From NCBI RefSeq assembly GCF_014489635.1, contig NZ_CP060828.1, positions 1,674,001 to 1,738,000 on the forward strand: DNA of 64,000 nucleotides, written 5' to 3'. Source of the DNA: Streptomyces roseirectus. GTDB taxonomy: Bacteria; Actinomycetota; Actinomycetes; Streptomycetales; Streptomycetaceae. The notes below the pieces were generated by a model. The model saw only the letters and a list, made by a program, of their open reading frames with translations, was not told where the DNA came from and made no database searches. Shown here piece by piece: positions 1 to 64,000 of the stretch (its first letter is position 1; every line of letters starts with the position of its first letter). The position numbers and the translations under genes are program-made.

Positions 1-37
1 GGAGTTCGACGACCGATTGTATGAAATTTTCCTGTAG
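1..37 (+). CDS. 3' end of an unidentified gene (partial)
   Basis: A reading frame open from the window edge ends at TAG (35-37) after the residues EFDDRLYEIFL. Only this C-terminus is visible, so the product cannot be named. It lies 12 bp before the next gene on the same strand, and both share a lower GC content than the rest of the window, so they are probably co-transcribed and of common origin. Confidence 0.4.
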   Translation, partial: EFDDRLYEIFL

Positions 38-49
38 AGAGGGCTTGGA

Positions 50-526
50 ATGCGTGTGGGAATCACAGGGCATCGTGGACTCGGAAAGCAGACGGAAGAG
101 ATGGTAAAGACTGCTCTACGTCGAGAGCTTGAGGCGTTCGAACCTACGGAACTCTGTATCGTCTCGTGCATTGCGGACGGCCCTGATGCTTGGGCGGCTG
201 AGGCGGCGCTCGACTTCGGAGGGCGTATTGAGGTCGTGATTCCGGCCGTGCAGTATCGCCAAGGGCTTCCTAAAGAGCATCACGCGACCTATGATCGACT
301 GATTTCCATAGCGGCAGAAGTGCATGAAACAGGAATGGTCGAGTCCACCGATCGGGCTCACATGGCGGGGAGTGAAATTCTTGTCGGCTTGGTCGATCAG
401 CTCATTGCGGTTTGGGACGGCCAGCCTGCCCGCGGATACGGGGGAACCGGTGACGTCGTCGCATACGCCCGAAGCATGGGCGTTCCCGTAACCGTGGTGT
501 GGCCGGACGGCGCGTCACGCGACTGA
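50..526 (+). CDS. SLOG/Rossmann-fold-like small protein
   Basis: 158 aa. It opens with MRVGITGHRGL, a hydrophobic beta strand followed by a glycine-rich turn as in SLOG-superfamily nucleotide-binding proteins (relatives of LOG and DprA). Later segments alternate strand and helix (residues about 32-42, 58-65, 110-122, 148-154). Residues 108-123 contain the acidic strand DQLIAVWDG expected near the ligand pocket. A GAGAGG ribosome site lies 6 nt before the ATG. Base composition is visibly lower in GC than the neighbours, which suggests acquisition. The fold call is moderate; the substrate is unknown. SLOG proteins act in nucleotide metabolism or in phage-defence signalling, and nothing here decides between these. 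Confidence 0.6.
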   Translation: MRVGITGHRGLGKQTEEMVKTALRRELEAFEPTELCIVSCIADGPDAWAAEAALDFGGRIEVVIPAVQYRQGLPKEHHATYDRLISIAAEVHETGMVESTDRAHMAGSEILVGLVDQLIAVWDGQPARGYGGTGDVVAYARSMGVPVTVVWPDGASRD

Positions 527-588
527 CACCGAACCGCGCTGTCTGGAACAACTCCCCCGTGCGGTCACATGTCCGCGGGGGGAGTTAC

Positions 589-924
589 CTACGTCCGTGT
601 TGCGAACTGCCACAAGGTCACGGCGAGGCCGATCGCACCGACCAGGGCGGCGAATGCGGGAGCGGCCACCGGTTTCGTTCGAAGGCGGTTATTCGCTGGT
701 CGTGGTCGGCGAGTTGCCGGTCGGTCTGGTCGCCGCGTTGTACGAGCAGGGCGAGGGAGCCGTCGCCCCGGGCGAACCCTGCGGCCATGGTTCCCCGTAG
801 TTTCTCCAACTCGACGGCGAGGGCGCCGTCGGCCCACGGTAGGGACTCGGGAATGCCGGACGCGTCGACGATGGCGGGGAGCGCGACGGCGATACATGAC
901 GGTGTGCTTGCCGGCGGGGGTCAT
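589..924 (-). pseudogene. Frame-broken small coiled-coil/membrane protein
   Basis: Three pieces of one apparent protein lie in shifting frames. The start MTPAGKHTV (ATG at 924) is followed, one base out of frame near 895, by AVALPAIVDASGIPESLPW and a helical stretch containing QRGDQTDRQLADHDQRI. Near 675-690 the frame shifts again into a C-terminal membrane helix (AFAALVGAIGLAVTLWQF) ending at 589. The layout (short charged coiled coil, then one C-terminal membrane segment) resembles small holin-like or haemolysin-XhlA-like proteins common on actinobacterial mobile DNA. Two independent frame breaks argue for a pseudogene rather than a sequencing error, though errors cannot be excluded. Confidence 0.55.
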
Positions 925-1027
925 GGGTGGTGCCTCATTTGGTGAAGTGGGGAAACGACAAAGGCCCGCCCCGGCGCGGTACCGCCGCGCGCCGGGGTCT
1001 CGTCACCGCCGAGGCCGGACGATGGGC

Positions 1028-1474
1028 TCAGTCCGCCGGCCGTGCCGGGATCCCGTACGCACGTTCCACCGGGATCCGCAGGACGAGCCGCCGGTCGCGG
1101 ACCATCGCGGCGCGGTAGTCGTCCCAGTCGGGGTGTTCGCCCTGGACGTCGCGGTAGAGGCGGATCAGCTCCTCGACGGTGTCGTCGTCGGGTTTCCGGG
1201 CCGGCGGTGTGAGGTCGGCGGTGCCCTCGACGACGGTGTAGGCCCAGCGGTCGGCGCTGGTGACGTGGTAGCTCACGCGGGGGTCGCGCAGGAGGTTGCG
1301 GGTCTTGGCGCGGTCGGCGGTGACGGAGATCCGCAGCGTGCGCTCGTCGGGGTAGTAGTGGTGGGTGACGTTCGACAGCTGGGGGCGGCCGTCGCGCTTG
1401 AGGGTGACGAGGACCCCGCCCGGGGTGCCGGAGAGCAGGGCGAGGAGGGCGTCGTCCGTCGTGTCCTGAGTCAT
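1028..1474 (-). CDS. PPOX-class F420/FMN-dependent oxidoreductase
   Basis: 148 aa from the ATG at 1474, the usual length of the split-barrel PPOX/FDR family. N-terminal LLSGTPGGVLVTLKRDGRPQ and the following strand SNVTHHYYPDERTLRIS form the flavin-binding barrel; the C-terminal half has the family pattern of a basic barrel strand (RRLVLRIPVERAYGI). Members bind F420 or FMN and reduce enoates, quinones, biliverdin or xenobiotics. The substrate cannot be read from the sequence. A longer frame runs upstream, but a start before 1474 would enter the shared intergenic region with the divergent gene at 1704, so the short start is preferred. Confidence 0.75.
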   Translation of the reverse strand: MTQDTTDDALLALLSGTPGGVLVTLKRDGRPQLSNVTHHYYPDERTLRISVTADRAKTRNLLRDPRVSYHVTSADRWAYTVVEGTADLTPPARKPDDDTVEELIRLYRDVQGEHPDWDDYRAAMVRDRRLVLRIPVERAYGIPARPAD

Positions 1475-1526
1475 GTCCAGCGTCAACTCCGGCGGGCGCG
1501 CCGCGCATTCCCCCGCCGCGTCATGT

Positions 1527-1548
1527 GCCATATGTGACATACCACCCC
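1527..1548 (-). repeat. Isolated copy of the GGTGGTAC...TCAC repeat
   Basis: Read on the minus strand this is GGTGGTATGTCACATATGGC followed by AC, close to the core GGTGGTACATCACGCATCAC found many times from 23 to 37.5 kb. It sits in the divergent spacer between the PPOX gene and the beta-lactamase-like gene. It could be a repeat copy or an operator; the partial palindrome GTCACATATGGC does not decide. Confidence 0.4.
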
Positions 1549-1703
1549 GCCTCGCTCCCCCGTCCCCGCAGAAGCGACGCACCCCACACGCCACACGGCT
1601 CCGAAAGGGGTTGCCCCCGTCTCCCACTGCGCAACGATGAGGAGTGAGGCGCTTCGGGGCAGGCGGGCCGGGGTGTCTCGACTGTCGCCCCCGGAGGAGA
1701 ACG

Positions 1704-2936
1704 ATGGCACTGCTGCGGCAAGAGGTCGACCCCGGCGAGGTCGGGCTGGATGCGAAGGTGCTGGACCGGATGGACCGGTACATCGCGCACGAGGTGGCGG
1801 AGGGCCGGCTGCCCGGCTACCTCGTCTCCGTGGCGCGCGGCGGCAAGGTCGCCCACCTCACCGCGCACGGCCACCGCGACGTCGCCGCCGGGCTCCCGGT
1901 CGAGCCGGACACCCTGTGGCGGCTGTACTCGATGACCAAGCCGGTGACGTCGGTGGCGGCGCTGCTCCTGGTCGAGGAGGGGAAGCTGTCGCTGGACGAC
2001 CCGGTGGCGCGGCACATCCCGTCCTTCGCCGACATGCGGGTGTACGTCAGCGGCAGCGGCCGGGACATGGTGACGCGGCCCGCGAAGGGTCCCGTCCTGG
2101 TCCGTCATCTCCTCACCCACACCGCCGGGTTGACGTTCGCGTTCTACGGCACGCACCCCGTGGACGCCCTCTACCGCGAGGCGCGCCTGGACTCGTCGGT
2201 GGCGCCCGGCACGGACCTCGCGGGCACGGTCGACGTGTACGCGTCGCTGCCGTTGCAGTTCGAGCCGGGCACGGAGTGGAACTACTCGGTGGCCACGAAC
2301 GTGCTCGCGCGGATCGTGGAGGTCGTGTCGGGGCGGGCGCTGGACGAGTTCCTGGCCGAGCGGGTGTTCGGGCCGCTGGGGATGCGGGACGCCGGGTTCT
2401 GCGTGAGCGACGCGCAGGCCGGGCGGCTGGCGGAGCTGTACGGGGAGACCGAGGACGGCGGCATCGCGCCGGTCGCCGGACTGCCGTTGCGCGGCCGGCC
2501 CAGGTTCCTTTCGGGGGCGGGCGGTCTGGTGGCCGGCGCGCACGACGTCCACCGGTTCGCGGAACTCCTGCGCGGGCGCGGCGAGTTGGACGGCGTGCGG
2601 CTGCTGGCGCCGGAGACGGTCGACCTGATGACCCGCAACCACCTCCCCGGCGGCGTCGACATGCGTGCCTTCGGCAGCCGGCCCTCCCACGACGAACCCA
2701 GCAAGGACGGGCTCGGTTTCGGCCTCGGCGTCTCCGTCGTCATCGACCCCGACCGCACCAAGGCCCCGGCGGGCCTGGGTACTTACGGCTGGAGCGGCGT
2801 CGCCACCACCACGTTCTGGGTCGACCCCGAGCACGATGTGACCGTCCAGTTCATGACCCAGGTCAGACCGCGCTCGTCGCACGCCCTGTACCCGGAGATC
2901 AAACGGTTCGTGCACGAGGCGCTGTCGGCGGGATGA
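1704..2936 (+). CDS. Serine beta-lactamase-like hydrolase (EstB/class C fold)
   Basis: 410 aa. The ATG at 1704 follows GGAGGAGA (1692-1699), so it is preferred over an in-frame upstream ATG at 1644. The class C motifs are in order: SMTK (SxxK nucleophile motif, near residue 78), YSVATN after EWN (YxN motif, near 195), and a C-terminal GWSG in place of KTG/HxG. No signal peptide is visible, so it should be cytoplasmic. Such proteins are mostly esterases, D-aminopeptidases or lactone hydrolases rather than true beta-lactamases. It stands alone, divergent from the PPOX gene and convergent with the saccharopine genes. Confidence 0.85.
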   Translation: MALLRQEVDPGEVGLDAKVLDRMDRYIAHEVAEGRLPGYLVSVARGGKVAHLTAHGHRDVAAGLPVEPDTLWRLYSMTKPVTSVAALLLVEEGKLSLDDPVARHIPSFADMRVYVSGSGRDMVTRPAKGPVLVRHLLTHTAGLTFAFYGTHPVDALYREARLDSSVAPGTDLAGTVDVYASLPLQFEPGTEWNYSVATNVLARIVEVVSGRALDEFLAERVFGPLGMRDAGFCVSDAQAGRLAELYGETEDGGIAPVAGLPLRGRPRFLSGAGGLVAGAHDVHRFAELLRGRGELDGVRLLAPETVDLMTRNHLPGGVDMRAFGSRPSHDEPSKDGLGFGLGVSVVIDPDRTKAPAGLGTYGWSGVATTTFWVDPEHDVTVQFMTQVRPRSSHALYPEIKRFVHEALSAG

Positions 2937-2954
2937 GCGCGGGGTGGGACCCGT

Positions 2955-2980
2955 CGGCCGGCCACCCCACCCGCCGGCCG
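2955..2980. terminator. Bidirectional hairpin between convergent genes
   Basis: An 8-bp perfect inverted repeat, CGGCCGGC (2955-2962) and GCCGGCCG (2973-2980), with a 10-nt loop, fills the 45-bp gap between the two convergent stop codons. There is no T-run, as is usual in Streptomyces. Confidence 0.5.
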
Positions 2981-2981
2981 G

Positions 2982-4133
2982 CTATCCCACCCGCATCGTG
3001 AACTCCAGCCCCTCCTCCGCGAGTTCGTTCAGCCACTCCTCCGCGCGGACCGCCGTCTCCGGGCCCCGGCTCAGCCCCGGCGGCAGGGAGGAGTCGAGGA
3101 TGTGGCGGACGCCGAGGGCGAGGGGGCGGGAGACGGTGTGGGCCATGGCGCTCTCCTCGGCGGTGCCGACCCGGTCGAGGAGGTAACTGCCGCTCCAGGT
3201 GCGGCCGTTCGCGCCGCGTACGGTCAACGAGACGCTGAGCACGACGCGGTCGCGGTCGGCGCGGGTCGTCGGGTAGGTCCGGGCGAGTTCCCCGGCGAGT
3301 TCGGCGATGCGCGCGTCGTCGCCCTTCTTCAGCTCGGCGAAGACCGGGGCCCACGCGTGCTGCCAGCCGTCGAGGCGGAGGGTGCCGCGCACGAACGTGT
3401 CGGCGTGCCAGCCGGGCGGCAGGTCGTACTGGGCGATGAAGGGGACGCTGTCGCGGTTGGGGTACGCCTCGAACACCTCGGCGCCCAGGGCGAGTTCGCG
3501 GGTCGCCTCCCACGGGTGGGCGGTCACCTTCTCGGCGCCGCCCTCGATGTGCCGGGCGGGTGAGCGCAGCGCGTTGAGGACCCCGAGGGGTGCCCAACTG
3601 AAGCGGTAGCGGAAGGAGTTGGGGACGGCGGGCAGGCCCCCGCAGTAGGAGGTGAGGGCGTAGTCGGCCCGGTTCTCGGCGCCGATCTCCGCGCGGGCCC
3701 GCGAGACGAGGCTGTGCGCGAAGAGGTGGTCGATGCCGGGGTCGAGGCCGGCCTCGGTGAGCACGGTCAGGCCCGCCGCCCGCGCCGCCTCGCCCTGCGC
3801 GAGCAGTTCCCCGGTGACGTAGCTGGAGCAGGCGAAGTGGGCCCGGCCCGCGAGGCACGTAGCGAGCAGCGCGGGGTGCTCGGAGGCCGGGAGCATCGAC
3901 ACCACGACGTCGCCCGGGGTGAGTTCGGCGGCCAGCGCGCCCGGGGTGTGGGCGCGGGGTTCGGCGCGGTCGGCGATGCCGAGGCGGTCCAGCACCTCGG
4001 CGGCGCGGTCGGCGGTGCGGTGCCACAGGCGGACGCGGTCGGCGTGGGCGGTGAGCGCCGTGAGGCCGCTGCCCGTGGAGAGACCGGCGCCCATCCAGTG
4101 GACCGTTCCGCTCGCGGATACCTGCTGCGCCAC
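2982..4133 (-). CDS. Saccharopine dehydrogenase/reductase-like protein (LYS9 family)
   Basis: 383 aa from the GTG at 4133, which has GGGGAGG 6 nt upstream; an in-frame ATG at 4175 lacks such a site. The N-terminus is a Rossmann fold with GAGLSTGSG, then the saccharopine dehydrogenase NADP domain (GDVVVSMLPASEHPALLATC) and the C-terminal dimer/catalytic domain with GLDPGIDHLFA and SYCGGLPAV, both characteristic of saccharopine reductases. The family interconverts saccharopine with aminoadipate semialdehyde and glutamate. It follows the lysine-forming saccharopine dehydrogenase by 66 bp on the same strand, so the pair could run lysine to aminoadipate semialdehyde, as the bifunctional AASS does in animals and plants. 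Confidence 0.85.
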   Translation of the reverse strand: MAQQVSASGTVHWMGAGLSTGSGLTALTAHADRVRLWHRTADRAAEVLDRLGIADRAEPRAHTPGALAAELTPGDVVVSMLPASEHPALLATCLAGRAHFACSSYVTGELLAQGEAARAAGLTVLTEAGLDPGIDHLFAHSLVSRARAEIGAENRADYALTSYCGGLPAVPNSFRYRFSWAPLGVLNALRSPARHIEGGAEKVTAHPWEATRELALGAEVFEAYPNRDSVPFIAQYDLPPGWHADTFVRGTLRLDGWQHAWAPVFAELKKGDDARIAELAGELARTYPTTRADRDRVVLSVSLTVRGANGRTWSGSYLLDRVGTAEESAMAHTVSRPLALGVRHILDSSLPPGLSRGPETAVRAEEWLNELAEEGLEFTMRVG

Positions 4134-4199
4134 CGCTGCCTCCCCTTCGCCTCGACGCCTTCGCCCCGACGTCACTCCCGAGACTGTGACCCTTCCCGA

Positions 4200-5249
4200 C
4201 TAGCCCTGTTTGATGCCGAGTTCACGTGACGCCGACGCGAATCGCGCCAGGCACCGCCCCCAAGGCCCGCTGTCCGTACGGAAGTCGAGGAGCTGGGGCA
4301 GCAGACTGGCCGAGAAGTCGGTGCTCGACTCCAGCGGCAGCAGCGAGGGCAGGTTGTCGATGGCGATCAGGTCGAACGGCGGCTCGTCGCGCAGCCGCCG
4401 CACGGGGTCGGCCCACTCGGTCGTCCGGTCGTACACCGGCAGCACGTTGAGCGGCGAGCCCACGTCGCAGGTCACGTCGGACACCGTGCGCAGCCGGCGG
4501 CCGGGGGCGTCGAGGTCCTGGGGCCGGACGAACGGCGGCACCGGGCTGGTCGCGAGGACGCAGTTGACGAGGAGGTCGTGGGCCAACAGGGCGTCGCGGT
4601 CGAGGTCCTGGGTCTCCGCGAGGTCCCAGGTGGTCGGTGAGATCCCGGCCGCCGCGAGGGCGTCGCGCGCACCCCGTCCGCTGCGTCCAAGGGCGCCGAT
4701 CACCAGGGCCGAGATGTCCCGGTCGCCGGAGTCAGGGCTCAGCAGCTCCCCCAGCGCCTTCTCGTCCGTCGGGGTCAACTCGGCGGCGAGGCGGCCCCGG
4801 TGGTGCAGGACGGCGAGGGCGGCGCCGAGGTAGCCCGCCCAGTAGCCGAACGCGGCGAGGCGGCGGCCGGTGTCGTCGACCAGGTACTCCAGGTCGAGCA
4901 GGGCTCCCCCGCCGGCCGCGAACCGGGTCAACAGGGCCTCGGCGTCGGGCTGTTGCTTGTAGGCGTGGCCGAAGAAGATGTGCCGGTGCGTCAACTCGTC
5001 GGGGTCGTCGGGTAGTTCCTTCAGGCCGAGGATCACCGCGTCGTCCGGCGCCGCCACCCACGAGCCGGCGGGGGCGACTTGGGCGCCCACGGCCTCGTAC
5101 TCCCCGGTGGGGAAGATCCGTTGGGGTGAGTCCTCGACCGTCAGGGTGATGCCGTGCTCGATCAGGCGGCGGGCGTCGGCGGGGACGACGGGGGTGCGGC
5201 GTTCGGTGGGGCGGGGTTCGTGACGGAGCCACAGGTGGACGGCGGTCAT
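4200..5249 (-). CDS. Saccharopine dehydrogenase, NAD+, L-lysine-forming (LYS1/LKR type)
   Basis: 349 aa. It starts with WLRHEPRPTERRTPVVPADA, the alanine-dehydrogenase/transhydrogenase N-terminal fold shared by LYS1 enzymes, with the substrate-binding PTERRTP motif. The central segment HRHIFFGHAYKQQPDAEALL contains the family's FGHAYKxQ motif, and LLDLEYLVDDTGRRLAAFGYWAGYLGAALA is the interdomain hinge. The enzyme interconverts lysine plus 2-oxoglutarate and saccharopine. Its start overlaps the stop of the FAD oxidase by 4 bp, so these genes are translationally coupled. Bacteria usually make lysine through diaminopimelate, so a catabolic role is more likely here. Confidence 0.88.
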   Translation of the reverse strand: MTAVHLWLRHEPRPTERRTPVVPADARRLIEHGITLTVEDSPQRIFPTGEYEAVGAQVAPAGSWVAAPDDAVILGLKELPDDPDELTHRHIFFGHAYKQQPDAEALLTRFAAGGGALLDLEYLVDDTGRRLAAFGYWAGYLGAALAVLHHRGRLAAELTPTDEKALGELLSPDSGDRDISALVIGALGRSGRGARDALAAAGISPTTWDLAETQDLDRDALLAHDLLVNCVLATSPVPPFVRPQDLDAPGRRLRTVSDVTCDVGSPLNVLPVYDRTTEWADPVRRLRDEPPFDLIAIDNLPSLLPLESSTDFSASLLPQLLDFRTDSGPWGRCLARFASASRELGIKQG

Positions 5250-6391
5250 ACGCGGTTGGCCTCCGGGCGCGGGGCGTCGGCGGCGAAGCGGCCGGCGCTC
5301 AGGGGGGTGACGTCCACGAAGGGTACGCGGCCGAGGACCAGGTCGCGCATCACCTCGCCGACGGCCGGCCCCTGGAGGAAGCCGTGCCCGGAGAAGCCGG
5401 TGGCGTACAGGAAGCGGGAGACCGAACTCGCCTCGCCGATCAGGGCGTTGTGGTCCGGGGTGACCTCGTACAGGCCCGCCCAGCCGCCCGTGCGGCGCAG
5501 GTCGAGCAGGGTGGGCGCCCGGTGTTCCATCGCGGCGGCGAGGCGGGGGATCCAGCGGTCGTGGGTGTCGGTGGCGAAGCCGGGGCGCTCGTCGGGGTCG
5601 GACATGCCGACCAGCAGGCCGGGGCCCTCGGGGTGGAAGTAGAAGGTGGTGGTGAAGTCGATCGTCATCGGCAGGCCGGGCGGCAGCCCGGGAAGGGCCT
5701 CGGTGACGGCGACCTGGCGGCGCAGCGGCTGGACGGGCAGGTCGACGCCGACCATCTCGCCGACCGACTTCGACCAGGCGCCGGCCGCGCAGACGACCGT
5801 GTTCGTGGTGATGCGGCCGATCGTGGTGTGCACGGCGGTGATCGTGGAGCCGCGCGTCTCGATGCCGGTGACCGCCGTGCGGCGCAGGATCCGGGCGCCG
5901 TGGGCGCGGGCGACGTCCGCGTAGCCGTGGACGACGGCCTCGGGCGTGCAGTGGCCGTCGTCCGGCGAGTAGGCGGCGGCGAGGACGCCGTCCGTGGTGA
6001 TCAGGGGGTTGAGGCGGCGGGCCTCGGCGGGGTCGATGAGGCGGCTGGGGACGCCGAGGGCGTTCTGCAGGGCGATGCCCGCCTCGAAGGAGGCGACCTC
6101 CTCGGGGGTGGTGAGGAGGAAGAGGTAGCCGGTGCGGTGCAGGTCGATGTCGTGGCCGGTGTCCTCGCCGAAGCGGGCGAACGCCTCCAGACTCCGGGCG
6201 CCCAGACGGATGTTGACCTCGTCGGAGAACTGGGCGCGGACCCCGCCCGCGGCCTTCGAGGTCGACCCGGCGGCGAGTTCGTCACGTTCGACGAGCACCA
6301 CGTCGCGGACCCCGGCGGCGGCGAGGTGACAGGCGATGCTGGTGCCGATCACCCCGCCGCCGATGACGACGACCGAGGCATGCGTGTTCAA
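5246..6391 (-). CDS. FAD-dependent DAO-family amine oxidase (sarcosine oxidase beta-like)
   Basis: 381 aa. The likely start is the TTG at 6391, with AAGGAG 8 nt before it. Residues 7-15 (VVVIGGGVIG) form the FAD dinucleotide-binding loop, and the acidic VERDELAAG follows. The motif GSTSKAAGGVRAQF and the C-terminal GLYEVTPDHNALIGE/ATGFSGHGFLQGPAVGEVM are hallmarks of sarcosine oxidase beta and related secondary-amine oxidases. In context with two saccharopine enzymes it may oxidise a cyclic or N-alkylated lysine derivative such as pipecolate; that is inference. The C-terminal half-domain is intact and no other Sox subunits are encoded nearby. Confidence 0.82.
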   Translation of the reverse strand: MNTHASVVVIGGGVIGTSIACHLAAAGVRDVVLVERDELAAGSTSKAAGGVRAQFSDEVNIRLGARSLEAFARFGEDTGHDIDLHRTGYLFLLTTPEEVASFEAGIALQNALGVPSRLIDPAEARRLNPLITTDGVLAAAYSPDDGHCTPEAVVHGYADVARAHGARILRRTAVTGIETRGSTITAVHTTIGRITTNTVVCAAGAWSKSVGEMVGVDLPVQPLRRQVAVTEALPGLPPGLPMTIDFTTTFYFHPEGPGLLVGMSDPDERPGFATDTHDRWIPRLAAAMEHRAPTLLDLRRTGGWAGLYEVTPDHNALIGEASSVSRFLYATGFSGHGFLQGPAVGEVMRDLVLGRVPFVDVTPLSAGRFAADAPRPEANRV

Positions 6392-6416
6392 GCGTGCGGC
6401 TCCTTGTGGGCGGCGG

Positions 6417-6442
6417 CCCCGGCCCGTGTGCCGAGGCCGGGG
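6417..6442 (-). terminator. Hairpin after the GTP cyclohydrolase gene
   Basis: CCCCGGCC (6417-6424) pairs perfectly with GGCCGGGG (6435-6442), 10-nt loop. It lies in the 81-bp gap between the end of the cyclohydrolase gene and the FAD oxidase gene and probably separates two transcripts. No T-run is present. Confidence 0.4.
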
Positions 6443-6472
6443 GGGTGCGACTGCCGTCCTGCCGACGGGAGT

Positions 6473-7132
6473 TCAGGACCAGTGGGCCACCGCGTCGAGG
6501 TGCGGCAGGTGGTGGTCGAGGCGTTCGCGCTTGGTGCGCAGGTAGGTGATGTTGTTCTCGCACGGCGGGATCAGCAGCGGCACCTCCTCGGCGACCTCGA
6601 TGCCGTTGTCCGTCAACGCCTCGCGCTTGCGCGGGTTGTTGGACATCAGGCGCACCGAGCGCACACCGAGGTCGCGCAGGATCTCGGCGGCGACGCCGTA
6701 GTCGCGGGCGTCGACGGGGAAGCCGAGGGCGACGTTCGCCTCGACGGTGTCCAGGCCCTCCGCCTGGAGCGCCATCGCGCGCAGCTTGCCGAGCAGTCCT
6801 ATGCCCCGGCCCTCGTGGCCGCGCAGGTAGACGACGACACCGCTGCCCTCGGCGACCACCGCGCGCAGCGCGGAGTCGAGCTGGTCGCCGCACTCGCAGT
6901 GCTGCGAGCCGAACGCGTCGCCGGTGAGGCATTCCGAGTGCAGCCGGGTCAGGACGTCCTCGGCGCCGAGTTCGCCGTAGACCAGGGCGACCTGTTCGTC
7001 ACCGCGGTCGTGGTCCATGTAACCGACGGCCTGGAATTTGCCGTAGACGGTGGGCAGAGGGGCATTCACCACGCGTTCCACGCCCGTGCGCTGCGGGGTC
7101 TTCTTGCCGAGTACACCGATTTTTTCTGTCAT
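6473..7132 (-). CDS. ribA: GTP cyclohydrolase II homologue, predicted FAPy-producing type (Met120)
   Basis: 219 aa from the ATG at 7132. The zinc site is intact: C68, C79 and C81 in SECLTGDAFGSQHCECGDQ. GHEGRGIGLLGK (105-116) is the catalytic/phosphate loop. Riboflavin-pathway enzymes have Tyr in the next motif (E. coli IRAYALQD, Tyr105); here the sequence is LRAMALQA with Met at 120. In the S. coelicolor paralogue SCO6655 the same Tyr-to-Met change is reported to stop the reaction at the formylated pyrimidine FAPy instead of releasing formate (Spoonamore, Bandarian and colleagues). I therefore predict FAPy as product. No riboflavin genes adjoin it; instead a creatininase-family gene diverges 44 bp away. 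Confidence 0.9.
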   Translation of the reverse strand: MTEKIGVLGKKTPQRTGVERVVNAPLPTVYGKFQAVGYMDHDRGDEQVALVYGELGAEDVLTRLHSECLTGDAFGSQHCECGDQLDSALRAVVAEGSGVVVYLRGHEGRGIGLLGKLRAMALQAEGLDTVEANVALGFPVDARDYGVAAEILRDLGVRSVRLMSNNPRKREALTDNGIEVAEEVPLLIPPCENNITYLRTKRERLDHHLPHLDAVAHWS

Positions 7133-7176
7133 GATCTGGTTCCTAAGAGTCCGATGGGGAGTCGAAAGGGCGGGAA

Positions 7177-7956
7177 ATGATGAGTGGTCCGGAAATACGG
7201 GCGGCGGGGCGTGGGACGGTGGCCTCGGCACTGCCGACGGACACCACCGATGACGTACGGACGCGAGGGGCGGCTGTCTCAACGCGGATCGCGGTCCTTC
7301 CCGTCGGCAGCTACGAGCAGCACGGCGCTCATCTCCCGCTGGCCACCGACACGCTGGTCGCGTGCGCCATCGCCCGGGAGATCGCGGACGCGCATCCCGT
7401 GCACCTCCTTCCGCCTGTGACCATCGCCTGCTCGCACGAGCACGCGGACTGGCCCGGGACCGTCAGCATCTCCTCCGTCACGCTGCACGCGGTGGTGCGT
7501 GACATCGCGGCGTCGCTGCGCCGTTCCGGCGTCGAGGGCCTGGTCGTGGTCAACGCGCACGGCGGGAACTACGTCCTCGGCAACGTCGTCCAGGAGGCGT
7601 CCGCGCGCGGCGAGCACCTCGCGCTCTTCCCGGCCCCGGAGGACTGGGAGGAGGCCCGCGTCGCGGCGGGGGTCGAAACCTCCCTCCTCACCGACATGCA
7701 CGCCGGTGAAATCGAGACGTCCATCCTTCTGCACGCGCATCCGGAAGTCGTCAGGCCCGGCTACGAGTCCGCCGATTTCACCGCCGACGACCGCCGTCAT
7801 CTCCTCACCTCGGGAATGTCCGCCTATACCGATTCGGGTGTCATCGGCCGGCCTTCGCTCGGCTCCGCGGAAAAGGGGGAGCGGCTTCTGGCGAGCCTCG
7901 TGGATTCCTTCGGGGCGTATTTCTCGCTGCTGAGTTCCCGGGTGTCGGGGGAATAG
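7177..7956 (+). CDS. Creatininase-family amidohydrolase, probable FAPy deformylase (ArfB-like)
   Basis: 259 aa. All metal ligands of the creatininase fold are visible: E47 and H49 in GSYEQHGAHLPL, D58 in ATDTL, H128 in NAHGGN, E178 in DMHAGEIETS. HEHADWPGT is the usual substrate-loop motif. The family includes creatininase, mycofactocin MftE and the archaeal formamide hydrolase ArfB, which removes formate from FAPy in riboflavin and F420 synthesis. Divergence from a cyclohydrolase predicted to stop at FAPy makes deformylation the best guess. The first about 33 residues look non-conserved, so a later start is possible. The 3' end overlaps the convergent membrane gene by 133 bp. Confidence 0.8.
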   Translation: MMSGPEIRAAGRGTVASALPTDTTDDVRTRGAAVSTRIAVLPVGSYEQHGAHLPLATDTLVACAIAREIADAHPVHLLPPVTIACSHEHADWPGTVSISSVTLHAVVRDIAASLRRSGVEGLVVVNAHGGNYVLGNVVQEASARGEHLALFPAPEDWEEARVAAGVETSLLTDMHAGEIETSILLHAHPEVVRPGYESADFTADDRRHLLTSGMSAYTDSGVIGRPSLGSAEKGERLLASLVDSFGAYFSLLSSRVSGE

Positions 7957-9194
7957 GGCGGTACGGACGGCGCGGGGATGTGTGACCGCGAGCGCACCCC
8001 CGCCCACCACCGCACCACCAGCACCCCGGCCCCCGGCAGCGCGGCGACGAAGCACAGCACCCCGTAGACGACCGACACGGAGAACCCCGTCTCCGCGCCC
8101 AGCCCGGCCGCGCCGAACGCCCAGGCGGTGACCCCCTCCCGGGGCCCCCACCCGCCGACGTTCAGCGGCACGCCCATCGCGAGCAGCGCCAGCACGGCGA
8201 GCGGCAGCAGCCGCACGACAGAGGTGGACGCCCCCGCGACACGCGCGGCGACGACGAACGTCGCGATGTGCCCGGCGAGCACGACCAGCGAGGACAGTGC
8301 GACGCCGGGCCCGTTGCGCCGGGACAGCAGCGCCTCCCGCGCCTCGGCCAGCATCCCCCGCACCCTTCGTCCGCGCCGGGTGAGCGGCGACGGCGTCGCG
8401 GCGGCCGGCGTCCGGTTCATCCGCACGGCGACCACCACCGCGAGCACGCCCAGCCCCGCGAGCGCGACGAGCGGCACGACGTGCCGCACCTCCCCCGCGA
8501 CCGGCGACGGCACCGCGAGCAGCACCGCGAGCCCGACGACGGCGAGCGCGAGCTGACCTGCGGCCCGTTCCCAGAACACGGCGCGCACGCCGCGTCCGAC
8601 GTCGCCCTCGCTCTGTCCGTGGCGCACCGCGCGGTGGACGTCGCCGAGGATCCCGCCGGGCAGCGCGGCGTTGAGGAACAGGGCCCGGTAGTAGTCGCCG
8701 ACGGCCGCGCCGAGCGGCAGCCGGATCTTCAGCCCGCGCGCGACGAGCGCCCAGCGCCACGCGCTGAACACGGTCGTGACGCCGCCGATCGCCAGCGCGA
8801 GCACCAGCGAGGCCGCGTCGATGCGCCGCAGCCCGTCGAGGAAGACCCCGGTGCCCATCCGCCACAGCAGCACCCCGAGGATGACGACCCCGGCGAGCGT
8901 CCCGAAGTGCGTCCGCAGCGCCCGCACCCAGGAACGCCGGCCGGGAGCACCCACGCCCTCGGCGACACCGGCGACAGCACCGGCCTGCCCAGCGACACCG
9001 GCCCTCTGATCGACGTCAACTCGCCCGGCGGCACCGGCCCTTGCCCCGGCGCCGTCCTCCCCCGCGACACCGGCCCCGTCCAGGCCGCCGTCCGCCTCAC
9101 CCCCGTCCCCCCGGGGCAGAACCTCCACGCCCCGCCCCGGACTCGCGGGCTGCACCCCACCCCCGCCGACGACACCCCCCGACCCCTCGGCCAT
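7824..9194 (-). CDS. Flippase-like integral membrane protein (UPF0104/LPG-synthase TM family)
   Basis: 456 aa from the ATG at 9194, with GAGGAG 6 nt upstream. The first about 85 residues are Gly/Ala-rich and low-complexity. Then come about eight hydrophobic helices, with the family signatures SAWRWALVARGLKI, DYYRALFLNAALPGGILGDVHRA and GVPLNVGGWGPREGVTAW. The family covers the membrane half of lysyl-phosphatidylglycerol synthase (MprF) and the archaeal AglD and related proteins, which handle lipid-linked substrates. The start overlaps the stop of the methyltransferase (TGATG), so it belongs to that operon. It probably moves or presents a lipid-linked product of the cluster. The C-terminal tail (about 45 residues) is polar and lies in the overlap with the convergent gene, so the true stop could be a recent extension. 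Confidence 0.82.
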   Translation of the reverse strand: MAEGSGGVVGGGGVQPASPGRGVEVLPRGDGGEADGGLDGAGVAGEDGAGARAGAAGRVDVDQRAGVAGQAGAVAGVAEGVGAPGRRSWVRALRTHFGTLAGVVILGVLLWRMGTGVFLDGLRRIDAASLVLALAIGGVTTVFSAWRWALVARGLKIRLPLGAAVGDYYRALFLNAALPGGILGDVHRAVRHGQSEGDVGRGVRAVFWERAAGQLALAVVGLAVLLAVPSPVAGEVRHVVPLVALAGLGVLAVVVAVRMNRTPAAATPSPLTRRGRRVRGMLAEAREALLSRRNGPGVALSSLVVLAGHIATFVVAARVAGASTSVVRLLPLAVLALLAMGVPLNVGGWGPREGVTAWAFGAAGLGAETGFSVSVVYGVLCFVAALPGAGVLVVRWWAGVRSRSHIPAPSVPPYSPDTRELSSEKYAPKESTRLARSRSPFSAEPSEGRPMTPESV

Positions 9195-10105
9195 CAGGCG
9201 CTCCTCACCGGCCGGGCCAGCGCCAGCAGGTCCGTGTGATGCACCGCCACCCGCAGTTCGCCCGCGGCGGCGGCCGCGAGCCGCGCCTGAAGGTACTCCT
9301 GCGCGCGGGCGGCGAGTTCGGGGCGTTCCTCGACGGCGGCGCCGACCCAGCCGCGCAGCCACTGGGCGGTGAGGGCGGCCTCGTCCGGCCCGAGCCGCCA
9401 GGCGCTGGGGTGCAGCTTGACGGTCGCACCCCGGGCGTCGAACGCCTCGGCGGCGTAGGTCACCGCGTCGGGCCCGAGCAGCCCGTCGCGCCGCTGGTGG
9501 GCGTTGAAGGCGTCCTGGATCTCCGCGTCCAGGGGATCGGCGGCCGACAGCTCGACCCGCCCGGCGACGGACAGCGTCAGCAGCGCGGGGCACCCGGCGC
9601 CCACGCACGCGTCGACCAGCGCGTCGATCTCCTCCCGGGTCAGCACGTCCAGCAGCGCGGACGCGGTCACCAGCGAGGCCCCGCTCAGCGCGTCCGGGGT
9701 CAGCCGGGCGACGTCCCCGCGCCGGGTCTCGACGGTCACCCGGCTGCCGTCGGCGGCGGCGCGCGGCGAGGCGACCGCCGCGAAGTGCAGCAGGTAGGGG
9801 TCGCGGTCGTGCAGCACCCAGTGCTGGGCCCCGTCGAGGCGGGGGGCGAGCCAGCGGCCCATGGAGCCGGTGCCGCAGCCCAGGTCGTGGACGACGGTCC
9901 CGGCCTTCCCGCCGGGCAGGTTCGCGAGCCGGATGCGCAGCGGGTCGAGCAGGTCCAGCGCACGCGCGCTCGCGTCGGCGGGCTCACGCAGCTGAAGCCA
10001 CTCGGGCGCGTACCGGGGCGGGTCGTCGGGCCCGCCCTCGCGCAGCCGTACGGTGGCCCGTTCCGCGACGGGCCCGGCGCCGGGGATGACGTCGGCGCTG
10101 CTCAT
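9194..10105 (-). CDS. Class I SAM-dependent methyltransferase
   Basis: 303 aa. Motif I is VHDLGCGTGSMGRW (about residues 69-82), followed by the acidic HDRDPYLLHFA (motif II region) and GDVARLTP (motif III region), all typical of class I Rossmann methyltransferases. ATGA overlap with the glycosyltransferase upstream and TGATG overlap with the membrane protein downstream put it in the middle of a coupled operon. The acceptor is unknown. In context it may methylate the pyrimidine/pterin-like moiety or the sugar. The C-terminal third (LRGWVGAAVEERPELA) is not part of the core fold and may form the acceptor lid. Confidence 0.82.
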   Translation of the reverse strand: MSSADVIPGAGPVAERATVRLREGGPDDPPRYAPEWLQLREPADASARALDLLDPLRIRLANLPGGKAGTVVHDLGCGTGSMGRWLAPRLDGAQHWVLHDRDPYLLHFAAVASPRAAADGSRVTVETRRGDVARLTPDALSGASLVTASALLDVLTREEIDALVDACVGAGCPALLTLSVAGRVELSAADPLDAEIQDAFNAHQRRDGLLGPDAVTYAAEAFDARGATVKLHPSAWRLGPDEAALTAQWLRGWVGAAVEERPELAARAQEYLQARLAAAAAGELRVAVHHTDLLALARPVRSA

Positions 10106-11334
10106 GCGGCCCTCCAGGACTCGCGGGGAAGCCGGCCGAGGACGCCGGCGAGGCTCTGGGCGGTGGTCGCCCAGCCGTTCAGCGCGGCGCGCCGGCCGCG
10201 CGCGGCGGACTTGAGGCGGCGGCGCACGTCCGCCTCCTTGAACCAGCCGCGCAGTTCGGCCACGAGGGCGGCCGGGTCCTCCGGCGGCACGAGGATCCCG
10301 GGGACACCGCCGTCGGGGGCGCGCCCGACGGCCTCGGCGACGCCGCCGACGTCCGTGGCGAGCACCGGGATGCCACGTGCGAGGGCTTCGGTGACGGCCA
10401 TGCCGTACGTCTCGGCGTACGAGGCGAGGACCATCAGGTCGGCGGCGGCGTAGCTGGCGTCGAGGGCGGCGCCGGACTTGGCGCCGGCGATCCGCAGACG
10501 GTCCTGGAGGCCGTGCCGGGCGATGAGTTCGCGCAGGTGGGCGACGTACTCGGGGTCCTGGTCGACGCCGCCGACGAGGTCGCAGGTCCACGGCAGGTCG
10601 GTCGCCGCCGCCAGCGCCTCGACCAGGCGGTGCTGGCCCTTGCGGAACGTGACGGAGGCGACGCACACGAGGTGCGAGACGCCGTCCGTGCCGGAGGCCA
10701 GCGGCGCGATGTCGGCGCCGGGCGGGGCCGTGTGCACCTTCTCGGGGGCGAGCCCGTGGTGCGAGACGAGCCGGCGCACGGCCCAGTCGCTGGTGGCGAT
10801 GACGGCGGGCACGGCCCGCAGGACGGCGCGCTCGCGGGCGTCGAGTTCGGCGGCGACCTCGGGCGCGAGGCCCGTCTCGTCGCCGAGCGGCAGGTGCACG
10901 AGGACGGCGAGCCGCAGCCGCCCGGCCTCCGGGACGACGACCTCGGGGACCCCGCAGGCGACGATCCCGTCGAGCAGGACGACCGCCCCGTCCGGGAGTT
11001 CGCGCAGCGTGCGGGCGAGGGCGTCGCGGTCGCTGTCGGCGGGCCGGGGCCAGGCGCCGGCCGCGAGGTGCTTGCGCACCTGCCAGCCGAAGCCGGGCAG
11101 GTCGAGGCAGACCCGCCGGTCGTAGGCGTTGCCGCCGCTGGGCCGGCTGAGGTCGTCGACGCCGGCGGGCAGCACGAAGTGCACGGTGCGCAGGGACATC
11201 GGGATCAGGTCGCCGTTCTTCCGTACGACGGGCTGCTGCTTGGGCACGTAGGTGAGCGCGCCGGTGTCCGGCTTCGCCGGCTTCTCCAGCTTTTCCAGCC
11301 GGACGGCCGTCCGCTCGATGGTCGTGTCGGTCAC
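10102..11334 (-). CDS. GT4-family glycosyltransferase (GT-B fold)
   Basis: 410 aa, GTG start at 11334 overlapping the upstream stop (GTGA). The C-terminal nucleotide-sugar domain is clear: [17 protein letters not shown], then the EX7E motif ETYGMAVTE in [20 protein letters not shown], and [11 protein letters not shown]. The N-terminal acceptor domain has [21 protein letters not shown], resembling glycosyltransferases that begin with a GG/SGG loop. Soluble, probably membrane-associated. With the neighbouring methyltransferase and PTPS-like gene it forms an overlapping operon, so it probably glycosylates the intermediate made from FAPy. Confidence 0.87.
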
Positions 11335-11729
11335 AGGGCACGCTCGTAACTCGCCCAGGCGATGTGCGACTCGTGCAGGGTGACCGAGAGGGCGCTGATG
11401 CCCCGGGCGCCCTCGCCGAGCGCGCCCTTGTGGATCCGGTCGGCGAGCCGGTCGGCGATGACCTTCGCCAGGAACTCGGTGGACGTGTTCACCCCGGCGA
11501 AATCTGGCTCGTTGTCCAGATTCCGGTAGTTCAGTTCCGCGACCACGGCGCCGAGCTCCTGGCTCGCGAGCCCCATGTCGACGACGATGTTGTCGTCGTC
11601 CAGCGTCTCGCGGCGGAAGGTGGCGTCCACGAGGAACGTCGCTCCGTGCAGGCGCTGCGCGGGTCCGAAGACCTCGCCGCGGAAGCTGTGGGCGATCATG
11701 ATGTGATCGCGGACGGTGACACTGAACAA
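11331..11729 (-). CDS. 6-pyruvoyl-tetrahydropterin synthase/QueD-fold protein lacking catalytic residues
   Basis: 132 aa with a TTG start at 11729 preceded by GGAGGG 7 nt upstream. The fold signature is present: IMIAHSF (H14, first zinc His), RLHGATF (H28, second), the central [11 protein letters not shown] region (matching the LDH/D region that binds substrate), PTSEFLA-like [11 protein letters not shown], and the C-terminal [14 protein letters not shown]. Two key positions differ: the catalytic Cys four residues before H28 is Ala24, and the third zinc ligand (second H of HGH) is Ala30. H9 might substitute as ligand. A classical PTPS or CPH4-synthase reaction is therefore unlikely; a new reaction on a pyrimidine or pterin nucleotide is possible. 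Confidence 0.82.
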
Positions 11730-11800
11730 CGGACGACCCTCCAGGTGCGGCGCGTCTGGTCCCCCGGACCGCTCGTGCCGGGGGATGCCGTGTAGTACGG

Positions 11801-11829
11801 CCGGCCGCTTCCCCTTGTTCAGCGGCCGG
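11801..11829. terminator. Hairpin between the dehydrogenase and PTPS-like genes
   Basis: CCGGCCGCT (11801-11809) and AGCGGCCGG (11821-11829) form a 9-bp perfect stem with an 11-nt loop in the 115-bp gap. A second 7-bp inverted repeat (11761-11767 with 11778-11784) lies closer to the PTPS-like gene. The hairpin may end or attenuate the dehydrogenase transcript, so the PTPS-like operon may have its own promoter here. Confidence 0.45.
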
Positions 11830-11844
11830 TCCTCTTTTCTCAGG

Positions 11845-12828
11845 TCAGGCGTGCGGCGCCGGGTAGCGCACCCGGTGGCACAGCGCGGGGATCTCGCCCG
11901 AGGCCAGCCTCGGCATGACCTCGGGCAGCTCGTCGAACGCGCACTCTCCGGTGATCAGCGCGTCGAGGGCGGGGTCGGCGAGCAGGTCGAGCGCGAGGGC
12001 GAGGCGGTCGGCGTAGGTGCGGCTCGCGCGCGCGGGCGCGACGGTGCCGACCTGGCTGCTGCGGATCGTCAGGCGCCGCGAGTGGAACGCCTCGCCGAGA
12101 GGCAGCGCGATGCGCCGGTCGCCGTACCAGCTGAGTTCGACGACGGTGCCCTCGGGGCGCAGGAGTTCGAGGGCGCGGGTGAGGCCGGCCTCGGTGGCGC
12201 TGGCGTGGATCACGAGGTCGAGGTCGCCGGTGGCGTCCTCGGGGAGCGCGAAGTCGATGCCGAGTTTCGCGGCGGTCTCGGCGCGGGCGGGGTCGGCGTC
12301 GACGAGCTGGGCCCGGACGCCGGGGAAGCGGGCGAGGAGGGCCGCGACGGAGCAGCCGACCATCCCGCCGCCGATGACCGCGGCGCGGTCGCCGATCATG
12401 GGGGCGGCGTCCCAGAGGGCGTTGACGGCGGTTTCCACGGTGCCGGCGAGGACGGCGCGCTCGGGGGGAACGTTTTTGGGTACGACCATCACACGGTCAG
12501 CTGGTACGACGTACCGCGTCTGGTGCGGGTACAGGCAGAACACGGTCTGGCCGACGAGGTCCGCCGGGCCCTGTTCGACCTCGCCCACATTGAGGTACCC
12601 GTACTTCACCGGGGCCGGGAAGTCGCCCTCCTGGAACGGGGCGCGCATCGCCGTGTGCTGGTTGTCCGGGACCTTGCCGCCGAAGACCAGGGTCTCGGTG
12701 CCCCGGCTGATCCCCGACCACAGCGTCCGCACCAGCACCTCGCCCTCGCCGGGCGCCGGGACGGCCGTCTCACGCAGCTCCCCCTCCCCCGGACGACTGA
12801 TCCAGAACGCACGTGCGGCGTTCTTCAT
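11845..12828 (-). CDS. MDR-family dehydrogenase without catalytic zinc site
   Basis: 327 aa, ATG at 12828 with AGGAGG 6 nt upstream. The GroES-like N-terminal domain has [17 protein letters not shown] where zinc alcohol dehydrogenases have CGTD, so the catalytic Cys is missing. The nucleotide-binding domain has [16 protein letters not shown] followed by the acidic [12 protein letters not shown], suggesting NAD(H). The pattern resembles the bacteriochlorophyllide dehydrogenase BchC branch and uncharacterised actinobacterial oxidoreductases. It diverges from the CDP-alcohol phosphatidyltransferase gene and reads toward the PTPS-like gene, so it probably acts in the same pathway, oxidising a sugar or side-chain alcohol. 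Confidence 0.78.
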
Positions 12829-12936
12829 GCGAAACCTCCTGAACGATCGGCATCCGGTTCACGTACCGAGATGTGGCACAGGCCGCGCACAGTACGCGGC
12901 GATGATCGACTCTGTCACTCGGCCGGAGGATGTGCG

Positions 12937-13725
12937 GTGGCCCTGAACAACACGTACGAGGCAAGGCTGGTCCAGCAGGAGACCGCTCTGGGAGCGGGCG
13001 CGCAGATCCTGCTGCTGGCCCTGCTGGGCTCGGTGATCGGCATGGGGACGGCGGGCTGGGCGACCGGCCTCGTCTTCGCCCTCGGCACCTGGGCCCTGCT
13101 CTCCGGCGCCTGCCACCGCTCCGGGATCCGCACGTTCGGCCCCGCCAACCGCGTCACGCTCGGCCGCGCGACCCTCGTCGGCGGGGTGACGGCCCTGGTC
13201 GCCGACTCCTTCGAGTCCGCGCCGCCGGTCACCCTGCTGGTCGGCCTCACCGCGATCGCGCTGATCCTCGACGGCGTCGACGGCAAGGTGGCGCGGCGCA
13301 CGGGGACGTCCACGCCGCTCGGCGCGCGCTTCGACATGGAGGTCGACGCGTTCCTGATCCTGGTGCTCAGCGTCTACGTGTCCACGCAGCTCGGGCCCTG
13401 GGTGCTGCTCATGGGGGCCATGCGGTACGTGTTCGTCGCCGCCGCGTACGTCTGGCCGTGGCTGAACGCCGCGCTGCCGCACAGCATGGCCCGCAAGACC
13501 GTCGCCGCGACGCAGGGGGTGTGTCTGCTGCTCGCCGGGTCGCAGTTGCTGCCCTACGCGGCGAACCTCGCGATCGCCGGGACGTCGCTGGCCGCGCTGA
13601 TCTGGTCGTTCGGACGGGACGTCCTGTGGCTGTTCCGGACGCGGCCCGGGGCCCGGGTGGCGGTGGCTGAGGCGCCGGTGGTCACGGCGGTGGCTCAGGA
13701 GACGGCGGTGCTGGCGGCGCGCTGA
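12937..13725 (+). CDS. CDP-alcohol phosphatidyltransferase family membrane protein
   Basis: 262 aa from the GTG at 12937, which has GGAGGA 6 nt upstream. The full class motif D-x2-DG-x2-AR-x8-G-x3-D-x3-D is present: DGVDGKVAR, then GARFDMEVD. About six membrane helices surround it. The enzymes transfer a phospho-alcohol from a CDP-alcohol (CDP-diacylglycerol or another CDP-alcohol) to a second alcohol. It diverges from the MDR dehydrogenase (108-bp spacer, likely holding both promoters). Being next to a glycosyltransferase and a flippase-like protein suggests it attaches the cluster product to a lipid or builds a phosphodiester. Confidence 0.88.
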   Translation: MALNNTYEARLVQQETALGAGAQILLLALLGSVIGMGTAGWATGLVFALGTWALLSGACHRSGIRTFGPANRVTLGRATLVGGVTALVADSFESAPPVTLLVGLTAIALILDGVDGKVARRTGTSTPLGARFDMEVDAFLILVLSVYVSTQLGPWVLLMGAMRYVFVAAAYVWPWLNAALPHSMARKTVAATQGVCLLLAGSQLLPYAANLAIAGTSLAALIWSFGRDVLWLFRTRPGARVAVAEAPVVTAVAQETAVLAAR

Positions 13726-13738
13726 ATCCGCAGCGGGA

Positions 13739-13770
13739 GGGCCCGGACACCGCAGGGGTGGTCCGGGCCC
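13739..13770. terminator. Rho-independent-type hairpin after the phosphatidyltransferase gene
   Basis: GGGCCCGGAC (13739-13748) pairs with GTCCGGGCCC (13761-13770), loop of 12, followed on the plus strand by TTTCGTG. It lies between convergent genes and may also serve the MFS gene. Confidence 0.75.
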
Positions 13771-13958
13771 TTTCGTGTGGGCCCGCGCGAGACCGCGGGG
13801 GCGTGTTTCCCTACGGGTCTGCTCGACTGCTGTCGCGCCGAGCGCGCCCGCGCCACCGCGCATCCTCCGGCGCCGGCGGGGTGCGGGATCGCGGCGGGCG
13901 GCCCTCTGCGCCGCACGGCGTGCCGTGGCGGCGGCCGACGCGGGCCGGCCGCGTGTCT

Positions 13959-15398
13959 TCACCCGCCTTGGCCGTTCTGGGGAATCACCGGGGCCTTGCC
14001 AGGGGCGGGCGGGGTGCCGACGGGGCTCTCGGCGGGGGCCGACCGGGCCTCGGCGGGGCTCTCGGCGAACGCGAGCCGCGTGCCGTCCGGGCCTTCGGCG
14101 GGGGCGGACGGGTTGTCGGCCGGGGTGTCGGCGCGTGCCCCGGAGTCCGCCGGCGTCCGTGCCGGCTCCGTCGGCGTGGTCCCGCCCGCGCGCGGCAGCA
14201 GTGCGATCGCCGCGACCGGCACGGCGGCCAGCACCAGCCACGGCACCGCCGCCGGCAGGCCCGTGTCGAGGAGGGTTCCCGTCGCGGAGCTGCCGATGAG
14301 CACGATCAGCCCGGAGACGGAGGACAGGGCGCCGGTGTAGAGGCCGAGGCGTCCGTCGGCCGCGAGGTCGGGCACCCACGCGCGGGCGGCGGGGGCGACG
14401 AGCATCTGCCCGAAGGTCAGCAGGACGACGAACCCGGCGGCCGGCAGCAGCCCCGCCGTCCCCTGGGCCCCGGCGGGCAGCGCGGCGGCGACGACCGCGA
14501 ACCCGGCGGCGATCAGCCCGAGCCCGCCCGCCATGGACGCGCGCAGGCTGAGCCGGTCCCCCACCCACCGCGTGACGGGCAACTGGGCGACGACGACCAG
14601 CGCCGACGACAGCGCGAACAGCCACGACAGCGGCGTCTGCGACCCGGCCGCCCGCTCCACCTCGGCGGGCAGCGCGAGGTAGAGCTGGTTGTAGGCGAGC
14701 AGGTAGGCGCCGTAGGCGCAGCACAGCGCGAGGAAGCGCCGGTTGCGCAGCATTGGCCCGACCCCGCCCTTGACCCGGGTCCGCTGCCGCCCGGGTATGT
14801 GCTGGGGCAGCAGCCAGGCGTGTCCGGCGAGGACGAGGACGAAGACCCCGGCGCCGGCCAGGCACACCGTCCGGAAGTCCACCGACAGCAGCAGCGCCCC
14901 GAGCAGCGGCCCGACGAACGCCCCGGCCTGCCCGGCGACGGTGAACAGCGCCAGCACGCGCGTGCGCGACCCGTTGCCGTCCTCCTCCCAGACGACGGCC
15001 TGGCGGGCGACCTCGCTCTCGACGGCCGGCGAGAACAGGGCGGCGGCGAACCCGATGAGCAGGACGGCGCCGATGACGGACGCGATGTGCCCGGCGAACC
15101 CGAGCCACACGAACCCGGCGATCCGCAGGACGCACCCGGCGAGGACGACGGGCCGCACCCCGTACCGGTCGGTGAGCGCGCCGCCGACCACGAACAGCCC
15201 CTGCTGGCTGAACGTCCGCAGCCCGAGCACGAACCCGACGAGCCAGCCGGCGAGCCCCATCCCGGTGCCCAGGTGTTCGGCGAGGAACGGCAGGACCGCG
15301 AAGAAGCCGACGTTGAAGGCGAGTTGGGTGAGGATCAGCAGGGGCGACAGCGGGACCTTGTCCGCGCCGGTCTTCGCCAGGGCTGTCGTCGAGGTCAT
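13959..15398 (-). CDS. MFS transporter (DHA-type exporter)
   Basis: 479 aa with about 12 hydrophobic helices. The N-terminal half has GWLVGFVLGLRTFSQQGLFV and the cytoplasmic loop GGALTDRYGVRPV, a form of the MFS G-x3-D-R-x-G-R motif. The last about 75 residues are a Pro/Ala/Glu-rich low-complexity tail (repeats of AESP/APAESP) that is probably cytoplasmic and not needed for transport. The start overlaps the stop of the permease gene by 4 bp, so it is the last gene of a GNAT-binding protein-permease-MFS operon. It is likely an efflux pump for a small amphiphilic compound; the substrate is unknown. Confidence 0.83.
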   Translation of the reverse strand: MTSTTALAKTGADKVPLSPLLILTQLAFNVGFFAVLPFLAEHLGTGMGLAGWLVGFVLGLRTFSQQGLFVVGGALTDRYGVRPVVLAGCVLRIAGFVWLGFAGHIASVIGAVLLIGFAAALFSPAVESEVARQAVVWEEDGNGSRTRVLALFTVAGQAGAFVGPLLGALLLSVDFRTVCLAGAGVFVLVLAGHAWLLPQHIPGRQRTRVKGGVGPMLRNRRFLALCCAYGAYLLAYNQLYLALPAEVERAAGSQTPLSWLFALSSALVVVAQLPVTRWVGDRLSLRASMAGGLGLIAAGFAVVAAALPAGAQGTAGLLPAAGFVVLLTFGQMLVAPAARAWVPDLAADGRLGLYTGALSSVSGLIVLIGSSATGTLLDTGLPAAVPWLVLAAVPVAAIALLPRAGGTTPTEPARTPADSGARADTPADNPSAPAEGPDGTRLAFAESPAEARSAPAESPVGTPPAPGKAPVIPQNGQGG

Positions 15399-17179
15399 CG
15401 GGCGGCTACCAACTCTCGTACAGGTTCGGTCGGTTCAGGGGCGGGCAGGTCGTCGTCCGGGCGGTTTCGGCGCCGGCCGCGCAGGCCCACGGCCGTCACC
15501 GCGAGCGCGCCGAGGAGCGCGAGGGCGGCGGCGGGGGCGAGGACGGCCCAGGGGGCGCGTTCGGCGTAGGGCTGGTTCTCGGCGAGCAGCAGCCCCCATT
15601 CCGGGGACGGCGGCTGCGCGCCGAGGCCGAGGAAGCCGAGGGTCGCGAGGGCGAGGGCGTTGCCGGGCAGGCGCAGCGCGGCGTGCCGGGCGACGGGCGG
15701 CAGGACGGCGGGCAGCACCGCGCGCCGCAGCAGGTGCGCGCGCCCGGCGCCGAGGGCGCGGGTCGCCGCGAGGTGGACGGCGGCCTTCTCCTGGGCGAGG
15801 AGCGCGGAGGTGTGCGCGGCGAGCGGCGCCCAGGCGACGACGGTCACCGCGAGCGCGGGCGTGCTCACTCCGCTGCCCCACGCGGCGGCGACCAGCAGGG
15901 CGGCGAGGACGGGCGGTACCGCGTTGACGGTGTCCACGAGCGGTCCCGACACCCTCGGCGCGAGCCCCAGCAGCACCCCGATCAGGTAGGCGGCGAGGCT
16001 GATCCCGCCCGCGAGGAGCAGCGTGTCGAACGCCCCGTGCGCGACGCGCGCCAGCAGGTCACGGCCGAGGGCGTCGGTGCCGAACGGGTGCGCGGGCGAC
16101 GGCGCCTCCAGACGCCGGGTGGTGTCGATGGCGAGGGGGTCGCGGGCCAGGCCGGCGGCGACGACGGCCGCGAGGAGTCCGCCGTACAGGAGCGGCGGGA
16201 GCCTGCGCGCGGGCGGGTCGGGGTGGTGCAGGGTGGGCAGGGCGCCGTCGCGCAGGGCGGGGCCGAGGAGGGGGCGGGCGGCGAGCCGGGCGGCGCCGGC
16301 GGTGAGGGCGGCGAGCAGGACCAGCGCGAGGGTGCCCGCCTGGAGGACGGGCAGGTCCTGGGCGAGGGCGGCCTGGAGGGTGGTGCGGCCGAGGCCGGGG
16401 ATGTCGAAGATCTGCTCCACGACGACCGCCCCGCCGGTCAGGCCGACGGCGAACAGGCCCAGGTTGGGCAGGAGTCCGGGCAGGCAGCGGCGCACCGCGT
16501 GCCGGGCGATCCGCCGGCCGGGCACCCCGCGCGCGGTCGCCGCCTTCGCCCAGGGTTCGGCGAACGCGCCGGGCAGCAGGTCGTCCATGAGCCGGCCGAG
16601 GACGGCCCCGGCGGGCAGCCCCAGCGCGAGCGCCGGCAGCACCGTCCACTTGATCCCGTACCAGCCGAGCGCGGGCAGCCAGCCGAGCTGGACGCCGACG
16701 ACGGTGGCGAGGACGGACGCGGTCAGGAACTCCGGCAGCGCGGCGAGCATCGCCGACGCGGAGCGGGCGGGCGCGTGCCCGGCGAGGGCGCGGCGGGCGC
16801 CCCGGCGCAGGGTGGGTGCGCAGACCAGGGCGGCGGTGGCGAGCGCGACCAGCAGGGCGACCGTCACCAGCAGCAGGGACGCGCCGAGCGCCTGGAGCAC
16901 CGCGGGCGTGACCTGTTCGCCGGAGATCCAGGACCGTCCGGCGTCGCCGCGCGGCAGTCCGCTCAGCCACTGGCCGAGCAGGTGCAGCGGGCCGTCGGCG
17001 AGGCCGAGCTGTGCGCGGATGGCGGCCAGGACGTCGGGGGTGGGGTCACGGTCGGCGGAGCGCGCCTTGAGGACGGTGCGCGCCGGGTCGGTGTCCGTGA
17101 GCCACGGCAGCAGGCCGATCCCGCACACCAGCCCCGCCGCGAGAGCCGCCCGCCAAGCGAGCGCCGTGACCCGTCCCAC
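15395..17179 (-). CDS. Fused peptide-type ABC permease (DppB-DppC in one chain)
   Basis: 594 aa, GTG start. Residues about 1-310 match a DppB/OppB permease (EAA loop GAFAEPWAKAATARGVPGRR, then IFDIPGLGRTTLQAALAQD). Residues about 325-594 match a DppC/OppC permease (APSPAHPFGTDALGRDLLARV, EAA loop VHLAATRALGAGRAHLLRRAVLP, then GLGAQPPSPEWGLLL). Normally these are two genes. No ATP-binding gene is present in the operon or elsewhere in the window with a dipeptide-type signature, so it must borrow ATPases or the importer is incomplete. It follows the binding protein by 4 bp. Confidence 0.87.
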   Translation of the reverse strand: MGRVTALAWRAALAAGLVCGIGLLPWLTDTDPARTVLKARSADRDPTPDVLAAIRAQLGLADGPLHLLGQWLSGLPRGDAGRSWISGEQVTPAVLQALGASLLLVTVALLVALATAALVCAPTLRRGARRALAGHAPARSASAMLAALPEFLTASVLATVVGVQLGWLPALGWYGIKWTVLPALALGLPAGAVLGRLMDDLLPGAFAEPWAKAATARGVPGRRIARHAVRRCLPGLLPNLGLFAVGLTGGAVVVEQIFDIPGLGRTTLQAALAQDLPVLQAGTLALVLLAALTAGAARLAARPLLGPALRDGALPTLHHPDPPARRLPPLLYGGLLAAVVAAGLARDPLAIDTTRRLEAPSPAHPFGTDALGRDLLARVAHGAFDTLLLAGGISLAAYLIGVLLGLAPRVSGPLVDTVNAVPPVLAALLVAAAWGSGVSTPALAVTVVAWAPLAAHTSALLAQEKAAVHLAATRALGAGRAHLLRRAVLPAVLPPVARHAALRLPGNALALATLGFLGLGAQPPSPEWGLLLAENQPYAERAPWAVLAPAAALALLGALAVTAVGLRGRRRNRPDDDLPAPEPTEPVRELVAAR

Positions 17180-17183
17180 GGGG

Positions 17184-18689
17184 TCAGCGCCGGGTGCCGG
17201 TGCCGACGAGCGTGCGCTCGTACGGGTCGAGGAGGACGCCGCGCACGCGCGCGCCGACGCCGGTGATGACCCGCTGGTGGACGAGGGGGACGACCGCGTC
17301 CGTGCCGAGGATCGCGGCCTCGGCCGCCATCGCCGCGTCCTGGCGCCCGCCGGTGTCGGCGACGCCCTGGGCCGTCTTCACGGCCTGGTCGGCCTTCTTG
17401 TCGCAGAGCTGGGCGATGTTGAAGCCGCCGTCGCAGGTGTAGTCGCCGGCGAGAGCGGCGACGGGGTCGCCGGTGTCGAGGAGGGTGTTGCGGGCCAGCA
17501 CGAACGCGTCGAACTTCCCCGCGAGCGCGTCGCTCTCCAGGCGCGAGTACTCGCGGACCTCCAGGGTGACCTTGAAGCCGGCCTTCTCCAGCTGCTGCTT
17601 CAGCACCTGCGCGGCCTCGGGGAGTTCGGGCCGGTTGTCGTAGGTGGCGAGGGTGACGGCGGCGCCGGCCGGCTTGCCGGGCGTCGCCCGTCCGGTGGGG
17701 GCGGTGCGCTTGCCCGCGGCCCAGGTGACGGCGGGGCCGTAGATGCCGGCGCCCGCGTCCGCGTGGCCCTCGTAGACGCCCTTGGCGAGGGTCGCGGTGT
17801 CGACGGCCGCGCGGGCGGCGGCCCTGAGCGCCGGGTCCTTGAAGGTGCCCGTGCGGGCGTTGAGGAGGAGGCTGGTGGTGCGGGTGGTCGCGGTCTCCTT
17901 GCGGGTCACCGCGTCCAGCGTCGCGGCCTGGGCGACGGGTATCGCCTCGGCCACGTCGACCTCGCCGGTGCGCAGGGCGTTGGCCCGCGCGGTGCCGTCG
18001 GCGATGAAGCGGGCGTCGACGCCGGCGGCCTGGGCGCGCCCGCCCCAGTAGTCGTCGAACCGGTCCAGGGTCGCGGACTCCGTCCCGGTGAGCTTGGTGA
18101 TCTCGAAGGGGCCGGTGGCGGTGCCGACGGGGTTCGCGGCGCCCTTCGCGTCGTACGCCTTCGGGGCGAGGATCGCGAGGCTCGGGCTGGTCAGGCGCAG
18201 CGGCAGCACGGGGTCGGCGGCCGTCGTCGTGATCCGCACGCCACTCGCGCCGTCCGGCTTCACGGTGAGCGTGGCCCCGGCGAGCGCGGCGGGGGCGGGC
18301 CTGGCCTCGCCGGCGTGGCCGAGGGAGGCGGAGACGGCGGCCGGGGTGACGCGGGTGCCGTCCTGGAACGTGGCGTCCCTGAGCGTGAACACCCAGGTCC
18401 GTGCGTCCACCTGGCGCCACGACTGCGCCAGCGCGGGGGCCGGGGTCCCGTTCGCGTCCAGCGCGGTCAGGCCCTCGGTGACGCCGAGCCGGCTGAGGAT
18501 CGTCGCGTCCGCGCCGTACGGGGAGAGCTGTTCGGCGGGCGGGAAGGCGAGGGCGACGCGCAGCCGGGTGCCGTCGCCGTCCTTGGCGCCGTCGCTCGTG
18601 TCGTCGTTCCCGCCCGAGGCGAAGCAGCCCGCGAGGAGCGGTGCCGCGAGGAGGGCGGCGAGGATTCGGGAGCCGTGGGGGATGCGCAT
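17184..18689 (-). CDS. Peptide/nickel-type ABC substrate-binding lipoprotein (SBP_bac_5)
   Basis: 501 aa. Signal peptide with lipobox LLAGC (Cys22). The mature part has family-5 features: LSPYGADATILSRLGVTEGL, LAQSWRQVDARTWVFTLRDATFQDGTRVTPAAV, and TGPFEITKLTGTESATLDRFDDYWGG. Such proteins bind oligopeptides, opines, siderophores, nickel or heme. The long Ala/Lys-rich stretch near residues 330-350 is variable. Gene order GNAT, binding protein, fused permease, MFS with gaps of 3 and 4 bp and a final overlap marks one operon; uptake and efflux proteins of one compound might be paired. Confidence 0.88.
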   Translation of the reverse strand: MRIPHGSRILAALLAAPLLAGCFASGGNDDTSDGAKDGDGTRLRVALAFPPAEQLSPYGADATILSRLGVTEGLTALDANGTPAPALAQSWRQVDARTWVFTLRDATFQDGTRVTPAAVSASLGHAGEARPAPAALAGATLTVKPDGASGVRITTTAADPVLPLRLTSPSLAILAPKAYDAKGAANPVGTATGPFEITKLTGTESATLDRFDDYWGGRAQAAGVDARFIADGTARANALRTGEVDVAEAIPVAQAATLDAVTRKETATTRTTSLLLNARTGTFKDPALRAAARAAVDTATLAKGVYEGHADAGAGIYGPAVTWAAGKRTAPTGRATPGKPAGAAVTLATYDNRPELPEAAQVLKQQLEKAGFKVTLEVREYSRLESDALAGKFDAFVLARNTLLDTGDPVAALAGDYTCDGGFNIAQLCDKKADQAVKTAQGVADTGGRQDAAMAAEAAILGTDAVVPLVHQRVITGVGARVRGVLLDPYERTLVGTGTRR

Positions 18690-18692
18690 GTC

Positions 18693-19373
18693 TTACCGGT
18701 CTGTGAGGAGGGTGGACGGGGAACTGGTCGTGCCGTGCCCGGCGGGGACCCTGCTCGCGCGCACGGCGTCGAACGGGACCTCGAAGTGGACGACGCTCTG
18801 GCCCCGCTCCTCCCGTTCGTCGAGCACCACCTCGCCGAGCGAGCGCCAGAAGCCCTCGGCGCCCTCCACCGACGGGTCGGTGTGCAGGTACACGGACCGG
18901 TATCCGCCGTCCGCCGCCGCGAAGTCCAGCAGCTCCCCGACCAGGCGCCGCGCCAGCCCCCGGCGCCGGTGCGCGGGCCGGGTGTAGATCCGCCTCAGCT
19001 GCGCGGTCGTCCCCGACGGGTAGCGCGCGGCCAGGTGCGCGGGGTTCGGCGGGTGCAGCGGGCCGCGCGAGTCCAGCGCGCCCGTCGCCACGATCGTGTC
19101 CGCCGCGTCGACCGCCACCAGCAGCGTGTGCCGCGCGGGCGTCAGGTACGCCCCGGCCAGGTCGATGATGTCGCCGTGCCATCTCGGCACGTACCCGGTG
19201 CCGAAGTCCCGGTACACCGTGTCGAGCATGACGGCCCGCGCCTCGTCGAGGTCGTCCGGCCCGGCCACCCTTACGCAGTAATCACGCACCTGCACATCAT
19301 ATGCATTTAGTACGCGAGTGCGATCAAGAGGATACCCACACCCCCTCCGGACCCCCGATTTGACAGTGCCCAT
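18693..19373 (-). CDS. GNAT-family N-acetyltransferase
   Basis: 226 aa if started at the ATG at 19373, which has AGGAGG 4 nt upstream. Alternatives are GTG codons at 19295 or 19289, nearer the fold start (VRVAGPDDLDEARAVMLDT) but without a ribosome site. The acetyl-CoA loop is LRRIYTRPAHRRRGLARRLV (the R/Q-x2-G-x-G/A motif as RRRGLA), followed by the C-terminal strand YRSVYLHTDPSVEGAEGFWRSLG. First gene of the operon with the binding protein (3 bp gap), permease and MFS. It may acetylate the transported compound; substrate unknown. Confidence 0.8.
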   Translation of the reverse strand: MGTVKSGVRRGCGYPLDRTRVLNAYDVQVRDYCVRVAGPDDLDEARAVMLDTVYRDFGTGYVPRWHGDIIDLAGAYLTPARHTLLVAVDAADTIVATGALDSRGPLHPPNPAHLAARYPSGTTAQLRRIYTRPAHRRRGLARRLVGELLDFAAADGGYRSVYLHTDPSVEGAEGFWRSLGEVVLDEREERGQSVVHFEVPFDAVRASRVPAGHGTTSSPSTLLTDR

Positions 19374-19415
19374 CCGTCCTCCTAAAACGTAGTCACATGA
19401 AACCCATTTTCAAAA

Positions 19416-19442
19416 CCACGGGCCGCGCGGCACGGCCCGTGG
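19416..19442. other. Strong inverted repeat in the 19.4-kb divergent spacer
   Basis: CCACGGGCCG (19416-19425) pairs with CGGCCCGTGG (19433-19442), 7-nt loop. On the minus strand it is followed by TTTTG, which is terminator-like, but no gene reads into it from that side. It may limit read-through toward the GNAT operon. The divergent spacer 19374-19569 also holds a TTGACA (19360-19365) followed 17 bp later by TAAAAC, a weak plus-strand promoter candidate. Confidence 0.35.
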
Positions 19443-19569
19443 CCCGCCCCGGAGGCTGCCCCCCGGCCCCCTGGGCCCGGGAACAGGCACCCGGCGAACG
19501 GGAGTTGACACCCGGCGATCGTGAACCGGCACTCCAGGGCCGACCTCGGGCGGTCGGGGGTGAGCGGCG

Positions 19570-20517
19570 GTGCGCATAGCGTTCGTCGGGAAGGGAGGGA
19601 GCGGGAAGACGACCCTGTCGGCGTTGTTCGCCCGGCATCTGGCCCGGAGCGGTGCTCCCGTCCTCGCCGTGGACGGGGACATCAACCAGCACCTCGCCGA
19701 AGCGCTCGACCCCGACGCGGCCCCCTTCACCGCACCCCCGCTCGCCGGTCACCTCGGTGAGATCAAGGACTTCCTGCGGGGCACCAACCCCCTGATCCCG
19801 TCCCGGGAGGCGATGGTCAAGACGACCCCGCCCGGCCGGGGCTCACGCCTGCTGAGCCTGCTCGGCGCCGACGAACTCCACGCCCGCCACGTCCAGCCCG
19901 TCGGCGGCGTCCCGCTGATGGTGACCGGCGAGTTCGACGAGAGCGACCTCGGTGTGGCCTGCTACCACTCCAAGCTCGGCGCGGTGGAGCTGTACCTCGG
20001 GCACCTGGTGGACGGTCCCGGCGAGTACGTCGTCGTCGACATGACCGCCGGCGCCGACGCCTTCGCCTCCGGACTGTTCACCCGGTTCGACATGACCTTC
20101 CTCGTCGCCGAACCGACCCGGCGCGGCGTCTCCGTCTACCGCCAGTACCGCGACCACGCCCAGGAGTTCGGCATCCCCCTGGCCGTCGTCGGCAACAAGG
20201 TCACCGGCGAGGACGACCTCCTCTTCCTCAAAGAGCAGACCGGCGACCACCTCCTGACCCACCTCACCCACTCCTCCTGGGTGCGCTCCGCCGAACGCGG
20301 CACCCCCCAGGGCGAGCTGGAGGACACCAACCGCCACGCCCTCGACGTCCTGCGCGCCGCGGTCGACGCCCGCCCCAAGGACTGGCCGGCGCTCCACCGC
20401 CACGCCGTCGACTTCCACCTCCGCAACGCCCGCGCCTGGGCGAACGAGGCGACCGGCCGGGACCTCGCGTCCCAGGTGGACCCGGAGTACGTGCCGGGCC
20501 GGCTGCCCGACGCCTGA
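19570..20517 (+). CDS. CooC/MinD-like P-loop ATPase
   Basis: 315 aa, GTG start. Deviant Walker A GKGGSGKTT at residues 8-16 is the CooC/NifH/MinD type, and DGDINQHLAEAL follows as switch region. VVVDMTAGADAF is the Walker B/switch II strand. Members act as dimeric ATP-driven maturation or positioning factors; CooC inserts nickel into CO dehydrogenase. No metalloenzyme gene adjoins it. The SCO5389-type gene lies 139 bp downstream on the same strand, so the two may be co-expressed. Role unknown. Confidence 0.82.
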   Translation: MRIAFVGKGGSGKTTLSALFARHLARSGAPVLAVDGDINQHLAEALDPDAAPFTAPPLAGHLGEIKDFLRGTNPLIPSREAMVKTTPPGRGSRLLSLLGADELHARHVQPVGGVPLMVTGEFDESDLGVACYHSKLGAVELYLGHLVDGPGEYVVVDMTAGADAFASGLFTRFDMTFLVAEPTRRGVSVYRQYRDHAQEFGIPLAVVGNKVTGEDDLLFLKEQTGDHLLTHLTHSSWVRSAERGTPQGELEDTNRHALDVLRAAVDARPKDWPALHRHAVDFHLRNARAWANEATGRDLASQVDPEYVPGRLPDA

Positions 20518-20548
20518 CCGGGATCACGGCCCCCGCCGCGAACCGTCT

Positions 20549-20650
20549 CTCCTTTCCTCCACCCGTCTTCTGCCGCTTCCCTTCCCCACTGCCTCTCCTG
20601 CTGCCTCTCCCCCTGCCCCTCCTTCTGTCTTCCGTACTCCCTGAACAGGA
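20549..20650 (+). repeat. Pyrimidine-rich spacer upstream of the SCO5389-type gene
   Basis: Most of the 139-bp gap after the ATPase gene is C/T-rich on the coding strand, with recurring CTGCCTCTCC and CCTGCCC units. It holds no ORF. It resembles the even longer tract on the other side of the next gene. Confidence 0.6.
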
Positions 20651-20656
20651 CCCCTC

Positions 20657-21049
20657 ATGTCTCTCGACGTCTCCCCCACCCTCCTCGCCCAGGCCGAAGC
20701 CGGTGACGTCCGCGAGGAGGACTTCGTGGACACCGTCCGCACCTCCCTTCCCTACGCCTACGACCTGATCGCCTCCCTCGCGGCCGACCTCAAGGGCGGA
20801 AGCGCCGAGTTCGCCGACAACCAGACCCCTCCTCCCTCCGAGCGCGAACGCGGCCAGCTCCTGCGCGCCCTCGCCAGCGACGCCATCCGCACCAGCCTCG
20901 AACGCCACTTCGGGGTGGCCCTCGCCTTCCAGAACTGCCACCGCGTGGCGGCCTTCCACCCCGGCGCCCGCACCGGTGACACCTACGCCCGCTTCACCTC
21001 CGTCCGCTCCCAGCTCCTCAACCAGTCGCCCGAGTTCCGGGACTGCTGA
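20657..21049 (+). CDS. SCO5389-family conserved protein
   Basis: 130 aa. It matches my memory of the actinomycete SCO5389 family: MSLDVSP start, EDFVDTVRTSLPYA, EFADNQTPPP, LLRALASDAIR, and the invariant end TSVRSQLLNQSPEFRDC. Single compact helical domain, no signal peptide or membrane segment. Function unknown. It follows the CooC-like ATPase on the same strand, and is enclosed by pyrimidine-rich spacers on both sides. Confidence 0.8.
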   Translation: MSLDVSPTLLAQAEAGDVREEDFVDTVRTSLPYAYDLIASLAADLKGGSAEFADNQTPPPSERERGQLLRALASDAIRTSLERHFGVALAFQNCHRVAAFHPGARTGDTYARFTSVRSQLLNQSPEFRDC

Positions 21050-21110
21050 ACCGGGCGGGCACAGCGGGGCCGCCCCGCGCGACGGTCACCCGGCCCCGCC
21101 GTGCCGCACG

Positions 21111-21249
21111 CCTTCTTCTCCGTCTCCTCCGCTCCTCCGTCTCCCCTCCCCTTCATCCCCCTCCTCTTCATCCCCCCTCTCCTTCGTCCCCTTCTCTTTT
21201 GTCTCCCCTTCTCCTTTGCCTCTCCTTCTCCTTTGTCTCTCCTTCTCTC
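21111..21249 (+). repeat. Long polypyrimidine tract between convergent genes
   Basis: About 140 nt that are almost only C and T on the plus strand, including a 17-bp tandem unit CTTCTCCTTTGCCTCTC repeated with little change near the right end. It fills the space between the SCO5389-type gene and the convergent hypothetical gene. Such mirror-like homopurine/homopyrimidine DNA can form triplexes and may stop transcription from both sides. Confidence 0.7.
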
Positions 21250-21263
21250 ATGTCCCCCGCCAG

Positions 21264-21797
21264 TCACACCCCCGTCGCGTCGAGCAGCCGGACCAGTTCC
21301 GCGTGTCCATAGCCGAGGGATTCGGCGCGGTAGCGGGCCATCAGCACCAGGTGGGCCACGATCTGCGCCCCGTAGCCGTCCTTCCCGTCGTCCATCCACT
21401 CCTGCGATCCGGTTCCGAGGCTGTTCATCACCAGGCCGTGGTCGCGGCGGATCTCCCGAAGCGTCTCGGTGATCGCGTCCAGCATCGTGCGGCCGGGGCG
21501 GTCGCAGCTGAGGGCGAAGCAGCCCCAGTTGATCGGGGTGCATCCGGTGGGCGGGTTCGCGCGCAGCGCGTCGTACCGGTCGTCGTCGAAGGAACCGCCC
21601 TCGAACTCCTCGTGCACCAGCACGAAACGGTGCAGGCCCTCGGCCGGCGGCGGGAGCCGTGGGCCGCACGGCCGCCTCGCGTCCTTGTGGACCAGGCGGC
21701 GCACCTCCTCCTCGTCCGCACTGGTCACCGAGAAGCCCGTGGCGTCGTTGCACCCCGTGAAAGTGCCGTCCTCGTTGTCGTGGAACTGAAGTCCCAT
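21264..21797 (-). CDS. Hypothetical protein
   Basis: 177 aa from the ATG at 21797 (GGAGGCAAGGAC before it). No family recognised. The N-terminus (QFHDNEDGTFTGCNDATGF) is polar and beta-rich; the middle has several acidic patches (DADEEE-like) and Cys residues in TGCTPINWGCFALSCD; the C-terminal half is helical (MLDAITETLREIRRDHG). No signal peptide or membrane helix. It is convergent with the SCO5389-type gene and upstream in direction of the EF-G-like gene's end. Confidence 0.6.
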   Translation of the reverse strand: MGLQFHDNEDGTFTGCNDATGFSVTSADEEEVRRLVHKDARRPCGPRLPPPAEGLHRFVLVHEEFEGGSFDDDRYDALRANPPTGCTPINWGCFALSCDRPGRTMLDAITETLREIRRDHGLVMNSLGTGSQEWMDDGKDGYGAQIVAHLVLMARYRAESLGYGHAELVRLLDATGV

Positions 21798-21939
21798 GTC
21801 CTTGCCTCCGTCCGATCCGGGTGCCGGGAAAATCTCCCGACACCCGGCCAACGGACCGCTCCTCGCACACGTGCCCAGAAATCGAAATGTCACTCGATAG
21901 TGCGACACCCGATGTCACGTTGACGCGGGAGCCCTCTCC

Positions 21940-24201
21940 TTACTTATCTGCCGCCGCCACGGCGGGGGCCGGCGCGTAACCGGTGGGCCGGGCCGTGAAG
22001 GTGCCGCGGCCCTGGGTCCGGCCGCGCAACCGGGTCGCGTAGCCGAAGAGTTCGGCGAGCGGGACGGTCGCGGTGACGACCACCGAACCCGAGCGCACCT
22101 CGGACCCACCGACCCGGCCGCGCCGCGTCGCGAGATCGCCGAGGACCGCGCCGACGACCGCCTCGGGCACGGTGACCGTGACCTCGGCGACCGGCTCCAG
22201 CAGCACCATCGCGCACGCCCGCAGCGCCTCCCGCAGCCCGAACCGCCCCGCCGTACGGAACGCCTGCTCGGACGAGTCCTTCACATGCGTCGCCCCGTCG
22301 GTGAGCGTGACGCGCAGCCCGGTGACCCGGTGCCCGCCGAGCGGCCCCTCCGCCAGGGCGTCCCGGCAGCCGGCTTCGACGGCCCGCACGTACTCCTGCG
22401 GCACCCGCCCGCCGACGACCGCCGACCGGAACACGAACTCCCCATCGAACGGCTCGACTTCGAGCACGACCTGAGCGAACTGCCCGGCCCCGCCATCCTG
22501 TTTGACGTGCCGGTACACGACCCCGGACACGCCCCGGCCGACGGTCTCGCGGTAAGTCACCCTGGGACGACCGATGTTGACGTCCACCCCGAGCGTCCTG
22601 CGGATCTTCTCCACCGCGACCTCCAGATGCAGTTCTCCCATGCCGGACAGCACGGTCTGCCCCGTCTCCGGATCGGTCCGCACCGTCAACGACGGGTCCT
22701 CCTCGACGAGTCGGGCGAGCGCCGACGCCAGCCGCTCGGTCTGCGCACCCCGGCACGCCACGACCGCCACGGACACCACCGGCTCCGCCACTCCGGGCGG
22801 CTCCAGCGCCAACGGAGCGTCCGGCGCGCACAAAGTCGCCCCGGTCCGCGCCGACTTGACCCCGACGACGGCCACGATGTCCCCGGCCACCGCCCGCTCC
22901 AACTGCTCATGCCGGTCGGCCTGCACCCGCAGAATCCGCCCGACCCGCTCACTCCGCCCCGCCCCCGCGTCCCACACCACGTCCCCCTTCTCCACCGTCC
23001 CCGAGTACACCCGCAGGTAGGTGAGCCGGCCACTGGGCGTGACGGCCACCTTGAAGACGAGCGCGGAGAAGGGAGCGGAGGGGTCGGCGGGGCGGGTTTC
23101 GGCGAGGCGGGTTTCGGTGAGGTGGACGGGGTCGGGGGTGGTGGCGGAGGTGGGGGCTGGGGTGGAGGGTGGTACATCACGCATCACTGGCGGGGCGGGT
23201 GGTGCATCACGCGTGACAGATCCGGCCGGTGGTACATCACGCATGATGTGTCCGCCCGCCGACGCATCACGCGCCACCGGCCCGCCCGGTGGTACCTCAC
23301 GCATCACACCTCGCCCGCCCGCCACCGCCGTCCCCCGCACCGCCGGTACGTCCGACGGTGACGGCAGGTACGACACCACCGCGTCGAGCAGCGGCTCGAT
23401 GCCGCGGTTGCGGTAGGCGGAGCCGCACAGGACGACCACGCCGTCGCCGCTGTGTGACATGTCACGCAGCGCGGCGACGAGGGTCGGCGCCGACAGCGTC
23501 TCCCGGTCGCAGAACTCCTCCAGTGCCGCCGGATGCCGCTCGGCCACGGCCTCCTCCAGGAGCCGTCGCCGGCGCAGCGCCTCGGCCCACAACTCCTCGG
23601 GCACCTCGCCTGATACGGGCGCGCTGTCGCCGTCGGCCCAGGTGAGCGCGCGCAGGTGTACGAGGTCGACGACGCCGGTGAACATGTCCTCGGTTCCGAT
23701 GGGCAGTTGGACGACCAGCGGCGTCGGGTGGAGGCGTTCGCGGATGGAGGCGACGGCGGCGTCGAGGTCGGCGCCCGCGCGGTCGAGTTTGTTGACGAAG
23801 GCGATGCGTGGCACACCGTGCCGGTCGGCCTGGCGCCAAACGGACTCGCTCTGCGGTTCGACACCGGCCACCGCGTCGAACACGGCGACCGCGCCGTCGA
23901 GGACACGCAGGGCGCGTTCGACCTCGTCGGCGAAGTCGACGTGGCCGGGGGTGTCGATCAGGTTGAGCCGGTGGCCGTCCCAGTCGCAGCTGACGGCCGC
24001 CGCGAAGATGGTGATGCCACGGTCGCGTTCCTGAGGGTCGAAGTCGGTGACGGTGGTGCCGTCGTGAACCTCGCCGCGTTTGTGCGTGGTTCCGGTGGCA
24101 TAGAGGATCCGTTCCGTGACGGTGGTCTTGCCCGCGTCGACGTGGGCGAGGATGCCGAGATTGCGTACGGCGGCGAGCTGACGGTCGAGGTTGTTGCGCA
24201 C
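21940..24201 (-). CDS. EF-G-like translational GTPase (EF-G2/ribosome-protection type) with inserted repeats
   Basis: 753 aa from the GTG at 24201 ([16 protein letters not shown]); an earlier GTG at 24288 lacks a ribosome site. G1 is AHVDAGKTT (19-27), then RDRGITI (switch I), DTPGH (G3) and NKLDRA (G4). Domain II starts at [12 protein letters not shown]; domain IV has [14 protein letters not shown]; the end [18 protein letters not shown] resembles EF-G domain V. It is a paralogue rather than the housekeeping EF-G: no ribosomal-protein or tuf genes adjoin. Residues about 299-345 hold five decapeptide repeats ([10 protein letters not shown] and variants) inserted between domains I and II. An upstream leader ORF with hairpin suggests ribosome-controlled expression, as for tetracycline-protection genes. 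Confidence 0.85.
23168..23317 (-). repeat. Five tandem 30-bp repeats inside the EF-G-like gene
   Basis: Units begin at 23168, 23198, 23228, 23258 and 23288, exactly 30 bp apart. The core on the plus strand is GGTGGTACATCACGCATCAC, perfect in unit 1, with the fourth unit the most decayed. On the coding strand each gives ten residues around VMRDVPP, so the reading frame is kept. The same core occurs in spacers elsewhere in this window. Confidence 0.92.
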
Positions 24202-24336
24202 GGCCCTGGGCCTTTCGAGGTGCGTCCGAGTGTCGGGCAGCGCGATGTGCGAACGAAGTCCAGCCTGCGCAGGCAGAGTTGACGACACGTCAGATTGCTT
24301 GCGGGGCAGAGGTGTTGAGGTGGTCCGGGGGCTTCG

Positions 24337-24440
24337 TCAGCTGGACCGGTGCCGGGCGCGCAGCGGGCACCGGACGGTCCAGGACACGAGGATCACCTCG
24401 TACCGGGCTCGGGGAGTCGCGGTAGCGGTGTGCTCACGCA
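24337..24440 (-). CDS. Small upstream ORF, possible leader peptide of the EF-G-like gene
   Basis: 34 codons (MREHTATATPRARYEVILV... to RHRSS). The ATG at 24440 has a near-ideal ribosome site, AAAGGGGAG, 6 nt away. It ends 135 bp before the EF-G-like start. Its last third is inside a strong hairpin. Leader peptides plus hairpins control ribosome-protection and other antibiotic-response genes by ribosome stalling; that role is inferred. Confidence 0.55.
24341..24382 (-). promoter_or_regulatory. Hairpin overlapping the leader ORF
   Basis: CTGGACCGGTGCC (24341-24353) pairs with GGCACCGGACGGTCCAG (24366-24382), a 13-bp stem with one bulge and a 12-nt loop. It covers the 3' part of the leader ORF. 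A stalled ribosome on the leader would keep it open. No T-run follows, so control might act on translation or through Rho. Confidence 0.45.
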
Positions 24441-24568
24441 TGGCCAACTCCCCTTTCGTGACACGGTGAACGCGCTGCCCTTGCCGTGGGCGGCGCAACG
24501 ACAAGCGTGAGTGTAGGGAGGGCGGCACGGCCGGGGCACATGATTTTCCGGCCCGCCCCGGCGCCCGC

Positions 24569-25669
24569 CAGTGCTCTGACCGCACAGGTTCGCCGGGGCA
24601 GTACCAGCACGGTGCGTTACCGGCGGGCGATGATGCTGCTGGCCTCGGCGGGCGGGAACCGGGTGCCGGTGATCGCCCAGCTGGTGCAGGCTGACGAGGA
24701 CACCGTCCGGGACGTGATCCACCGGTTCAACGAGATCGGCCCGGCCTGCCTGGGCTCTCGGTGGGCGGGAGGCCGTCCCCGCCAACTCAGCTCTGATGAC
24801 GAGGACTTCGTCGTTCAGGCGGCCACCACCCGCCCGACCAAGCTCGGCCAGCCTTTCACCCGCTGGTCGCTGCGTAAACTCGTCGCCCACCTGCGGAAAG
24901 CCCACGGCCGGGTGATCCTCATCAGCCGTGAAGCGTTACGCAGCCTGCTCGCCCGCCGCGGTATCACCTTCCAGCGCGCCAAGACGTGGAAGGAGTCCCC
25001 GAACCACGAACGCGAGGCGAAGCTGGACCGGATCGAGGAAGTCCTCGGCCGTTTCCCGGACTGGGTCTTCGCCTTCGACGAGTTCGGCCCGCTCGGCATC
25101 CGGCCCACCGCCGGCTCGGGCTGGGCCGAGCAGAAACACCCAGACCGGCTGCCCGCCACCTATCACCGCACCCACGGAGTGCGGTACTCCACGGCTGCCA
25201 CTCGGTCGGCGACGACCGCCTGTGGGGCGTCAACCGCCGCCGCAAGGGTGCCGCGAACACGCTGGCCGCACTCAAATCGATCCGTGCCGCCCGCCCGGAC
25301 GGCGCCCCGGTCTACGTGATCCTGGACAACCTGTCCGCCCACAAAAGCGCCGGCATCCGCCGCTGGGCGAAGAAACACAAGGTCGAGCTGTGTTTCACCC
25401 CGACCTACGCCTCGTGGGCGAACCCGATCGAAGCCCACTTCGGACCACTGAGGCAGTTCACCATCGCCAACTCCCACCACCCCAACCACACCGTGCAGAC
25501 CCGGGTGTTGCACGCCTACCTGCGCTGGCGCAACGCCAACACCCGCCACCCCGGCGTCCTGGCCGCCGAACGTAAAGAACGCGCCCGCATCCGCAGCGAG
25601 AAAGGCATCCGCTGGGGGCGAACGCCGCCTCGTTACGGAGTGCGATGTCACGATCATCGTGCAGCACTG
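24569..25669 (+). mobile_element. Decayed IS630-family insertion sequence
   Basis: About 1.1 kb. The outer bases CAGTGCT (24569-24575) are mirrored by AGCACTG (25663-25669). The left end sequence CTCTGACCGCACAGGTTCGCC matches the end of the second copy near 29.0 kb (CTGTGACCGTATAGGTTCGCC) with few differences. Just inside, the segment coding the transposase N-terminus is missing; the join falls at a short GCCGGG repeat, as expected from slippage. The element no longer shows a clear TA target on both sides. Confidence 0.75.
24589..25669 (+). pseudogene. IS630-family transposase, broken
   Basis: The helix-turn-helix part (STVRYRRAMMLLASAGGN, then VIHRFNEIGPACL) lacks its start codon region because of the internal deletion. 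The catalytic domain begins with VFAFDEFGP in the first frame. Near 25187 one base is missing (frame changes after HGVRY; the continuation HGCHSVGDDRLWGVN is in the next frame). The second frame carries ILDNLSAHKS and SWANPIEAHFGPL, so the DDE residues are split over two frames. No stop codon occurs before the right IS end. Inactive. Confidence 0.85.
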
Positions 25670-25875
25670 ATCGTGCGACCCACCGCCTCACGCAGCGATC
25701 CTGCGGCAACCGCGCCTCCACGAGGGGCACTTCGGGCGCCGGCGTCGGCTTCTGCTTCAACGGCCAGGTCGACGCGCGCACCCTCGCGGCGCATACGGCG
25801 TCGAAGTGGATGCCGGCGTGACGGAGGCCGCGGCCGGCGGCCGGAATCCTGTCCGGGAAGCCTCTCCGATCGCCG

Positions 25876-25905
25876 TTGACAACCACCCGCGCCCCCCTCC
25901 ATCAT
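25876..25905 (+). promoter_or_regulatory. Candidate promoter of the GntR/ABC operon
   Basis: TTGACA (25876-25881) and CATCAT (25900-25905) with an 18-bp spacer, about 40 bp before the GntR start. The stretch 25870-25928 is lower in GC than its surroundings. The -10 match is weak. Confidence 0.35.
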
Positions 25906-25943
25906 CATTCCCCTAATCAAGTAGTGAAATGGTGGTGGTAGTC

Positions 25944-26366
25944 ATGGAGTTCCGCATCGACAGGCGGAACGGAGTCCCCGCCTTCCAGCAGATCGTGCAG
26001 CAGACCAAGCAGGCTCTGCGGCTGGGCGTACTGGTGCCGGGCGACCGGCTGCCGACCGCCAAGGACGTCGCCGAGGTCAGCGCGGTCAACCCGAACACCA
26101 CCCTCAAGGCGTACCGCGAGCTGGAGCGTGAGGGCCTGGTCGAACCGCGACCCGGCAAGGGCACGTTCGTACGCCGCACACTGGCCCGCCCCTCGGCGAG
26201 CACCGACTCACCGCTGTACGGGGAGCTGGTGGCGTGGGTGTCCCGGGCGGCCGAGGCGGGCTTGGAGCGGGAGGACGTGGCCGCGCTGGTCGCCTCGGCC
26301 ATGGAGAAGCAGTACGCCGCCGGTTCGGAGACGGCGGCCACGACACCTAGGAGCACGGGTGAGTAA
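25944..26366 (+). CDS. GntR-family regulator, YtrA subfamily
   Basis: 140 aa from the ATG at 25944 (MEFRIDRRNGVPAFQQIV); an in-frame ATG at 25929 adds five Val-rich residues. The winged helix-turn-helix covers residues about 10-78 (LRLGVLVPGDRLPTAKDVAE, then VNPNTTLKAYRELEREGLVEPRPGKGTFV). The short C-terminal domain without an FCD or UTRA domain is typical of YtrA regulators, which repress an adjacent ABC exporter. It overlaps the ATPase gene by 8 bp, so it is the first gene of its own target operon. Confidence 0.88.
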   Translation: MEFRIDRRNGVPAFQQIVQQTKQALRLGVLVPGDRLPTAKDVAEVSAVNPNTTLKAYRELEREGLVEPRPGKGTFVRRTLARPSASTDSPLYGELVAWVSRAAEAGLEREDVAALVASAMEKQYAAGSETAATTPRSTGE

Positions 26367-27300
26367 CGGTATGTACGCGGGTGACTCGGCGTTTGAGGCG
26401 CACGGCCTGGGGGTGCGCCACCGGCGGGGATGGGCGCTGAAGGACTGTTCCTTCCGGCTCCCGGCGGGACGGATCTGCGGGCTGGTCGGTCCCAACGGGG
26501 CGGGCAAGACCACGCTGCTGAGCATCATGGCCCAGGTACTGGAACCGACGGAGGGCACGTTCAGTGTGTTCGGCGCGGCACCGGGCTCGGTGGACTCGGG
26601 GCGCATCTCGTTCCTCGCCCAGGAGAAGTCCCTGTTCCGCGGGTTCAGCGTGGCGGAGACCCTGAGGCTGGGGCGGGAACTGAACCCGGGCTGGGACCAG
26701 CGCACCGCCGAGGACATCGTCCGCGCGGGCGATGTGCCCTTCGACGCGAAGATCGGCACCCTCTCCGGCGGCCGGCGCACCCGTGTCGCCCTCGCTCTCG
26801 CCCTCGGCAAGCGGCCCGACCTGCTGCTGCTCGACGAGCCGATGTCGGATCTCGACCCGGTCGCGCGTAAAGAACTGACAGGCGCCCTCCTCGCCGAGGC
26901 TGCCGAGCACGGCACCACCGTCCTGATGTCCACCCACGTCCTGGCCGAACTGGAGAACGTGTGCGACTACCTCGTCGTCCTCTCCGGCGGCAAAGTACGC
27001 CTCGCCGGTGACGTGGACGAGCTGCTGTCCGTACACACCGTGGTCACGGGCGCCAAGGAGGGCGAGGGCCTGCCCGCCTCCCTCGCGCACCACCCCCTCG
27101 TCGAGTCCCGGATCAGCGGACGGCAGTTCACCGCCCTGATCCGCCCCGACAGCCCGGCCATCGGCCCCTGGGAGACGGACAAGCCGAGCGTGGAAGAACT
27201 CCTGCTCGCCTATCTCCGCTCACCCGACGCGCTCCCTGTGATCACCCCCACCGCCCAGGCCCAGGACCAGGCGTACAACACCCGGACGGTGGCAGCATGA
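26359..27300 (+). CDS. ABC transporter ATP-binding protein
   Basis: 313 aa from the GTG at 26359 (AGGAG 5 nt before). Walker A GPNGAGKTT, Q-loop FLAQEKSLFRGFSV, signature LSGGRRTR, Walker B LLLLDEP and H-loop STHV are all intact. The last about 90 residues form a C-terminal extension. It pairs with the membrane protein downstream (ATGA overlap) and the GntR upstream. YtrA-regulated exporters often answer cell-envelope antibiotics, which would make this a resistance-type system; not proven by sequence. Confidence 0.92.
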   Translation: MSNGMYAGDSAFEAHGLGVRHRRGWALKDCSFRLPAGRICGLVGPNGAGKTTLLSIMAQVLEPTEGTFSVFGAAPGSVDSGRISFLAQEKSLFRGFSVAETLRLGRELNPGWDQRTAEDIVRAGDVPFDAKIGTLSGGRRTRVALALALGKRPDLLLLDEPMSDLDPVARKELTGALLAEAAEHGTTVLMSTHVLAELENVCDYLVVLSGGKVRLAGDVDELLSVHTVVTGAKEGEGLPASLAHHPLVESRISGRQFTALIRPDSPAIGPWETDKPSVEELLLAYLRSPDALPVITPTAQAQDQAYNTRTVAA

Positions 27301-28283
27301 GCTCTCTCACCAGCACCTCGACGACGACCAGGTCCGGGGCCCCGGGCACCACCGGCACCGGCCGACTCCCTCAGCTCCGCCGGCCCCTCAACGGCATGAC
27401 CTGGCTGGTCTGGCGCCAGCACCGGGCCGTGTTCTGGAGCGTCCTCGGCGCCTCCGCGCTCGCCGTGGCGTTCATCGTCCTCCAGCGCTCCCAGCTGCAT
27501 ACCGCCGGGTACGGCCCCACGTCCACGGGACTGCGGCTGATGCCGATCCTGCTCGGTGTCCTCCTCGGTGCCCCGCTGTTCACCGGCGACCTGGAGAACG
27601 GCACCGCCAAGCTGGTCGTCACCCAGTCCATGAGCCGGACCCGCTGGCTGACCACGAAACTGGCCCTGACCGCGCTGGTGGTCGTGGTGAGCACGGTCGC
27701 GCTGTCGGTCGCGTTCGGGTGGTGGTGGACCCTCTACGACGAGTCCACGGCCTGGGAGTGGACCTCCGGACCCACCTTCGACAACACGGGACCCATGCCC
27801 GTCGCCCTCGCCCTCTTCTCCGTCTTCGGCGGGGTGGCGATCGGCGTGGTGCTGCGCCGCACGCTGGTGGCCATGGTGGTCACCCTCGGTTTCACCGTCG
27901 TCGTCCAGATCGTCTGGTCCCACTTCCTGGCCCACTTCCTGCTGTCGCTCGCCGACGTCGTCACGATCACGACGAACAAGGGCGTCACGTTCCAGCACGT
28001 GATGCCGACGTTGCCCCCAGGCGCGCACCGGGTGAACTGGTCGAACCCCCCGTACATCACCAGCGACGGGAAACTCCTCGGCTGGGGCACCTGTAATGAA
28101 GTACAGACGGAACAAGCGCACGAGCTGTGCATGAAGAAGGCCGATGTCGTGGGCTGGTCGGTCGACTACCTGCCGATCTCCCAGATGAACGGCCTGCAGT
28201 GGTTCGGCGCGTCGATCCTGCTGGCCCTGACGGCCGCCGTCACGGCGTTCCTCTTCTTCTGGGGCCGCAAGCGCCTCGTCTGA
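27297..28283 (+). CDS. ABC transporter permease (ABC-2 type)
   Basis: 328 aa with about six hydrophobic helices: LVWRQHRAVFWSVLGASALAVAF near the N-terminus, ALVVVVSTVALSVAFGWWW, FSVFGGVAIGVVLRR, and a C-terminal ILLALTAAVTAFLFFWG. The large extracytoplasmic loop (about 215-300) contains HQRVNWSNPPYITSDGK-like polar sequence and two Cys. Partner of the preceding ATPase, with a 4-bp overlap. Probably an exporter of an antibiotic or lipid. Confidence 0.88.
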   Translation: MSSLTSTSTTTRSGAPGTTGTGRLPQLRRPLNGMTWLVWRQHRAVFWSVLGASALAVAFIVLQRSQLHTAGYGPTSTGLRLMPILLGVLLGAPLFTGDLENGTAKLVVTQSMSRTRWLTTKLALTALVVVVSTVALSVAFGWWWTLYDESTAWEWTSGPTFDNTGPMPVALALFSVFGGVAIGVVLRRTLVAMVVTLGFTVVVQIVWSHFLAHFLLSLADVVTITTNKGVTFQHVMPTLPPGAHRVNWSNPPYITSDGKLLGWGTCNEVQTEQAHELCMKKADVVGWSVDYLPISQMNGLQWFGASILLALTAAVTAFLFFWGRKRLV

Positions 28284-28669
28284 GACCCGCCCCCGGCCTG
28301 TGCGGGAGCCCGGACGGCTCGGACGTATCGCGAGGCCACCGTGTGGACGGCTCGCACCACCAGCACCAACGAGTCGTCAAGGCAAAAGGCGTTGACACTC
28401 GACGGCGCCGGGCATCACCGCTGTGCACGCAGGCATCGCGGCCAGGCGGAGCACAGGCGTTCGCCCGGCGCCCACGAGCGGCAACCCCTCGCCTCACGGT
28501 GGTGGCCGCGAGGACGCCGAACACCACCGCTCCGCTGTGAGACGTCGAAGCCAGGGCCTCGTGAGGCATCCGTCCGACAGCCCACGCGACCACCACCCCG
28601 AACATCGGGGCCCACACCGCTCCCCTGCGGATGCCCCAACGGCCAGGATCCGGAAAGGCGCCGCAGCCC
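28284..28669. other. 386-bp spacer without a recognisable gene
   Basis: Several short frames overlap here but none has a ribosome site or a recognised family. On the minus strand 28450-28640 encodes hydrophobic pieces (MFGVVVAWAVG, SGAVVFGVLAATTV) that may be a relic of a membrane protein. It separates the ABC permease from the truncated IS630 copy, so decay is likely. Confidence 0.4.
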
Positions 28670-29043
28670 TCAGCCCGGCGCGAGTGCGGTCCCCGCCGCT
28701 GGAGCCGTTGACAAGGAATCAGGGTCCAGACAGGCAAGACCAATCTCGTTGAACCGGCGGATCACATCCCGGACGGTGTCCTCGCCGGCCCGCACCAACT
28801 GCGCGATCACCAGCACCCGGTTACCGCCCGCCGAGGCAAGCAGCAGCATCGCCGCCCGCCGGTAGCGCACCGAACTCGTGCTGCCCCGGCACGCGATCTG
28901 CTGCAACTTCTGCCCCTCCTGGTCGGTCAGTCCGCGCACACGGACAGGCTCGGCCACCGCACCTCCAGCGGCCGGAACGGACATCCCCACACATCCAACT
29001 GCCACGACCACCGACCCGGCGAACCTATACGGTCACAGCACTA
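28670..29043 (-). mobile_element. Truncated IS630-family copy (left end and transposase N-terminus)
   Basis: The IS end lies at 29043, where a TA (29042-29043) precedes GTGCTGTGACC on the minus strand. The transposase frame starts inside with VRVRGLTDQEGQKLQQI and RGSTSSVRYRRAAMLLLASAGGN, and stops after RRFNEIGLACLD, where unrelated residues run to 28670. The rest of the transposase is gone. It is in opposite orientation to the copy at 24.6 kb. Confidence 0.75.
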
Positions 29044-29727
29044 GCCGACGTAGAAGTGCCGCCGCACCCGCCGCAGCCACGCCTCGGCGGCGCGTTCGTC
29101 GGGCTGCTCCGGCAGCACGGTGCGGGTCGTGGCGAACGCCTCCTCGTAGTGGCGCAGCAGCGGCACGGCCGCGTCGGGATCGGCGGCGACCTCCTCGCCG
29201 AACCGGTGGTAGCTCTCCGGGTCCTCGACCCGGACGGCCAGCCGGCCGGTGCTGTAGAGCGCGAACCCTTGCACGCAGAGCCGTTTGAGGTGGCGGGCGT
29301 GCTTGGCGGTCCGCTTGCGGGTGTCCGCCGAGAAGGAGCCGTCGCCGCGCCCCTGGAGTCTCCTGAACTGCTGGGTGGCGTACCCGAGATAGGCGTCCCG
29401 GACGCGGTCGGCGCTCAGCAACGTGCCCCGGATACCGATGAGTTCATCCCCGAGCGGGGTGCGTGTCTCATACAACTCGTCGGGCAGCCAGACGAGTTCC
29501 ATCACCGTCGGGTTGCCGGCCAGGGCGAGGCGGCACCACTTGGCCGCCTCGTGCAGGGTGCTGTCCGGGGAGGTGGTGACGTGGGACTCCTTGGGCCGGT
29601 GCAGGCCGTGCAGGTCCTCGGTGGGGGCCGCGAACATGCCGAGGCGGTCGACGTCGGAGCCCTCGCGGGCGAGCCCGTACGCCGTCGAGCCGACGATGCC
29701 GGACAGCAGGATGTTCTGGAGTGTCAT
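29041..29727 (-). CDS. Nucleotidyltransferase-domain protein (RlaP/YcgL-like)
   Basis: 228 aa. The polymerase-beta-type motif is GSTAYGLAREGSDVDRLG (about residues 12-29), with GS and DxD spaced as in RlaP-type minimal nucleotidyltransferases. The middle TLHEAAKWCRLALAGNPTVMELVWLP is a conserved helical region of this family. The stop codon TAG (29041-29043) coincides with the TA target and first base of the truncated IS630 copy, so the natural C-terminus may have been changed by the insertion. No RNA ligase gene adjoins it. The substrate is unknown. Confidence 0.8.
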   Translation of the reverse strand: MTLQNILLSGIVGSTAYGLAREGSDVDRLGMFAAPTEDLHGLHRPKESHVTTSPDSTLHEAAKWCRLALAGNPTVMELVWLPDELYETRTPLGDELIGIRGTLLSADRVRDAYLGYATQQFRRLQGRGDGSFSADTRKRTAKHARHLKRLCVQGFALYSTGRLAVRVEDPESYHRFGEEVAADPDAAVPLLRHYEEAFATTRTVLPEQPDERAAEAWLRRVRRHFYVG

Positions 29728-29865
29728 GCCGTACCCCCGTGGTGGTTCTCTCCGTGGTCGGCGGTCGTCGTGCCGGGCCCCGGGGAGGACATCATGCCGT
29801 CTCGGGCGCCTCACCCACCTCAGGGTTTTCGACGAAGTTCACGTTCGGGGTATTTCGCCCCTCGG

Positions 29866-29882
29866 TAGTGTGTGACACATTA
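29866..29882. promoter_or_regulatory. Candidate GntR operator at the start of the hydroxyproline operon
   Basis: TAGTGTGTGACACATTA is an odd-length near-perfect palindrome (TGTGT-G-ACACA core, TA/TTA flanks). It ends 5 bp before the GTG start of the first catabolic gene, so binding would block transcription or translation. The regulator encoded at 35.1 kb is the obvious candidate. Only the sequence symmetry supports this. Confidence 0.5.
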
Positions 29883-29887
29883 CTGCG

Positions 29888-31042
29888 GTGACCAAGCAGT
29901 CCAGCTGTGATGTCGTGGTCGTGGGCGCCGGAATGGTCGGCGCCGCCTGTGCGCTGTACGCCGCCCGCGCGGGGCTCGACGTCGTCGTGGTGGACCGTGG
30001 TCCGGTGGCCGGCGGTACGACCGGGGCGGGCGAGGGCAACCTCCTCGTCTCCGACAAGGAGCCCGGACCGGAACTCGACCTCGCCCTGCTCTCCGGCCGG
30101 TTGTGGGCCGACCTGGCACAGGAGCACGGCCCCGCCTTCGAGTACGAACCGAAGGGCGGCCTCGTCGTCGCCTCCACACCCGAAAGCCTCGCCGCGCTCA
30201 CGGAACTCGCCGACACCCAACAGGCCGCCGGAGTGACGACGAAGCCGGTCGCCCCGGACGAACTCGCCTCCCTGGAACCGTACTTGGCGTCCGGACTGGC
30301 GGGCGGGGTGCTGTATCCGCAGGACGCCCAGGTGATGCCGACCCTCGCCGCCGCCCACCTGCTGCGCGCATCGGGAGCCCGCGTCGAGACCGGGCGGACG
30401 GTGACGGAGGTGCTGCGCGCGGCCGACGGCGCCGTACGCGGCGTGCGCACCGGCCGGGGCGTTCTCCACGCACCGGCCGTCGTGAACGCGGCCGGGACCT
30501 GGGGCGGTGAGGTCGCCGCGCTGGCCGGCGTCCGGCTGCCGGTCCTGCCCCGGCGCGGGTTCGTCCTGGTCACCGAGCCGCTGCCGCGCCGGATCCGGCG
30601 CAAGGTGTACGCCGCCGACTACGTGGCCGACGTGGCGAGCGATTCGGCGGCGCTGCAGACTTCGCCGGTCGTCGAGGGGACCGCCGCCGGGCCCGTCCTG
30701 ATCGGCGCGAGCCGTGAACGCGTGGGCTTCGACCGCTCGTTCGCCCTGCCGGTCGTGCGAGCGCTCGCGGCGAGCGCCACCGCGTTGTTCCCGTTCCTCG
30801 CCCAAGTCCGGGTGATGCGCACCTACTTGGGCTTCCGCCCCTACCTCCCCGACCATCTGCCGGCGATCGGCGCCGACCCGCGGGCGCCCGGCCTGTACCA
30901 CGCGTGCGGCCACGAGGGTGCGGGTATCGGCCTGGCGACCGGCACCGGCCACCTCCTCGCCCAACTCCTGGCCGGCACACGGCCCGACCTCGATCTGACC
31001 CCGTTCCGCCCGGACCGTTTCACCGAGGAGGCCGCCGCATGA
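29888..31042 (+). CDS. D-hydroxyproline dehydrogenase, FAD-containing beta-type subunit (DAO family)
   Basis: 384 aa, GTG start. FAD loop VVVVGAGMVGAACALYAARAG (about 9-29); GTTGAGEGNLLVSDKEPG is the typical substrate-site loop; YLGFRPYLPDHLPAIG and GHEGAGIGLATGTGHLLA near the end close the FAD site. The family oxidises D-proline or cis-4-hydroxy-D-proline in a complex with an [2Fe-2S] subunit and a second flavoprotein, exactly the two genes that follow with overlaps (TGA/ATG and 8 bp). Only the order of subunits is unusual compared with glycine-oxidase-like single proteins. The operon also encodes the epimerase and deaminase of the same pathway. Confidence 0.88.
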   Translation: MTKQSSCDVVVVGAGMVGAACALYAARAGLDVVVVDRGPVAGGTTGAGEGNLLVSDKEPGPELDLALLSGRLWADLAQEHGPAFEYEPKGGLVVASTPESLAALTELADTQQAAGVTTKPVAPDELASLEPYLASGLAGGVLYPQDAQVMPTLAAAHLLRASGARVETGRTVTEVLRAADGAVRGVRTGRGVLHAPAVVNAAGTWGGEVAALAGVRLPVLPRRGFVLVTEPLPRRIRRKVYAADYVADVASDSAALQTSPVVEGTAAGPVLIGASRERVGFDRSFALPVVRALAASATALFPFLAQVRVMRTYLGFRPYLPDHLPAIGADPRAPGLYHACGHEGAGIGLATGTGHLLAQLLAGTRPDLDLTPFRPDRFTEEAAA

Positions 31043-31341
31043 ACCCCCTGGACCTGGTCCGCGCCAGGCCCGACGCCGCCTTCCGTCTCACCTTCGACGG
31101 CCGCCCGATCGAGGCACTGCCTGGCCAGACAGTGGCCGCCGCACTGTGGACGGCCGGTGAGATGTCATGGCGCACCACCCGGGGCAGTGGTACATCACGC
31201 GGCGTGTTCTGCGGGATCGGGGTCTGCCACGACTGTCTGGTCACCGTCGACGGCCGTCCCAACCTGCGCGCCTGCCTGGTGCCGGCCGAACCCGGCGCCG
31301 ACGTCCGCACCCAGGAAGGGACCGGTCACCACGATGACTGA
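31039..31341 (+). CDS. [2Fe-2S] ferredoxin-like subunit of D-hydroxyproline dehydrogenase
   Basis: 100 aa. The cluster ligands are in FCGIGVCHDCLVTVDG followed by RACL, the C-x4-C-x2-C...C pattern of plant-type ferredoxins and of HcnA/SoxA-type small subunits. The segment WRTTRGSGTSRGVFCGIG is the usual lead-in, but its DNA (31186-31205) reads AGTGGTACATCACGCGGCGT, close to the dispersed repeat core. It starts inside the preceding stop and overlaps the next gene by 8 bp. Confidence 0.9.
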   Translation: MNPLDLVRARPDAAFRLTFDGRPIEALPGQTVAAALWTAGEMSWRTTRGSGTSRGVFCGIGVCHDCLVTVDGRPNLRACLVPAEPGADVRTQEGTGHHDD

Positions 31342-32743
31342 ACCGCCCCGTCTCGCGGTGATCGGCGCCGGCCCTGCGGGGCTCGCCGCGACCCTGGCCG
31401 CCGCCGCGCGGGGGGTCCGTGTCACCCTCGTCGACGCGGGCCAGGGACCCGGCGGCCAGTTCTGGCGTCAACCCGCACCGGAGCTGCGCGCCCGCCGCCC
31501 GCAGGCCCTGCACCACCAGTGGCGCACCTGGAAACGCCTTCGCACCGGCCTCGACACCCACCTCACGGCAGGACGCGTCACCTACTTGACGGATCATCAT
31601 GTGTGGTGTGTGGAACGGGAGTCGGCGGGCTTCACCGTGCACGCGCTGCTCGGCCCGGAGCAGGAGAGGCCGGTCTCCGTGCGCGCCGACGGCGTCCTGC
31701 TGGCGACCGGCGGATACGAGAAGGTGCTGCCCTTCCCCGGCTGGACCCTCCCCGGCGTGATCACGGCGGGCGGGGCGCAGGCCATGCTGAAGGGCGGACT
31801 CGTCCTGCCCGGCCGCACCGCCGTCGTCGCGGGTACCGGCCCGCTGCTCCTGCCGGTCGCGACCGGCCTCGCCTCGGCGGGCGCGCGGGTCGTCGCGGTG
31901 GTGGACTCCACCGATCCCCGGGCGTTCGTGCGGCGCGCCGGTGTCCTCGTGCGGGAGCCGACCAAGCTCGCCGAAGGCGCGGGGTACGCCGCGCGGCTTC
32001 TGCGGTACGGCGTGAAGGCGGTGATGTGTCATGCAGTACTGGAGGCGCACGGCACCGAGCGGCTGGAAGGGGTGACCGTTGCTGCGCTGGACCGTCGAGG
32101 TCGGCCGGTGCCGGGTGGTACGCGATACATCACATGTGACACCCTCGCCGTCAGTCACGGCCTCCTCCCCCACACCGACCTCGCGGACGGTCTCGGCTGC
32201 GGTCTCGACGGATCCGCCGTCCGCGTCGACGCCGAACAGCGCACCGACGTGCCCGGTGTCTGGGCCGCCGGAGAGGCCACCGGCATCGGCGGCGCGACCC
32301 TCTCCCTCGCCGAGGGCCACATCGCGGGCCGCTCGGCCGCCGCCCGCCTGCGCGGCATCCTCCCCGACCCCGCCTCCTGGGCGCCCGCCGCACGGACCCG
32401 GACCCGTCTGCGCACGTTCTTCACGGCCCTGGACAGCGTCTACACCCCGCCCGCCCGCTGGGCGGAACAGGTCACCGACGACACCGTGGTCTGCCGCTGC
32501 GAGGAGGTCACCGCCGGTGCCGTGCGCGAGGCCGTGGGCGGTCTCGGCGCGGGCGATCTGCGCACCGTGAAGCTGCTGACCAGGGCCGGTATGGGCTGGT
32601 GCCAGGGGCGGGTGTGCGAGGCGGGGGTCGCCGGGGTCGCGGGCTGCCCGCCCACCCCCGGACGCCGGCTGCTGGCCCGGCCGGTGCCGCTGGGGGTGCT
32701 GGCGGAGGCCGGTGACGAGGGCGGGGCGGGGGGTGGTGCGTGA
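31334..32743 (+). CDS. NAD(P)/FAD-dependent alpha-type subunit of D-hydroxyproline dehydrogenase
   Basis: 469 aa from the ATG at 31334. N-terminal FAD loop AVIGAGPAGLAATLAAAARG, then GPGGQFWRQ; a second nucleotide site TAVVAGTGPLLLPVATGLA; WAAGEATGIGGATLSLAEGHIAG near residue 310. The C-terminus carries a BFD-like iron-sulfur site, CRCEEVTAGAV and CQGRVC, as in HcnB/SoxA and D-Hyp dehydrogenase alpha subunits. Electron route is probably DAO-type flavin to [2Fe-2S] to this subunit to the respiratory chain. Ends in a Gly-rich tail that runs into the repeat array downstream. Confidence 0.88.
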   Translation: MTEPPRLAVIGAGPAGLAATLAAAARGVRVTLVDAGQGPGGQFWRQPAPELRARRPQALHHQWRTWKRLRTGLDTHLTAGRVTYLTDHHVWCVERESAGFTVHALLGPEQERPVSVRADGVLLATGGYEKVLPFPGWTLPGVITAGGAQAMLKGGLVLPGRTAVVAGTGPLLLPVATGLASAGARVVAVVDSTDPRAFVRRAGVLVREPTKLAEGAGYAARLLRYGVKAVMCHAVLEAHGTERLEGVTVAALDRRGRPVPGGTRYITCDTLAVSHGLLPHTDLADGLGCGLDGSAVRVDAEQRTDVPGVWAAGEATGIGGATLSLAEGHIAGRSAAARLRGILPDPASWAPAARTRTRLRTFFTALDSVYTPPARWAEQVTDDTVVCRCEEVTAGAVREAVGGLGAGDLRTVKLLTRAGMGWCQGRVCEAGVAGVAGCPPTPGRRLLARPVPLGVLAEAGDEGGAGGGA

Positions 32744-32950
32744 TGTATCACGCATCACGCATCACGCCTCACAGGCGGCCGGGTAGTGCATCACCCATCA
32801 CGCATCACCGGCCGCTAGGTAGTGCATCACACATCACGCACGACGACCCGCCTCGTCATACATCACGCATCACACACCACGCCCCGCCGCGTACTACCGC
32901 ACGCACCCCACCCCACCCCACCCCGTAATACCTCACACATCACACACCAC
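32735..32950. repeat. Degenerate repeat array in the spacer before the deaminase gene
   Basis: About 215 bp built from the motifs CATCACGCATCAC, TAGTGCATCAC, ATACATCACGCATCAC and shorter ATCAC/GTGAT pieces, with C-rich inserts (CCCCACCCCACCCC) near 32910. Units are about 30-45 bp apart and related to the core GGTGGTACATCACGCATCAC. It overlaps the last codons of the alpha-subunit gene and fills the spacer up to the deaminase ribosome site. Confidence 0.8.
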
Positions 32951-32971
32951 CCCCGACCCGAAGGGACCCCC

Positions 32972-33880
32972 ATGCCCACCCCCATCCCCACCCCCGCCCC
33001 CCGCCCCTGGCGCGGCGTTCTCGTCGCCACCGCGCTCCCGCTGAACGACGACCTCTCCGTCAACTACGACAAGTACGCCGAGCACTGCGCCTGGTTGGTG
33101 GCGAACGGCTGCGACGGGGTGGTGCCGAACGGTTCGCTGGGCGAGTACCAGGTGCTGACGCCGGAGGAGCGGATGCGGGTCGTCGAGACGGCGGTCGCGG
33201 CGATCGGCGGGGAGCGGGTGATGCCGGGGGTCGCGGCGTACGGCGCTGCGGAGTCGCGGCGTTGGGCCGAGCGGGCGGGTGAGGCGGGGTGCGGGGCCGT
33301 GATGCTGCTGCCGCCGAACGCGTACCGGGCGGACGAGCGTGCGGTGGTCGGTCACTACGCCGAGGTCGCGGCGGCGGGGCTGCCGGTCGTGGCGTACAAC
33401 AACCCCATCGACACCAAGGTCGACCTGGTCCCGGAACTGCTGGCGCGGCTGCACGGCGAGGGCTACATCCAGGGGGTGAAGGAGTTCTCCGGGGACGTCC
33501 GGCGGGCGTACCGGATCGCCGAACTCGCGCCGGAGCTTGACCTGTTGATCGGTGCGGACGACGTGCTGCTGGAGTTGGCCGTGGCGGGGGCGAAGGGGTG
33601 GGTGGCCGGGTATCCGAACGCGTTGCCGCGTGCGTCGGTGGAGTTGTACCGGGCAGCGGTGGCCGGTGATCTGACCGCCGCGTTGCCGTTGTACCGGCAG
33701 TTGCATCCGTTGCTGCGGTGGGACTCGCGGGTCGAGTTCGTGCAGGCGATCAAGTTGTCCATGGACGTCGTGGGCCGGCACGGCGGTCGATGTCGGCCGC
33801 CCCGGGTGCCGTTGCTGCCGGAGCAGGAGGCCGCCGTGCGCGCGGCGACCGAGAAGGCGGTGGCGGCGGGGCTGGCGTGA
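32972..33880 (+). CDS. Dihydrodipicolinate-synthase-family deaminase (pyrroline-4-hydroxy-2-carboxylate type)
   Basis: 302 aa, ATG after AAGGGA. TIM-barrel class I aldolase: NGSLGEYQ replaces the GTTGE motif, AYNNP contains Y142, and GVKEFSGD contains the Schiff-base K170. In hydroxyproline degradation this family member deaminates and dehydrates 1-pyrroline-4-hydroxy-2-carboxylate to 2-oxoglutarate semialdehyde. Its place between D-Hyp dehydrogenase subunits and the epimerase supports that job. The Pro-rich first 12 residues are unusual. The C-terminal CRPPRVPLLPEQEAAV fits the family. Confidence 0.86.
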   Translation: MPTPIPTPAPRPWRGVLVATALPLNDDLSVNYDKYAEHCAWLVANGCDGVVPNGSLGEYQVLTPEERMRVVETAVAAIGGERVMPGVAAYGAAESRRWAERAGEAGCGAVMLLPPNAYRADERAVVGHYAEVAAAGLPVVAYNNPIDTKVDLVPELLARLHGEGYIQGVKEFSGDVRRAYRIAELAPELDLLIGADDVLLELAVAGAKGWVAGYPNALPRASVELYRAAVAGDLTAALPLYRQLHPLLRWDSRVEFVQAIKLSMDVVGRHGGRCRPPRVPLLPEQEAAVRAATEKAVAAGLA

Positions 33881-33938
33881 GGTCTCGACTCACGTCGTCT
33901 CGCGGGGACTTGGCCAACTCAGGGAAAGGGAACCGGAC

Positions 33939-34940
33939 ATGCGCAGCAAGCTCGTCCTGCACGCCGTCGACTCGCACACCGAGGGGATGCCGACCCGGGT
34001 GATCACCGGTGGGATCGGGACGATTCCGGGTGCGACGATGAACGAGCGGCGGCTGTACTTTCGTGAACACCGCGACGACATCAAGCAGTTGCTGATGAAC
34101 GAGCCGCGCGGGCACGCGGCGATGAGCGGGGCGATCCTCCAGCCGCCGACGCGTCCGGACTGTGACTGGGGTGTCGTCTACATCGAGGTGTCGGGTTATC
34201 TGCCGATGTGCGGGCACGGCACGATCGGGGTGGCGACCGTGCTGGTGGAGACCGGCATGGTCGAGGTGGTGGAACCGGTCACCACGATCCGGCTGGACAC
34301 GCCCGCCGGGGTGGTGGTCGCCGAGGTCGCGGTGGAGGGGGGCGCGGCGAAGGCGGTGACGCTGCGGAACGTGCCGTCGTACTCCGTCGCGCTGGATCGC
34401 AAGATCACGCTCAGGGACGGGCGGACGGTGACATATGACATGGCATACGGCGGAAACTTCTACGCGATCCTGTCGCTCGACGAGTTCGGACTGCCGTTCG
34501 ACCGTGCGCGAAAGGATGACATTCTGCGGGCCGGTCTTTCGCTGATGGAGGCCATCAACTCCGAGGCTGAGCCGGTACATCCGGAGGATCCATCGATCCG
34601 CGGCTGCCATCACGTCCACCTCTGGGCACCGGGTTCCACGGCCCGTCACTCCCGTCACGCGATGGCCATCCACCCCGGCTGGTTCGACCGTTCCCCTTGC
34701 GGCACCGGCACGAGCGCGCGCATGGCCCAGCTCCACGCGCGCGGTGAACTCCCCCTCCACACCGAGTTCGTGAACGAGTCCTTCATCGGCACCCGCTTCA
34801 CCGGCCGCCTCCTCGGCACCACCGAAGTGGCCGGTCTCCCCGCCGTCCTGCCCAGCTTCACCGGACGAGCCTGGGTCACTGCAACAGCCCAGTACCTACT
34901 GGACCCCACCGACCCCTTCCCGGCAGGCTTCACCCTGTGA
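33939..34940 (+). CDS. 4-hydroxyproline 2-epimerase/proline racemase family enzyme
   Basis: 333 aa. Both catalytic Cys residues are present, C91 in MCGHGTIGV and C254 in SPCGTGTSA, so it is an epimerase/racemase and not a trans-3-hydroxyproline dehydratase (which has Thr or Ser at one position). DSHTEGMPTRV and MNEPRGHAAMSGA are family hallmarks. It should convert trans-4-hydroxy-L-proline to cis-4-hydroxy-D-proline, the substrate of the upstream dehydrogenase. Starts 58 bp after the deaminase gene. Confidence 0.9.
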   Translation: MRSKLVLHAVDSHTEGMPTRVITGGIGTIPGATMNERRLYFREHRDDIKQLLMNEPRGHAAMSGAILQPPTRPDCDWGVVYIEVSGYLPMCGHGTIGVATVLVETGMVEVVEPVTTIRLDTPAGVVVAEVAVEGGAAKAVTLRNVPSYSVALDRKITLRDGRTVTYDMAYGGNFYAILSLDEFGLPFDRARKDDILRAGLSLMEAINSEAEPVHPEDPSIRGCHHVHLWAPGSTARHSRHAMAIHPGWFDRSPCGTGTSARMAQLHARGELPLHTEFVNESFIGTRFTGRLLGTTEVAGLPAVLPSFTGRAWVTATAQYLLDPTDPFPAGFTL

Positions 34941-34966
34941 GGGGGAACCGCCACACGTCCAGGGCT

Positions 34967-34985
34967 ACTTGACGCTTCGTCAGGT
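34967..34985. promoter_or_regulatory. Candidate GntR operator upstream of the regulator
   Basis: ACTTGACGCTTCGTCAGGT is a 19-bp inverted repeat with a CTT centre and one mismatch (ACTTGACG/CGTCAGGT). It lies 27 bp after the epimerase stop and 134 bp before the GntR gene, a common place for autoregulation. It overlaps a TTGACG that could be a -35 element. Confidence 0.45.
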
Positions 34986-35119
34986 CGAAGTGTCATTCGC
35001 CCGTCCGGCTCCGCCGAGAACGTGTCGCCTCAACTGCGGCCGCACCAGGCCGGATCCGTCCCCCTCACGGCATCGGGCGGCTCCGCCGCAGGCTCACTCG
35101 ACACCGTACGGAGAACACC

Positions 35120-35815
35120 ATGGCCACCCAGTACAGCAGCATGGCCCCCACCCCCGACCCCACCATCCCCGTGCTCGGGCCACCGAGCAGCTATCGGGAG
35201 AAGGTGGTCAGCGCGTTGCGGGCCGCGGTGATCGCCGGGGAGTTGCGGCCGGGGGAGGTGTATTCGACGCCGGGGGTGGCGGCGCGGTTCGGGGTGTCGG
35301 TGACGCCGGTGCGGGAGGCGATGCTGACGTTGGCGAAGGAAGGGCTGGTGGAGGCGGTTCGGAACAAGGGGTTCCGGGTGACGGACGTGTCGGACGAGCA
35401 ACTGGACGAGTACACGCAGATCCGGGCACTCATCGAGATCCCCACGGTCGTGGGGCTCGTGGCGACGGCCGACACCACGTCGTTGGAGGCGCTGCGCCCC
35501 GCCGCGCGGGAGATCGTGACCGCGTCCGTGGCCGGCGACCTCATCGCGCACGTCGAGGCGGACACCCGTTTCCACCTCGGCCTGCTCGCCCTCGCGGGCA
35601 ACGCGCACCTCGTGGAGGTGGTCCGTGACCTGCGAGGACGCTCCCGGCTTTACGGCCTGAACGCCCTCGCCGCCTCCGGCGCCCTGCTCGCCTCGGCGGC
35701 GGAACACCTGGACCTCGTCGACGCGCTGCTCGCCCGCGACGAGGACGCCGTCCGCACGATCATGACCCGGCATCTGAGCCATGTACGGGGGCTGTGGGCA
35801 ACGGCCGAGGACTGA
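35120..35815 (+). CDS. GntR-family regulator with FCD domain (FadR subfamily)
   Basis: 231 aa. The winged helix-turn-helix lies at residues about 25-90 (LRAAVIAGELRPGEVYSTPG, FGVSVTPVREAMLTLAKEGLV). The FCD ligand domain follows from about 95 with the metal/ligand positions in DEYTQIRALIE, HVEADTRFHLGLLALAGN and EHLDLVDALLARD. Such regulators sense organic acids. As the last gene of the hydroxyproline set, it probably responds to a pathway intermediate. Two palindromes nearby are candidate operators. Confidence 0.9.
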   Translation: MATQYSSMAPTPDPTIPVLGPPSSYREKVVSALRAAVIAGELRPGEVYSTPGVAARFGVSVTPVREAMLTLAKEGLVEAVRNKGFRVTDVSDEQLDEYTQIRALIEIPTVVGLVATADTTSLEALRPAAREIVTASVAGDLIAHVEADTRFHLGLLALAGNAHLVEVVRDLRGRSRLYGLNALAASGALLASAAEHLDLVDALLARDEDAVRTIMTRHLSHVRGLWATAED

Positions 35816-35827
35816 CTCCGGCCGCTC

Positions 35828-35880
35828 GGTGGTACATCACGCATCACACGTCAAGCAGCACACATCACGCACCACACAAG
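35828..35880. repeat. Repeat array with one perfect core between regulator and monooxygenase genes
   Basis: GGTGGTACATCACGCATCAC at 35828-35847 is identical to the core seen in the EF-G-like gene. It is followed by CACATCACGCACCACAC, a degenerate second half. It starts 12 bp after the GntR stop. Confidence 0.85.
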
Positions 35881-36000
35881 ACCGCCTCCTGTGATCCTTG
35901 TCGCTGATGTGCGGCGAGTGAGGCAAGTTACCTATGGGCATGTCAATCCCCGTTGGCGAAAGGACGGTGCCGTTCCTGTAGAGGAAGTGGGGGAAACGGC

Positions 36001-37287
36001 GTGCGAGTATGCCTGATCGGCGCGGGCCTGTCGGGACTGGCGACGGCGCGGGCGCTCAAGGAGCGCGGCGTCGAGTTCGTCTGCCTGGAGAAGGCCCCGG
36101 AGGTCGGCGGCCTGTGGCGGCAGCCGAACGCCGGTGAGCGCGGCCCGGGTTACCTGTCCCTGCACCTCAACACGGCCAAGCAGCTCACCGGTTACGCCGG
36201 CTACCCCATGCCTGCCTCGTACCCCCTCTACCCCCGGCACAGCCAAGTCGCCGCGTACCTGCGGTCGTTCGCCGAGTGGGCCGGCCTCCCGGCCCACATC
36301 GAGCTGAACACGGCGGTCGAGTCGGTGAGCCAGGAGGACGACGGCTCCTGGACGGTCGTCAGCAGGCACGCCGGCGACGACAGCGTCTCGCGCCGCTTCG
36401 ATCACGTCGTCGTTGCCTCCGGGCACAACACGCAGCCCGTGATGCCCGCACTGCCACGCGGTGCCGACACCTTCGACGGAACGATCCTGCACGCCCTCGA
36501 CTACCGCGACGGCGGCGACTTCGCCGGCCGTCGTGTCGTGGTCGTCGGACTCGGCGCCTCGGCCGTGGACATCGCCGCCGACCTGTCGCGCCACGCCGAG
36601 CACACCGTGATCTCGGTACGCCGGGGTCTGCACGTGCTGCCCAAGCAGTTGTTCGGCATGGCCCTCGACGAGATCGCCGACGCGCCGTGGTGGACGGCGA
36701 TGGAGCTGGAGGAGCAACGGCGCCTCATAGAACAGGCGTTGCTCGTCGTGCGCGGCAAGCTGTCGGACTACGGCCTGCCCGAGCCCGACCACCCCCTCTT
36801 CGCCTCGGCGGTCACCATCTCCGACGAGATCCTGAGCCGCATCCGGCACGGCGCGGTGACCCCGAAGCCCGCGATCGACTTCCTCGACGGCGGCCGGGTG
36901 GTGTTCACCGACGGCACGTCCGTGGCCGCCGACACCGTCGTCTACTGCACCGGCTACCGCATGGACTTCCCCTTCCTGCCCGCCGGTTGCCCGACCGGCC
37001 CGCAGGGTGCGGTGGAACTTTACAAACGCGTCGTCGCGGCCGACCGCCCGGGACTCTACTTCGCCGGGCTGGTGCGACCCCTCGGCTCCATCACCCGGCT
37101 CGTCGAGGCCCAGGCCCGCTGGATCGCCCGCATCATCACGGGCGAGGCGACCCTGCCCGCGCCCGAGGTCATGCACAAGGAGATCGCCGACTACCTCGCA
37201 GGGATCGCCGACCAGTACGGGCAGACGGAGGGCTCGTCGACGCAGGTCGCCGTGGCGCCGTACCTGGAGGAACTGCGGGCCGAATGA
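36001..37287 (+). CDS. Flavin-containing monooxygenase (FMO-like)
   Basis: 428 aa, GTG start with GGGGG upstream. First Rossmann loop IGAGLSG (6-12), NADPH loop VGLGASAVD (182-190), and the FMO identifying motif FxGxxxHxxxY at F158-Y168 ([11 protein letters not shown]). The family N- or S-oxygenates soft nucleophiles. Downstream and convergent is a DMATS-type prenyltransferase gene. In S. coelicolor the pair SCO7467 (DMATS prenyltransferase) and SCO7468 (flavin monooxygenase) makes 5-dimethylallyl-indole-3-acetonitrile, where the monooxygenase forms the nitrile through N-oxidation. A similar prenyl-indole product is expected here. Confidence 0.87.
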
Positions 37288-37323
37288 ACGCCGACGGCCC
37301 GCCCTGACGCCGTCGGCCTCACC

Positions 37324-37460
37324 AGTGGTACATCACACATCACGCACTACGCGTCACACATCACGCGTCACGCACCACGCGCCTAAACACCCCGCGCCCA
37401 CCATCACGCGTGATGCACCACGCGTCATGCATCACACACCACACCTCACGCCCCACACCC
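37324..37460. repeat. Degenerate repeat array between convergent monooxygenase and prenyltransferase genes
   Basis: Begins with AGTGGTACATCACACATCAC (37324-37343), then many CATCACGCGTCACGCACCACG-type pieces with decreasing order, and a CCCCACGCACCCC tail. No ORF uses it. Spacing varies, so it is not a CRISPR array. Confidence 0.8.
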
Positions 37461-37516
37461 CACGCACCCCACCCCACGCACCCCGAGGGGAGCCCCCACC
37501 CCCCTCGGCCGCAATA

Positions 37517-38764
37517 TCATGCGCATGCCACCCCACATGGCACATCAACCCCCGCCACCCGCACCGCATACGCCTCGGCGGACAGATAAGTAGTGACCCG
37601 AGCCGGCCGCCCCTCCTGATGCACCAGCGCCAGATAGGCGATGAGCCCGGCCCCGTCCTCGGGCCGGCGGGAGGTCAGCGCGTCCATGGCCCGCCGCAGC
37701 GACGCGGGATCCATCCCGTAACGGCGCAGGGCACGCGTCGCGCGGGCGAGGGCTTCGCCGTCGTGGCGGACGTAGTCACGGACCGGGACGTGGAGGGTGA
37801 ACCCGCTGGGCAGCCCCGTGCGGTTCTCGGTGAAGGCGTGGCAGGTGAGGCCGGGCCGCCCGGCCAGTGGCACGTGTAGGTCGCCGTCGCCGAGGCCCCC
37901 CGCGAGGACGAGGAAGTCCTCGAACTCGGCAGCCGACGGCCCGGGTTCGGTCCGGCAGAGGGTTCCGGCGCGCGCGGCGGTGAGGCCGTCGTGGCGGAGG
38001 TAGACCTTCGCGCGCGGGGTGTCCCAGTCGCCGAGGTCGAGGGCGAGGAAGGGGTACCCGTCGGCGTCGGGCAGCGTGTCGAACGCGTCGGGGTGGCCGA
38101 GCCGGCGCAGGGCTTCGCGGACGGTGGCGGCGGCGCGGTCCGGTCCGGAGGCGGCGGGGTTGAGGTAGACCTTGACGGCCGGTGTCCCGCCGGCGCGCAG
38201 TTCCAGGGCGATCCACAGGGCGAGCGGCCCGTGGGGGTCGTCGGGGAGGAACAGGTCGGTGAGCGCGTCGAGTTGGGCGGTGGAGAAGTTCCAGGCGCGC
38301 GCCAGTTCGTGGACGACGGCGAGCCCGGCCCGCCCGTTGGCCGCCAAGTCCCCTTCGAGGCACCCGGGTTCGACGAGGACGCGGAGCGCGGGAGGTCTGC
38401 CCGGAAGGTGGGCGAGGGAGAACTCGACGGGCGTGTGGTCGTCGGAGAGGAAGGTACGGGTCGGCGGCGGCAGGTCCAACGGCCGTTCGGCGACGGGCCC
38501 GAGGGCGCCGAGGAGGACACCGGCGTACTGCTCGGCGTCGGCAGGGGCGAGTCCGGCGACGTCGCACAGCCGCAGCAACTGGCCGACGGTGAGGGCCCCG
38601 AGGGTGGGCGCACCATCGCCGGGCCGGGCTTCGGCGACGCTCACCACACCACCACCGGGGCGAGCTTCACCGACGCTCACCACACCCTCGCCGGCACGAA
38701 TTCCCCCGACGCTCACCGCACCGGCACCGGCACCGGCACCGACACGGCGCTCGACGGCGCTCAT
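37517..38764 (-). CDS. DMATS-type aromatic (indole) prenyltransferase
   Basis: 415 aa from the ATG at 38764. The PT-barrel pattern of paired K-x-Y strands is present: AVKVYLNPAASG, ARAKVYLRHDG, ARVTTYLSAEAY, which in DMATS enzymes hold the dimethylallyl diphosphate. TPVEFSLAHLPGRPPALRVLVEP is the usual N-terminal beta pair with the Glu general base in the first strand. Bacterial members prenylate tryptophan or indoles at C5-C7. The first about 45 residues contain three 12-residue repeats (VSVGEARPGGGV type) not needed for the fold. The start overlaps the stop of a small upstream ORF, so translation is coupled. Confidence 0.85.
   Translation of the reverse strand: MSAVERRVGAGAGAGAVSVGGIRAGEGVVSVGEARPGGGVVSVAEARPGDGAPTLGALTVGQLLRLCDVAGLAPADAEQYAGVLLGALGPVAERPLDLPPPTRTFLSDDHTPVEFSLAHLPGRPPALRVLVEPGCLEGDLAANGRAGLAVVHELARAWNFSTAQLDALTDLFLPDDPHGPLALWIALELRAGGTPAVKVYLNPAASGPDRAAATVREALRRLGHPDAFDTLPDADGYPFLALDLGDWDTPRAKVYLRHDGLTAARAGTLCRTEPGPSAAEFEDFLVLAGGLGDGDLHVPLAGRPGLTCHAFTENRTGLPSGFTLHVPVRDYVRHDGEALARATRALRRYGMDPASLRRAMDALTSRRPEDGAGLIAYLALVHQEGRPARVTTYLSAEAYAVRVAGVDVPCGVACA
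38635..38742 (-). repeat. Three 36-bp tandem repeats in the prenyltransferase N-terminus
   Basis: The 10-mer CGACGCTCAC recurs at 38635, 38671 and 38707, exactly 36 bp apart; each unit codes twelve residues of the VSVGEARPGGGV type. The third unit has diverged into CACCGG triplet-like repeats. Confidence 0.85.
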
Positions 38765-38952
38765 CGCGCCACCCCCGTCCCGGTGCGGGCATGAAGATAC
38801 CCGCCCGGTGGGGCGGGTATCTCGCGGTGCCTGCTGTGAAGTTGGGGCTGCGGGGTGGGGGCGGCGACACGCCCCCCGGTTATGCACGGTCCGGTGCGGG
38901 CCTGTTCGGCGAGGCACAGGGGCGCAGCGGTGTCGCGGAACTTCAGCTCCAT
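38761..38952 (-). CDS. Small ORF coupled to the prenyltransferase gene
   Basis: 63 codons. The ATG at 38952 has a strong ribosome site, AGGAGGT, 3 nt away, and its TGA overlaps the prenyltransferase ATG (ATGA). Only the first about 25 residues (MELKFRDTAAPLCLAEQART) look protein-like; the rest is His/Pro/Gly-rich. It contains a very stable hairpin near its end. It may be a regulatory upstream ORF. There are no Trp codons, so simple tryptophan attenuation is unlikely. Confidence 0.5.
   Translation of the reverse strand: MELKFRDTAAPLCLAEQARTGPCITGGRVAAPTPQPQLHSRHREIPAPPGGYLHARTGTGVAR
38795..38822 (-). promoter_or_regulatory. 12-bp hairpin just before the prenyltransferase start
   Basis: AGATACCCGCCC (38795-38806) pairs perfectly with GGGCGGGTATCT (38811-38822), 4-nt loop. 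It lies inside the small ORF, about 30 nt before the ATG of the prenyltransferase. Ribosomes translating the small ORF would melt it, giving coupling or attenuation control. Confidence 0.55.
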
Positions 38953-38969
38953 GACACCTCCTTCGTCTC

Positions 38970-38998
38970 GTGAGCAACACGGATACCGCGTTGCTCAC
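38970..38998. promoter_or_regulatory. Inverted repeat upstream of the small ORF
   Basis: GTGAGCAAC (38970-38978) and GTTGCTCAC (38990-38998) form a perfect 9-bp repeat with an 11-bp spacer, directly before the ribosome site of the small ORF. It could be an operator for a dimeric regulator or a 5' UTR hairpin. Confidence 0.45.
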
Positions 38999-39126
38999 TA
39001 CCCCCGGTGTCGAACCTTCATGCGGGTATCGCAAACCCTGTGGATGTTGTGTGAATCACCTCGCCGACAACAACTTCAGGACTCCGACCCCGGCCGCCTC
39101 ACCCCACCCCCTTCACCCCACCCTCC

Positions 39127-40473
39127 CTACTTCGTCAGCCAGTTGAGGAACTGGCTCCACACACCCCCACGTTCGGCCCGCCGCCCGGCATCCACACTCG
39201 GCGCCGGCGCCTGCACCCGAGGCTGAGGTGCCGGCTTGTGGACGGGCTGGACCGGCGTGAACCGCGCCGGCAGCGCGGCGAGCGCCCGGTGGAAGGGCCC
39301 CGGCCGCCACGTCAAGCTCTGCTCGGGAACGGCGAGTTCGACGTCCGGCAGCAGGTTGAGCAGGTTCTCGATCGCGGAGACGGCGATGTGCCGCGCCGGG
39401 TCCTTGGACGGGCAGGCGTGCGGCCCGGCACTCCACGCGAGGTGCGCGCGGTTGCTGCCGGCCTGCCGGGCGGCGGTCAGCGCGGGCCCGGTGTTGGCGG
39501 CGACGAAGCTGACGAGCAGCAGATCGCCCTCGGCCGCCTTCTGGCCGGCGAACTCCAGGTCGGCGGAGGGGTAGTGGGCGGCGAAGTTGGAGATCGGGGG
39601 GTTCTCCCACAGCGTGTCGTCCATCGCCTCCTCGATGAGTCCGCCGCCACCGCCGTACCGGTCGTGGGTGAGGAGCCGGTGCAGGGTGTTGCCGATGAGG
39701 TTGCGCAGGGGTTCGATGCCGGCGCCGAGGAGGAGGGCGAGCTGGTGGACCATCTCCTCGTCGGTGAGGGCGGCCTGATGGCGCATCAGCCAGGTCGTGA
39801 CGTCGTCGCCGGGCCGCGAGCGCTTGAGGACGACGAGTTCGCCGATGGCCTGGTAGAGGACTTCGGCGCTCTTCTCCGCGTTGACGCCGTCGAACATGCC
39901 GGAGATGCCGAACAGGACGCGGTCGCCGATGTCGGCGGGGCAGCCGAAGAGTTCGTTGAAGACGAACAGCGGGAGCTGCTTGGCGTAGTCGCCGAGGAGG
40001 TCGGCCGAACCCCGGGTGGAGAACTGGGAGATGAGGTAGCCGGAGATCCGCTCGATGCTCTGGGCAAGCTTGCGGGAGTCGATCCGGGCGAGGCTGTCGG
40101 TGACGGCCTGACGGAGCCTCAGATGGTCGGCGCCGTCGCTGAACATGACGTTGGGCCGGTAGGCGAGCAGCGGAGCGACGGGGCTGTCCGGGGCCACCTT
40201 GCCGTCGTTGAAGTCCCGCCAGCGGCGCGCGTCCTTGCGGAACGAGCCGGTGTCCTGGAGGAGTTGGAGGGCGGTGGCGTAGTCGGTGACGAGGGTGGCC
40301 TCGACGCCGGGGGCGAGTTCCACCGGGGCGGTCGGGCCGTAGTGGCGCAGGTAGGTGTAGTAGGACCCGGGGTCGGCCGCGAACTCCGGTCCGTACAGGG
40401 GGACTCGGGCTCCGGAGTTGTGCGCCGGGCACCCGGGCGGGGGCACCGGGGCGGTGGATCGGTCGTCGTCCAT
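39127..40473 (-). CDS. cvnE: Conservon cytochrome P450, CYP157-like (CvnE)
   Basis: 448 aa. Heme motif HLAWSAGPHACPS with C354; I-helix LLLGAGIEPLRNLIG. The K-helix, where nearly all P450s have ExxR, reads DDTLW (285-289). The CYP157 family, found in Streptomyces conservons, is known for replacing ExxR with EQSLW-like sequences, and this fits. No ferredoxin gene adjoins. Last gene of the cvnABCDE set, 139 bp after cvnD. C-terminal Pro/Ala-rich extension (about 415-440). Whether it is catalytic or a redox/ligand sensor is unknown. Confidence 0.9.
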   Translation of the reverse strand: MDDDRSTAPVPPPGCPAHNSGARVPLYGPEFAADPGSYYTYLRHYGPTAPVELAPGVEATLVTDYATALQLLQDTGSFRKDARRWRDFNDGKVAPDSPVAPLLAYRPNVMFSDGADHLRLRQAVTDSLARIDSRKLAQSIERISGYLISQFSTRGSADLLGDYAKQLPLFVFNELFGCPADIGDRVLFGISGMFDGVNAEKSAEVLYQAIGELVVLKRSRPGDDVTTWLMRHQAALTDEEMVHQLALLLGAGIEPLRNLIGNTLHRLLTHDRYGGGGGLIEEAMDDTLWENPPISNFAAHYPSADLEFAGQKAAEGDLLLVSFVAANTGPALTAARQAGSNRAHLAWSAGPHACPSKDPARHIAVSAIENLLNLLPDVELAVPEQSLTWRPGPFHRALAALPARFTPVQPVHKPAPQPRVQAPAPSVDAGRRAERGGVWSQFLNWLTK

Positions 40474-40612
40474 GGCTGCTTGGTCTGCCTCTTCGGGTGA
40501 ACAGGTCTGGGTGGGTGGGACGGCGGGCGGGCAAGTCGCCGTCGGAGGGCCCCCGTTGGCCCTGTGCCGGTGGGCCCGTACCGCCGATGCCGACGGGCCC
40601 GTGCCGACTGCC

Positions 40613-41206
40613 TCAGTGAGCCCTGGCCATCAGGAACTCCACGAGTTTGATCAGCGCCTCGGCCGAGGATTTCTCGTCGCGCGCGTCGCAGGTCACGACG
40701 GGGGTGTCGTCGAGGAGGTCGAGGGCTTCGCGCAGGGCGGCCTCGTCGCGCAGCGGTGTGCCGTCGAAGTGGTTGACGGCGATGGCGTAGTCGAGTCCGT
40801 ACTGTTCGATGAGGTCGATGACGTTGAAGGAGTCGGCGAGCCGTTCGGGGTCGACGAGGACGAGGGCGCCGAGCGCGCCGCGTGCCATGTCCTCCCACAT
40901 CTGGACGAAGCGCTGCTGTCCGGGGGTGCCGAACAGGTAGAGCACGACGCGGTCGCTGATGGTGAGGCGGCCGAAGTCCATGGCGACCGTGGTGGTGGTC
41001 TTGCCCTGGACGCCCTTGAGGTCGTCGACGGTCTCGGCGGCGCGGGTCATCGTCTCTTCGGTCGTCAGCGGTTCGATCTCGGAGATCGCCCCGATGAACG
41101 TGGTCTTGCCCACGGCGAAGTGGCCGACGACGAGGATCTTGACGGCCGTCTGCTGTTCGCCGCTTCGGACGTACGCCTGCTCATCCAAACTTGGCCCGGA
41201 GACCAT
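40613..41206 (-). CDS. cvnD: Conservon small GTPase (CvnD)
   Basis: 197 aa. P-loop GHFAVGKTT (28-36), switch II FGTPGQQRF (92-100), and NHFD (145-148) where Ras-like GTPases have NKxD, a normal conservon feature. Related to MglA-type prokaryotic GTPases. With CvnA, CvnB and CvnC it probably forms a membrane-attached complex compared to eukaryotic G-protein coupling. Overlaps cvnC by 26 bp. Confidence 0.93.
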   Translation of the reverse strand: MVSGPSLDEQAYVRSGEQQTAVKILVVGHFAVGKTTFIGAISEIEPLTTEETMTRAAETVDDLKGVQGKTTTTVAMDFGRLTISDRVVLYLFGTPGQQRFVQMWEDMARGALGALVLVDPERLADSFNVIDLIEQYGLDYAIAVNHFDGTPLRDEAALREALDLLDDTPVVTCDARDEKSSAEALIKLVEFLMARAH

Positions 41207-41558
41207 TCAGCACCTCCTCCAGGATTTCCCGGTCGGCGAGGGGAGCCCGTTGGACGGGCGGGCGGGTGACGAGGTGGCCGGCCTCGACGAGCGCGGCGAG
41301 GAGGATCTTCACCACGCCGAGGGGCAGTTGGGTGTGCCCGGCGATCTCGGCGACGGACAGGTAGCCGGCGTCGCAGAGGTCGAGGAGGCTCTGTTCCTCG
41401 GGGGTGAGCCGGGTCGGCCTGCGCCGGTCGCCGGGGGCGGCCGTGACCAGGGTGATGAGCGAGAGCTGGCCCTCGTCGGGCAGTCCGCGGCCCCGGGTGA
41501 TGACGTACGGTCGCACTAATTCCGGCGTCTGGGGCTCGAGTTCGCCGTATCCGGTCAT
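41181..41558 (-). CDS. cvnC: Conservon DUF742 protein (CvnC)
   Basis: 125 aa from the ATG at 41558 (longer frames upstream are not used). VRPYVITRGRG is the usual DUF742 N-terminal motif; LTPEEQSLLDLCDAGYLSVAEIAGHTQLPLGVVKILLAALVEAGHL is a winged-helix-like domain. It starts in the stop of cvnB (ATGA) and overlaps cvnD. Confidence 0.92.
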   Translation of the reverse strand: MTGYGELEPQTPELVRPYVITRGRGLPDEGQLSLITLVTAAPGDRRRPTRLTPEEQSLLDLCDAGYLSVAEIAGHTQLPLGVVKILLAALVEAGHLVTRPPVQRAPLADREILEEVLNGLRAKFG

Positions 41559-41956
41559 GCCTGGACGCCGATGTTCTCGCGCGGCGGCGTGGTGAGCGCC
41601 TTGCCGAGCTGGCCGACGAGCTGCTGCATGCGGAAGGTGATGTCCTGCATGTCGACGTCCGGGGTGGCGGAGACGCCGAGGTAGGCGCCCTCGCCGGCGG
41701 AGATGAGGAAGACCCAGCCGCCGTCGAACTCGACGAGGGTCTGGCGCCACTGCTGGGAGCGGTCCTCGCAGAAGAAGGCGAGGGAGCGGCTGAGCGACTG
41801 GACCCCGCTCATCGCGGCGGCCACCCGGTCGGCGTTGTCCTTGTCGAACTCCTTGGTGCGGGCCATGAGGAGCCCGTCGGCGGAGATCAGGACGGCGTGC
41901 AGGGCCCCGGGTATCTCCAGGGCGCTGTCAAGCATCCATGACAGATCGGCGTTCAC
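41555..41956 (-). CDS. cvnB: Conservon roadblock/LC7 protein (CvnB)
   Basis: 133 aa, GTG start overlapping the cvnA stop (GTGA). DLSWMLDSALEIPGALHAVLISADGLLMA is the classic roadblock/LC7 start; GVQSLSRSLAFFCEDRSQQWRQTLVEFDGGWVFLI follows. This fold acts as a GTPase partner (MglB-like) for CvnD. Confidence 0.93.
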   Translation of the reverse strand: MNADLSWMLDSALEIPGALHAVLISADGLLMARTKEFDKDNADRVAAAMSGVQSLSRSLAFFCEDRSQQWRQTLVEFDGGWVFLISAGEGAYLGVSATPDVDMQDITFRMQQLVGQLGKALTTPPRENIGVQA

Positions 41957-43149
41957 GAGACATCATGCCCTTCGCTGCTCGCACCTCTTGTGCTGCTCGT
42001 CTGGTCCGCCCCGTCGGTCCGGGCCCGGCCGGACTGGGTGCCGCGCTGGAAGGCGCCCATGATCGCCGCGGTCTCCGCGCCGGAGCGTCCGCCGCGGCCG
42101 CGCGGGGCGGGGGTGGCGTCGTCCGAGGCGCTGCCGGGCACGATCGCCATCGGCCGTTTGCGGCGCCGTTTGGGCAGGCCGTCGGAGGTTGTGGCGGTGG
42201 GCAGCGGGGTGGCCTCGGGGCCGGCGTACTCCGGTGCGCCGACCGTGCTGACGACCGGTGCGGGCTCCTTCTGCTGGGGGGCGCCGGTGAGGAGGTCGTG
42301 CGGCAGGAGGAGGACGGCGCGGACGCCGCCGTAGGGGGAGGAGGAATCGACGGACACTTCGAATCCGAAGCGTTCGCTGAGGACGCCGATGACGGCGAAT
42401 CCGAACTGCGGGGGATTTCCGAGCGCGGAGACGCCGGTGACGCGTTCGCTGGAGAGGAGTTTCTCCGCCTTGACGCGTTCTTCGTCGTTCATGCCGACGC
42501 CCGCGTCGTCGACGACGATGCAGATTCCCTTGGGCACGGTGCGAATGTTGATTTCGACGACCGTGTCGGGGCTGGAATAGCTGGTGGCGTTGTCGAGGAG
42601 TTCGGCGAGGGCGAGTGCGACGGGTTCGACGGCGCGGCTGGTGATGCCGAAGTCGACCTGCGAGAGGATCTCGACGCGGCGGTAGTGCCGGACGCGGCCC
42701 TGGGCGCTGCGGACGACGTCGTACACGGAGGCGACGTCGCGCTGGCGGCCGAGCCAGCCGTCGCACAGGACGGCGATGGACTGGGCGCGGCGGCCGAACT
42801 GGGAGTTGGTGTGGTCGATCTCCAGGAGGTCCTGGAGCATGACCGAGTCGCCGTACTTGTTCTGCAGCCGGGAGACGATGAGCTGCTGTTCCAGGGCGAG
42901 GCCCTGGAGGGTGCGCATGGCGGATTTCAGTACGGTCTTGGTCGCGTCCTCGGCCCTTTCCTGGGCCGCTTCGACGGATTCCGTGTACTGGTTCTCCAGT
43001 TCGGCGTAATGTGTTTTGAGGCCGGTGACCTCCTGCCTCAATTCCCGTGCGGTCCGGCGCAGGCGGACGACGAGGGCGATGGCGAGGGCCAACAATGCCG
43101 ACAAGGCGAGGAAAGCCCAGAGGGCCGGGTTCCCTATGTAATGCGTCAT
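41953..43149 (-). CDS. cvnA: Conservon sensor histidine kinase-like protein (CvnA)
   Basis: 398 aa from the ATG at 43149 (MTHYIGNPALW). One N-terminal membrane helix (about 8-29), then a coiled coil (LRQEVTGLKTHYAELENQYTES), and an ATP-binding HATPase domain with ALAELLDNATSYSSPDT (N box), DDAGVGMND (G1 box) and FGFAVIGVLSERFG. A canonical phospho-acceptor His motif is not obvious. The C-terminal about 120 residues are disordered, Pro/Arg-rich. The extracellular part is minimal. First gene of the operon. Confidence 0.9.
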   Translation of the reverse strand: MTHYIGNPALWAFLALSALLALAIALVVRLRRTARELRQEVTGLKTHYAELENQYTESVEAAQERAEDATKTVLKSAMRTLQGLALEQQLIVSRLQNKYGDSVMLQDLLEIDHTNSQFGRRAQSIAVLCDGWLGRQRDVASVYDVVRSAQGRVRHYRRVEILSQVDFGITSRAVEPVALALAELLDNATSYSSPDTVVEINIRTVPKGICIVVDDAGVGMNDEERVKAEKLLSSERVTGVSALGNPPQFGFAVIGVLSERFGFEVSVDSSSPYGGVRAVLLLPHDLLTGAPQQKEPAPVVSTVGAPEYAGPEATPLPTATTSDGLPKRRRKRPMAIVPGSASDDATPAPRGRGGRSGAETAAIMGAFQRGTQSGRARTDGADQTSSTRGASSEGHDVS

Positions 43150-43419
43150 AAGACTCTCTTCAGGCGACTGACGGCCAGTAGCTGAATTCCCGTCAATGCG
43201 GGTGGACCGGCGGACCGCCCGCACCGGGGTCACCGTCGTGCACCCATCCGCCCGCTCTACAAGCGCCGTGATCGTATCACCGCACGAACCGGTCAACGAC
43301 CGTCAATCCCGGGCCCCGAATGGACATTGACGGACAGTCAGCCGAGGGGGCCGCGGAGGGCTCCGAGGCGGCCCCGACGTGTCGACAAACCGCCGGACTC
43401 ACCGCCCCCGCGCCGCCCC

Positions 43420-44661
43420 CTACTGCGCCCGCGCCCGCGCCGGACTCGCCAGCCCCAGCCGCGCCAGAAACTGCTCCAGCGTGAACGCGGCCATCCCGAG
43501 CGCGACGGCGTTCCCCGGCACCGGGGACGCCTGGACCCTCAGCCCCGGGAGCGAGCCCGGCAGGACATGGCGCGGAAGTTCCGCGCGGACGGCCGGGACG
43601 AGCCAGTCGGCGAGGGCGCGCGACATCCAGCCGGTGAGGGTGACCGTGGGCACGTTCAGCAGGTTCACCAAATCCCCGAGCGCGGCGGCGAGGAAGCGCG
43701 CGGTCCGGGCGAGGAGTTCCGCCACGGCGGGGTCGCCGGCGAGGAGCCCTTCGGCGACGGCGGCCACGAACTCCCGCTGTCCGCCGAGCCCTAGCGCCGG
43801 ATGGTCCGGGGCGAGCGCAGCGAGCGTCGTCTCCAGCCCGGCCGCGCCGACGTACGCCTCGACGCAGCCGCGCCGCCCGCAGCGGCAGGGCCGGCCGTCG
43901 AGTTCGAGGAGGGTGTGCCCCCATTCCCCCGCGTTGTTGGTGGTGCCCCGGATCAGCGAGCCGTTCAGGGCGATGCCGGCGCCGACGCCCGTGCCGAGGT
44001 TGACGACGGCCATGCTGTCCACGGCGCGGCCGGCCCCGAACCACATCTCGGAGAGCGTGACCGCCTTCAGCGGGTTGTCGACGTGGACGGGCAACTCCAG
44101 CCGGGCGGCGAGCAGTTCCTCGATGCGCACGTCGTGCCAGTCCCAGTTGGGGGCGAACACGGAGACCCCCGCGCCGGGGTGGACGTGCCCCGGCATGCTC
44201 ACGCCGACGCCGTCGATCCGCTCCCGCGTGGTGCCGCCCGCCTCGACGGCCCGCGCGATGGCGGTGACGATGCCGTCGACGACGTACCCCTGCCCGTTCT
44301 CGTGCTCGTCGAGCGCCACCTCGCCCTCGCCGAGGACGCCGAGGGCGAGGTCGTGCACCACGGCGACGACGTAGGTCTCGGCGACGTCGACGCCGACGAT
44401 CCGGCCCCGGCCGGGGTCGATCGCGAGGCGGTCGTAGGGCCGGCCGACGCCGGTGCGTTCCCTCGCCGCGATGGTGAGGACGCCCTCCGACAGGAATTCG
44501 CCGACCAGGGTCGTCACGGTCGCCTGGCTCAGTCCGGTGTGCCGGGCGAGTTCCTGCCGGGAGGAGGGGCCGAGGTCGAACAGCGCGTGCAGCACCTCGA
44601 AACGGTTCTCGCTGCGCAGATCCCGTGCTGTGTGCCGCGCCACGCGTCCCCCCTCGTTCAT
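43420..44661 (-). CDS. ROK-family transcriptional regulator
   Basis: 413 aa from the ATG at 44661. N-terminal winged helix (about 10-75: GPSSRQELARHTGLSQATVTTLVGEFLSEGVL). ROK domain: NLGTGVGAGIALNG phosphate loop, NNAGEWGH, and the zinc motif CRCGRRGCVEAYVG. Start overlaps the GH35 stop (ATGA), so it is the last gene of the sugar operon and probably its repressor. A 13-bp palindrome, GGTTAAATTAACC, upstream of the operon fits the AT-rich sites ROK proteins use. Confidence 0.9.
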   Translation of the reverse strand: MNEGGRVARHTARDLRSENRFEVLHALFDLGPSSRQELARHTGLSQATVTTLVGEFLSEGVLTIAARERTGVGRPYDRLAIDPGRGRIVGVDVAETYVVAVVHDLALGVLGEGEVALDEHENGQGYVVDGIVTAIARAVEAGGTTRERIDGVGVSMPGHVHPGAGVSVFAPNWDWHDVRIEELLAARLELPVHVDNPLKAVTLSEMWFGAGRAVDSMAVVNLGTGVGAGIALNGSLIRGTTNNAGEWGHTLLELDGRPCRCGRRGCVEAYVGAAGLETTLAALAPDHPALGLGGQREFVAAVAEGLLAGDPAVAELLARTARFLAAALGDLVNLLNVPTVTLTGWMSRALADWLVPAVRAELPRHVLPGSLPGLRVQASPVPGNAVALGMAAFTLEQFLARLGLASPARARAQ

Positions 44662-47189
44662 GCCCCGGTCGCCGGCTCCAGCGTCAGCGTACGGATCTCC
44701 GGCTCGCCGCGCCCCTCCATTGCGCGCGCCAGCAGGGTCACGGGACCCGGCCAGCCGGCCGGTATCCACAGCACGTCCGGGTTCCCGCCGGAGAAATCGG
44801 GCCGCTCCCCCGCCCAGACCCGCCCCAGGCACTCCCCGGCGGCCCACGCGGTGACCCGCATCTGTGTGGCGTCCAGCCGGATCAACCGCCCTGCGGCGTC
44901 GGGGAGTTCGGGGAGTTCGAAGTCGAACCACGCCTCCTCGCCCGGCTTCAGGGCCAGCGGCAGCCGGACGACCTCGGCGAGCCCGCGCTCGCCGGCGAAC
45001 GCGGTGAGCAGCGCGTCGTCCTGCACGGCGCAGGACCACTCCGGGACGGCGTCCAGGGCGAGGAGCCGCGCCCGCAGCCCCGGTCCGCTCGGGTGGTGGG
45101 GCAGGGTGAGGGCGACGGCATGGGTGCCGGGCGGCAGCAACAGCCAGGGGTTCTCGGCGTGCAGCGTCCGCGGCTCACCCTCGTCGACGCTCACCCGCAG
45201 CGGCTCGACGATCCCTTGCACCTGCAACGCGGCGTCGGTCGCCGTCCGCACCGTCCGCGTGTAGGTGACCGGCACGCCGACGCGTGTGCTGCTCCAGCCG
45301 CCGAGGGTGCGCAGCGGCGCGGGCTCGCCCGCCCAGTGGCCGTCGACCGTCCACAGGGCGGACACGTCGGCCGTGTCCCGGACCTTCCACAGGCGTCCGG
45401 GGCCGCGCAGTGCGCCGAGGCGCAGGGCGGGGAGGCGGGCGTCGTCGAAGTTGGCGTGGCCCCAGATCTCGACGACGGCTTCGACGGCGGCGGCGCCCGT
45501 CACGTCCCGGACGTCGATGGTGCGGGCGGCGCCGAACCCGGTGAGCGTGGGGTGCGGGCGTCCCGCGATCGTGAGGTCGACGATGTCGGCGGCCCCGGTC
45601 AGCAGGAGTGTGTCGATGCCGGTCAGGTCGGTGACGGTCCGGTAGGCGCCCCGCCCCCGGTACACCCCGAGCGCTTCCAGCGCGGGCGGCAGTGGGTGCG
45701 TCCCGGCCGGCCGCTCGGGCGCCGGTTCCAGCCGCCGCCGGACCTCCGGGACGGTGACCGGCTCCGCATCGGCCGGTACGGGGACGGCGTCGTCCGCGTC
45801 CTGCCCGGCCCGCACCGCCTCGGCCGGTGGCAGGACGTCGACCGTCGCTCCCGCAACCGTCGTCCGCCCCCGCACGGGGACGACGGCACTCTCCTCGCCG
45901 ATGACGACGGTCACCGGCACCTCGGAGGCGAACACGAGCGTGCCGTCCCCGGCGGCGACGAGGTCCGCCGAGGCGAGGGTCAGGGTGGCGTCGATGCCCC
46001 AGGGGGTGAGGGGGACGTCGAGCGCCATCAGGGGGCAGGAGTCGGGGGCGACGGCGACGGGGGTGCCGTCGACGAGGGCCGTGCCCGCGCGCGTCCCGAG
46101 GTGCGGTACGGCGACGAGCCGTCCGCCGCCGTCGAGGTCGAGTGCGGCGGTCGTCGAGCTGGTCGTGAAGTCGCAGTCCAGGTGCGGGAGTCGGCTGCTC
46201 GGGGTGGCGAGGGCGAGGCGGTCGCCCCAGGTGTCGAGGACCTTCGCGAGGAGCTGGGCCTCGGTGAACTCGGGGCGCTGGACTCCCGTCGAGGAGACGT
46301 AGCCGCCGAAGTCGTAGCCGTGGCTCATGAAGTTGCCAGGGCGGCCCCAGTTGCCGGTGGACGGCGTGAACCCGAAGTTCCAGCCGGACGCCTGGAGATA
46401 GGGCGCGATCAACTTGGCGCCACTCGCGAGGAGTCGGCGCAGGGTGCGGTGGCGGCGGTTGGTCTCGGTGACCAGCAGCGGGGTGTCGCGCCCCGCCAAC
46501 AGGTCCGTGTAGTGGCGGACTTCGGGCTCGATGTCCGGGGAGTCGTCGTCCGGGTAGAAGTTGCAGGCCGGGACGATGCCAGGGACGTCACCGGTGGCGC
46601 CCGCGAGGTCGCCCTGCCCGGAGCAGGCGATCAGCGGGACGGTGATGCCGTGGGCCAGCGCCATGTCGCGCAGGGCCGTCAAGTACCCCGTGCGGTCAGC
46701 GCAGTCGAAGAAGTCGAGTTCGTTCTCCAGCTGCACCATGATGACGGATCCGCCCGCCGGGTACTGGCGTTCCGCGAGCAGCGGCAGCGCGCGGTCGTAC
46801 CAGGCGGCGACCTGCTCCAGGTAGCGCGGCTCGTTCTGACGGACCCTCAACTCCCGGTCCAGGCCCAGCCATGCGGGCAGGGCGCCGCCGTCCCACTCGG
46901 AGCAGATGTAGGGGCCGGGCCGGGCGATGACGTAGAGGCCGTGGTCGCGGGCGAGGTCGAGGAACGCGGCGACGTCGCGCCGGCCCTCGAACGACCAGTC
47001 GCCGGGGGCGAGTTCGTGGAAGTTCCACGGGAGGTAGACGTCGACGCAGGTGTAGCCGGAGGCTTTCACCTGGGCGAGGCGGGCGCTCCACTGCTCGCGG
47101 GGCAGCCGGAAGTAGAAGAGGGAGGCGCACAGGAGGGTGCGGGGTCGGCCGTCGAGCCAGAGCCCTCGGCCGTCGGTACGGATGCTCAC
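44658..47189 (-). CDS. GH35-family beta-galactosidase
   Basis: 843 aa, GTG start at 47189 overlapping the permease stop (GTGA). N-terminal TIM barrel: SLFYFRLPREQWSARLAQVK, ARPGPYICSEWDGGALPAWL, acid/base E157 in VQLENE, and nucleophile candidate E242 in LLVTETN. The C-terminal half (about 360-843) is beta-sandwich with no catalytic motifs. No signal peptide, so it acts in the cytoplasm on imported disaccharides or oligosaccharides. Natural partner of the importer upstream; the substrate may be a plant galactoside. Confidence 0.87.
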   Translation of the reverse strand: MSIRTDGRGLWLDGRPRTLLCASLFYFRLPREQWSARLAQVKASGYTCVDVYLPWNFHELAPGDWSFEGRRDVAAFLDLARDHGLYVIARPGPYICSEWDGGALPAWLGLDRELRVRQNEPRYLEQVAAWYDRALPLLAERQYPAGGSVIMVQLENELDFFDCADRTGYLTALRDMALAHGITVPLIACSGQGDLAGATGDVPGIVPACNFYPDDDSPDIEPEVRHYTDLLAGRDTPLLVTETNRRHRTLRRLLASGAKLIAPYLQASGWNFGFTPSTGNWGRPGNFMSHGYDFGGYVSSTGVQRPEFTEAQLLAKVLDTWGDRLALATPSSRLPHLDCDFTTSSTTAALDLDGGGRLVAVPHLGTRAGTALVDGTPVAVAPDSCPLMALDVPLTPWGIDATLTLASADLVAAGDGTLVFASEVPVTVVIGEESAVVPVRGRTTVAGATVDVLPPAEAVRAGQDADDAVPVPADAEPVTVPEVRRRLEPAPERPAGTHPLPPALEALGVYRGRGAYRTVTDLTGIDTLLLTGAADIVDLTIAGRPHPTLTGFGAARTIDVRDVTGAAAVEAVVEIWGHANFDDARLPALRLGALRGPGRLWKVRDTADVSALWTVDGHWAGEPAPLRTLGGWSSTRVGVPVTYTRTVRTATDAALQVQGIVEPLRVSVDEGEPRTLHAENPWLLLPPGTHAVALTLPHHPSGPGLRARLLALDAVPEWSCAVQDDALLTAFAGERGLAEVVRLPLALKPGEEAWFDFELPELPDAAGRLIRLDATQMRVTAWAAGECLGRVWAGERPDFSGGNPDVLWIPAGWPGPVTLLARAMEGRGEPEIRTLTLEPATGA

Positions 47190-48130
47190 TTGACCCCCGC
47201 GCTTCCGCCGCTGATGTCCATCTCGTAGAGGTATTTCTGTCCGATGTAGTAGACGACGATCATGGGGACGGCGAGCAGGATGGAGCCGACCATGACCAGG
47301 TTCCACGGCGGTGCCTGCATGGCGGCCGAGGTGCTGGTGATGTACTGCACGCCGAGCGCGAGCGGCATCTTGGACTCGTCGTTGAGGTAGATGAGGGGGC
47401 CCATGAAGTCGCCCCAGGTGTGGGTGAGGGTGAAGATGCCGATGGCGATCAGGACCGGGCGCAGCATCGGGAACATGATGCGCCGGTAGATCCCGAAGAA
47501 GCCGAGGCCGTCCATCATGGCCGCCTCGTCGAGCTGGCTGGGCAGCCGGGAGACGAACTGCCGTACCAGGAACACGTTGAAGGCGTTGGAGAAGAAGTTC
47601 GGCACGATCAGCGGGAGGTAGGTGTTCACCCAGCCGAGGTCCCGGAAGAGGATGAACTGGGGGATCATCGTGATCTGCGTCGGGATCATCATCGTGGCGA
47701 TGACGACGAGGAAGATCGCGTTCTTGCCGGGGGCGCGCAGTCGGGCGAAGGCGTAGCCGACGAGGCCGCTGGAGAGGACCTGGCCGACGACCGAGAACAG
47801 CGAGATGAGCACGGAGTTGAGGAGGAAGGTGCCCATCGGGAGTTCGGTGCCGAAGACCCGGGTGAAGTTCTCCCAGTGGAACTCGCGGGGGATGATCGTG
47901 AACGTGTTGGCGTTGACGGTCGCGTCGCTGGACAGGGCGATCGAGCCGACGAAGACGAGCGGGGTGGAGAGGATCGCCGCGACGATCAGGAGGGTGCCGT
48001 AGGTGACGGGGGTCGCGCGGAACGCCCTTACTGCGGACTTCTCTTGACGATCCGTCAGTTTCCGTTTGCGCTTCGGCGCGGGAGCCGTGTCCGCGTCCGG
48101 CGGCGCGGCGGTGAGCAGGCCGGCCATCAC
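47186..48130 (-). CDS. Carbohydrate ABC permease, MalG type
   Basis: 314 aa, six helices. The EAA loop is LDEAAMMDGLGFFGIYRRIMFPMLRP, the ATPase contact. N-terminal cytoplasmic tail is basic (KRKRKLTDRQEKSAVR). CUT1 family. Overlaps the MalF-type gene upstream (ATGA) and the GH35 gene downstream. Confidence 0.92.
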   Translation of the reverse strand: MMAGLLTAAPPDADTAPAPKRKRKLTDRQEKSAVRAFRATPVTYGTLLIVAAILSTPLVFVGSIALSSDATVNANTFTIIPREFHWENFTRVFGTELPMGTFLLNSVLISLFSVVGQVLSSGLVGYAFARLRAPGKNAIFLVVIATMMIPTQITMIPQFILFRDLGWVNTYLPLIVPNFFSNAFNVFLVRQFVSRLPSQLDEAAMMDGLGFFGIYRRIMFPMLRPVLIAIGIFTLTHTWGDFMGPLIYLNDESKMPLALGVQYITSTSAAMQAPPWNLVMVGSILLAVPMIVVYYIGQKYLYEMDISGGSAGVK

Positions 48131-49068
48131 TTCACCTCGGTTTCGTAGAACACCCAGCGCCGGGCGGTGCGGAAGGCGAGCGCCGTGAAGACGAGGATCA
48201 CGGCGAACAGGAGCCAGGAGATCGCCGAGGCGTATCCCATGTGGTAGAAGCCGAACGCCTGGTCGAAGAGGAGCGGAACCATGGTCTGGGCGGCGTCATA
48301 GGCCCCCCTGTTGCTCTTCGGGGTGAGGATGTAGACCTGGGAGAACACCTGGAACGCGCCGATCAGGCCCATGATGAGGTTGAAGAAGATGATCGGCGTC
48401 AGGTGGGGCAGGGTGATGCTCCAGAACTGCCGGGTGGCGCCGGCGCCGTCGACCTCGGCGGCCTCGTACAGCTCTCTCGGGATGCCCTTCATCGCGGCGA
48501 GCAGCAGGACGGTCGCGCTGCCGGCGCCCCAGACGGACATCAGGATGAGGGCGGGTTTCACCCAGGGGCCGTCGATGAGCCAGGAGGGGCCGTCGATGCC
48601 GAAGACGCCGAGGAAGTCGTTGACGGGGCCCGAGGGCGCGAGGACCATCTTGAAGATCATCGCGGTGGCGACGAGGGGGACGAGGGTGGGGAGGTAGATC
48701 AGGGTACGGAACAACTTCCGTGCCCTGACCTGCTTGTTGAGAAGGTTCGCGAGCCAGAGGCCGAGGATCAGGCCGAGGGGGACCGAAATCGCCGCGTAGT
48801 AGAAGGTGTTCCAGAGGGCCTTCCAGAACGCCGGGTCGTCGGTGAGGAGTTTGGTGTAGTTGTCGAGGCCGACCCACTTGGGCGGGGTGAAGGAGTCCCA
48901 GTCGGTGAGGGAGTAGTAGACCGACGCAATCATGGGGCCGAGGAGGAAGACCAGGAAGCCGATGATCCAGGGGGAGATGAAGAGGTAGAAGGCCAGGGCC
49001 TCACGCCTGCGGCGTTTCGAACTGCCCGGCTTCTTCAAGGGGGTCGGTGTCGTCGTGGGGGTCGCCAT
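48127..49068 (-). CDS. Carbohydrate ABC permease, MalF type
   Basis: 313 aa, six helices, basic N-terminus (KKPGSSKRRRREALAF). EAA loop ELYEAAEVDGAGATRQFWSITLPHL. CUT1 family sugar importer with the MalG-type partner. There is no ATPase gene in the operon; in Streptomyces such importers share the ATPase MsiK encoded elsewhere. Confidence 0.92.
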   Translation of the reverse strand: MATPTTTPTPLKKPGSSKRRRREALAFYLFISPWIIGFLVFLLGPMIASVYYSLTDWDSFTPPKWVGLDNYTKLLTDDPAFWKALWNTFYYAAISVPLGLILGLWLANLLNKQVRARKLFRTLIYLPTLVPLVATAMIFKMVLAPSGPVNDFLGVFGIDGPSWLIDGPWVKPALILMSVWGAGSATVLLLAAMKGIPRELYEAAEVDGAGATRQFWSITLPHLTPIIFFNLIMGLIGAFQVFSQVYILTPKSNRGAYDAAQTMVPLLFDQAFGFYHMGYASAISWLLFAVILVFTALAFRTARRWVFYETEVK

Positions 49069-49074
49069 GGCCGG

Positions 49075-50364
49075 TCATCCCGCGGACTTGATGATGGATT
49101 CGAGGTTCTTCTGCAGGGCGGTGAGGACCTTCTTGGCGTCGGTCTCCTTGCCGAGCCAGAAGTCGGCGAGGCCGCTCTCGATCGCGGCCTGCATCTCGTT
49201 CCACTCGGGGATGAAGGGCGCGCGGAAGACGAACTCGCTGGACTCGGCGAACACCCCCATGTCGACCTGGGTCTTCATCCACGCGGGCTTCAGGAACGCG
49301 TCGCTCTTCTGGACCTCCAGGTTCGCGGGGACGTCCTGGCCGGAGGAGATGATCTCCTTCTGGGCCTCGGCGGAGGTGAGGAAGTCGATGGCCTTGAAGG
49401 CGTTCTCGGCCTGCTTCGAGGTGCGGGAGACGGCGAGGCCGCTGCCGAACGCGGACACCGCCTGCTTCTTGCCGCGCCACATCGGGGCGATGTCCCAGCC
49501 GAACGTGGTGGTGGTCAGGCCGGCGATGGCCCAGAAGCCGGTGGCGTTGACGGCGACCTTCTGGTTGGCGAACGCCTGGTCGCCGCCGATGTCGGCGCCC
49601 ATGTCGGCGTAGTCCTTGGCGCTGGGGACGACCTTGTGCTTGAAGAGCAGGTCGCCGGCCCACTGCAGGGCCTCGATCGCGGCGTCGCTCGCGACCGCGG
49701 GGCGGCCGTTGTCGTCGATGATCTGGCCGCCGTTCTGGTAGACGAAGCTCCACCACTGCGGCCACCAGCCGGCTCCGCCGTAGCCCCACTGCTTGCCGGG
49801 GATGGTGAGTTCCTTGAACGCGGCGAGCGCGTCGTCCCAAGTCCACTCCGCCGTGGGGGCCTTGATGCCCTTCTTCGCGAACAGTTCCTTGTTGTAGTAG
49901 ACGATCATCGCGCCGGAGCGGTCCGGGATCGCGTACTTCTTGTCCTGGTAGGAGTAGATGTCGCCGACGGGACCGAACCGCTGTGTGGTGTCGAGGGATG
50001 CCTTCTTGGCCAGATCGTCGAGGGGCAGCAACTGGTTCTTGCTCGCGTAGGTGTTGACGCTCTCGGCGACCTGCATGATGTCGGGGCCGTTGCCGCCCGC
50101 GATCATCGTCTGGACCTTCTGCGGGTACGAGTCGCTGGGGATGAGCTGGAGCTTGACCTTCAGCTCCGGGAACTTCTTGACCAGCAGGTCGATTCGCGCC
50201 TGGTACGCCTTGCGGTCCGGGTCACCGCCCCACACGGTCATCACCAGCGGGCCTCCGCTGGAGCCCCCGGCGGAGTGCCCGCAGGCGGTGAGCGTGATGA
50301 CTCCGGCCGCCGCGCTCATCCCGAGGAACCCTCGGCGCGACATCTGATTTCTGTCAACTGGCAT
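49075..50364 (-). CDS. Sugar ABC substrate-binding lipoprotein (Tat/lipobox)
   Basis: 429 aa. The N-terminus has a twin-arginine motif (SRRGFLG) followed by a hydrophobic stretch and lipobox LTAC, so a Tat-exported lipoprotein. Mature part fits SBP family 1: VMTVWGGDPDRKAYQARIDLLVKKFPELKV, NGPDIMQVAES, YYNKELFAKKGI, WGYGGAGWWPQWWSFVYQNGG. AGGGGA ribosome site 7 nt before the ATG; M8 is an alternative start. First gene of the importer-GH35-ROK operon. Confidence 0.92.
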   Translation of the reverse strand: MPVDRNQMSRRGFLGMSAAAGVITLTACGHSAGGSSGGPLVMTVWGGDPDRKAYQARIDLLVKKFPELKVKLQLIPSDSYPQKVQTMIAGGNGPDIMQVAESVNTYASKNQLLPLDDLAKKASLDTTQRFGPVGDIYSYQDKKYAIPDRSGAMIVYYNKELFAKKGIKAPTAEWTWDDALAAFKELTIPGKQWGYGGAGWWPQWWSFVYQNGGQIIDDNGRPAVASDAAIEALQWAGDLLFKHKVVPSAKDYADMGADIGGDQAFANQKVAVNATGFWAIAGLTTTTFGWDIAPMWRGKKQAVSAFGSGLAVSRTSKQAENAFKAIDFLTSAEAQKEIISSGQDVPANLEVQKSDAFLKPAWMKTQVDMGVFAESSEFVFRAPFIPEWNEMQAAIESGLADFWLGKETDAKKVLTALQKNLESIIKSAG

Positions 50365-50438
50365 GACTCATCCCCTGGTTGAGGTGCGCGAACGCATGGG
50401 AAAGGTGGTGACGACAGCCAGCCGCGGCTTTGCGTGGC

Positions 50439-50451
50439 GGTTAAATTAACC
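50439..50451. promoter_or_regulatory. Candidate ROK operator upstream of the sugar operon
   Basis: GGTTAAATTAACC is a perfect odd-length palindrome in an otherwise GC-rich spacer, 75 bp before the binding-protein start. AT-rich TTAA-containing palindromes are typical targets of ROK repressors, and the operon ends with a ROK gene. Confidence 0.55.
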
Positions 50452-50520
50452 CTCATCGAAATCGAGCCACAAGCCCTCGTTCCGCATCAGTTTCGGGAGG
50501 CGCCGTGGCCGGACAGCAAA

Positions 50521-50545
50521 AAGACCCCTGGTTCACAGGGGTCTT
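50521..50545 (-). terminator. Rho-independent terminator of the tRNA gene
   Basis: AAGACCCCTG (50521-50530) and CAGGGGTCTT (50536-50545), 10-bp stem and 5-nt loop; on the minus strand it is followed by TTTTT-rich sequence. It lies 7 bp after the tRNA 3' end. Confidence 0.85.
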
Positions 50546-50551
50546 CGCTGG

Positions 50552-50636
50552 TGTCCGAGGGGGGACTTGAACCCCCACGCCCGATAAAGGGCACTAGCAC
50601 CTCAAGCTAGCGCGTCTGCCATTCCGCCACCCGGAC
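50552..50636 (-). tRNA. tRNA-Leu (anticodon GAG)
   Basis: 85 nt with a long variable arm. Acceptor stem GTCCGGG/CTCGGAC (one G-T pair), D-loop AATGGCAGA, anticodon stem CTAGC/GCTAG with loop TTGAGGT (anticodon GAG, reads CUC and CUU), T-arm GGGGG-TTCAAGT-CCCCC, discriminator A. CCA is not encoded. A strong terminator follows. Confidence 0.95.
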
Positions 50637-50915
50637 AAGGTGTCTGCCGCTCGGCGGGGGTGTTCCCCGCGGCGACATGGACAACAATACCAAGCTTTCG
50701 GAGTGCGTTTCACCTGCGTATCCGCAGGCCACGATCGGTGACCGGCCGGTCACGAGGGTCCGCTGGCCGAAAGTGGCGCCCGCCCCCTGGACAGCGTTCG
50801 AGTGATGCGAGATGGTCCATACAGTATTCGTCGACTGTATGCAATGTGCCGCCCATGGCACCTCCCCGCACCTCCCCCCCTCCCCGCGACCACCCCTACG
50901 AAGGGACAGTTCGCC
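50637..50915. other. 279-bp spacer between tRNA-Leu and the oxalate operon
   Basis: No gene is visible. The left part upstream of the tRNA has CAATACCAAGC and an A/T-richer patch that may be the tRNA promoter. The right part holds the palindrome described separately and a C-rich leader before the decarboxylase start. Confidence 0.6.
50818..50841. promoter_or_regulatory. Candidate operator of the oxalate operon
   Basis: CATACAGT (50818-50825) and ACTGTATG (50834-50841) are perfect inverted 8-mers with an 8-bp spacer, 75 bp before the first gene. The ATACAG...CTGTAT layout suits a GntR-type or similar dimer. No regulator gene for this operon is in the window. Confidence 0.55.
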
Positions 50916-52616
50916 ATGCCCGAGGACACCCAGGACGACCGGAACGCGCAGGCCACGGTCTCCGGCGGCCATCTCGTCGCCAAGGCGCTCAAGGCCGAAG
51001 GGGTCGACCGCATCTACACGCTCTGCGGCGGCCACATCATCGACATCTACGACGGCTGCGTCGACGAGGGCATAGAAGTCGTCGACGTCCGCCACGAGCA
51101 GGTCGCCGCCCACGCCGCCGACGGCTACGCGCGGATCACCGGCAAGCCCGGCTGCGCGGTCGTCACCGCCGGACCGGGGACGACGGACGCGGTGACCGGC
51201 GTCGCCAACGCGTTCCGCGCGGAGTCCCCGATGCTGCTCATCGGCGGCCAGGGCGCGCTCGCCCAGCACAAGATGGGCTCCCTCCAGGACCTGCCGCACG
51301 TCGACATGATGGCGCCGATCACCAAGTTCGCGGCGACCGTGCCGGACACGGCCCGCGCGGCGGACATGGTGTCGATGGCGTTCCGCGAGTGCTACCACGG
51401 CGCCCCGGGCCCCGCCTTCCTGGAGATCCCCCGCGACGTCCTGGACGCGAAGGTCCCCGTCGACAGGGCCCGCGTCCCGCAGGCCGGCGCCTACCGCGCC
51501 TCGACCCGCTCGGCCGGCGACCCCGACGCGGTGGAACGCCTCGCCGGTCTCCTCGTCCACTCCCAGAAGCCGGCGATCCTGCTCGGCGGCCAGGTCTGGA
51601 CGACCCGCGGCACCGAGGCGGCGATCGAGCTGGTGCGCACCCTGAACGTCCCGGCGTACATGAACGGCGCGGGCCGCGGCACCCTCCCGCCCGGCGACCC
51701 CCACCACTTCCAGCTCTCGCGGCGCTACGCGTTCTCCGGCGCCGACCTGATCGTGATCGTCGGGACGCCGTTCGACTTCCGCATGGGCTACGGCAAGCGG
51801 CTCTCCCCGGACGCGACGGTCGTCCAGATCGACCTCGACTACCGCACCGTCGGCAAGAACCGGGACATCGACCTCGGCATCGTCGGCGACGCGGGCCTCG
51901 TCCTCAAGGCCGTCACCGAGGCCGCCGCCGGGGCCCTGAACGGCGGCGCGGCCCGGCGCAAGGAGTGGCTGGACGAGCTGCGCGCCGTCGAACAGGCCGC
52001 GATCGAGAAGCGGTTGCCGCAGCTGCGCTCGGACGCCTCGCCGATCCACCCCTACCGGCTGGTGAGCGAGATCAACGACTTCCTCACCGAGGACTCGATC
52101 TACATCGGCGACGGCGGCGACATCGTCACCTTCTCCGGGCAGGTCGTGCAGCCCAAATCGCCCGGCCACTGGATGGACCCCGGTCCGCTGGGAACCCTCG
52201 GTGTCGGCGTCCCGTTCGTGCTCGCCGCGAAGCAGGCCCGCCCCGACAAGGAGGTCGTCGCGCTCTTCGGGGACGGCGCGTTCTCCCTGACCGGCTGGGA
52301 CTTCGAGACCCTGGTCCGCTACGACCTGCCGTTCGTCGGCGTCGTCGGCAACAACTCCTCGATGAACCAGATCCGTTACGGCCAGGCCCGCAAGTACGGC
52401 GAGGCGCGCGAGCGGGTCGGCAACACCCTCGGTGACGTCCCCTACGACAAGTTCGCCCAGATCCTCGGCGGTCACGGCGAGGAGGTGCGCGACCCCGCCG
52501 ACATCGGCCCCGCCCTCAGGCGCGCCCGCGAGTCGGGCAAGCCCTCACTGATCAACGTCTGGGTCGACCCGGACGCGTACGCCCCCGGAACCATGAACCA
52601 GACGATGTACAAGTGA
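50916..52616 (+). CDS. oxc: Thiamine-diphosphate enzyme, probable oxalyl-CoA decarboxylase
   Basis: 566 aa from the ATG at 50916. N-terminal TPP activation site [16 protein letters not shown] (E61); metal/TPP motif [21 protein letters not shown] with NN at 479-480. The fold is shared with acetolactate synthase and 2-hydroxyacyl-CoA lyase, and such genes are often annotated as acetolactate synthase. The next gene encodes a formyl-CoA transferase with exact signature residues, so decarboxylation of oxalyl-CoA to formyl-CoA is the most likely reaction. A 2-hydroxyacyl-CoA lyase role cannot be excluded by sequence alone. Confidence 0.85.
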
Positions 52617-52627
52617 GGTTGACGCCC

Positions 52628-53860
52628 ATGACCGGCAAGGCGCTCGACGGCATCCGTGTCCTCGACATGACCCACGTCCAGTCCGGCCCCTCCGCCACGC
52701 AGCTCCTCGCCTGGCTCGGCGCGGACGTCGTGAAGCTGGAGGCGCCGTCCGGGGACATCACGCGCGGGCAGTTGCGTGACGTCCCGGACGTCGACTCGCT
52801 GTACTTCACGATGCTGAACTGCAACAAGCGCAGCATCACCCTCAACACCAAGACCGAGCGCGGCAAGGAGCTGCTGACCGAGCTGATCCGGCGCTCCGAC
52901 GTCCTCGTCGAGAACTTCGGGCCCGGCGCGGTGGACCGGATGGGGTTCACCTGGGAGCGGGTCCAGGAGATCAATCCACGGCTCGTCTATGCCTCCATCA
53001 AGGGGTTCGGGGACGGCCCGTACACGAACTTCAAGGCGTACGAGGTCGTCGCTCAGGCGATGGGCGGGTCGATGTCGACCACGGGGTTCGAGGACGGGCC
53101 GCCGCTGGCGACGGGGGCCCAGATCGGGGACTCGGGGACGGGGGTCCACGCCGTGGCGGGGATTCTCGCGGCCTTGCTCCAGCGCGAGAAAACCGGGCGC
53201 GGTCAGCGGGTCGGCGTGGCCATGCAGCACGCCGTACTCAACCTGTGCCGGGTGAAGCTGCGGGACCAGCAGCGCCTGGCACGAGGGCCGCTCTCTGAAT
53301 ATCCGAACGACGACTTCGGCGCGGAAGTTCCCCGTTCCGGAAACGCGTCCGGCGGCGGCCAGCCGGGGTGGGCGGTGCGGTGTGCTCCGGGCGGTCCGAA
53401 CGACTACGTGTACGTCATCGTGCAGCCCGTGGGCTGGCGGCCGATCGCCGAGCTGATCGGCCGTCCGGAGCTGGCGGACGACCCCGAGTGGGCGACCCCG
53501 CAGGCCCGGCTGCCGAAGCTGGGCAAGATGTTCCAGCTGATCGAGGAGTGGTCGGCGACGCTGCCGAAGTGGGAGGTCCTGGACCGGCTGAACGCCCGGG
53601 GTGTGCCGTGCGGGCCGATCCTGTCGACCAGGGAGATCATCGAGGACGAGTCGCTGATCGCGAACGAGATGATCGTGCGCGTCCCGCACCCCGAACGCGG
53701 TGAGTTCGTGACCGTCGGCAGCCCGCTGAAGCTGTCCGACTCCCCTGTCGAGGTGAGGAGTTCACCGCTGCTCGGCGAGCACAACGAGGAGATCTTCGCC
53801 GGTGAGCTGGGGCTCGGCGGCGAGGAGCTGCGGCTGCTGAAGTCGGACGGGGTGATCTGA
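52628..53860 (+). CDS. frc: Formyl-CoA:oxalate CoA-transferase (class III)
   Basis: 410 aa from the ATG at 52628 (GAGGT 8 nt upstream; a GTG at 52613 is an alternative). The catalytic Asp is D168 in [14 protein letters not shown] (Asp169 in the Oxalobacter enzyme), and the mobile glycine loop is [11 protein letters not shown] (239-249). These residues identify a formyl-CoA transferase rather than a generic CaiB/BaiF protein. It moves CoA between formyl-CoA and oxalate, the partner step of the decarboxylase before it. Confidence 0.92.
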
Positions 53861-53861
53861 G

Positions 53862-56009
53862 GTGCTGGACGAGAACCGGGCGGCCCGGGTGCGCGCGGTG
53901 CTGGACGCCGTGCGCGCCGAGGGGCGGACGACGCTGACGGCGCCGGAGGGCAAGGAGGTCGCCGACGCGTACGGGATCGCCGTGCCGGGCGAGGAGCTGG
54001 CGCGGGACGTCGAGGAGGCGGTGGCGCACGCGGCGCGGTTCGGCGGGCCGGTGGTGATGAAGATCGTGTCGCCGGACATCCTCCACAAGACGGAGGCCGG
54101 CGGGGTCGTCGTCGGCGTCGAGGGGGCGGCGGCCGTACGGGAGGCGTTCCACACGATCGTCGGCAACGCGCGCGCGTACGACGAGCACGCGCGCGTGACG
54201 GGCGTGCAGATCCAGGAGCTGCTGCCCGAGGGGCAGGAGGTGATCGTCGGGGCGGTGACGGATCCGACGTTCGGGAAGGTGGTGGCGTTCGGGCTCGGCG
54301 GGGTGCTCGTCGAGGTCCTGAAGGACGTCACGTTCCGGCTGGCGCCGGTCGACGCGGACGAGGCGCTGTCCATGCTGGACTCGATCCGGGCGGCCCCGGT
54401 GCTGCGCGGGGTGCGGGGGCGGGCCGGGGTGGACCGGTGGGCGCTCGCGGAGCAGATCCGGCGGGTGTCGCTGCTGGTCGCGGAGTTCCCGGAGATCGCC
54501 GAGGTCGACCTCAACCCGGTGATCGCGACCCCCGAGGGCGCGCACGCGGCGGACGTGCGGATCATCCTGGCCGACGGCCCGGTGAAGGAGCGCCGCCGGT
54601 ACGCGCGTGAGGAGATCCTGGCGTCGATGCGGCGGTTGATGAAGCCCCGGTCGGTCGCGGTGATCGGCGCCTCGGGCGAGCCGGGCAAGATCGGCAACTC
54701 GGTGATGCGCAACCTGGTCGACGGCGGGTTCGCCGGGGACATCCACCCCGTCAACCCGAAGGCGGACGACATCCTCGGCCGCAAGGCGTACCGGAGCGTC
54801 GGCGACGTGCCGGGCGAGGTCGACGTGGCCGTGTTCGCGATCCCCGCGCGGTTCGTCGGGGCCGCCCTGGAGGAGGTGGGCCGCAAGGGGATACCGAACG
54901 CGGTGCTGATCCCCTCCGGGTTCGCGGAGACCGGCGAGCACGCGCTGCAGGCCGAGATCGTGGAGATCGCCGAGCGGCACGGGGTGCGCCTGCTGGGGCC
55001 GAACATCTACGGCTACTACTCGACCTGGCAGGACCTGTGCGCGACGTTCTGCACGCCCTACGACGTGAAGGGCGGTGTCGCGCTGACCTCGCAGTCGGGC
55101 GGCATCGGGATGGCGATCCTGGGCTTCGCGCGCAGTACGCGCACGGGCGTGTCGGCGATCGTCGGGCTCGGCAACAAGTCGGACCTGGACGAGGACGACC
55201 TGCTGACGTGGTTCGCGCAGGACCCGCACACCGAGTGCGTGGCGATGCACCTGGAGGACCTGAAGGACGGGCGGGCGTTCGTCGAGGCCGCGCGGGCGAC
55301 GGTGCCGAAGAAGCCGGTGGTCGTCCTGAAGGCCGGGCGGACGGCGGCGGGCGCGCGGGCCGCCGGGTCGCACACGGGCGCGCTGGCGGGCGACGACGCC
55401 GTCTACGACGACATCCTGCGCCAGGCCGGGGTGATCAGGGCGCCGGGGCTGCACGACATGCTGGAGTACGCGCGCGCGTTGCCGGTGCTGCCGGCGCCGT
55501 GCGGCGACAACGTCGTCATCATCACGGGCGCGGGCGGCAGCGGGGTGCTGCTGTCGGACGCGGTGACGGACAACGGGCTGTCCCTGATGGAGATCCCGCC
55601 GGATCTGGACGAGGCGTTCCGGAGTTTCATCCCGCCGTTCGGGGCGGCGGGCAACCCGGTGGACATCACCGGAGGCGAGCCGCCGTCGACGTACGAGGCG
55701 ACGATCCGGCTGGGGCTGGAGGACCCGCGCGTGCACGCGCTGGTGCTCGGTTACTGGCACACGATCGTCACGCCGCCGATGGTCTTCGCGGAGCTCACCG
55801 CGCGCGTGGTGGCCGAGTTCCGGGAGCGGGGCGTCGTCAAGCCGGTGGTGGCGTCGCTGGCGGGGGACGTCGAGGTGGAGGAGGCGTGCCAGTACCTCTT
55901 CGAGCGCGGGGTCGTGGCGTACCCGTACACGACCGAGCGGCCGGTGGCCGTGCTGGGCGCGAAGTACCGGTGGGCGCGGGCGGCGGGGCTCCTCGGGGGT
56001 GGTTCATGA
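53862..56009 (+). CDS. NDP-forming acyl-CoA synthetase (beta-alpha fused)
   Basis: 715 aa, GTG start 1 bp after the frc stop. Unusual domain order with the ATP-grasp beta domain first (about 1-240: TAPEGKEVADAYGIAVPGE, GGPVVMKIVSPDILHKTEAGGV), then the CoA-binding domain (MKPRSVAVIGASGEPGKIGNSVMRNL) and the ligase domain (SQSGGIGMAI, AAGSHTGALAGDDA). It forms an acyl-CoA with ATP. In this operon it may make oxalyl-CoA or recycle acetyl/formyl-CoA, giving an entry independent of frc. Confidence 0.86.
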   Translation: MLDENRAARVRAVLDAVRAEGRTTLTAPEGKEVADAYGIAVPGEELARDVEEAVAHAARFGGPVVMKIVSPDILHKTEAGGVVVGVEGAAAVREAFHTIVGNARAYDEHARVTGVQIQELLPEGQEVIVGAVTDPTFGKVVAFGLGGVLVEVLKDVTFRLAPVDADEALSMLDSIRAAPVLRGVRGRAGVDRWALAEQIRRVSLLVAEFPEIAEVDLNPVIATPEGAHAADVRIILADGPVKERRRYAREEILASMRRLMKPRSVAVIGASGEPGKIGNSVMRNLVDGGFAGDIHPVNPKADDILGRKAYRSVGDVPGEVDVAVFAIPARFVGAALEEVGRKGIPNAVLIPSGFAETGEHALQAEIVEIAERHGVRLLGPNIYGYYSTWQDLCATFCTPYDVKGGVALTSQSGGIGMAILGFARSTRTGVSAIVGLGNKSDLDEDDLLTWFAQDPHTECVAMHLEDLKDGRAFVEAARATVPKKPVVVLKAGRTAAGARAAGSHTGALAGDDAVYDDILRQAGVIRAPGLHDMLEYARALPVLPAPCGDNVVIITGAGGSGVLLSDAVTDNGLSLMEIPPDLDEAFRSFIPPFGAAGNPVDITGGEPPSTYEATIRLGLEDPRVHALVLGYWHTIVTPPMVFAELTARVVAEFRERGVVKPVVASLAGDVEVEEACQYLFERGVVAYPYTTERPVAVLGAKYRWARAAGLLGGGS

Positions 56010-56131
56010 GGTGAGGCGGTCGGGAGCCGGCCGACGGTGCGCGTCGGCCGGCCCCGGGACCCGTTCGCGCACGGAAGCCAAGGGGCCCAGGAAGCCTGCC
56101 GGTTCTTTCGACGCCAAGGGGTGCACATCAG

Positions 56132-57526
56132 ATGAAGACCACCGGATACGACTCAGCGGCCGTCCCCTACAGGGAGGTGACGGACCGGCACGGGCGCGTG
56201 TACCGGATCGGGGAGAGCGACCGCGACGTCATGGGGCGGGCGCGCTGGACCATGGTGCTCTTCCCGTGGATGGGGATGCTGGGCATCAGTTCCTCGGAGT
56301 ACGCGTTCACGTCGGCCGAGGACACGCTCCACGAGGCGCATCTGTGGAGCAGCGGGCACATCTTCTGGCTGATGGGCGTCTGGGTGTTCTTCCAGGCGGC
56401 CGTCGCCTTCCCGGCGGGGCAGTTGCGGGAGAGCGGGCGGCTTCCCGCGCGCTACGCGATGCTGCTGGGCGCGCTCGGCACGGTGCTGGGCTATCTGTCG
56501 CTGGCGTTCGCGCCGAACGTCGCCGTCGCCTATCTGGGCTTCGGGATGTGCAGCGGCATCGGCGCCGGCCTGGTGTACGCGACCTGCGTGAACATGGTCG
56601 GCAAGTGGTATCCGGAGCGCAAGGGCGGCAAGACCGGCATGGTCAACGGCGGTTTCGCCTACGGCTCGGTGCCCTTCGTGTTCCTGTTCACGTCGTACAT
56701 GGACCTGAGCAACTACCGGAGCGTGCTGGTCGCGGTGGGGCTGGTGTGCTGTGCGGTCGTCGCGTGCGCGGGCTGGTTCTTCCAGGACCCGCCGAAGAAC
56801 TGGTGGCCGCCGCACGTGGACCCGCTGGCGCCGACCGACGACCCGAAGATCCGCCGGGCGCTCCAGAAGAACCCTCCGGCGCCGCGGCAGTACACGCCGC
56901 GGGAAGCCGCGCGCACGCCTGTGCTGTGGATGATGTGGTTCTGCCTGCTGTGCACCGCCGGGATCAACATCTTCGGGATCGCCTTCCAGGTGCCGTTCGG
57001 CAAGGACATGGGGTTCGCGGGCGGGATCGTGGCCACGGCGATGTCCCTGAAGGCGATCGTCAACGGCACCGGGCGCGGGGTGATCGGCTGGATCTCCGAC
57101 CGGTACGGGCGGCGCAACACCCTGGTCGTCGTCTGTGTGGTGCTGGGCACCGCGCAGTTCGGTGTGCTGGTCTCCGGCCAGATGGGCAGCATGCCGTTCT
57201 TTCTCTTCTGCTCCATGGTCTCCGGGTTCGGCGGGGGCGCGATCTTCCCGCTGTTCGCCGCGATGACCGCCGACTACTTCGGCGAGAACAACAACGCCAG
57301 CAACTACGGGATGGTCTACAGCTCCAAGCTCGTCTCCGGCCTCGTGGGCTCCGGTGTCGGCTCCGTCGTCGTCGGGGCGTGGGACTACGAGGGCGCGTTC
57401 GTCCTGGCGGGCGGGATCGGGCTGGCCTCCGCCGTGCTGGCGCTCTTCCTGAGGGCACCGGGCAGGCCCCGGGCCCGTCGTCGCATCGTTCCCAATCCGC
57501 ATCCACTCGGTGAGGAAATGGCCTGA
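56132..57526 (+). CDS. OFA-family MFS transporter (oxalate/formate antiporter type), copy 1
   Basis: 464 aa, about 12 helices. The cytoplasmic N-terminus has REVTDRHGRVYRIGESDRDVMG, shared almost exactly with the next gene. GIGAGLVYATCVNMVGKWYPERKGGKTGMVNGGFAYGS is the diagnostic OFA loop (as in OxlT, YhjX). Linker DPPKNWWPPHVDPLAP between the halves. It likely exchanges oxalate for formate or another carboxylate, supplying the decarboxylation pathway. Confidence 0.9.
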   Translation: MKTTGYDSAAVPYREVTDRHGRVYRIGESDRDVMGRARWTMVLFPWMGMLGISSSEYAFTSAEDTLHEAHLWSSGHIFWLMGVWVFFQAAVAFPAGQLRESGRLPARYAMLLGALGTVLGYLSLAFAPNVAVAYLGFGMCSGIGAGLVYATCVNMVGKWYPERKGGKTGMVNGGFAYGSVPFVFLFTSYMDLSNYRSVLVAVGLVCCAVVACAGWFFQDPPKNWWPPHVDPLAPTDDPKIRRALQKNPPAPRQYTPREAARTPVLWMMWFCLLCTAGINIFGIAFQVPFGKDMGFAGGIVATAMSLKAIVNGTGRGVIGWISDRYGRRNTLVVVCVVLGTAQFGVLVSGQMGSMPFFLFCSMVSGFGGGAIFPLFAAMTADYFGENNNASNYGMVYSSKLVSGLVGSGVGSVVVGAWDYEGAFVLAGGIGLASAVLALFLRAPGRPRARRRIVPNPHPLGEEMA

Positions 57527-57527
57527 C

Positions 57528-58925
57528 ATGACGGCAGATCCGTACGCAGCACAGTCCTCGCGGCAGCGCGCCGCCTACCGCGAGGTGACCGACGCGCGCG
57601 GGCGCGTGTACCGCGTGGGCGAGACCGACCGGGACATCCTCGGTCACTCGCGCAAACTGATGATCTATCTTCCGTGGCTCGCCATGATGGCGATCAGCGT
57701 TTTCGAGTACGCGTACGGCTCCGCCGAGGACACCCTGTCCCACGCGCACGGCTGGACGCAGTCCAACACGTTCTGGATCCTCAGCGTCTGGGTGTTCTTC
57801 CAGGCCGGTGTCGCCTTCCCGGCCGGCTGGTTACGCGAGAGAGGGCTCCTCACGGCCCGTCAGGCCATGTACGCGGGCTCAGGACTGTGCCTCGTGGGTT
57901 TCCTCGCCCTCTCCCATCTCGACGACGTCCTGCTGGCCATTCTGGGCTTCGGCGTGGTCGGGGGCATCGGGGCGGGGCTCGTGTACGCGACGTGCATCAA
58001 CATGGTCGGCAAGTGGTTCCCCGAGCGGCGCGGCGCCCGCACGGGGTTCGTCAACGGGGGGTTCGCGTACGGGTCGCTGCCGTTCATCTTCGTCTTCAAC
58101 TACGGCTTCGACACGGCGAACTACCACCGGGTGCTCGACCTCATCGGCTGCTACGTGATGGTCGTCGTGTTCGGGTGCGCGTTCTTCTTCAAGGATCCGC
58201 CGAAGAACTGGTGGCCCGCCGACGTCGATCCCCTCGCGTACGCGGGCGCGGGCGCCGGTGCGGGTGCTGTCGCCGGGTCCCGCTCGGGGAGCCTCGTGAA
58301 GAACCCTCCCGCCGTGCGCCAGTTCACCCCCAAGGAGGCGATCCGCACCGGCATGCTGCCCCTCATGTGGCTGTCCGTCGTCATGACCGCCGGGGTGTCC
58401 ATCTTCGGGATCTCCTTCCAGGTCGACTACGCCAAGGAGGTCGGTTTCGGGCCCCTCGTCGCCGCGTCCTCCATGGGCGTCATGGCCGTCGTCAACGGGG
58501 TCGGGCGCGGTGTCGTCGGCTGGCTCTCCGACCGCTGGGGCCGCAAGTCCACCCTCGTCTTCGTCATCGTCGTCCTCGGGCTCGCCCAGTTCGGCGTCAT
58601 CTGGGCGGGCGACGTCCGCAGCGAGGCCCTGTTCCTGTTCTTCGCGTTCCTCTCCGGGTTCGGCGGCGGCGCCTTCTACCCCCTGTTCGCCGCCCTCACC
58701 CCCGACTACTTCGGCGAGAACTACAACGCCACCAACTACGGCCTCGTCTACAGCGGCAAACTCGTCAGCGGCCTCTTCGGCGGCGGCCTCGGCTCCCTCG
58801 TCGTCGCCTCCTGGGGCTACGACGGCGCCTACGCACTGGCCGGCGCCGTCTCCCTGATCGCCGCCCTCCTCGCCCTGCTCCTACGACAGCCGGGGAGGGC
58901 GCGGGCGGCCGCCGGGACGGGGTGA
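57528..58925 (+). CDS. OFA-family MFS transporter (oxalate/formate antiporter type), copy 2
   Basis: 465 aa from the ATG at 57528, 1 bp after the first transporter's stop. Same architecture and loops (GIGAGLVYATCINMVGKWFPERRGARTGFVNGGFAYGS, DPPKNWWPADVDPL). The two proteins are paralogues from a tandem duplication. The middle linker differs, with a Gly/Ala repeat (AGAGAGAGAVAGS). Two transporters might separate uptake of oxalate from export of formate. Confidence 0.9.
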   Translation: MTADPYAAQSSRQRAAYREVTDARGRVYRVGETDRDILGHSRKLMIYLPWLAMMAISVFEYAYGSAEDTLSHAHGWTQSNTFWILSVWVFFQAGVAFPAGWLRERGLLTARQAMYAGSGLCLVGFLALSHLDDVLLAILGFGVVGGIGAGLVYATCINMVGKWFPERRGARTGFVNGGFAYGSLPFIFVFNYGFDTANYHRVLDLIGCYVMVVVFGCAFFFKDPPKNWWPADVDPLAYAGAGAGAGAVAGSRSGSLVKNPPAVRQFTPKEAIRTGMLPLMWLSVVMTAGVSIFGISFQVDYAKEVGFGPLVAASSMGVMAVVNGVGRGVVGWLSDRWGRKSTLVFVIVVLGLAQFGVIWAGDVRSEALFLFFAFLSGFGGGAFYPLFAALTPDYFGENYNATNYGLVYSGKLVSGLFGGGLGSLVVASWGYDGAYALAGAVSLIAALLALLLRQPGRARAAAGTG

Positions 58926-59196
58926 GGCGAGGTGGGGTGCGGCGAGGCCGATGGCCGGCCGCGAGCGCGAGTGGCCTGTGTGTGGGCCTCAACAGGCGGG
59001 ACCGGGCGGAGAGTTCGGCACCGGATCGCGCGATGTGCCTCCTGTTGTCCTCGCGCACGCGGGGCTGGACGGGCGCCGGTCCCGAACGCGCGGATCGGCA
59101 GGGCTTTCGGCCGGCGCGTGGGGCTCGCTCTGCGGGGGTGGGCACGCGTGCGTGGAGGCCCGGGTTTGTGGGGGTGGGCCTCCACGCGTGTGTGGG
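58926..59196. other. 271-bp spacer between convergent genes
   Basis: No gene, tRNA or clear terminator was recognised. Short frames are overlaps of the neighbours' shadows. Confidence 0.5.
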
Positions 59197-60369
59197 TCAG
59201 TGGCGGCGGCTCTTCAGGGCTGCGAGGTTGTCGTAGCCGATGCGGGCGTAGGTGAGGGACTGGGTGGGGTCGGTGGGGCTGGGGGCGTTGTCCTGTTCGA
59301 CCATGGGGTTGCGGTAGTCGCGGTCGCCGATGCGGGAGAAGAAGGTGGTGTAGTCGATGTCGCCGGTGCCGAAGGGAACCATGTCGTAGCCCATGCCGTT
59401 GGTGAGGTTGACGGTGCCGTCCTTGGCGTGGAAGAGCGGGTAGCGGCGGCCGTGGCGGACGACGACGGCGGCGGGGTCGAAGACGTGCTCGCGGGTGGAG
59501 CCGTCCGGCGCGGTGTAGGTGTGGAACTTGTACTGGGCGACGTGCGCCCAGAAGACGTCGAGTTCGAGCCAGACGGCGCGGGGGTCGGTGACCTTGAGGA
59601 AGTACTCCAGCCTGCGGATGCCGGAGCTGCGGGTGGGTTTGCCCTGCGCGTCGAGGGGCCCGGAGTCGAGGAGGAAGCCGTAGGCGGCGTCGTGGTTGTG
59701 GGTGTAGAGCTTGACGCCGGCGCGGCGGGCGATCGTGCCGAGCGCGTTCCACTTGTCGGCGGCGAGGTCCCAGTCCGCCTTGTGGGAGCCACTCGTGGGG
59801 TCGGCGCCGGTGCCCATGTGGGGCATGCCGAGGATGTTGGCGATCTCCAGGTGCTTCTTGAAGGTGTCCACCTCGGCGGGAACGAGCGGCCAGGACGGCG
59901 GGATGTAGCCGTGGTTGCCGCGGGCGCGCAGCCCGAAGTCGTCGAGCCAGGACCGCAGCAGCCGCGCCCCCTTGACGGACTCCAGGCTCGCCCCGCCGGG
60001 CGCGTTGGCGTGCTGCCCGTACCCGGCGAACTCGACCTGCCGGTAGCCGAACCGGGAGAGCTGCTTGAAGACCTCGCGGAACCCGGAGGGCAGGTCGGAG
60101 GCGAGCGGGTCGCGGGCGGTGGCGTCGCGCACGGTGTAGAGGATGAGGCCGCGCCGGTGGGCCGGCACGAGCGCGCCGTGCCCGTGGCCGTGCCCGTGCC
60201 CATGGCCTCTGCCGAGGTCCTGCGCGGCGGCGGGCGCGGCGCCGATGACGGGCGCGGCGATCGCTGCGCCGGCGACGGCGGTGCAGGTGCTGAGGAAGCG
60301 GCGGCGGCCGATGCCGAGGGCGCGGCGCAGGGCCTCGTCGGTGCCGGATTCGTCGTTGAACGCGGTCAC
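59197..60369 (-). CDS. Tat-exported TIM-barrel sugar-phosphate isomerase/epimerase-like protein
   Basis: 390 aa. The N-terminus has a twin-arginine signal (GIGRRRFLSTCTAVAGAAIAA) and AAA-type cleavage region, then a His-rich GHGHGHGHGHG linker (about 55-65). The AP-endonuclease-2/xylose-isomerase barrel follows (LILYTVRDA, YRQVEFAGYGQ, GMPHMGTGADP, KLYTHNHDAAYG, AVWLELDVFWAH). Secreted members act on keto-sugars or inositols outside the cytoplasm. The His linker could bind metal. It is 195 bp from eboE on the same strand and may belong to the same regulon. Confidence 0.85.
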   Translation of the reverse strand: MTAFNDESGTDEALRRALGIGRRRFLSTCTAVAGAAIAAPVIGAAPAAAQDLGRGHGHGHGHGHGALVPAHRRGLILYTVRDATARDPLASDLPSGFREVFKQLSRFGYRQVEFAGYGQHANAPGGASLESVKGARLLRSWLDDFGLRARGNHGYIPPSWPLVPAEVDTFKKHLEIANILGMPHMGTGADPTSGSHKADWDLAADKWNALGTIARRAGVKLYTHNHDAAYGFLLDSGPLDAQGKPTRSSGIRRLEYFLKVTDPRAVWLELDVFWAHVAQYKFHTYTAPDGSTREHVFDPAAVVVRHGRRYPLFHAKDGTVNLTNGMGYDMVPFGTGDIDYTTFFSRIGDRDYRNPMVEQDNAPSPTDPTQSLTYARIGYDNLAALKSRRH

Positions 60370-60564
60370 GGTGTCTCGCTTTCGGGTCGGTGATGCGGTT
60401 TCACGGAGCGGGGGGTGCCGTATCGGTTCTCCGGGTGGTGCCGTGGGGGGATCCGGTCTGTGTCCGGGGCCTGCTCAGCGCTTCGCGGACCCCGTTGTCA
60501 GTGGCGTGTGGTTACGTTGAGTCATGGCCGTCGGACGGGTCGGCGGCCGGGCCGGCCGCGGTGC

Positions 60565-61734
60565 TCACGGGAGTTCCTTGAGGCCGAGGTCGGTCAGGAG
60601 GTCGCGGGCCAGGGCCAGTTCGGCGGCGATGCCGTCGGCGAGCTGGACGCGGGTGCGGGGCCGCAGCGCGGGAGGGAGGGTCTGCCAGGTGTAGGTCTCG
60701 ACTTCGAGGTGCCGGGTGAGCGGGTGCGGGCCGCCGACGAGGCGGGTGAGCGCCGTCCGCAGGACGGGGAGCGTGGAGGTGAGGGGCGCGGCGGGCGTCG
60801 CGTGCAGCGGGACGTGGAAGTGGGCGCGCCAGGGCGCCGTGTCGGGCAGGGCGCCGGTGGTGAGGGCTTCGGCGAGGTCGTCGGTGCCGTGCGGTCCGGT
60901 GGCGGTGCGGGCGCGGGTCTGGTGCAGGTAGCGGGGTTCGGCGAAGGCCGCGAGGGCTTCGCGGACGGCGGGCAGATCGGGCCGCTCGGCGTGCAGGGCG
61001 GCGGAGAGCTGGGACTTGACGACGGGTACGCGGGCGGCGGCGAGCGCGTCCAGGGCGGTGTGCGGATCTTCGAAGGAGGTGGCGAGATGGCAGGTGTCGA
61101 CACAGATCCCGATGCGGGGGTGCGCGACGGCGGCGAGCGGGGCGAGGGCGTCGGCGGTGGTCTCGACGACGCACCCCGGCTCGGGCTCCAGGCCCACACG
61201 CACGGAACGCCCGGTCAGCTCCTCCAGCGCGTCGAGGCGTTCGGCGAGCGTGCGCAGGGCGGTGCGGGCCAGGTGCGCGCGGGCGTCGTCGAAACCGGTG
61301 CGCCAGGCGAGCGGCAGGGTGGAGACGCTGCCCTCGGTGACGTCGTCGGGAAGCAGCCCGGTGAGGACGCGGGCGAGGGCGGTGGTGTGGTCGAGGCGTT
61401 CGGGGTCGGCCCAGTCCGGCTTGTAGACGCGGTACTTGACCTCGCCGGTACCGAACCCGTCGTAGGGGAACCCGTTGAGGGTGACGACCTCCAGGCCCCG
61501 CCGGTCCAGGGCCGTGCGCAGGGTGCGCAGGGCCGCCGGGTCGGTGTCCAGGGTGTGCGCGGCGTCGCGGGCGAGCCACAGGCCGATGCCGAGGCGGTCG
61601 CGGCCGAGCCGGCGCCGTACGGGCTCGCAGTGGTCGCGCAGTTGGGCGAGGACGCCGTCCAGGGTCTCGGCGGGGTGGACGTTGGTGCAGTACGCGAGGT
61701 GGACGGTGGAGCCGTCGGGGTGGCGGAAGCGCAT
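60565..61734 (-). CDS. eboE: EboE-type metabolite traffic protein (TIM-barrel)
   Basis: 389 aa. The start STVHLAYCTNVHPAETLDGVL and the motifs LNGFPYDGFGTGEVKYRVYKPDW, LEPEPGCVVETT and GICVDTCHLATSFE are those of the EboE family, a xylose-isomerase-like barrel. No signal peptide. Ebo genes are needed in cyanobacteria to move a scytonemin precursor to the periplasm; the chemistry of EboE is not known. Starts 3 bp after the decayed eboB stop, so the operon is intact in transcription. Confidence 0.85.
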   Translation of the reverse strand: MRFRHPDGSTVHLAYCTNVHPAETLDGVLAQLRDHCEPVRRRLGRDRLGIGLWLARDAAHTLDTDPAALRTLRTALDRRGLEVVTLNGFPYDGFGTGEVKYRVYKPDWADPERLDHTTALARVLTGLLPDDVTEGSVSTLPLAWRTGFDDARAHLARTALRTLAERLDALEELTGRSVRVGLEPEPGCVVETTADALAPLAAVAHPRIGICVDTCHLATSFEDPHTALDALAAARVPVVKSQLSAALHAERPDLPAVREALAAFAEPRYLHQTRARTATGPHGTDDLAEALTTGALPDTAPWRAHFHVPLHATPAAPLTSTLPVLRTALTRLVGGPHPLTRHLEVETYTWQTLPPALRPRTRVQLADGIAAELALARDLLTDLGLKELP

Positions 61735-61737
61735 CGG

Positions 61738-62016
61738 TCACTCACCGCCACGCAGCGGGGCGACCGTGCGCTTCTCGTCCGTCTCGGTGTCCGGGCAGAC
61801 CGAGAAGCCCGGCCGGCAGCCGCTGGCCGGCGCGGCGCGGAAGGGCTCCCGGCCGGGCAGGGAGTCGGAGGGGGCGTGGAAGCTCTCCGGGGAGGTGCGG
61901 GGCCGGCCCGGCCGGAACGCTGGCTCGACGACCGCGCGCACGCCCGCGGCGCGCATCGCCTCGTGGTCGTCGGTCGTGCGGGACGTCATGTGGATGTGGG
62001 GGTCGAAGAGACGCAT
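61738..62016 (-). pseudogene. eboB: EboB/TatD-like hydrolase remnant with internal deletion
   Basis: 92 codons remain. It begins properly: MRLFDPHIHMTSRTTDDHEA with the HxH metal pair and GVRAVVEPAF. After GREPFRAA it jumps to SGCRPGFSVCPDTETDEKR, which in intact TatD-family EboB proteins lies about 100-130 residues later, and it stops soon after. The central metal and catalytic residues and the C-terminal third are missing. The frame is open, so a short protein could still be made, but it cannot be a working hydrolase. ATG overlaps the eboA stop (TGATG). Confidence 0.75.
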
Positions 62017-62684
62017 CACGGCTCCGTCGGTCGGGGGGCTTCGGCGATGGCCAGGACCCGCCTCAGGTCCTCCTGCACCGGGCGGCCCGCCGCCGTCCGC
62101 TCCGCCGCCTGGTCGCGCAGCATCCTCGCCAGCTCGGTGTCGCCCCGCGCGCGGTCCGCCAGGCCGGCGACCTCGGTCACCGGGACGCCGGTGAACACGC
62201 ACTTCAGGACGGCGTGGCGCCACGCGTGCGCGTCCAGGTGCCGGGCGCCGTACGGGCCGACGGCGGCGGCGATCAGGCTGGTGTCGTTGGTGCGCAGGGC
62301 GTCCTCGACGAGCGGGAGGGCGTCCGGGGTGGGGGTGGTGTGCGGCAGTGCGTGCAGGACCGCGCGGCGTTCCGCCGCCGTGCCCTGGGAGTACAGGCGG
62401 GTCAGGGTGGGGGTGTCGGGGTGAGCGGCGTGCAGGAGCAGGACGCGGGCGGCGTCGGCGTACGCGGCGCCGCAGCGCCGGGCTGCCTCGGTGAAGTGGC
62501 GTTCCCAGGTGGGGAGTTCGGTCAGGGCTTCGTCGAGCCAGGTGCGGGCGGCGGCGGGCAGGTGGGTGCGGAGGTGGTCGTGGAGGGCGGGGAGGGGGGT
62601 GCGGGCGGGTGGCGGAGGGCCGGGGGTGTCGGGGGCCGCTGGGTCAGGGGTTGCTGGGAGGCCGGGCTCGTGGGGGTCGGGCAT
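62016..62684 (-). CDS. eboA: EboA-domain protein
   Basis: 222 aa. Pro-rich first 30 residues, then an all-helical domain: TWLDEALTELPTWERHFTEAARRCG, DAARVLLLHAA, and AAVGPYGARHLDAHAWRHAVLKCVFTGVPVTEVAGL, which is the EboA signature segment. GGAGG 9 nt before the ATG. Partner of EboE; the molecular role is unknown. Confidence 0.85.
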   Translation of the reverse strand: MPDPHEPGLPATPDPAAPDTPGPPPPARTPLPALHDHLRTHLPAAARTWLDEALTELPTWERHFTEAARRCGAAYADAARVLLLHAAHPDTPTLTRLYSQGTAAERRAVLHALPHTTPTPDALPLVEDALRTNDTSLIAAAVGPYGARHLDAHAWRHAVLKCVFTGVPVTEVAGLADRARGDTELARMLRDQAAERTAAGRPVQEDLRRVLAIAEAPRPTEP

Positions 62685-62699
62685 CGGGGTGGGCCTCCT

Positions 62700-63728
62700 T
62701 CAGGGCGTGGTCGCGGCGGTCAGGAACGGGAGCGAGCGGGCGGCCTGTTCGGGGCCCGCGTGCGAGTGACGGGGGAGTTCGACGACGGTCAGGCCCCGGT
62801 AGCCGGTGGCGGCGAGGGCCGCGAGGACGGGCGGGAAGTCGATCTCGCCCTCGCCGAAGGGGAGGTGTTCGTGGACGCCGCGCCGCATGTCCTCGATCTG
62901 CACGTGGCGCAGCCAAGGGGCGGCGGCGCGGACGCAGTCGGCCGGCGGGAGGGGTTCCAGGCACTGGCAGTGGCCGATGTCGAGGGTGAGACCCAGCGCC
63001 GCGGGGTCGCCCAGGAGGGCGCGCAGGTGGTGGAAGTCCGCGAGGGTGGCGAGGAGGTGGCCCGGTTCGGGTTCGATCGCGAGGGGGACGCCCGCGGTGG
63101 TGGCCCTCTCCAGGACGGGGGTGAGGCTGTCGGTGAGGCGTTTCCACGCGGCGTCTTCGACGAGCCGCGCCCGCGCCGGTTCCGGGTTCCGTTCCGGCTT
63201 CGGGAGGACGCCGCTGAAGCAGTGGACGGCCTCGGCGCCCAACTCCTCGGCGATCTCGACCGCGCGGACCAGCAGCCCGGTCCGGCGGGCCCGGTCCTCC
63301 GGGTCGGGGTCGATCAGCGACGGACCGTGCTTGCGGCGCGCGTCCAGGACATAGCGGGCCCCCGTCTCGACGGTCACGCCCAGCCCCAGCGCGTCCAGCC
63401 GCCGCGCCAGACGCCGGGTCCGGGCCACGAGGTCCGGGGCCAGCGGGTCGAGGTGCATGTGGTCGAGCGTCAGCCCGACGCCGACGTAGCCGAGGTCGGC
63501 GAGGAGGGCGAGGGCGTCGTCCAGCCGGAGGTCGGCGAGGCCGTTGGTGCCGTAACCGAAGCGGAGGGGGTGGGAGCGGGGGCCGACGCGGGGATCTGCA
63601 CCGGCGTCGACTCGGGAGAGCCCAGCAGCTACCGGAGCTTCAACGCCCGCACCACCAACGGGAGTCGCACCGGACGCCACCCCCGGACGCACACCGCCCC
63701 CACCCGAACCCTCCTGCCCCCCGCTCAC
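62700..63728 (-). CDS. Sugar-phosphate isomerase/epimerase (Ebo-linked TIM barrel)
   Basis: 342 aa, ATG at 63728 overlapping the stop of the next gene (ATGA). The first about 50 residues are Gly/Ala-rich and non-conserved; the barrel starts at RFGYGTNGLADLRLDDAL. Metal-site motifs of the xylose-isomerase-like family: VHCFSGVLP, AIEPEPGHLL (metal Glu), TLDIGHCQC (metal His), HVQIEDMRRGVHEHLPFGEGEIDF. Cytoplasmic. Member of the Ebo operon, probably acting on a sugar or cyclitol. Confidence 0.86.
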   Translation of the reverse strand: MSGGQEGSGGGGVRPGVASGATPVGGAGVEAPVAAGLSRVDAGADPRVGPRSHPLRFGYGTNGLADLRLDDALALLADLGYVGVGLTLDHMHLDPLAPDLVARTRRLARRLDALGLGVTVETGARYVLDARRKHGPSLIDPDPEDRARRTGLLVRAVEIAEELGAEAVHCFSGVLPKPERNPEPARARLVEDAAWKRLTDSLTPVLERATTAGVPLAIEPEPGHLLATLADFHHLRALLGDPAALGLTLDIGHCQCLEPLPPADCVRAAAPWLRHVQIEDMRRGVHEHLPFGEGEIDFPPVLAALAATGYRGLTVVELPRHSHAGPEQAARSLPFLTAATTP

Positions 63729-64000
63729 GCCCCCTCACTCCCGCCGCGAGCCCCCGCATCACTCCCGGCGACTCCTCCGCCGAGCCCCCGCCCACCCGCA
63801 CCGCCACCACTCTCCGGACCGGCCGCCCCCGAACCCCCTCCCGGCCCACCCGCACCCGCACTGCCCCCTCCCCCACCGCTCCCCAACTCCCGGCCGAACC
63901 CCACCAGTTCCCCCCACTGCTCCTCCAACCCCGCCGGCGCCTCCCCCACCGGATCCTTGAAGAAGAACGCCAGGGCCGACAGCGCCCCCGACACCCCCCG
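63725..64000 (-). CDS. C-terminal part of an inositol-3-phosphate-synthase-like protein (partial)
   Basis: The frame is open to the window edge. Its readable part SALAFFFKDPVGEAPAGLEEQ resembles the C-terminal LSYMLKAPL-type strand-helix of eukaryotic-type inositol-3-phosphate synthases, followed by a long Gly/Ala/Ser-rich tail (about 60 residues). It overlaps the isomerase start by 4 bp, so it is the upstream gene of this operon. The identification rests on one short segment and needs the upstream sequence. Confidence 0.4.
   Translation of the reverse strand, partial: RGVSGALSALAFFFKDPVGEAPAGLEEQWGELVGFGRELGSGGGGGSAGAGGPGGGSGAAGPESGGGAGGRGLGGGVAGSDAGARGGSEGA

Follow-up and report, generated by a model that had tools for sequence, protein, structure and literature searches.

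A gene set recurring in six bacterial phyla, including Streptomyces roseirectus, that probably builds a methylated glycoside from GTP

The closest described counterpart of the gene cluster considered here is the orthologous SCO6650-SCO6655 locus of Streptomyces coelicolor. Reportedly, only single proteins of that locus have been studied, among them SCO6655, a RibA said to have been assayed and to release FAPy. Judging by the tag numbers, the six genes from PTPS to RibA correspond to six consecutive SCO tags. Three papers on S. coelicolor give hints of expression (PMC2853524, PMC3610822, PMC5041015). No description of the cluster or its product was found in the literature searched, which covered few subscription journals; an earlier note on this DNA had called the cluster undescribed, and this holds for the cluster as a whole, but a crystal structure of its PTPS-like protein exists (3D7J). 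Other described systems share parts of its logic. Vicine and other pyrimidine glucosides, as well as cyanobacterial and other pterin glycosides, combine a GTP-derived head group with a glycosyltransferase, as the cluster does, although we know of no RibD_C-MDR-PTPS-like set in these routes. In the toxoflavin pathway, RibA- and RibD-like enzymes together with a methyltransferase divert the riboflavin front end to a methylated pyrimidine product; to our knowledge, genes for a PTPS-like protein, an MDR, a GT4 or membrane proteins do not belong to it.

The window, meaning the whole stretch of DNA analysed, comprises 64,000 nucleotides of S. roseirectus (contig NZ_CP060828.1), and all eight domains that the earlier note had placed at 6473-13725 score above their Pfam cut-offs. 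A CDP-alcohol phosphatidyltransferase gene (CDP-OH PT; 12937..13725, plus strand, probable GTG start at 12937; PF01066, 53 bits on 13075-13725) diverges across 12829..12936 from that of a zinc-less MDR dehydrogenase (11845..12828, minus; PF00107, ADH_zinc_N, 33 bits). After a gap of 115 bases come the PTPS-like T-fold protein, orthologue of SCO6650 (11331..11729, minus), a GT4 glycosyltransferase (10102..11334, minus; PF00534, Glycos_transf_1, 98 bits), a class I methyltransferase (MT; 9194..10105, minus; PF13649, Methyltransf_25, 31 bits, conserved in a 20-row alignment) and a UPF0104/LPG_synthase_TM flippase-like membrane protein (7824..9194, minus; PF03706, 106 bits on 7960-9167). The re-read edges give 4-base overlaps for PTPS/GT4 and GT4/MT and a 1-base overlap for MT/UPF0104, in which the UPF0104 start (ATG 9194) meets the MT stop. 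The UPF0104 frame extends to 7824 and overlaps the 3' end of the convergent gene for a creatininase-family hydrolase (7177..7956, plus; PF02633, 212 bits), which diverges across 7133..7176 from ribA, encoding GTP cyclohydrolase II (6473..7132, minus, ATG 7132; PF00925, 225 bits). For UPF0104 and CDP-OH PT, the stretch scored by Pfam falls a little short of the final gene boundaries. Re-reading of the start codons bears out the divergence proposed for both ends, and five contiguous minus-strand genes are coupled or close as had been claimed, but with RibA the minus-strand genes number six rather than five. No RibB/E/H or QueC/QueE partner gene was seen among the open reading frames of 4000-17000 or the domains read.

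The gene set is kept far beyond this one strain. The PTPS-like gene, the Met-type RibA (see below) and the creatininase occur in an identical 22 of 61 Streptomyces genomes, and every one of the 17 Streptomyces loci retrieved with a PTPS gene has all eight families. Outside Streptomyces, the set reaches Halomonas and Acidobacteria and is found in Actinomycetota, Pseudomonadota, Acidobacteriota, Gemmatimonadota, Chloroflexota and Planctomycetota. Across 80 loci from these six phyla, an MDR gene is the immediate upstream neighbour of the PTPS-subfamily gene in 72 of 75 cases and a GT4 gene the immediate downstream neighbour in 73 of 76. In an even sample of Pseudomonadota, MDR accompanied the PTPS subfamily at 27/27 loci, and GT4 followed directly at 24/27; canonical PTPS loci from the same sample lacked both (5/5). 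GT4 was not directly in the unit at 2 of the 27 sampled loci and on two Rhodobacterales plasmids, and one Streptomyces plasmid carried the PTPS gene alone (the plasmid sample being 11 records opened of 20 matching, one without annotation). Searches of viral contigs and phages found no relative of the cluster. Distances for the cluster proteins are correlated, and in Palleronia the RibA, MDR, PTPS, MT and RibD genes are co-directional and at most 45 bases apart or overlapping. Lysine-type genes flank 12 of the 19 Streptomyces loci. It could be argued that the genes are unrelated neighbours kept together by common Streptomyces ancestry, as these genomes are not independent and the lysine-type flanks recur too; this is scarcely credible, being already contradicted by the same neighbours in six phyla with varied order and orientation. 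Since the set is conserved so widely, a restriction to this strain, which would have counted against the earlier note, does not apply. Occurrence in the same 22 of 61 genomes and conserved neighbours in other phyla indicate an association that is more than chance.

The PTPS-like protein sets this locus apart from ordinary pterin enzymes. PTPS and QueD enzymes carry a CxxxHGH motif, in which lie the catalytic cysteine and zinc histidines. The window protein has the PF01242 T-fold (81.3 bits; cut-off, 22.4) and matches 3D7J, the solved structure of uncharacterized SCO6650, with 259 bits, while its score against the NCBIfam QueD model (36.2) stays below the cut-off of 89.25. Its motif, AQRLHGA, has alanine for the catalytic cysteine and HGA for HGH, so that neither that cysteine nor the full set of three zinc histidines is retained. 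The subfamily motif is FGPAQ.LHGAT, lacking the cysteine and one zinc histidine, and HGA replaces HGH in 71 of 100 loci read; the pterin-anchoring glutamate is conserved in the alignment. RibA, RibD_C and PTPS belong to the families of riboflavin, preQ0/queuosine and folate synthesis, and the genes might be a variant of such a route, or spare copies for ordinary metabolism. This is very improbable, because the genome holds five further RibA copies and, together at another site (L259), a canonical QueD (CGRLHGH), a QueE-like gene and FolE, and because the PTPS-like protein has lost its catalytic cysteine and a zinc ligand. We know of no GT4, MT or MDR in these routes. Riboflavin, preQ0 and folate readings were thus rejected on gene content and the lost PTPS residues.

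A ninth family, a stand-alone RibD_C reductase with no deaminase, occurs in 63 of 80 related loci. The eight families and RibD_C are found together in 14 of the 80, whose most constant members are PTPS (80), GT4 (78), MDR (76) and RibD_C. Two relatives score 144 and 189 bits against PF01872; TIGR01508, with 128, 112 and 156 bits in three, falls short of its cut-off of 186, so identity with the archaeal enzyme is not established by that model. The best solved relative of one of these proteins is named 2,5-diamino-6-ribosylaminopyrimidinone 5'-phosphate reductase. RibD_C lies inside four Streptomyces clusters; a copy elsewhere in the genome accompanies 16/16 Streptomyces clusters without it, 0/4 of those with it and 6/39 cluster-less genomes. 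The second-site copy of S. roseirectus is fused to a deaminase and adjoins another RibA, and may therefore serve a separate pathway. The claim that no riboflavin gene is present is thus true within the window cluster, but not of the related loci or of the genome as a whole. By sequence, these genes are neighbours that recur jointly in all six phyla. The stand-alone RibD_C is a usual member, located outside the cluster in the Streptomyces branch studied here, and is a core step of the pathway.

The window RibA has methionine at the tyrosine position of the E. coli GTP cyclohydrolase II motif RAYALQ and retains the zinc cysteines of HSECLTGD..C.CG, which together form the FAPy-type signature; methionine was found at 21/21 Streptomyces loci read. 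The inference of FAPy from this RibA stands in part, in that the Met type is real but confined to Streptomyces: tyrosine is kept in 33/33 RibAs read in PTPS loci elsewhere, a part of these readings having been made with the window RibA as query. FAPy is therefore not a general feature of the pathway. For the creatininase, identity with ArfB was rejected on its score against the ArfB model (NF033501; 38.5 bits, cut-off 180), and the family adjoins a Tyr-type RibA in 15 loci. A Halomonas-type relative scores 26.7 bits against the same model. The nearest NCBIfam model is MftE (135.5 bits, below its cut-off of 172), and the creatininase and IolN equivalogs give 96.7 of 235 and 55.7 of 245.

That RibA stops at the formylated pyrimidine in all versions of the cluster, with the creatininase as deformylase, is unlikely. 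Met-RibA does accompany the creatininase in 19/19 Streptomyces loci holding PTPS, RibA and creatininase, SCO6655 is reported to release FAPy, and HSAC replaces HSEC in 15/15 creatininase-bearing loci with RibA outside Streptomyces. Against it stand the tyrosine kept in every RibA read outside Streptomyces, the ArfB score and the fact that the HSAC position is not diagnostic, since HSRC is found at that position in another RibA of the acidobacterial genome (L177), and Caenispirillum (L183) pairs a cluster creatininase with an HSEC, tyrosine-bearing RibA. A rule that the creatininase pairs with a formyl-retaining RibA was not adopted, although Met or HSAC is found in 34/34 PTPS loci with both genes: these represent few lineages, the position also varies in L177, Thioalkalivibrio RibAs have HSNC, and Caenispirillum is an exception. 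The Gemmatimonadota genome of L144 fits the rule with an HSAC RibA (L184). Among 18 cluster loci with no visible creatininase, RibA was HSEC with tyrosine in 15, HSSC in two (L121, L172) and HCAC in one at a contig end (L133). L060 and L062, which have a canonical PTPS and another RibA, were excluded from these counts.

The cysteine at the catalytic zinc position of the MDR, a position known from the family, is absent in 20/20 alignment rows; the cluster enzyme does not have the set of catalytic and structural cysteines that marks zinc MDR alcohol/polyol dehydrogenases. For the methyltransferase, no informative PDB relative was found. CDP-OH PT is nearest, weakly, to the pgsA or archaetidylinositol-phosphate synthase models. 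This weak resemblance and the presence in the 80 loci of CDP-OH PT (40), UPF0104 (28), FkbM (22), membrane sulfatase (12) and MdoH (12) fit an envelope cluster, in which these genes and GT4 make a surface lipid or glucan while RibA, RibD_C and PTPS play a side role. Such a cluster is rather improbable, given that MDR, PTPS, GT4 and RibD_C are the most constant members and that small RibA-MDR-PTPS-MT-RibD_C units occur with no adjoining GT4. Neither CDP-OH PT nor UPF0104 was present in the stretches read of Rubrobacter and Acetobacteraceae-type loci, and the membrane part is therefore not universal.

Co-conservation across phyla upholds the central claim of the earlier note, namely a single pathway in which a pterin- or pyrimidine-like head group derived from GTP is combined with glycosyl transfer, methyl transfer and genes of membrane type. 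We consider it probable that this is one conserved pathway, whose GTP-derived ribityl-pyrimidine or pterin head group receives methyl and sugar groups and is, in some lineages, attached to a lipid or exported. RibA would open GTP, the formyl group being lost in RibA itself in the Tyr forms; in Streptomyces its removal may fall to a second enzyme, the creatininase being the candidate. RibD_C would convert the ribosylamine to 2,5-diamino-6-ribitylamino-4(3H)-pyrimidinone 5'-phosphate, and the zinc-less, polyol-dehydrogenase-like MDR could then oxidise the ribityl chain. The T-fold protein, with its pterin-anchoring glutamate but no zinc site or catalytic cysteine, may bind the product and shape or close the ring. 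Methyltransferase and GT4 would yield a methylated glycoside, and where CDP-OH PT and UPF0104 are present, as in S. roseirectus, the conjugate or a partner lipid may be assembled at the membrane and then translocated. A more specific version, which we regard as quite unlikely, is a cyclohydrolase I-independent pterin route, in which RibA and RibD_C lead to a C2' ketone formed by MDR, the PTPS-like protein closes the ring, and the methylated, glycosylated product is fixed to a lipid through CDP-OH PT/UPF0104 as a surface or redox cofactor. The C2' ketone is the one arising at the Amadori step of cyclohydrolase I.

On sequence evidence, the product of the conserved pathway is most likely a methylated, sugar-bearing compound from GTP. 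Recurrence of the nine-family set in six phyla, the locus SCO6650-SCO6655 of a model organism included, suggests a widely distributed metabolite or cofactor without an assigned structure. This would place both the orphan structure 3D7J and the Streptomyces Met-type cyclohydrolase in a shared pathway, and with RibD_C and MDR named as partner enzymes, reconstitution in the test tube should be directly feasible. Like QueD and the pterin PTPS enzymes, the cluster includes a PF01242 T-fold protein with a conserved glutamate, but in the cluster protein the catalytic cysteine and the HGH triplet are altered as described, and the neighbours differ. The archaeal riboflavin/F420 front end resembles the cluster in its RibA-type opening of GTP, creatininase-fold hydrolase and stand-alone RibD_C reductase. 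In contrast, the cluster RibA is a bacterial cyclohydrolase II, its creatininase lies below the ArfB cut-off, and the cluster adds MDR, the PTPS-like protein, GT4 and a methyltransferase.

All eight genes that the earlier note had assigned to one pathway (6473..13725) are present in the window, which lies on a Streptomyces chromosome of 9.95 Mb, and each has a domain above its curated cut-off: the cyclohydrolase RibA, a creatininase-family protein, a UPF0104 protein, a methyltransferase (MT), a GT4 glycosyltransferase, a PTPS-like protein, a zinc-less MDR dehydrogenase, and a CDP-alcohol phosphatidyltransferase (CDP-OH PT). Re-reading the gene edges confirmed a minus-strand run of MDR-PTPS-GT4-MT-UPF0104, with 4-base overlaps at PTPS/GT4 and GT4/MT and a 1-base overlap at MT/UPF0104. 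Both ends diverge as proposed, with CDP-OH PT upstream of MDR, and RibA (minus strand) set against the creatininase gene (plus strand). Judged by eye against established family motifs, the zinc cysteines of RibA, the E-x7-E of GT4, the glycine motif of the methyltransferase, and the CDP-OH PT signature are intact. In the MDR protein the catalytic zinc position is not a Cys. In the PTPS-like protein Ala replaces the catalytic Cys and HGH reads HGA, but the Glu near the C-terminus is retained. Across 100 loci this motif is HGA in 71, HGH in 28, and cut in 1; the HGH loci comprise 26 with FG[PS]A, for the most part from Rubrobacter and Chloroflexi, and 2 that are canonical. Located 3' of RibA on the same strand (2982-6391) are FAD oxidoreductase, saccharopine-dehydrogenase-like, and saccharopine-reductase-like genes. 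Of the 19 Streptomyces loci fetched, 12 have at least one of these three close to the cluster, against 0 of the 7 others; they are probably a separate lysine-type operon. Elsewhere in the same genome (8.38 Mb), a canonical QueD gene adjoins genes for a QueE-like radical SAM protein and FolE (L259, 1489-3210), a 7-deazapurine-type cluster apart from that of the window.

Gene set, gene order, domains, and residues were observed directly, and the product is fairly likely to be a GTP-derived ribityl-pyrimidine or pterin glycoconjugate. RibA, together with RibD_C, a reductase from the early steps of the riboflavin pathway, would make ribityl diaminopyrimidine phosphate, the side chain of which would be oxidized by MDR (among its solved relatives are threonine, ketose, and sorbitol dehydrogenases). 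The zinc-free T-fold PTPS-like protein may then bind the product, MT and GT4 would tailor it, and CDP-OH PT, whose nearest, though weak, matches are enzymes for phosphorylated polyols, would work at the membrane with UPF0104. In the boldest reading, which is improbable, MDR would oxidize C2' to the same ketone that arises from the Amadori rearrangement in the GTP cyclohydrolase I reaction. All 6 of the cluster-bearing genomes tested have GTP cyclohydrolase I, so a route of this kind would supplement that enzyme and not replace it, which speaks somewhat against the reading. Inositol-monophosphatase-like and sugar-kinase genes beside Rhodobacterales clusters (L265, 5171-5974 and 10997-11887; L174, 8834-9754) are possible side-chain phosphate enzymes.

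Conservation beyond this strain was borne out by a neighbourhood survey, in which MDR-PTPS-GT4 neighbours recur in six phyla. In a sample of 296 genomes of Actinomycetota, the PTPS-like gene occurs in other members of the phylum, including Rubrobacter, with MDR and GT4 adjoining. A scan of genome contigs gave at least 565 confirmed relatives, and the best 80 by similarity come from Actinomycetota, Pseudomonadota, Chloroflexota, Gemmatimonadota, Acidobacteriota, and Planctomycetota. Among these 80, the gene directly upstream of PTPS in the same orientation is MDR in 72 of the 75 loci with room, and the gene directly downstream is GT4 in 73 of 76; the exceptions to this arrangement are L073, L078, L080, L082, and L088. 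Counted anywhere in the best 80 loci, as lower bounds since several loci are short, are MDR (76), GT4 (78), RibD_C (63), MT (49, with a Rubrobacter-type MT in 5 further), CDP-OH PT (40), RibA (30), UPF0104 (28), and creatininase (21), as well as FkbM methyltransferase (22), membrane sulfatase (12), MdoH (12), and FolB (7). The eight families stand together in 15 of these 80, and are joined by RibD_C in 14 (13 Halomonas-group records and Methyloversatilis). FkbM methyltransferase and MdoH glucan glucosyltransferase genes adjoin the cluster in L083 (15275-18111) and other Halomonas-group loci, MdoH also in Methylosinus and Neorhizobium plasmids. Rubrobacter loci, such as L057 (6271-6645), have a FolB-like gene divergent from RibD_C.

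Because the 80 loci had been picked by similarity, an even sample of Pseudomonadota was drawn. This PTPS was found in 27 of 398 genomes at 50-100% identity (one being the query genome), and the score drops from 134 to 45 bits at the next match. Within about 1.5 kb, MDR adjoins PTPS in 27/27, and GT4 directly follows it in 24, lies beyond MDR in 1, and is missing in 2. In the same run, neither MDR nor GT4 adjoined five canonical PTPS controls, namely L256-L258 (those given loci among 14 weaker Pseudomonadota matches) and L037 and L039 from Actinomycetota. Large parts of the set are annotated on plasmids of Thiodictyon, Methylosinus, Agrobacterium, Microbacterium, Neorhizobium, Peteryoungia, Palleronia, and S. 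fungicidicus; a Rhodobacteraceae SC52 plasmid record is without GT4. Two plasmids holding large cluster parts, pNCHU2750c (L263) and pSGAir0570_2 (L173), are typed one as conjugative and one as mobilizable, and therefore the set can move. A Streptomyces plasmid has a lone PTPS gene of this subfamily (L175, 12001-12399), with no MDR or GT4 annotated nearby. Pairwise distances of the cluster proteins correlate (rho 0.81 for PTPS-MDR, 0.74 for PTPS-GT4, and 0.54 for PTPS-RibD_C; 0 of 500 permutations reached these values), an effect that shared host descent would also give.

In 61 Streptomyces genomes, including that of the window and non-independent because of their common ancestry, the PTPS-like gene occurs in 22, and the same 22 have RibA at ≥67% and creatininase at ≥65% identity. 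Weaker RibA matches (54-61%) are listed in 60 of the 61, the exception being G001 (79% complete), and creatininase at 56-59% occurs in five more genomes, all without the PTPS-like gene. RibA and creatininase are on a different contig from PTPS in 3 of the 22. Of 19 larger cluster loci fetched, 17 contain PTPS, all with the eight families complete, and the remaining two, which are fragments of contigs, carry RibA, creatininase, and UPF0104.

The best solved relative of RibD_C from L116 is 6p8c (97 bits), named 2,5-diamino-6-ribosylamino-4(3H)-pyrimidinone 5'-phosphate reductase, and among NCBIfam models the top match is TIGR01508, an archaeal reductase, for L047, and the RibD C-terminal domain for L116 and L057. 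The Palleronia plasmid carries RibA-MDR-PTPS-MT-RibD as a co-directional series in which neighbours overlap or are less than 45 bases apart. Of the Streptomyces clusters read, 4 include RibD_C and 16 do not. A copy elsewhere in the genome (E ≤ 1e-40 to the L047 protein) is present in 16/16 genomes without, and 0/4 with, an in-cluster RibD_C, and in 6 of 39 cluster-less genomes; of two more cluster-bearing genomes, counted apart from the clusters read, a copy is present in G017 and absent from G001 (79% complete). This pattern suggests that the RibD_C step has shifted to a different locus in Streptomyces, or the second-site copy may mark a separate pathway. The copy in the window's own genome encodes a fused reductase and deaminase and lies near a Tyr-type RibA, at a second GTP-type locus (L150, 7802-10247; about 5.166-5.168 Mb), with the RibD reductase first and the deaminase second, the reverse of the usual order. 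A cytochrome b561-like gene adjoins RibD_C in four loci (L172, 14011-14544; L262, 13055-13582; L170, 13528-14085; L146, 14030-14539), a hint of a membrane redox link.

The earlier note had read the cluster as FAPy-based, from a Met-type RibA and an ArfB-like creatininase. Met at the active-site Tyr position holds for all 21 Streptomyces loci read (the window, L128, and L151-L169), but for 0 of 33 RibAs read from other PTPS loci (part of those in later fetched loci), and the creatininase scores closer to MftE than to ArfB, reaching no cut-off. The FAPy/ArfB reading is at best a Streptomyces variant. The genome of the window has six RibA copies, one Met-type (in the window), four Tyr-type, and one without a residue call (L006). 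Creatininase and Tyr-type RibA occur together in 15 loci, every one with HSAC for HSEC, which is suggestive without being diagnostic. Cluster RibAs that have HSAC or HSSC for HSEC, beside a zinc cysteine, include those of L116, L149, L184, L172, and L121.

A literature search found no paper describing the gene set, and we know of no assignment for the conserved pathway. The PTPS-like protein is the ortholog of S. coelicolor SCO6650 (PDB 3d7j, a deposition labelled uncharacterized), for which zinc and PTPS activity are reportedly both absent. SCO6655 is said to have Met at the catalytic Tyr and to release FAPy. Two papers offer hints on expression. PMC2853524 gives SCO6655 and SCO2687 as GTP cyclohydrolases II, with predicted flux anticorrelated with both (r -0.61 and -0.52, respectively; Table 2), in a list whose genes it describes as mainly raised in stationary phase. 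SCO6652, which from the tag order would be the methyltransferase, has log2 changes of 0.8/4.3/4.1 in substrate, aerial, and sporulating vs. first mycelium in PMC3610822 (Table 3). The protein families of the cluster are already known, and single Streptomyces proteins are known in part.
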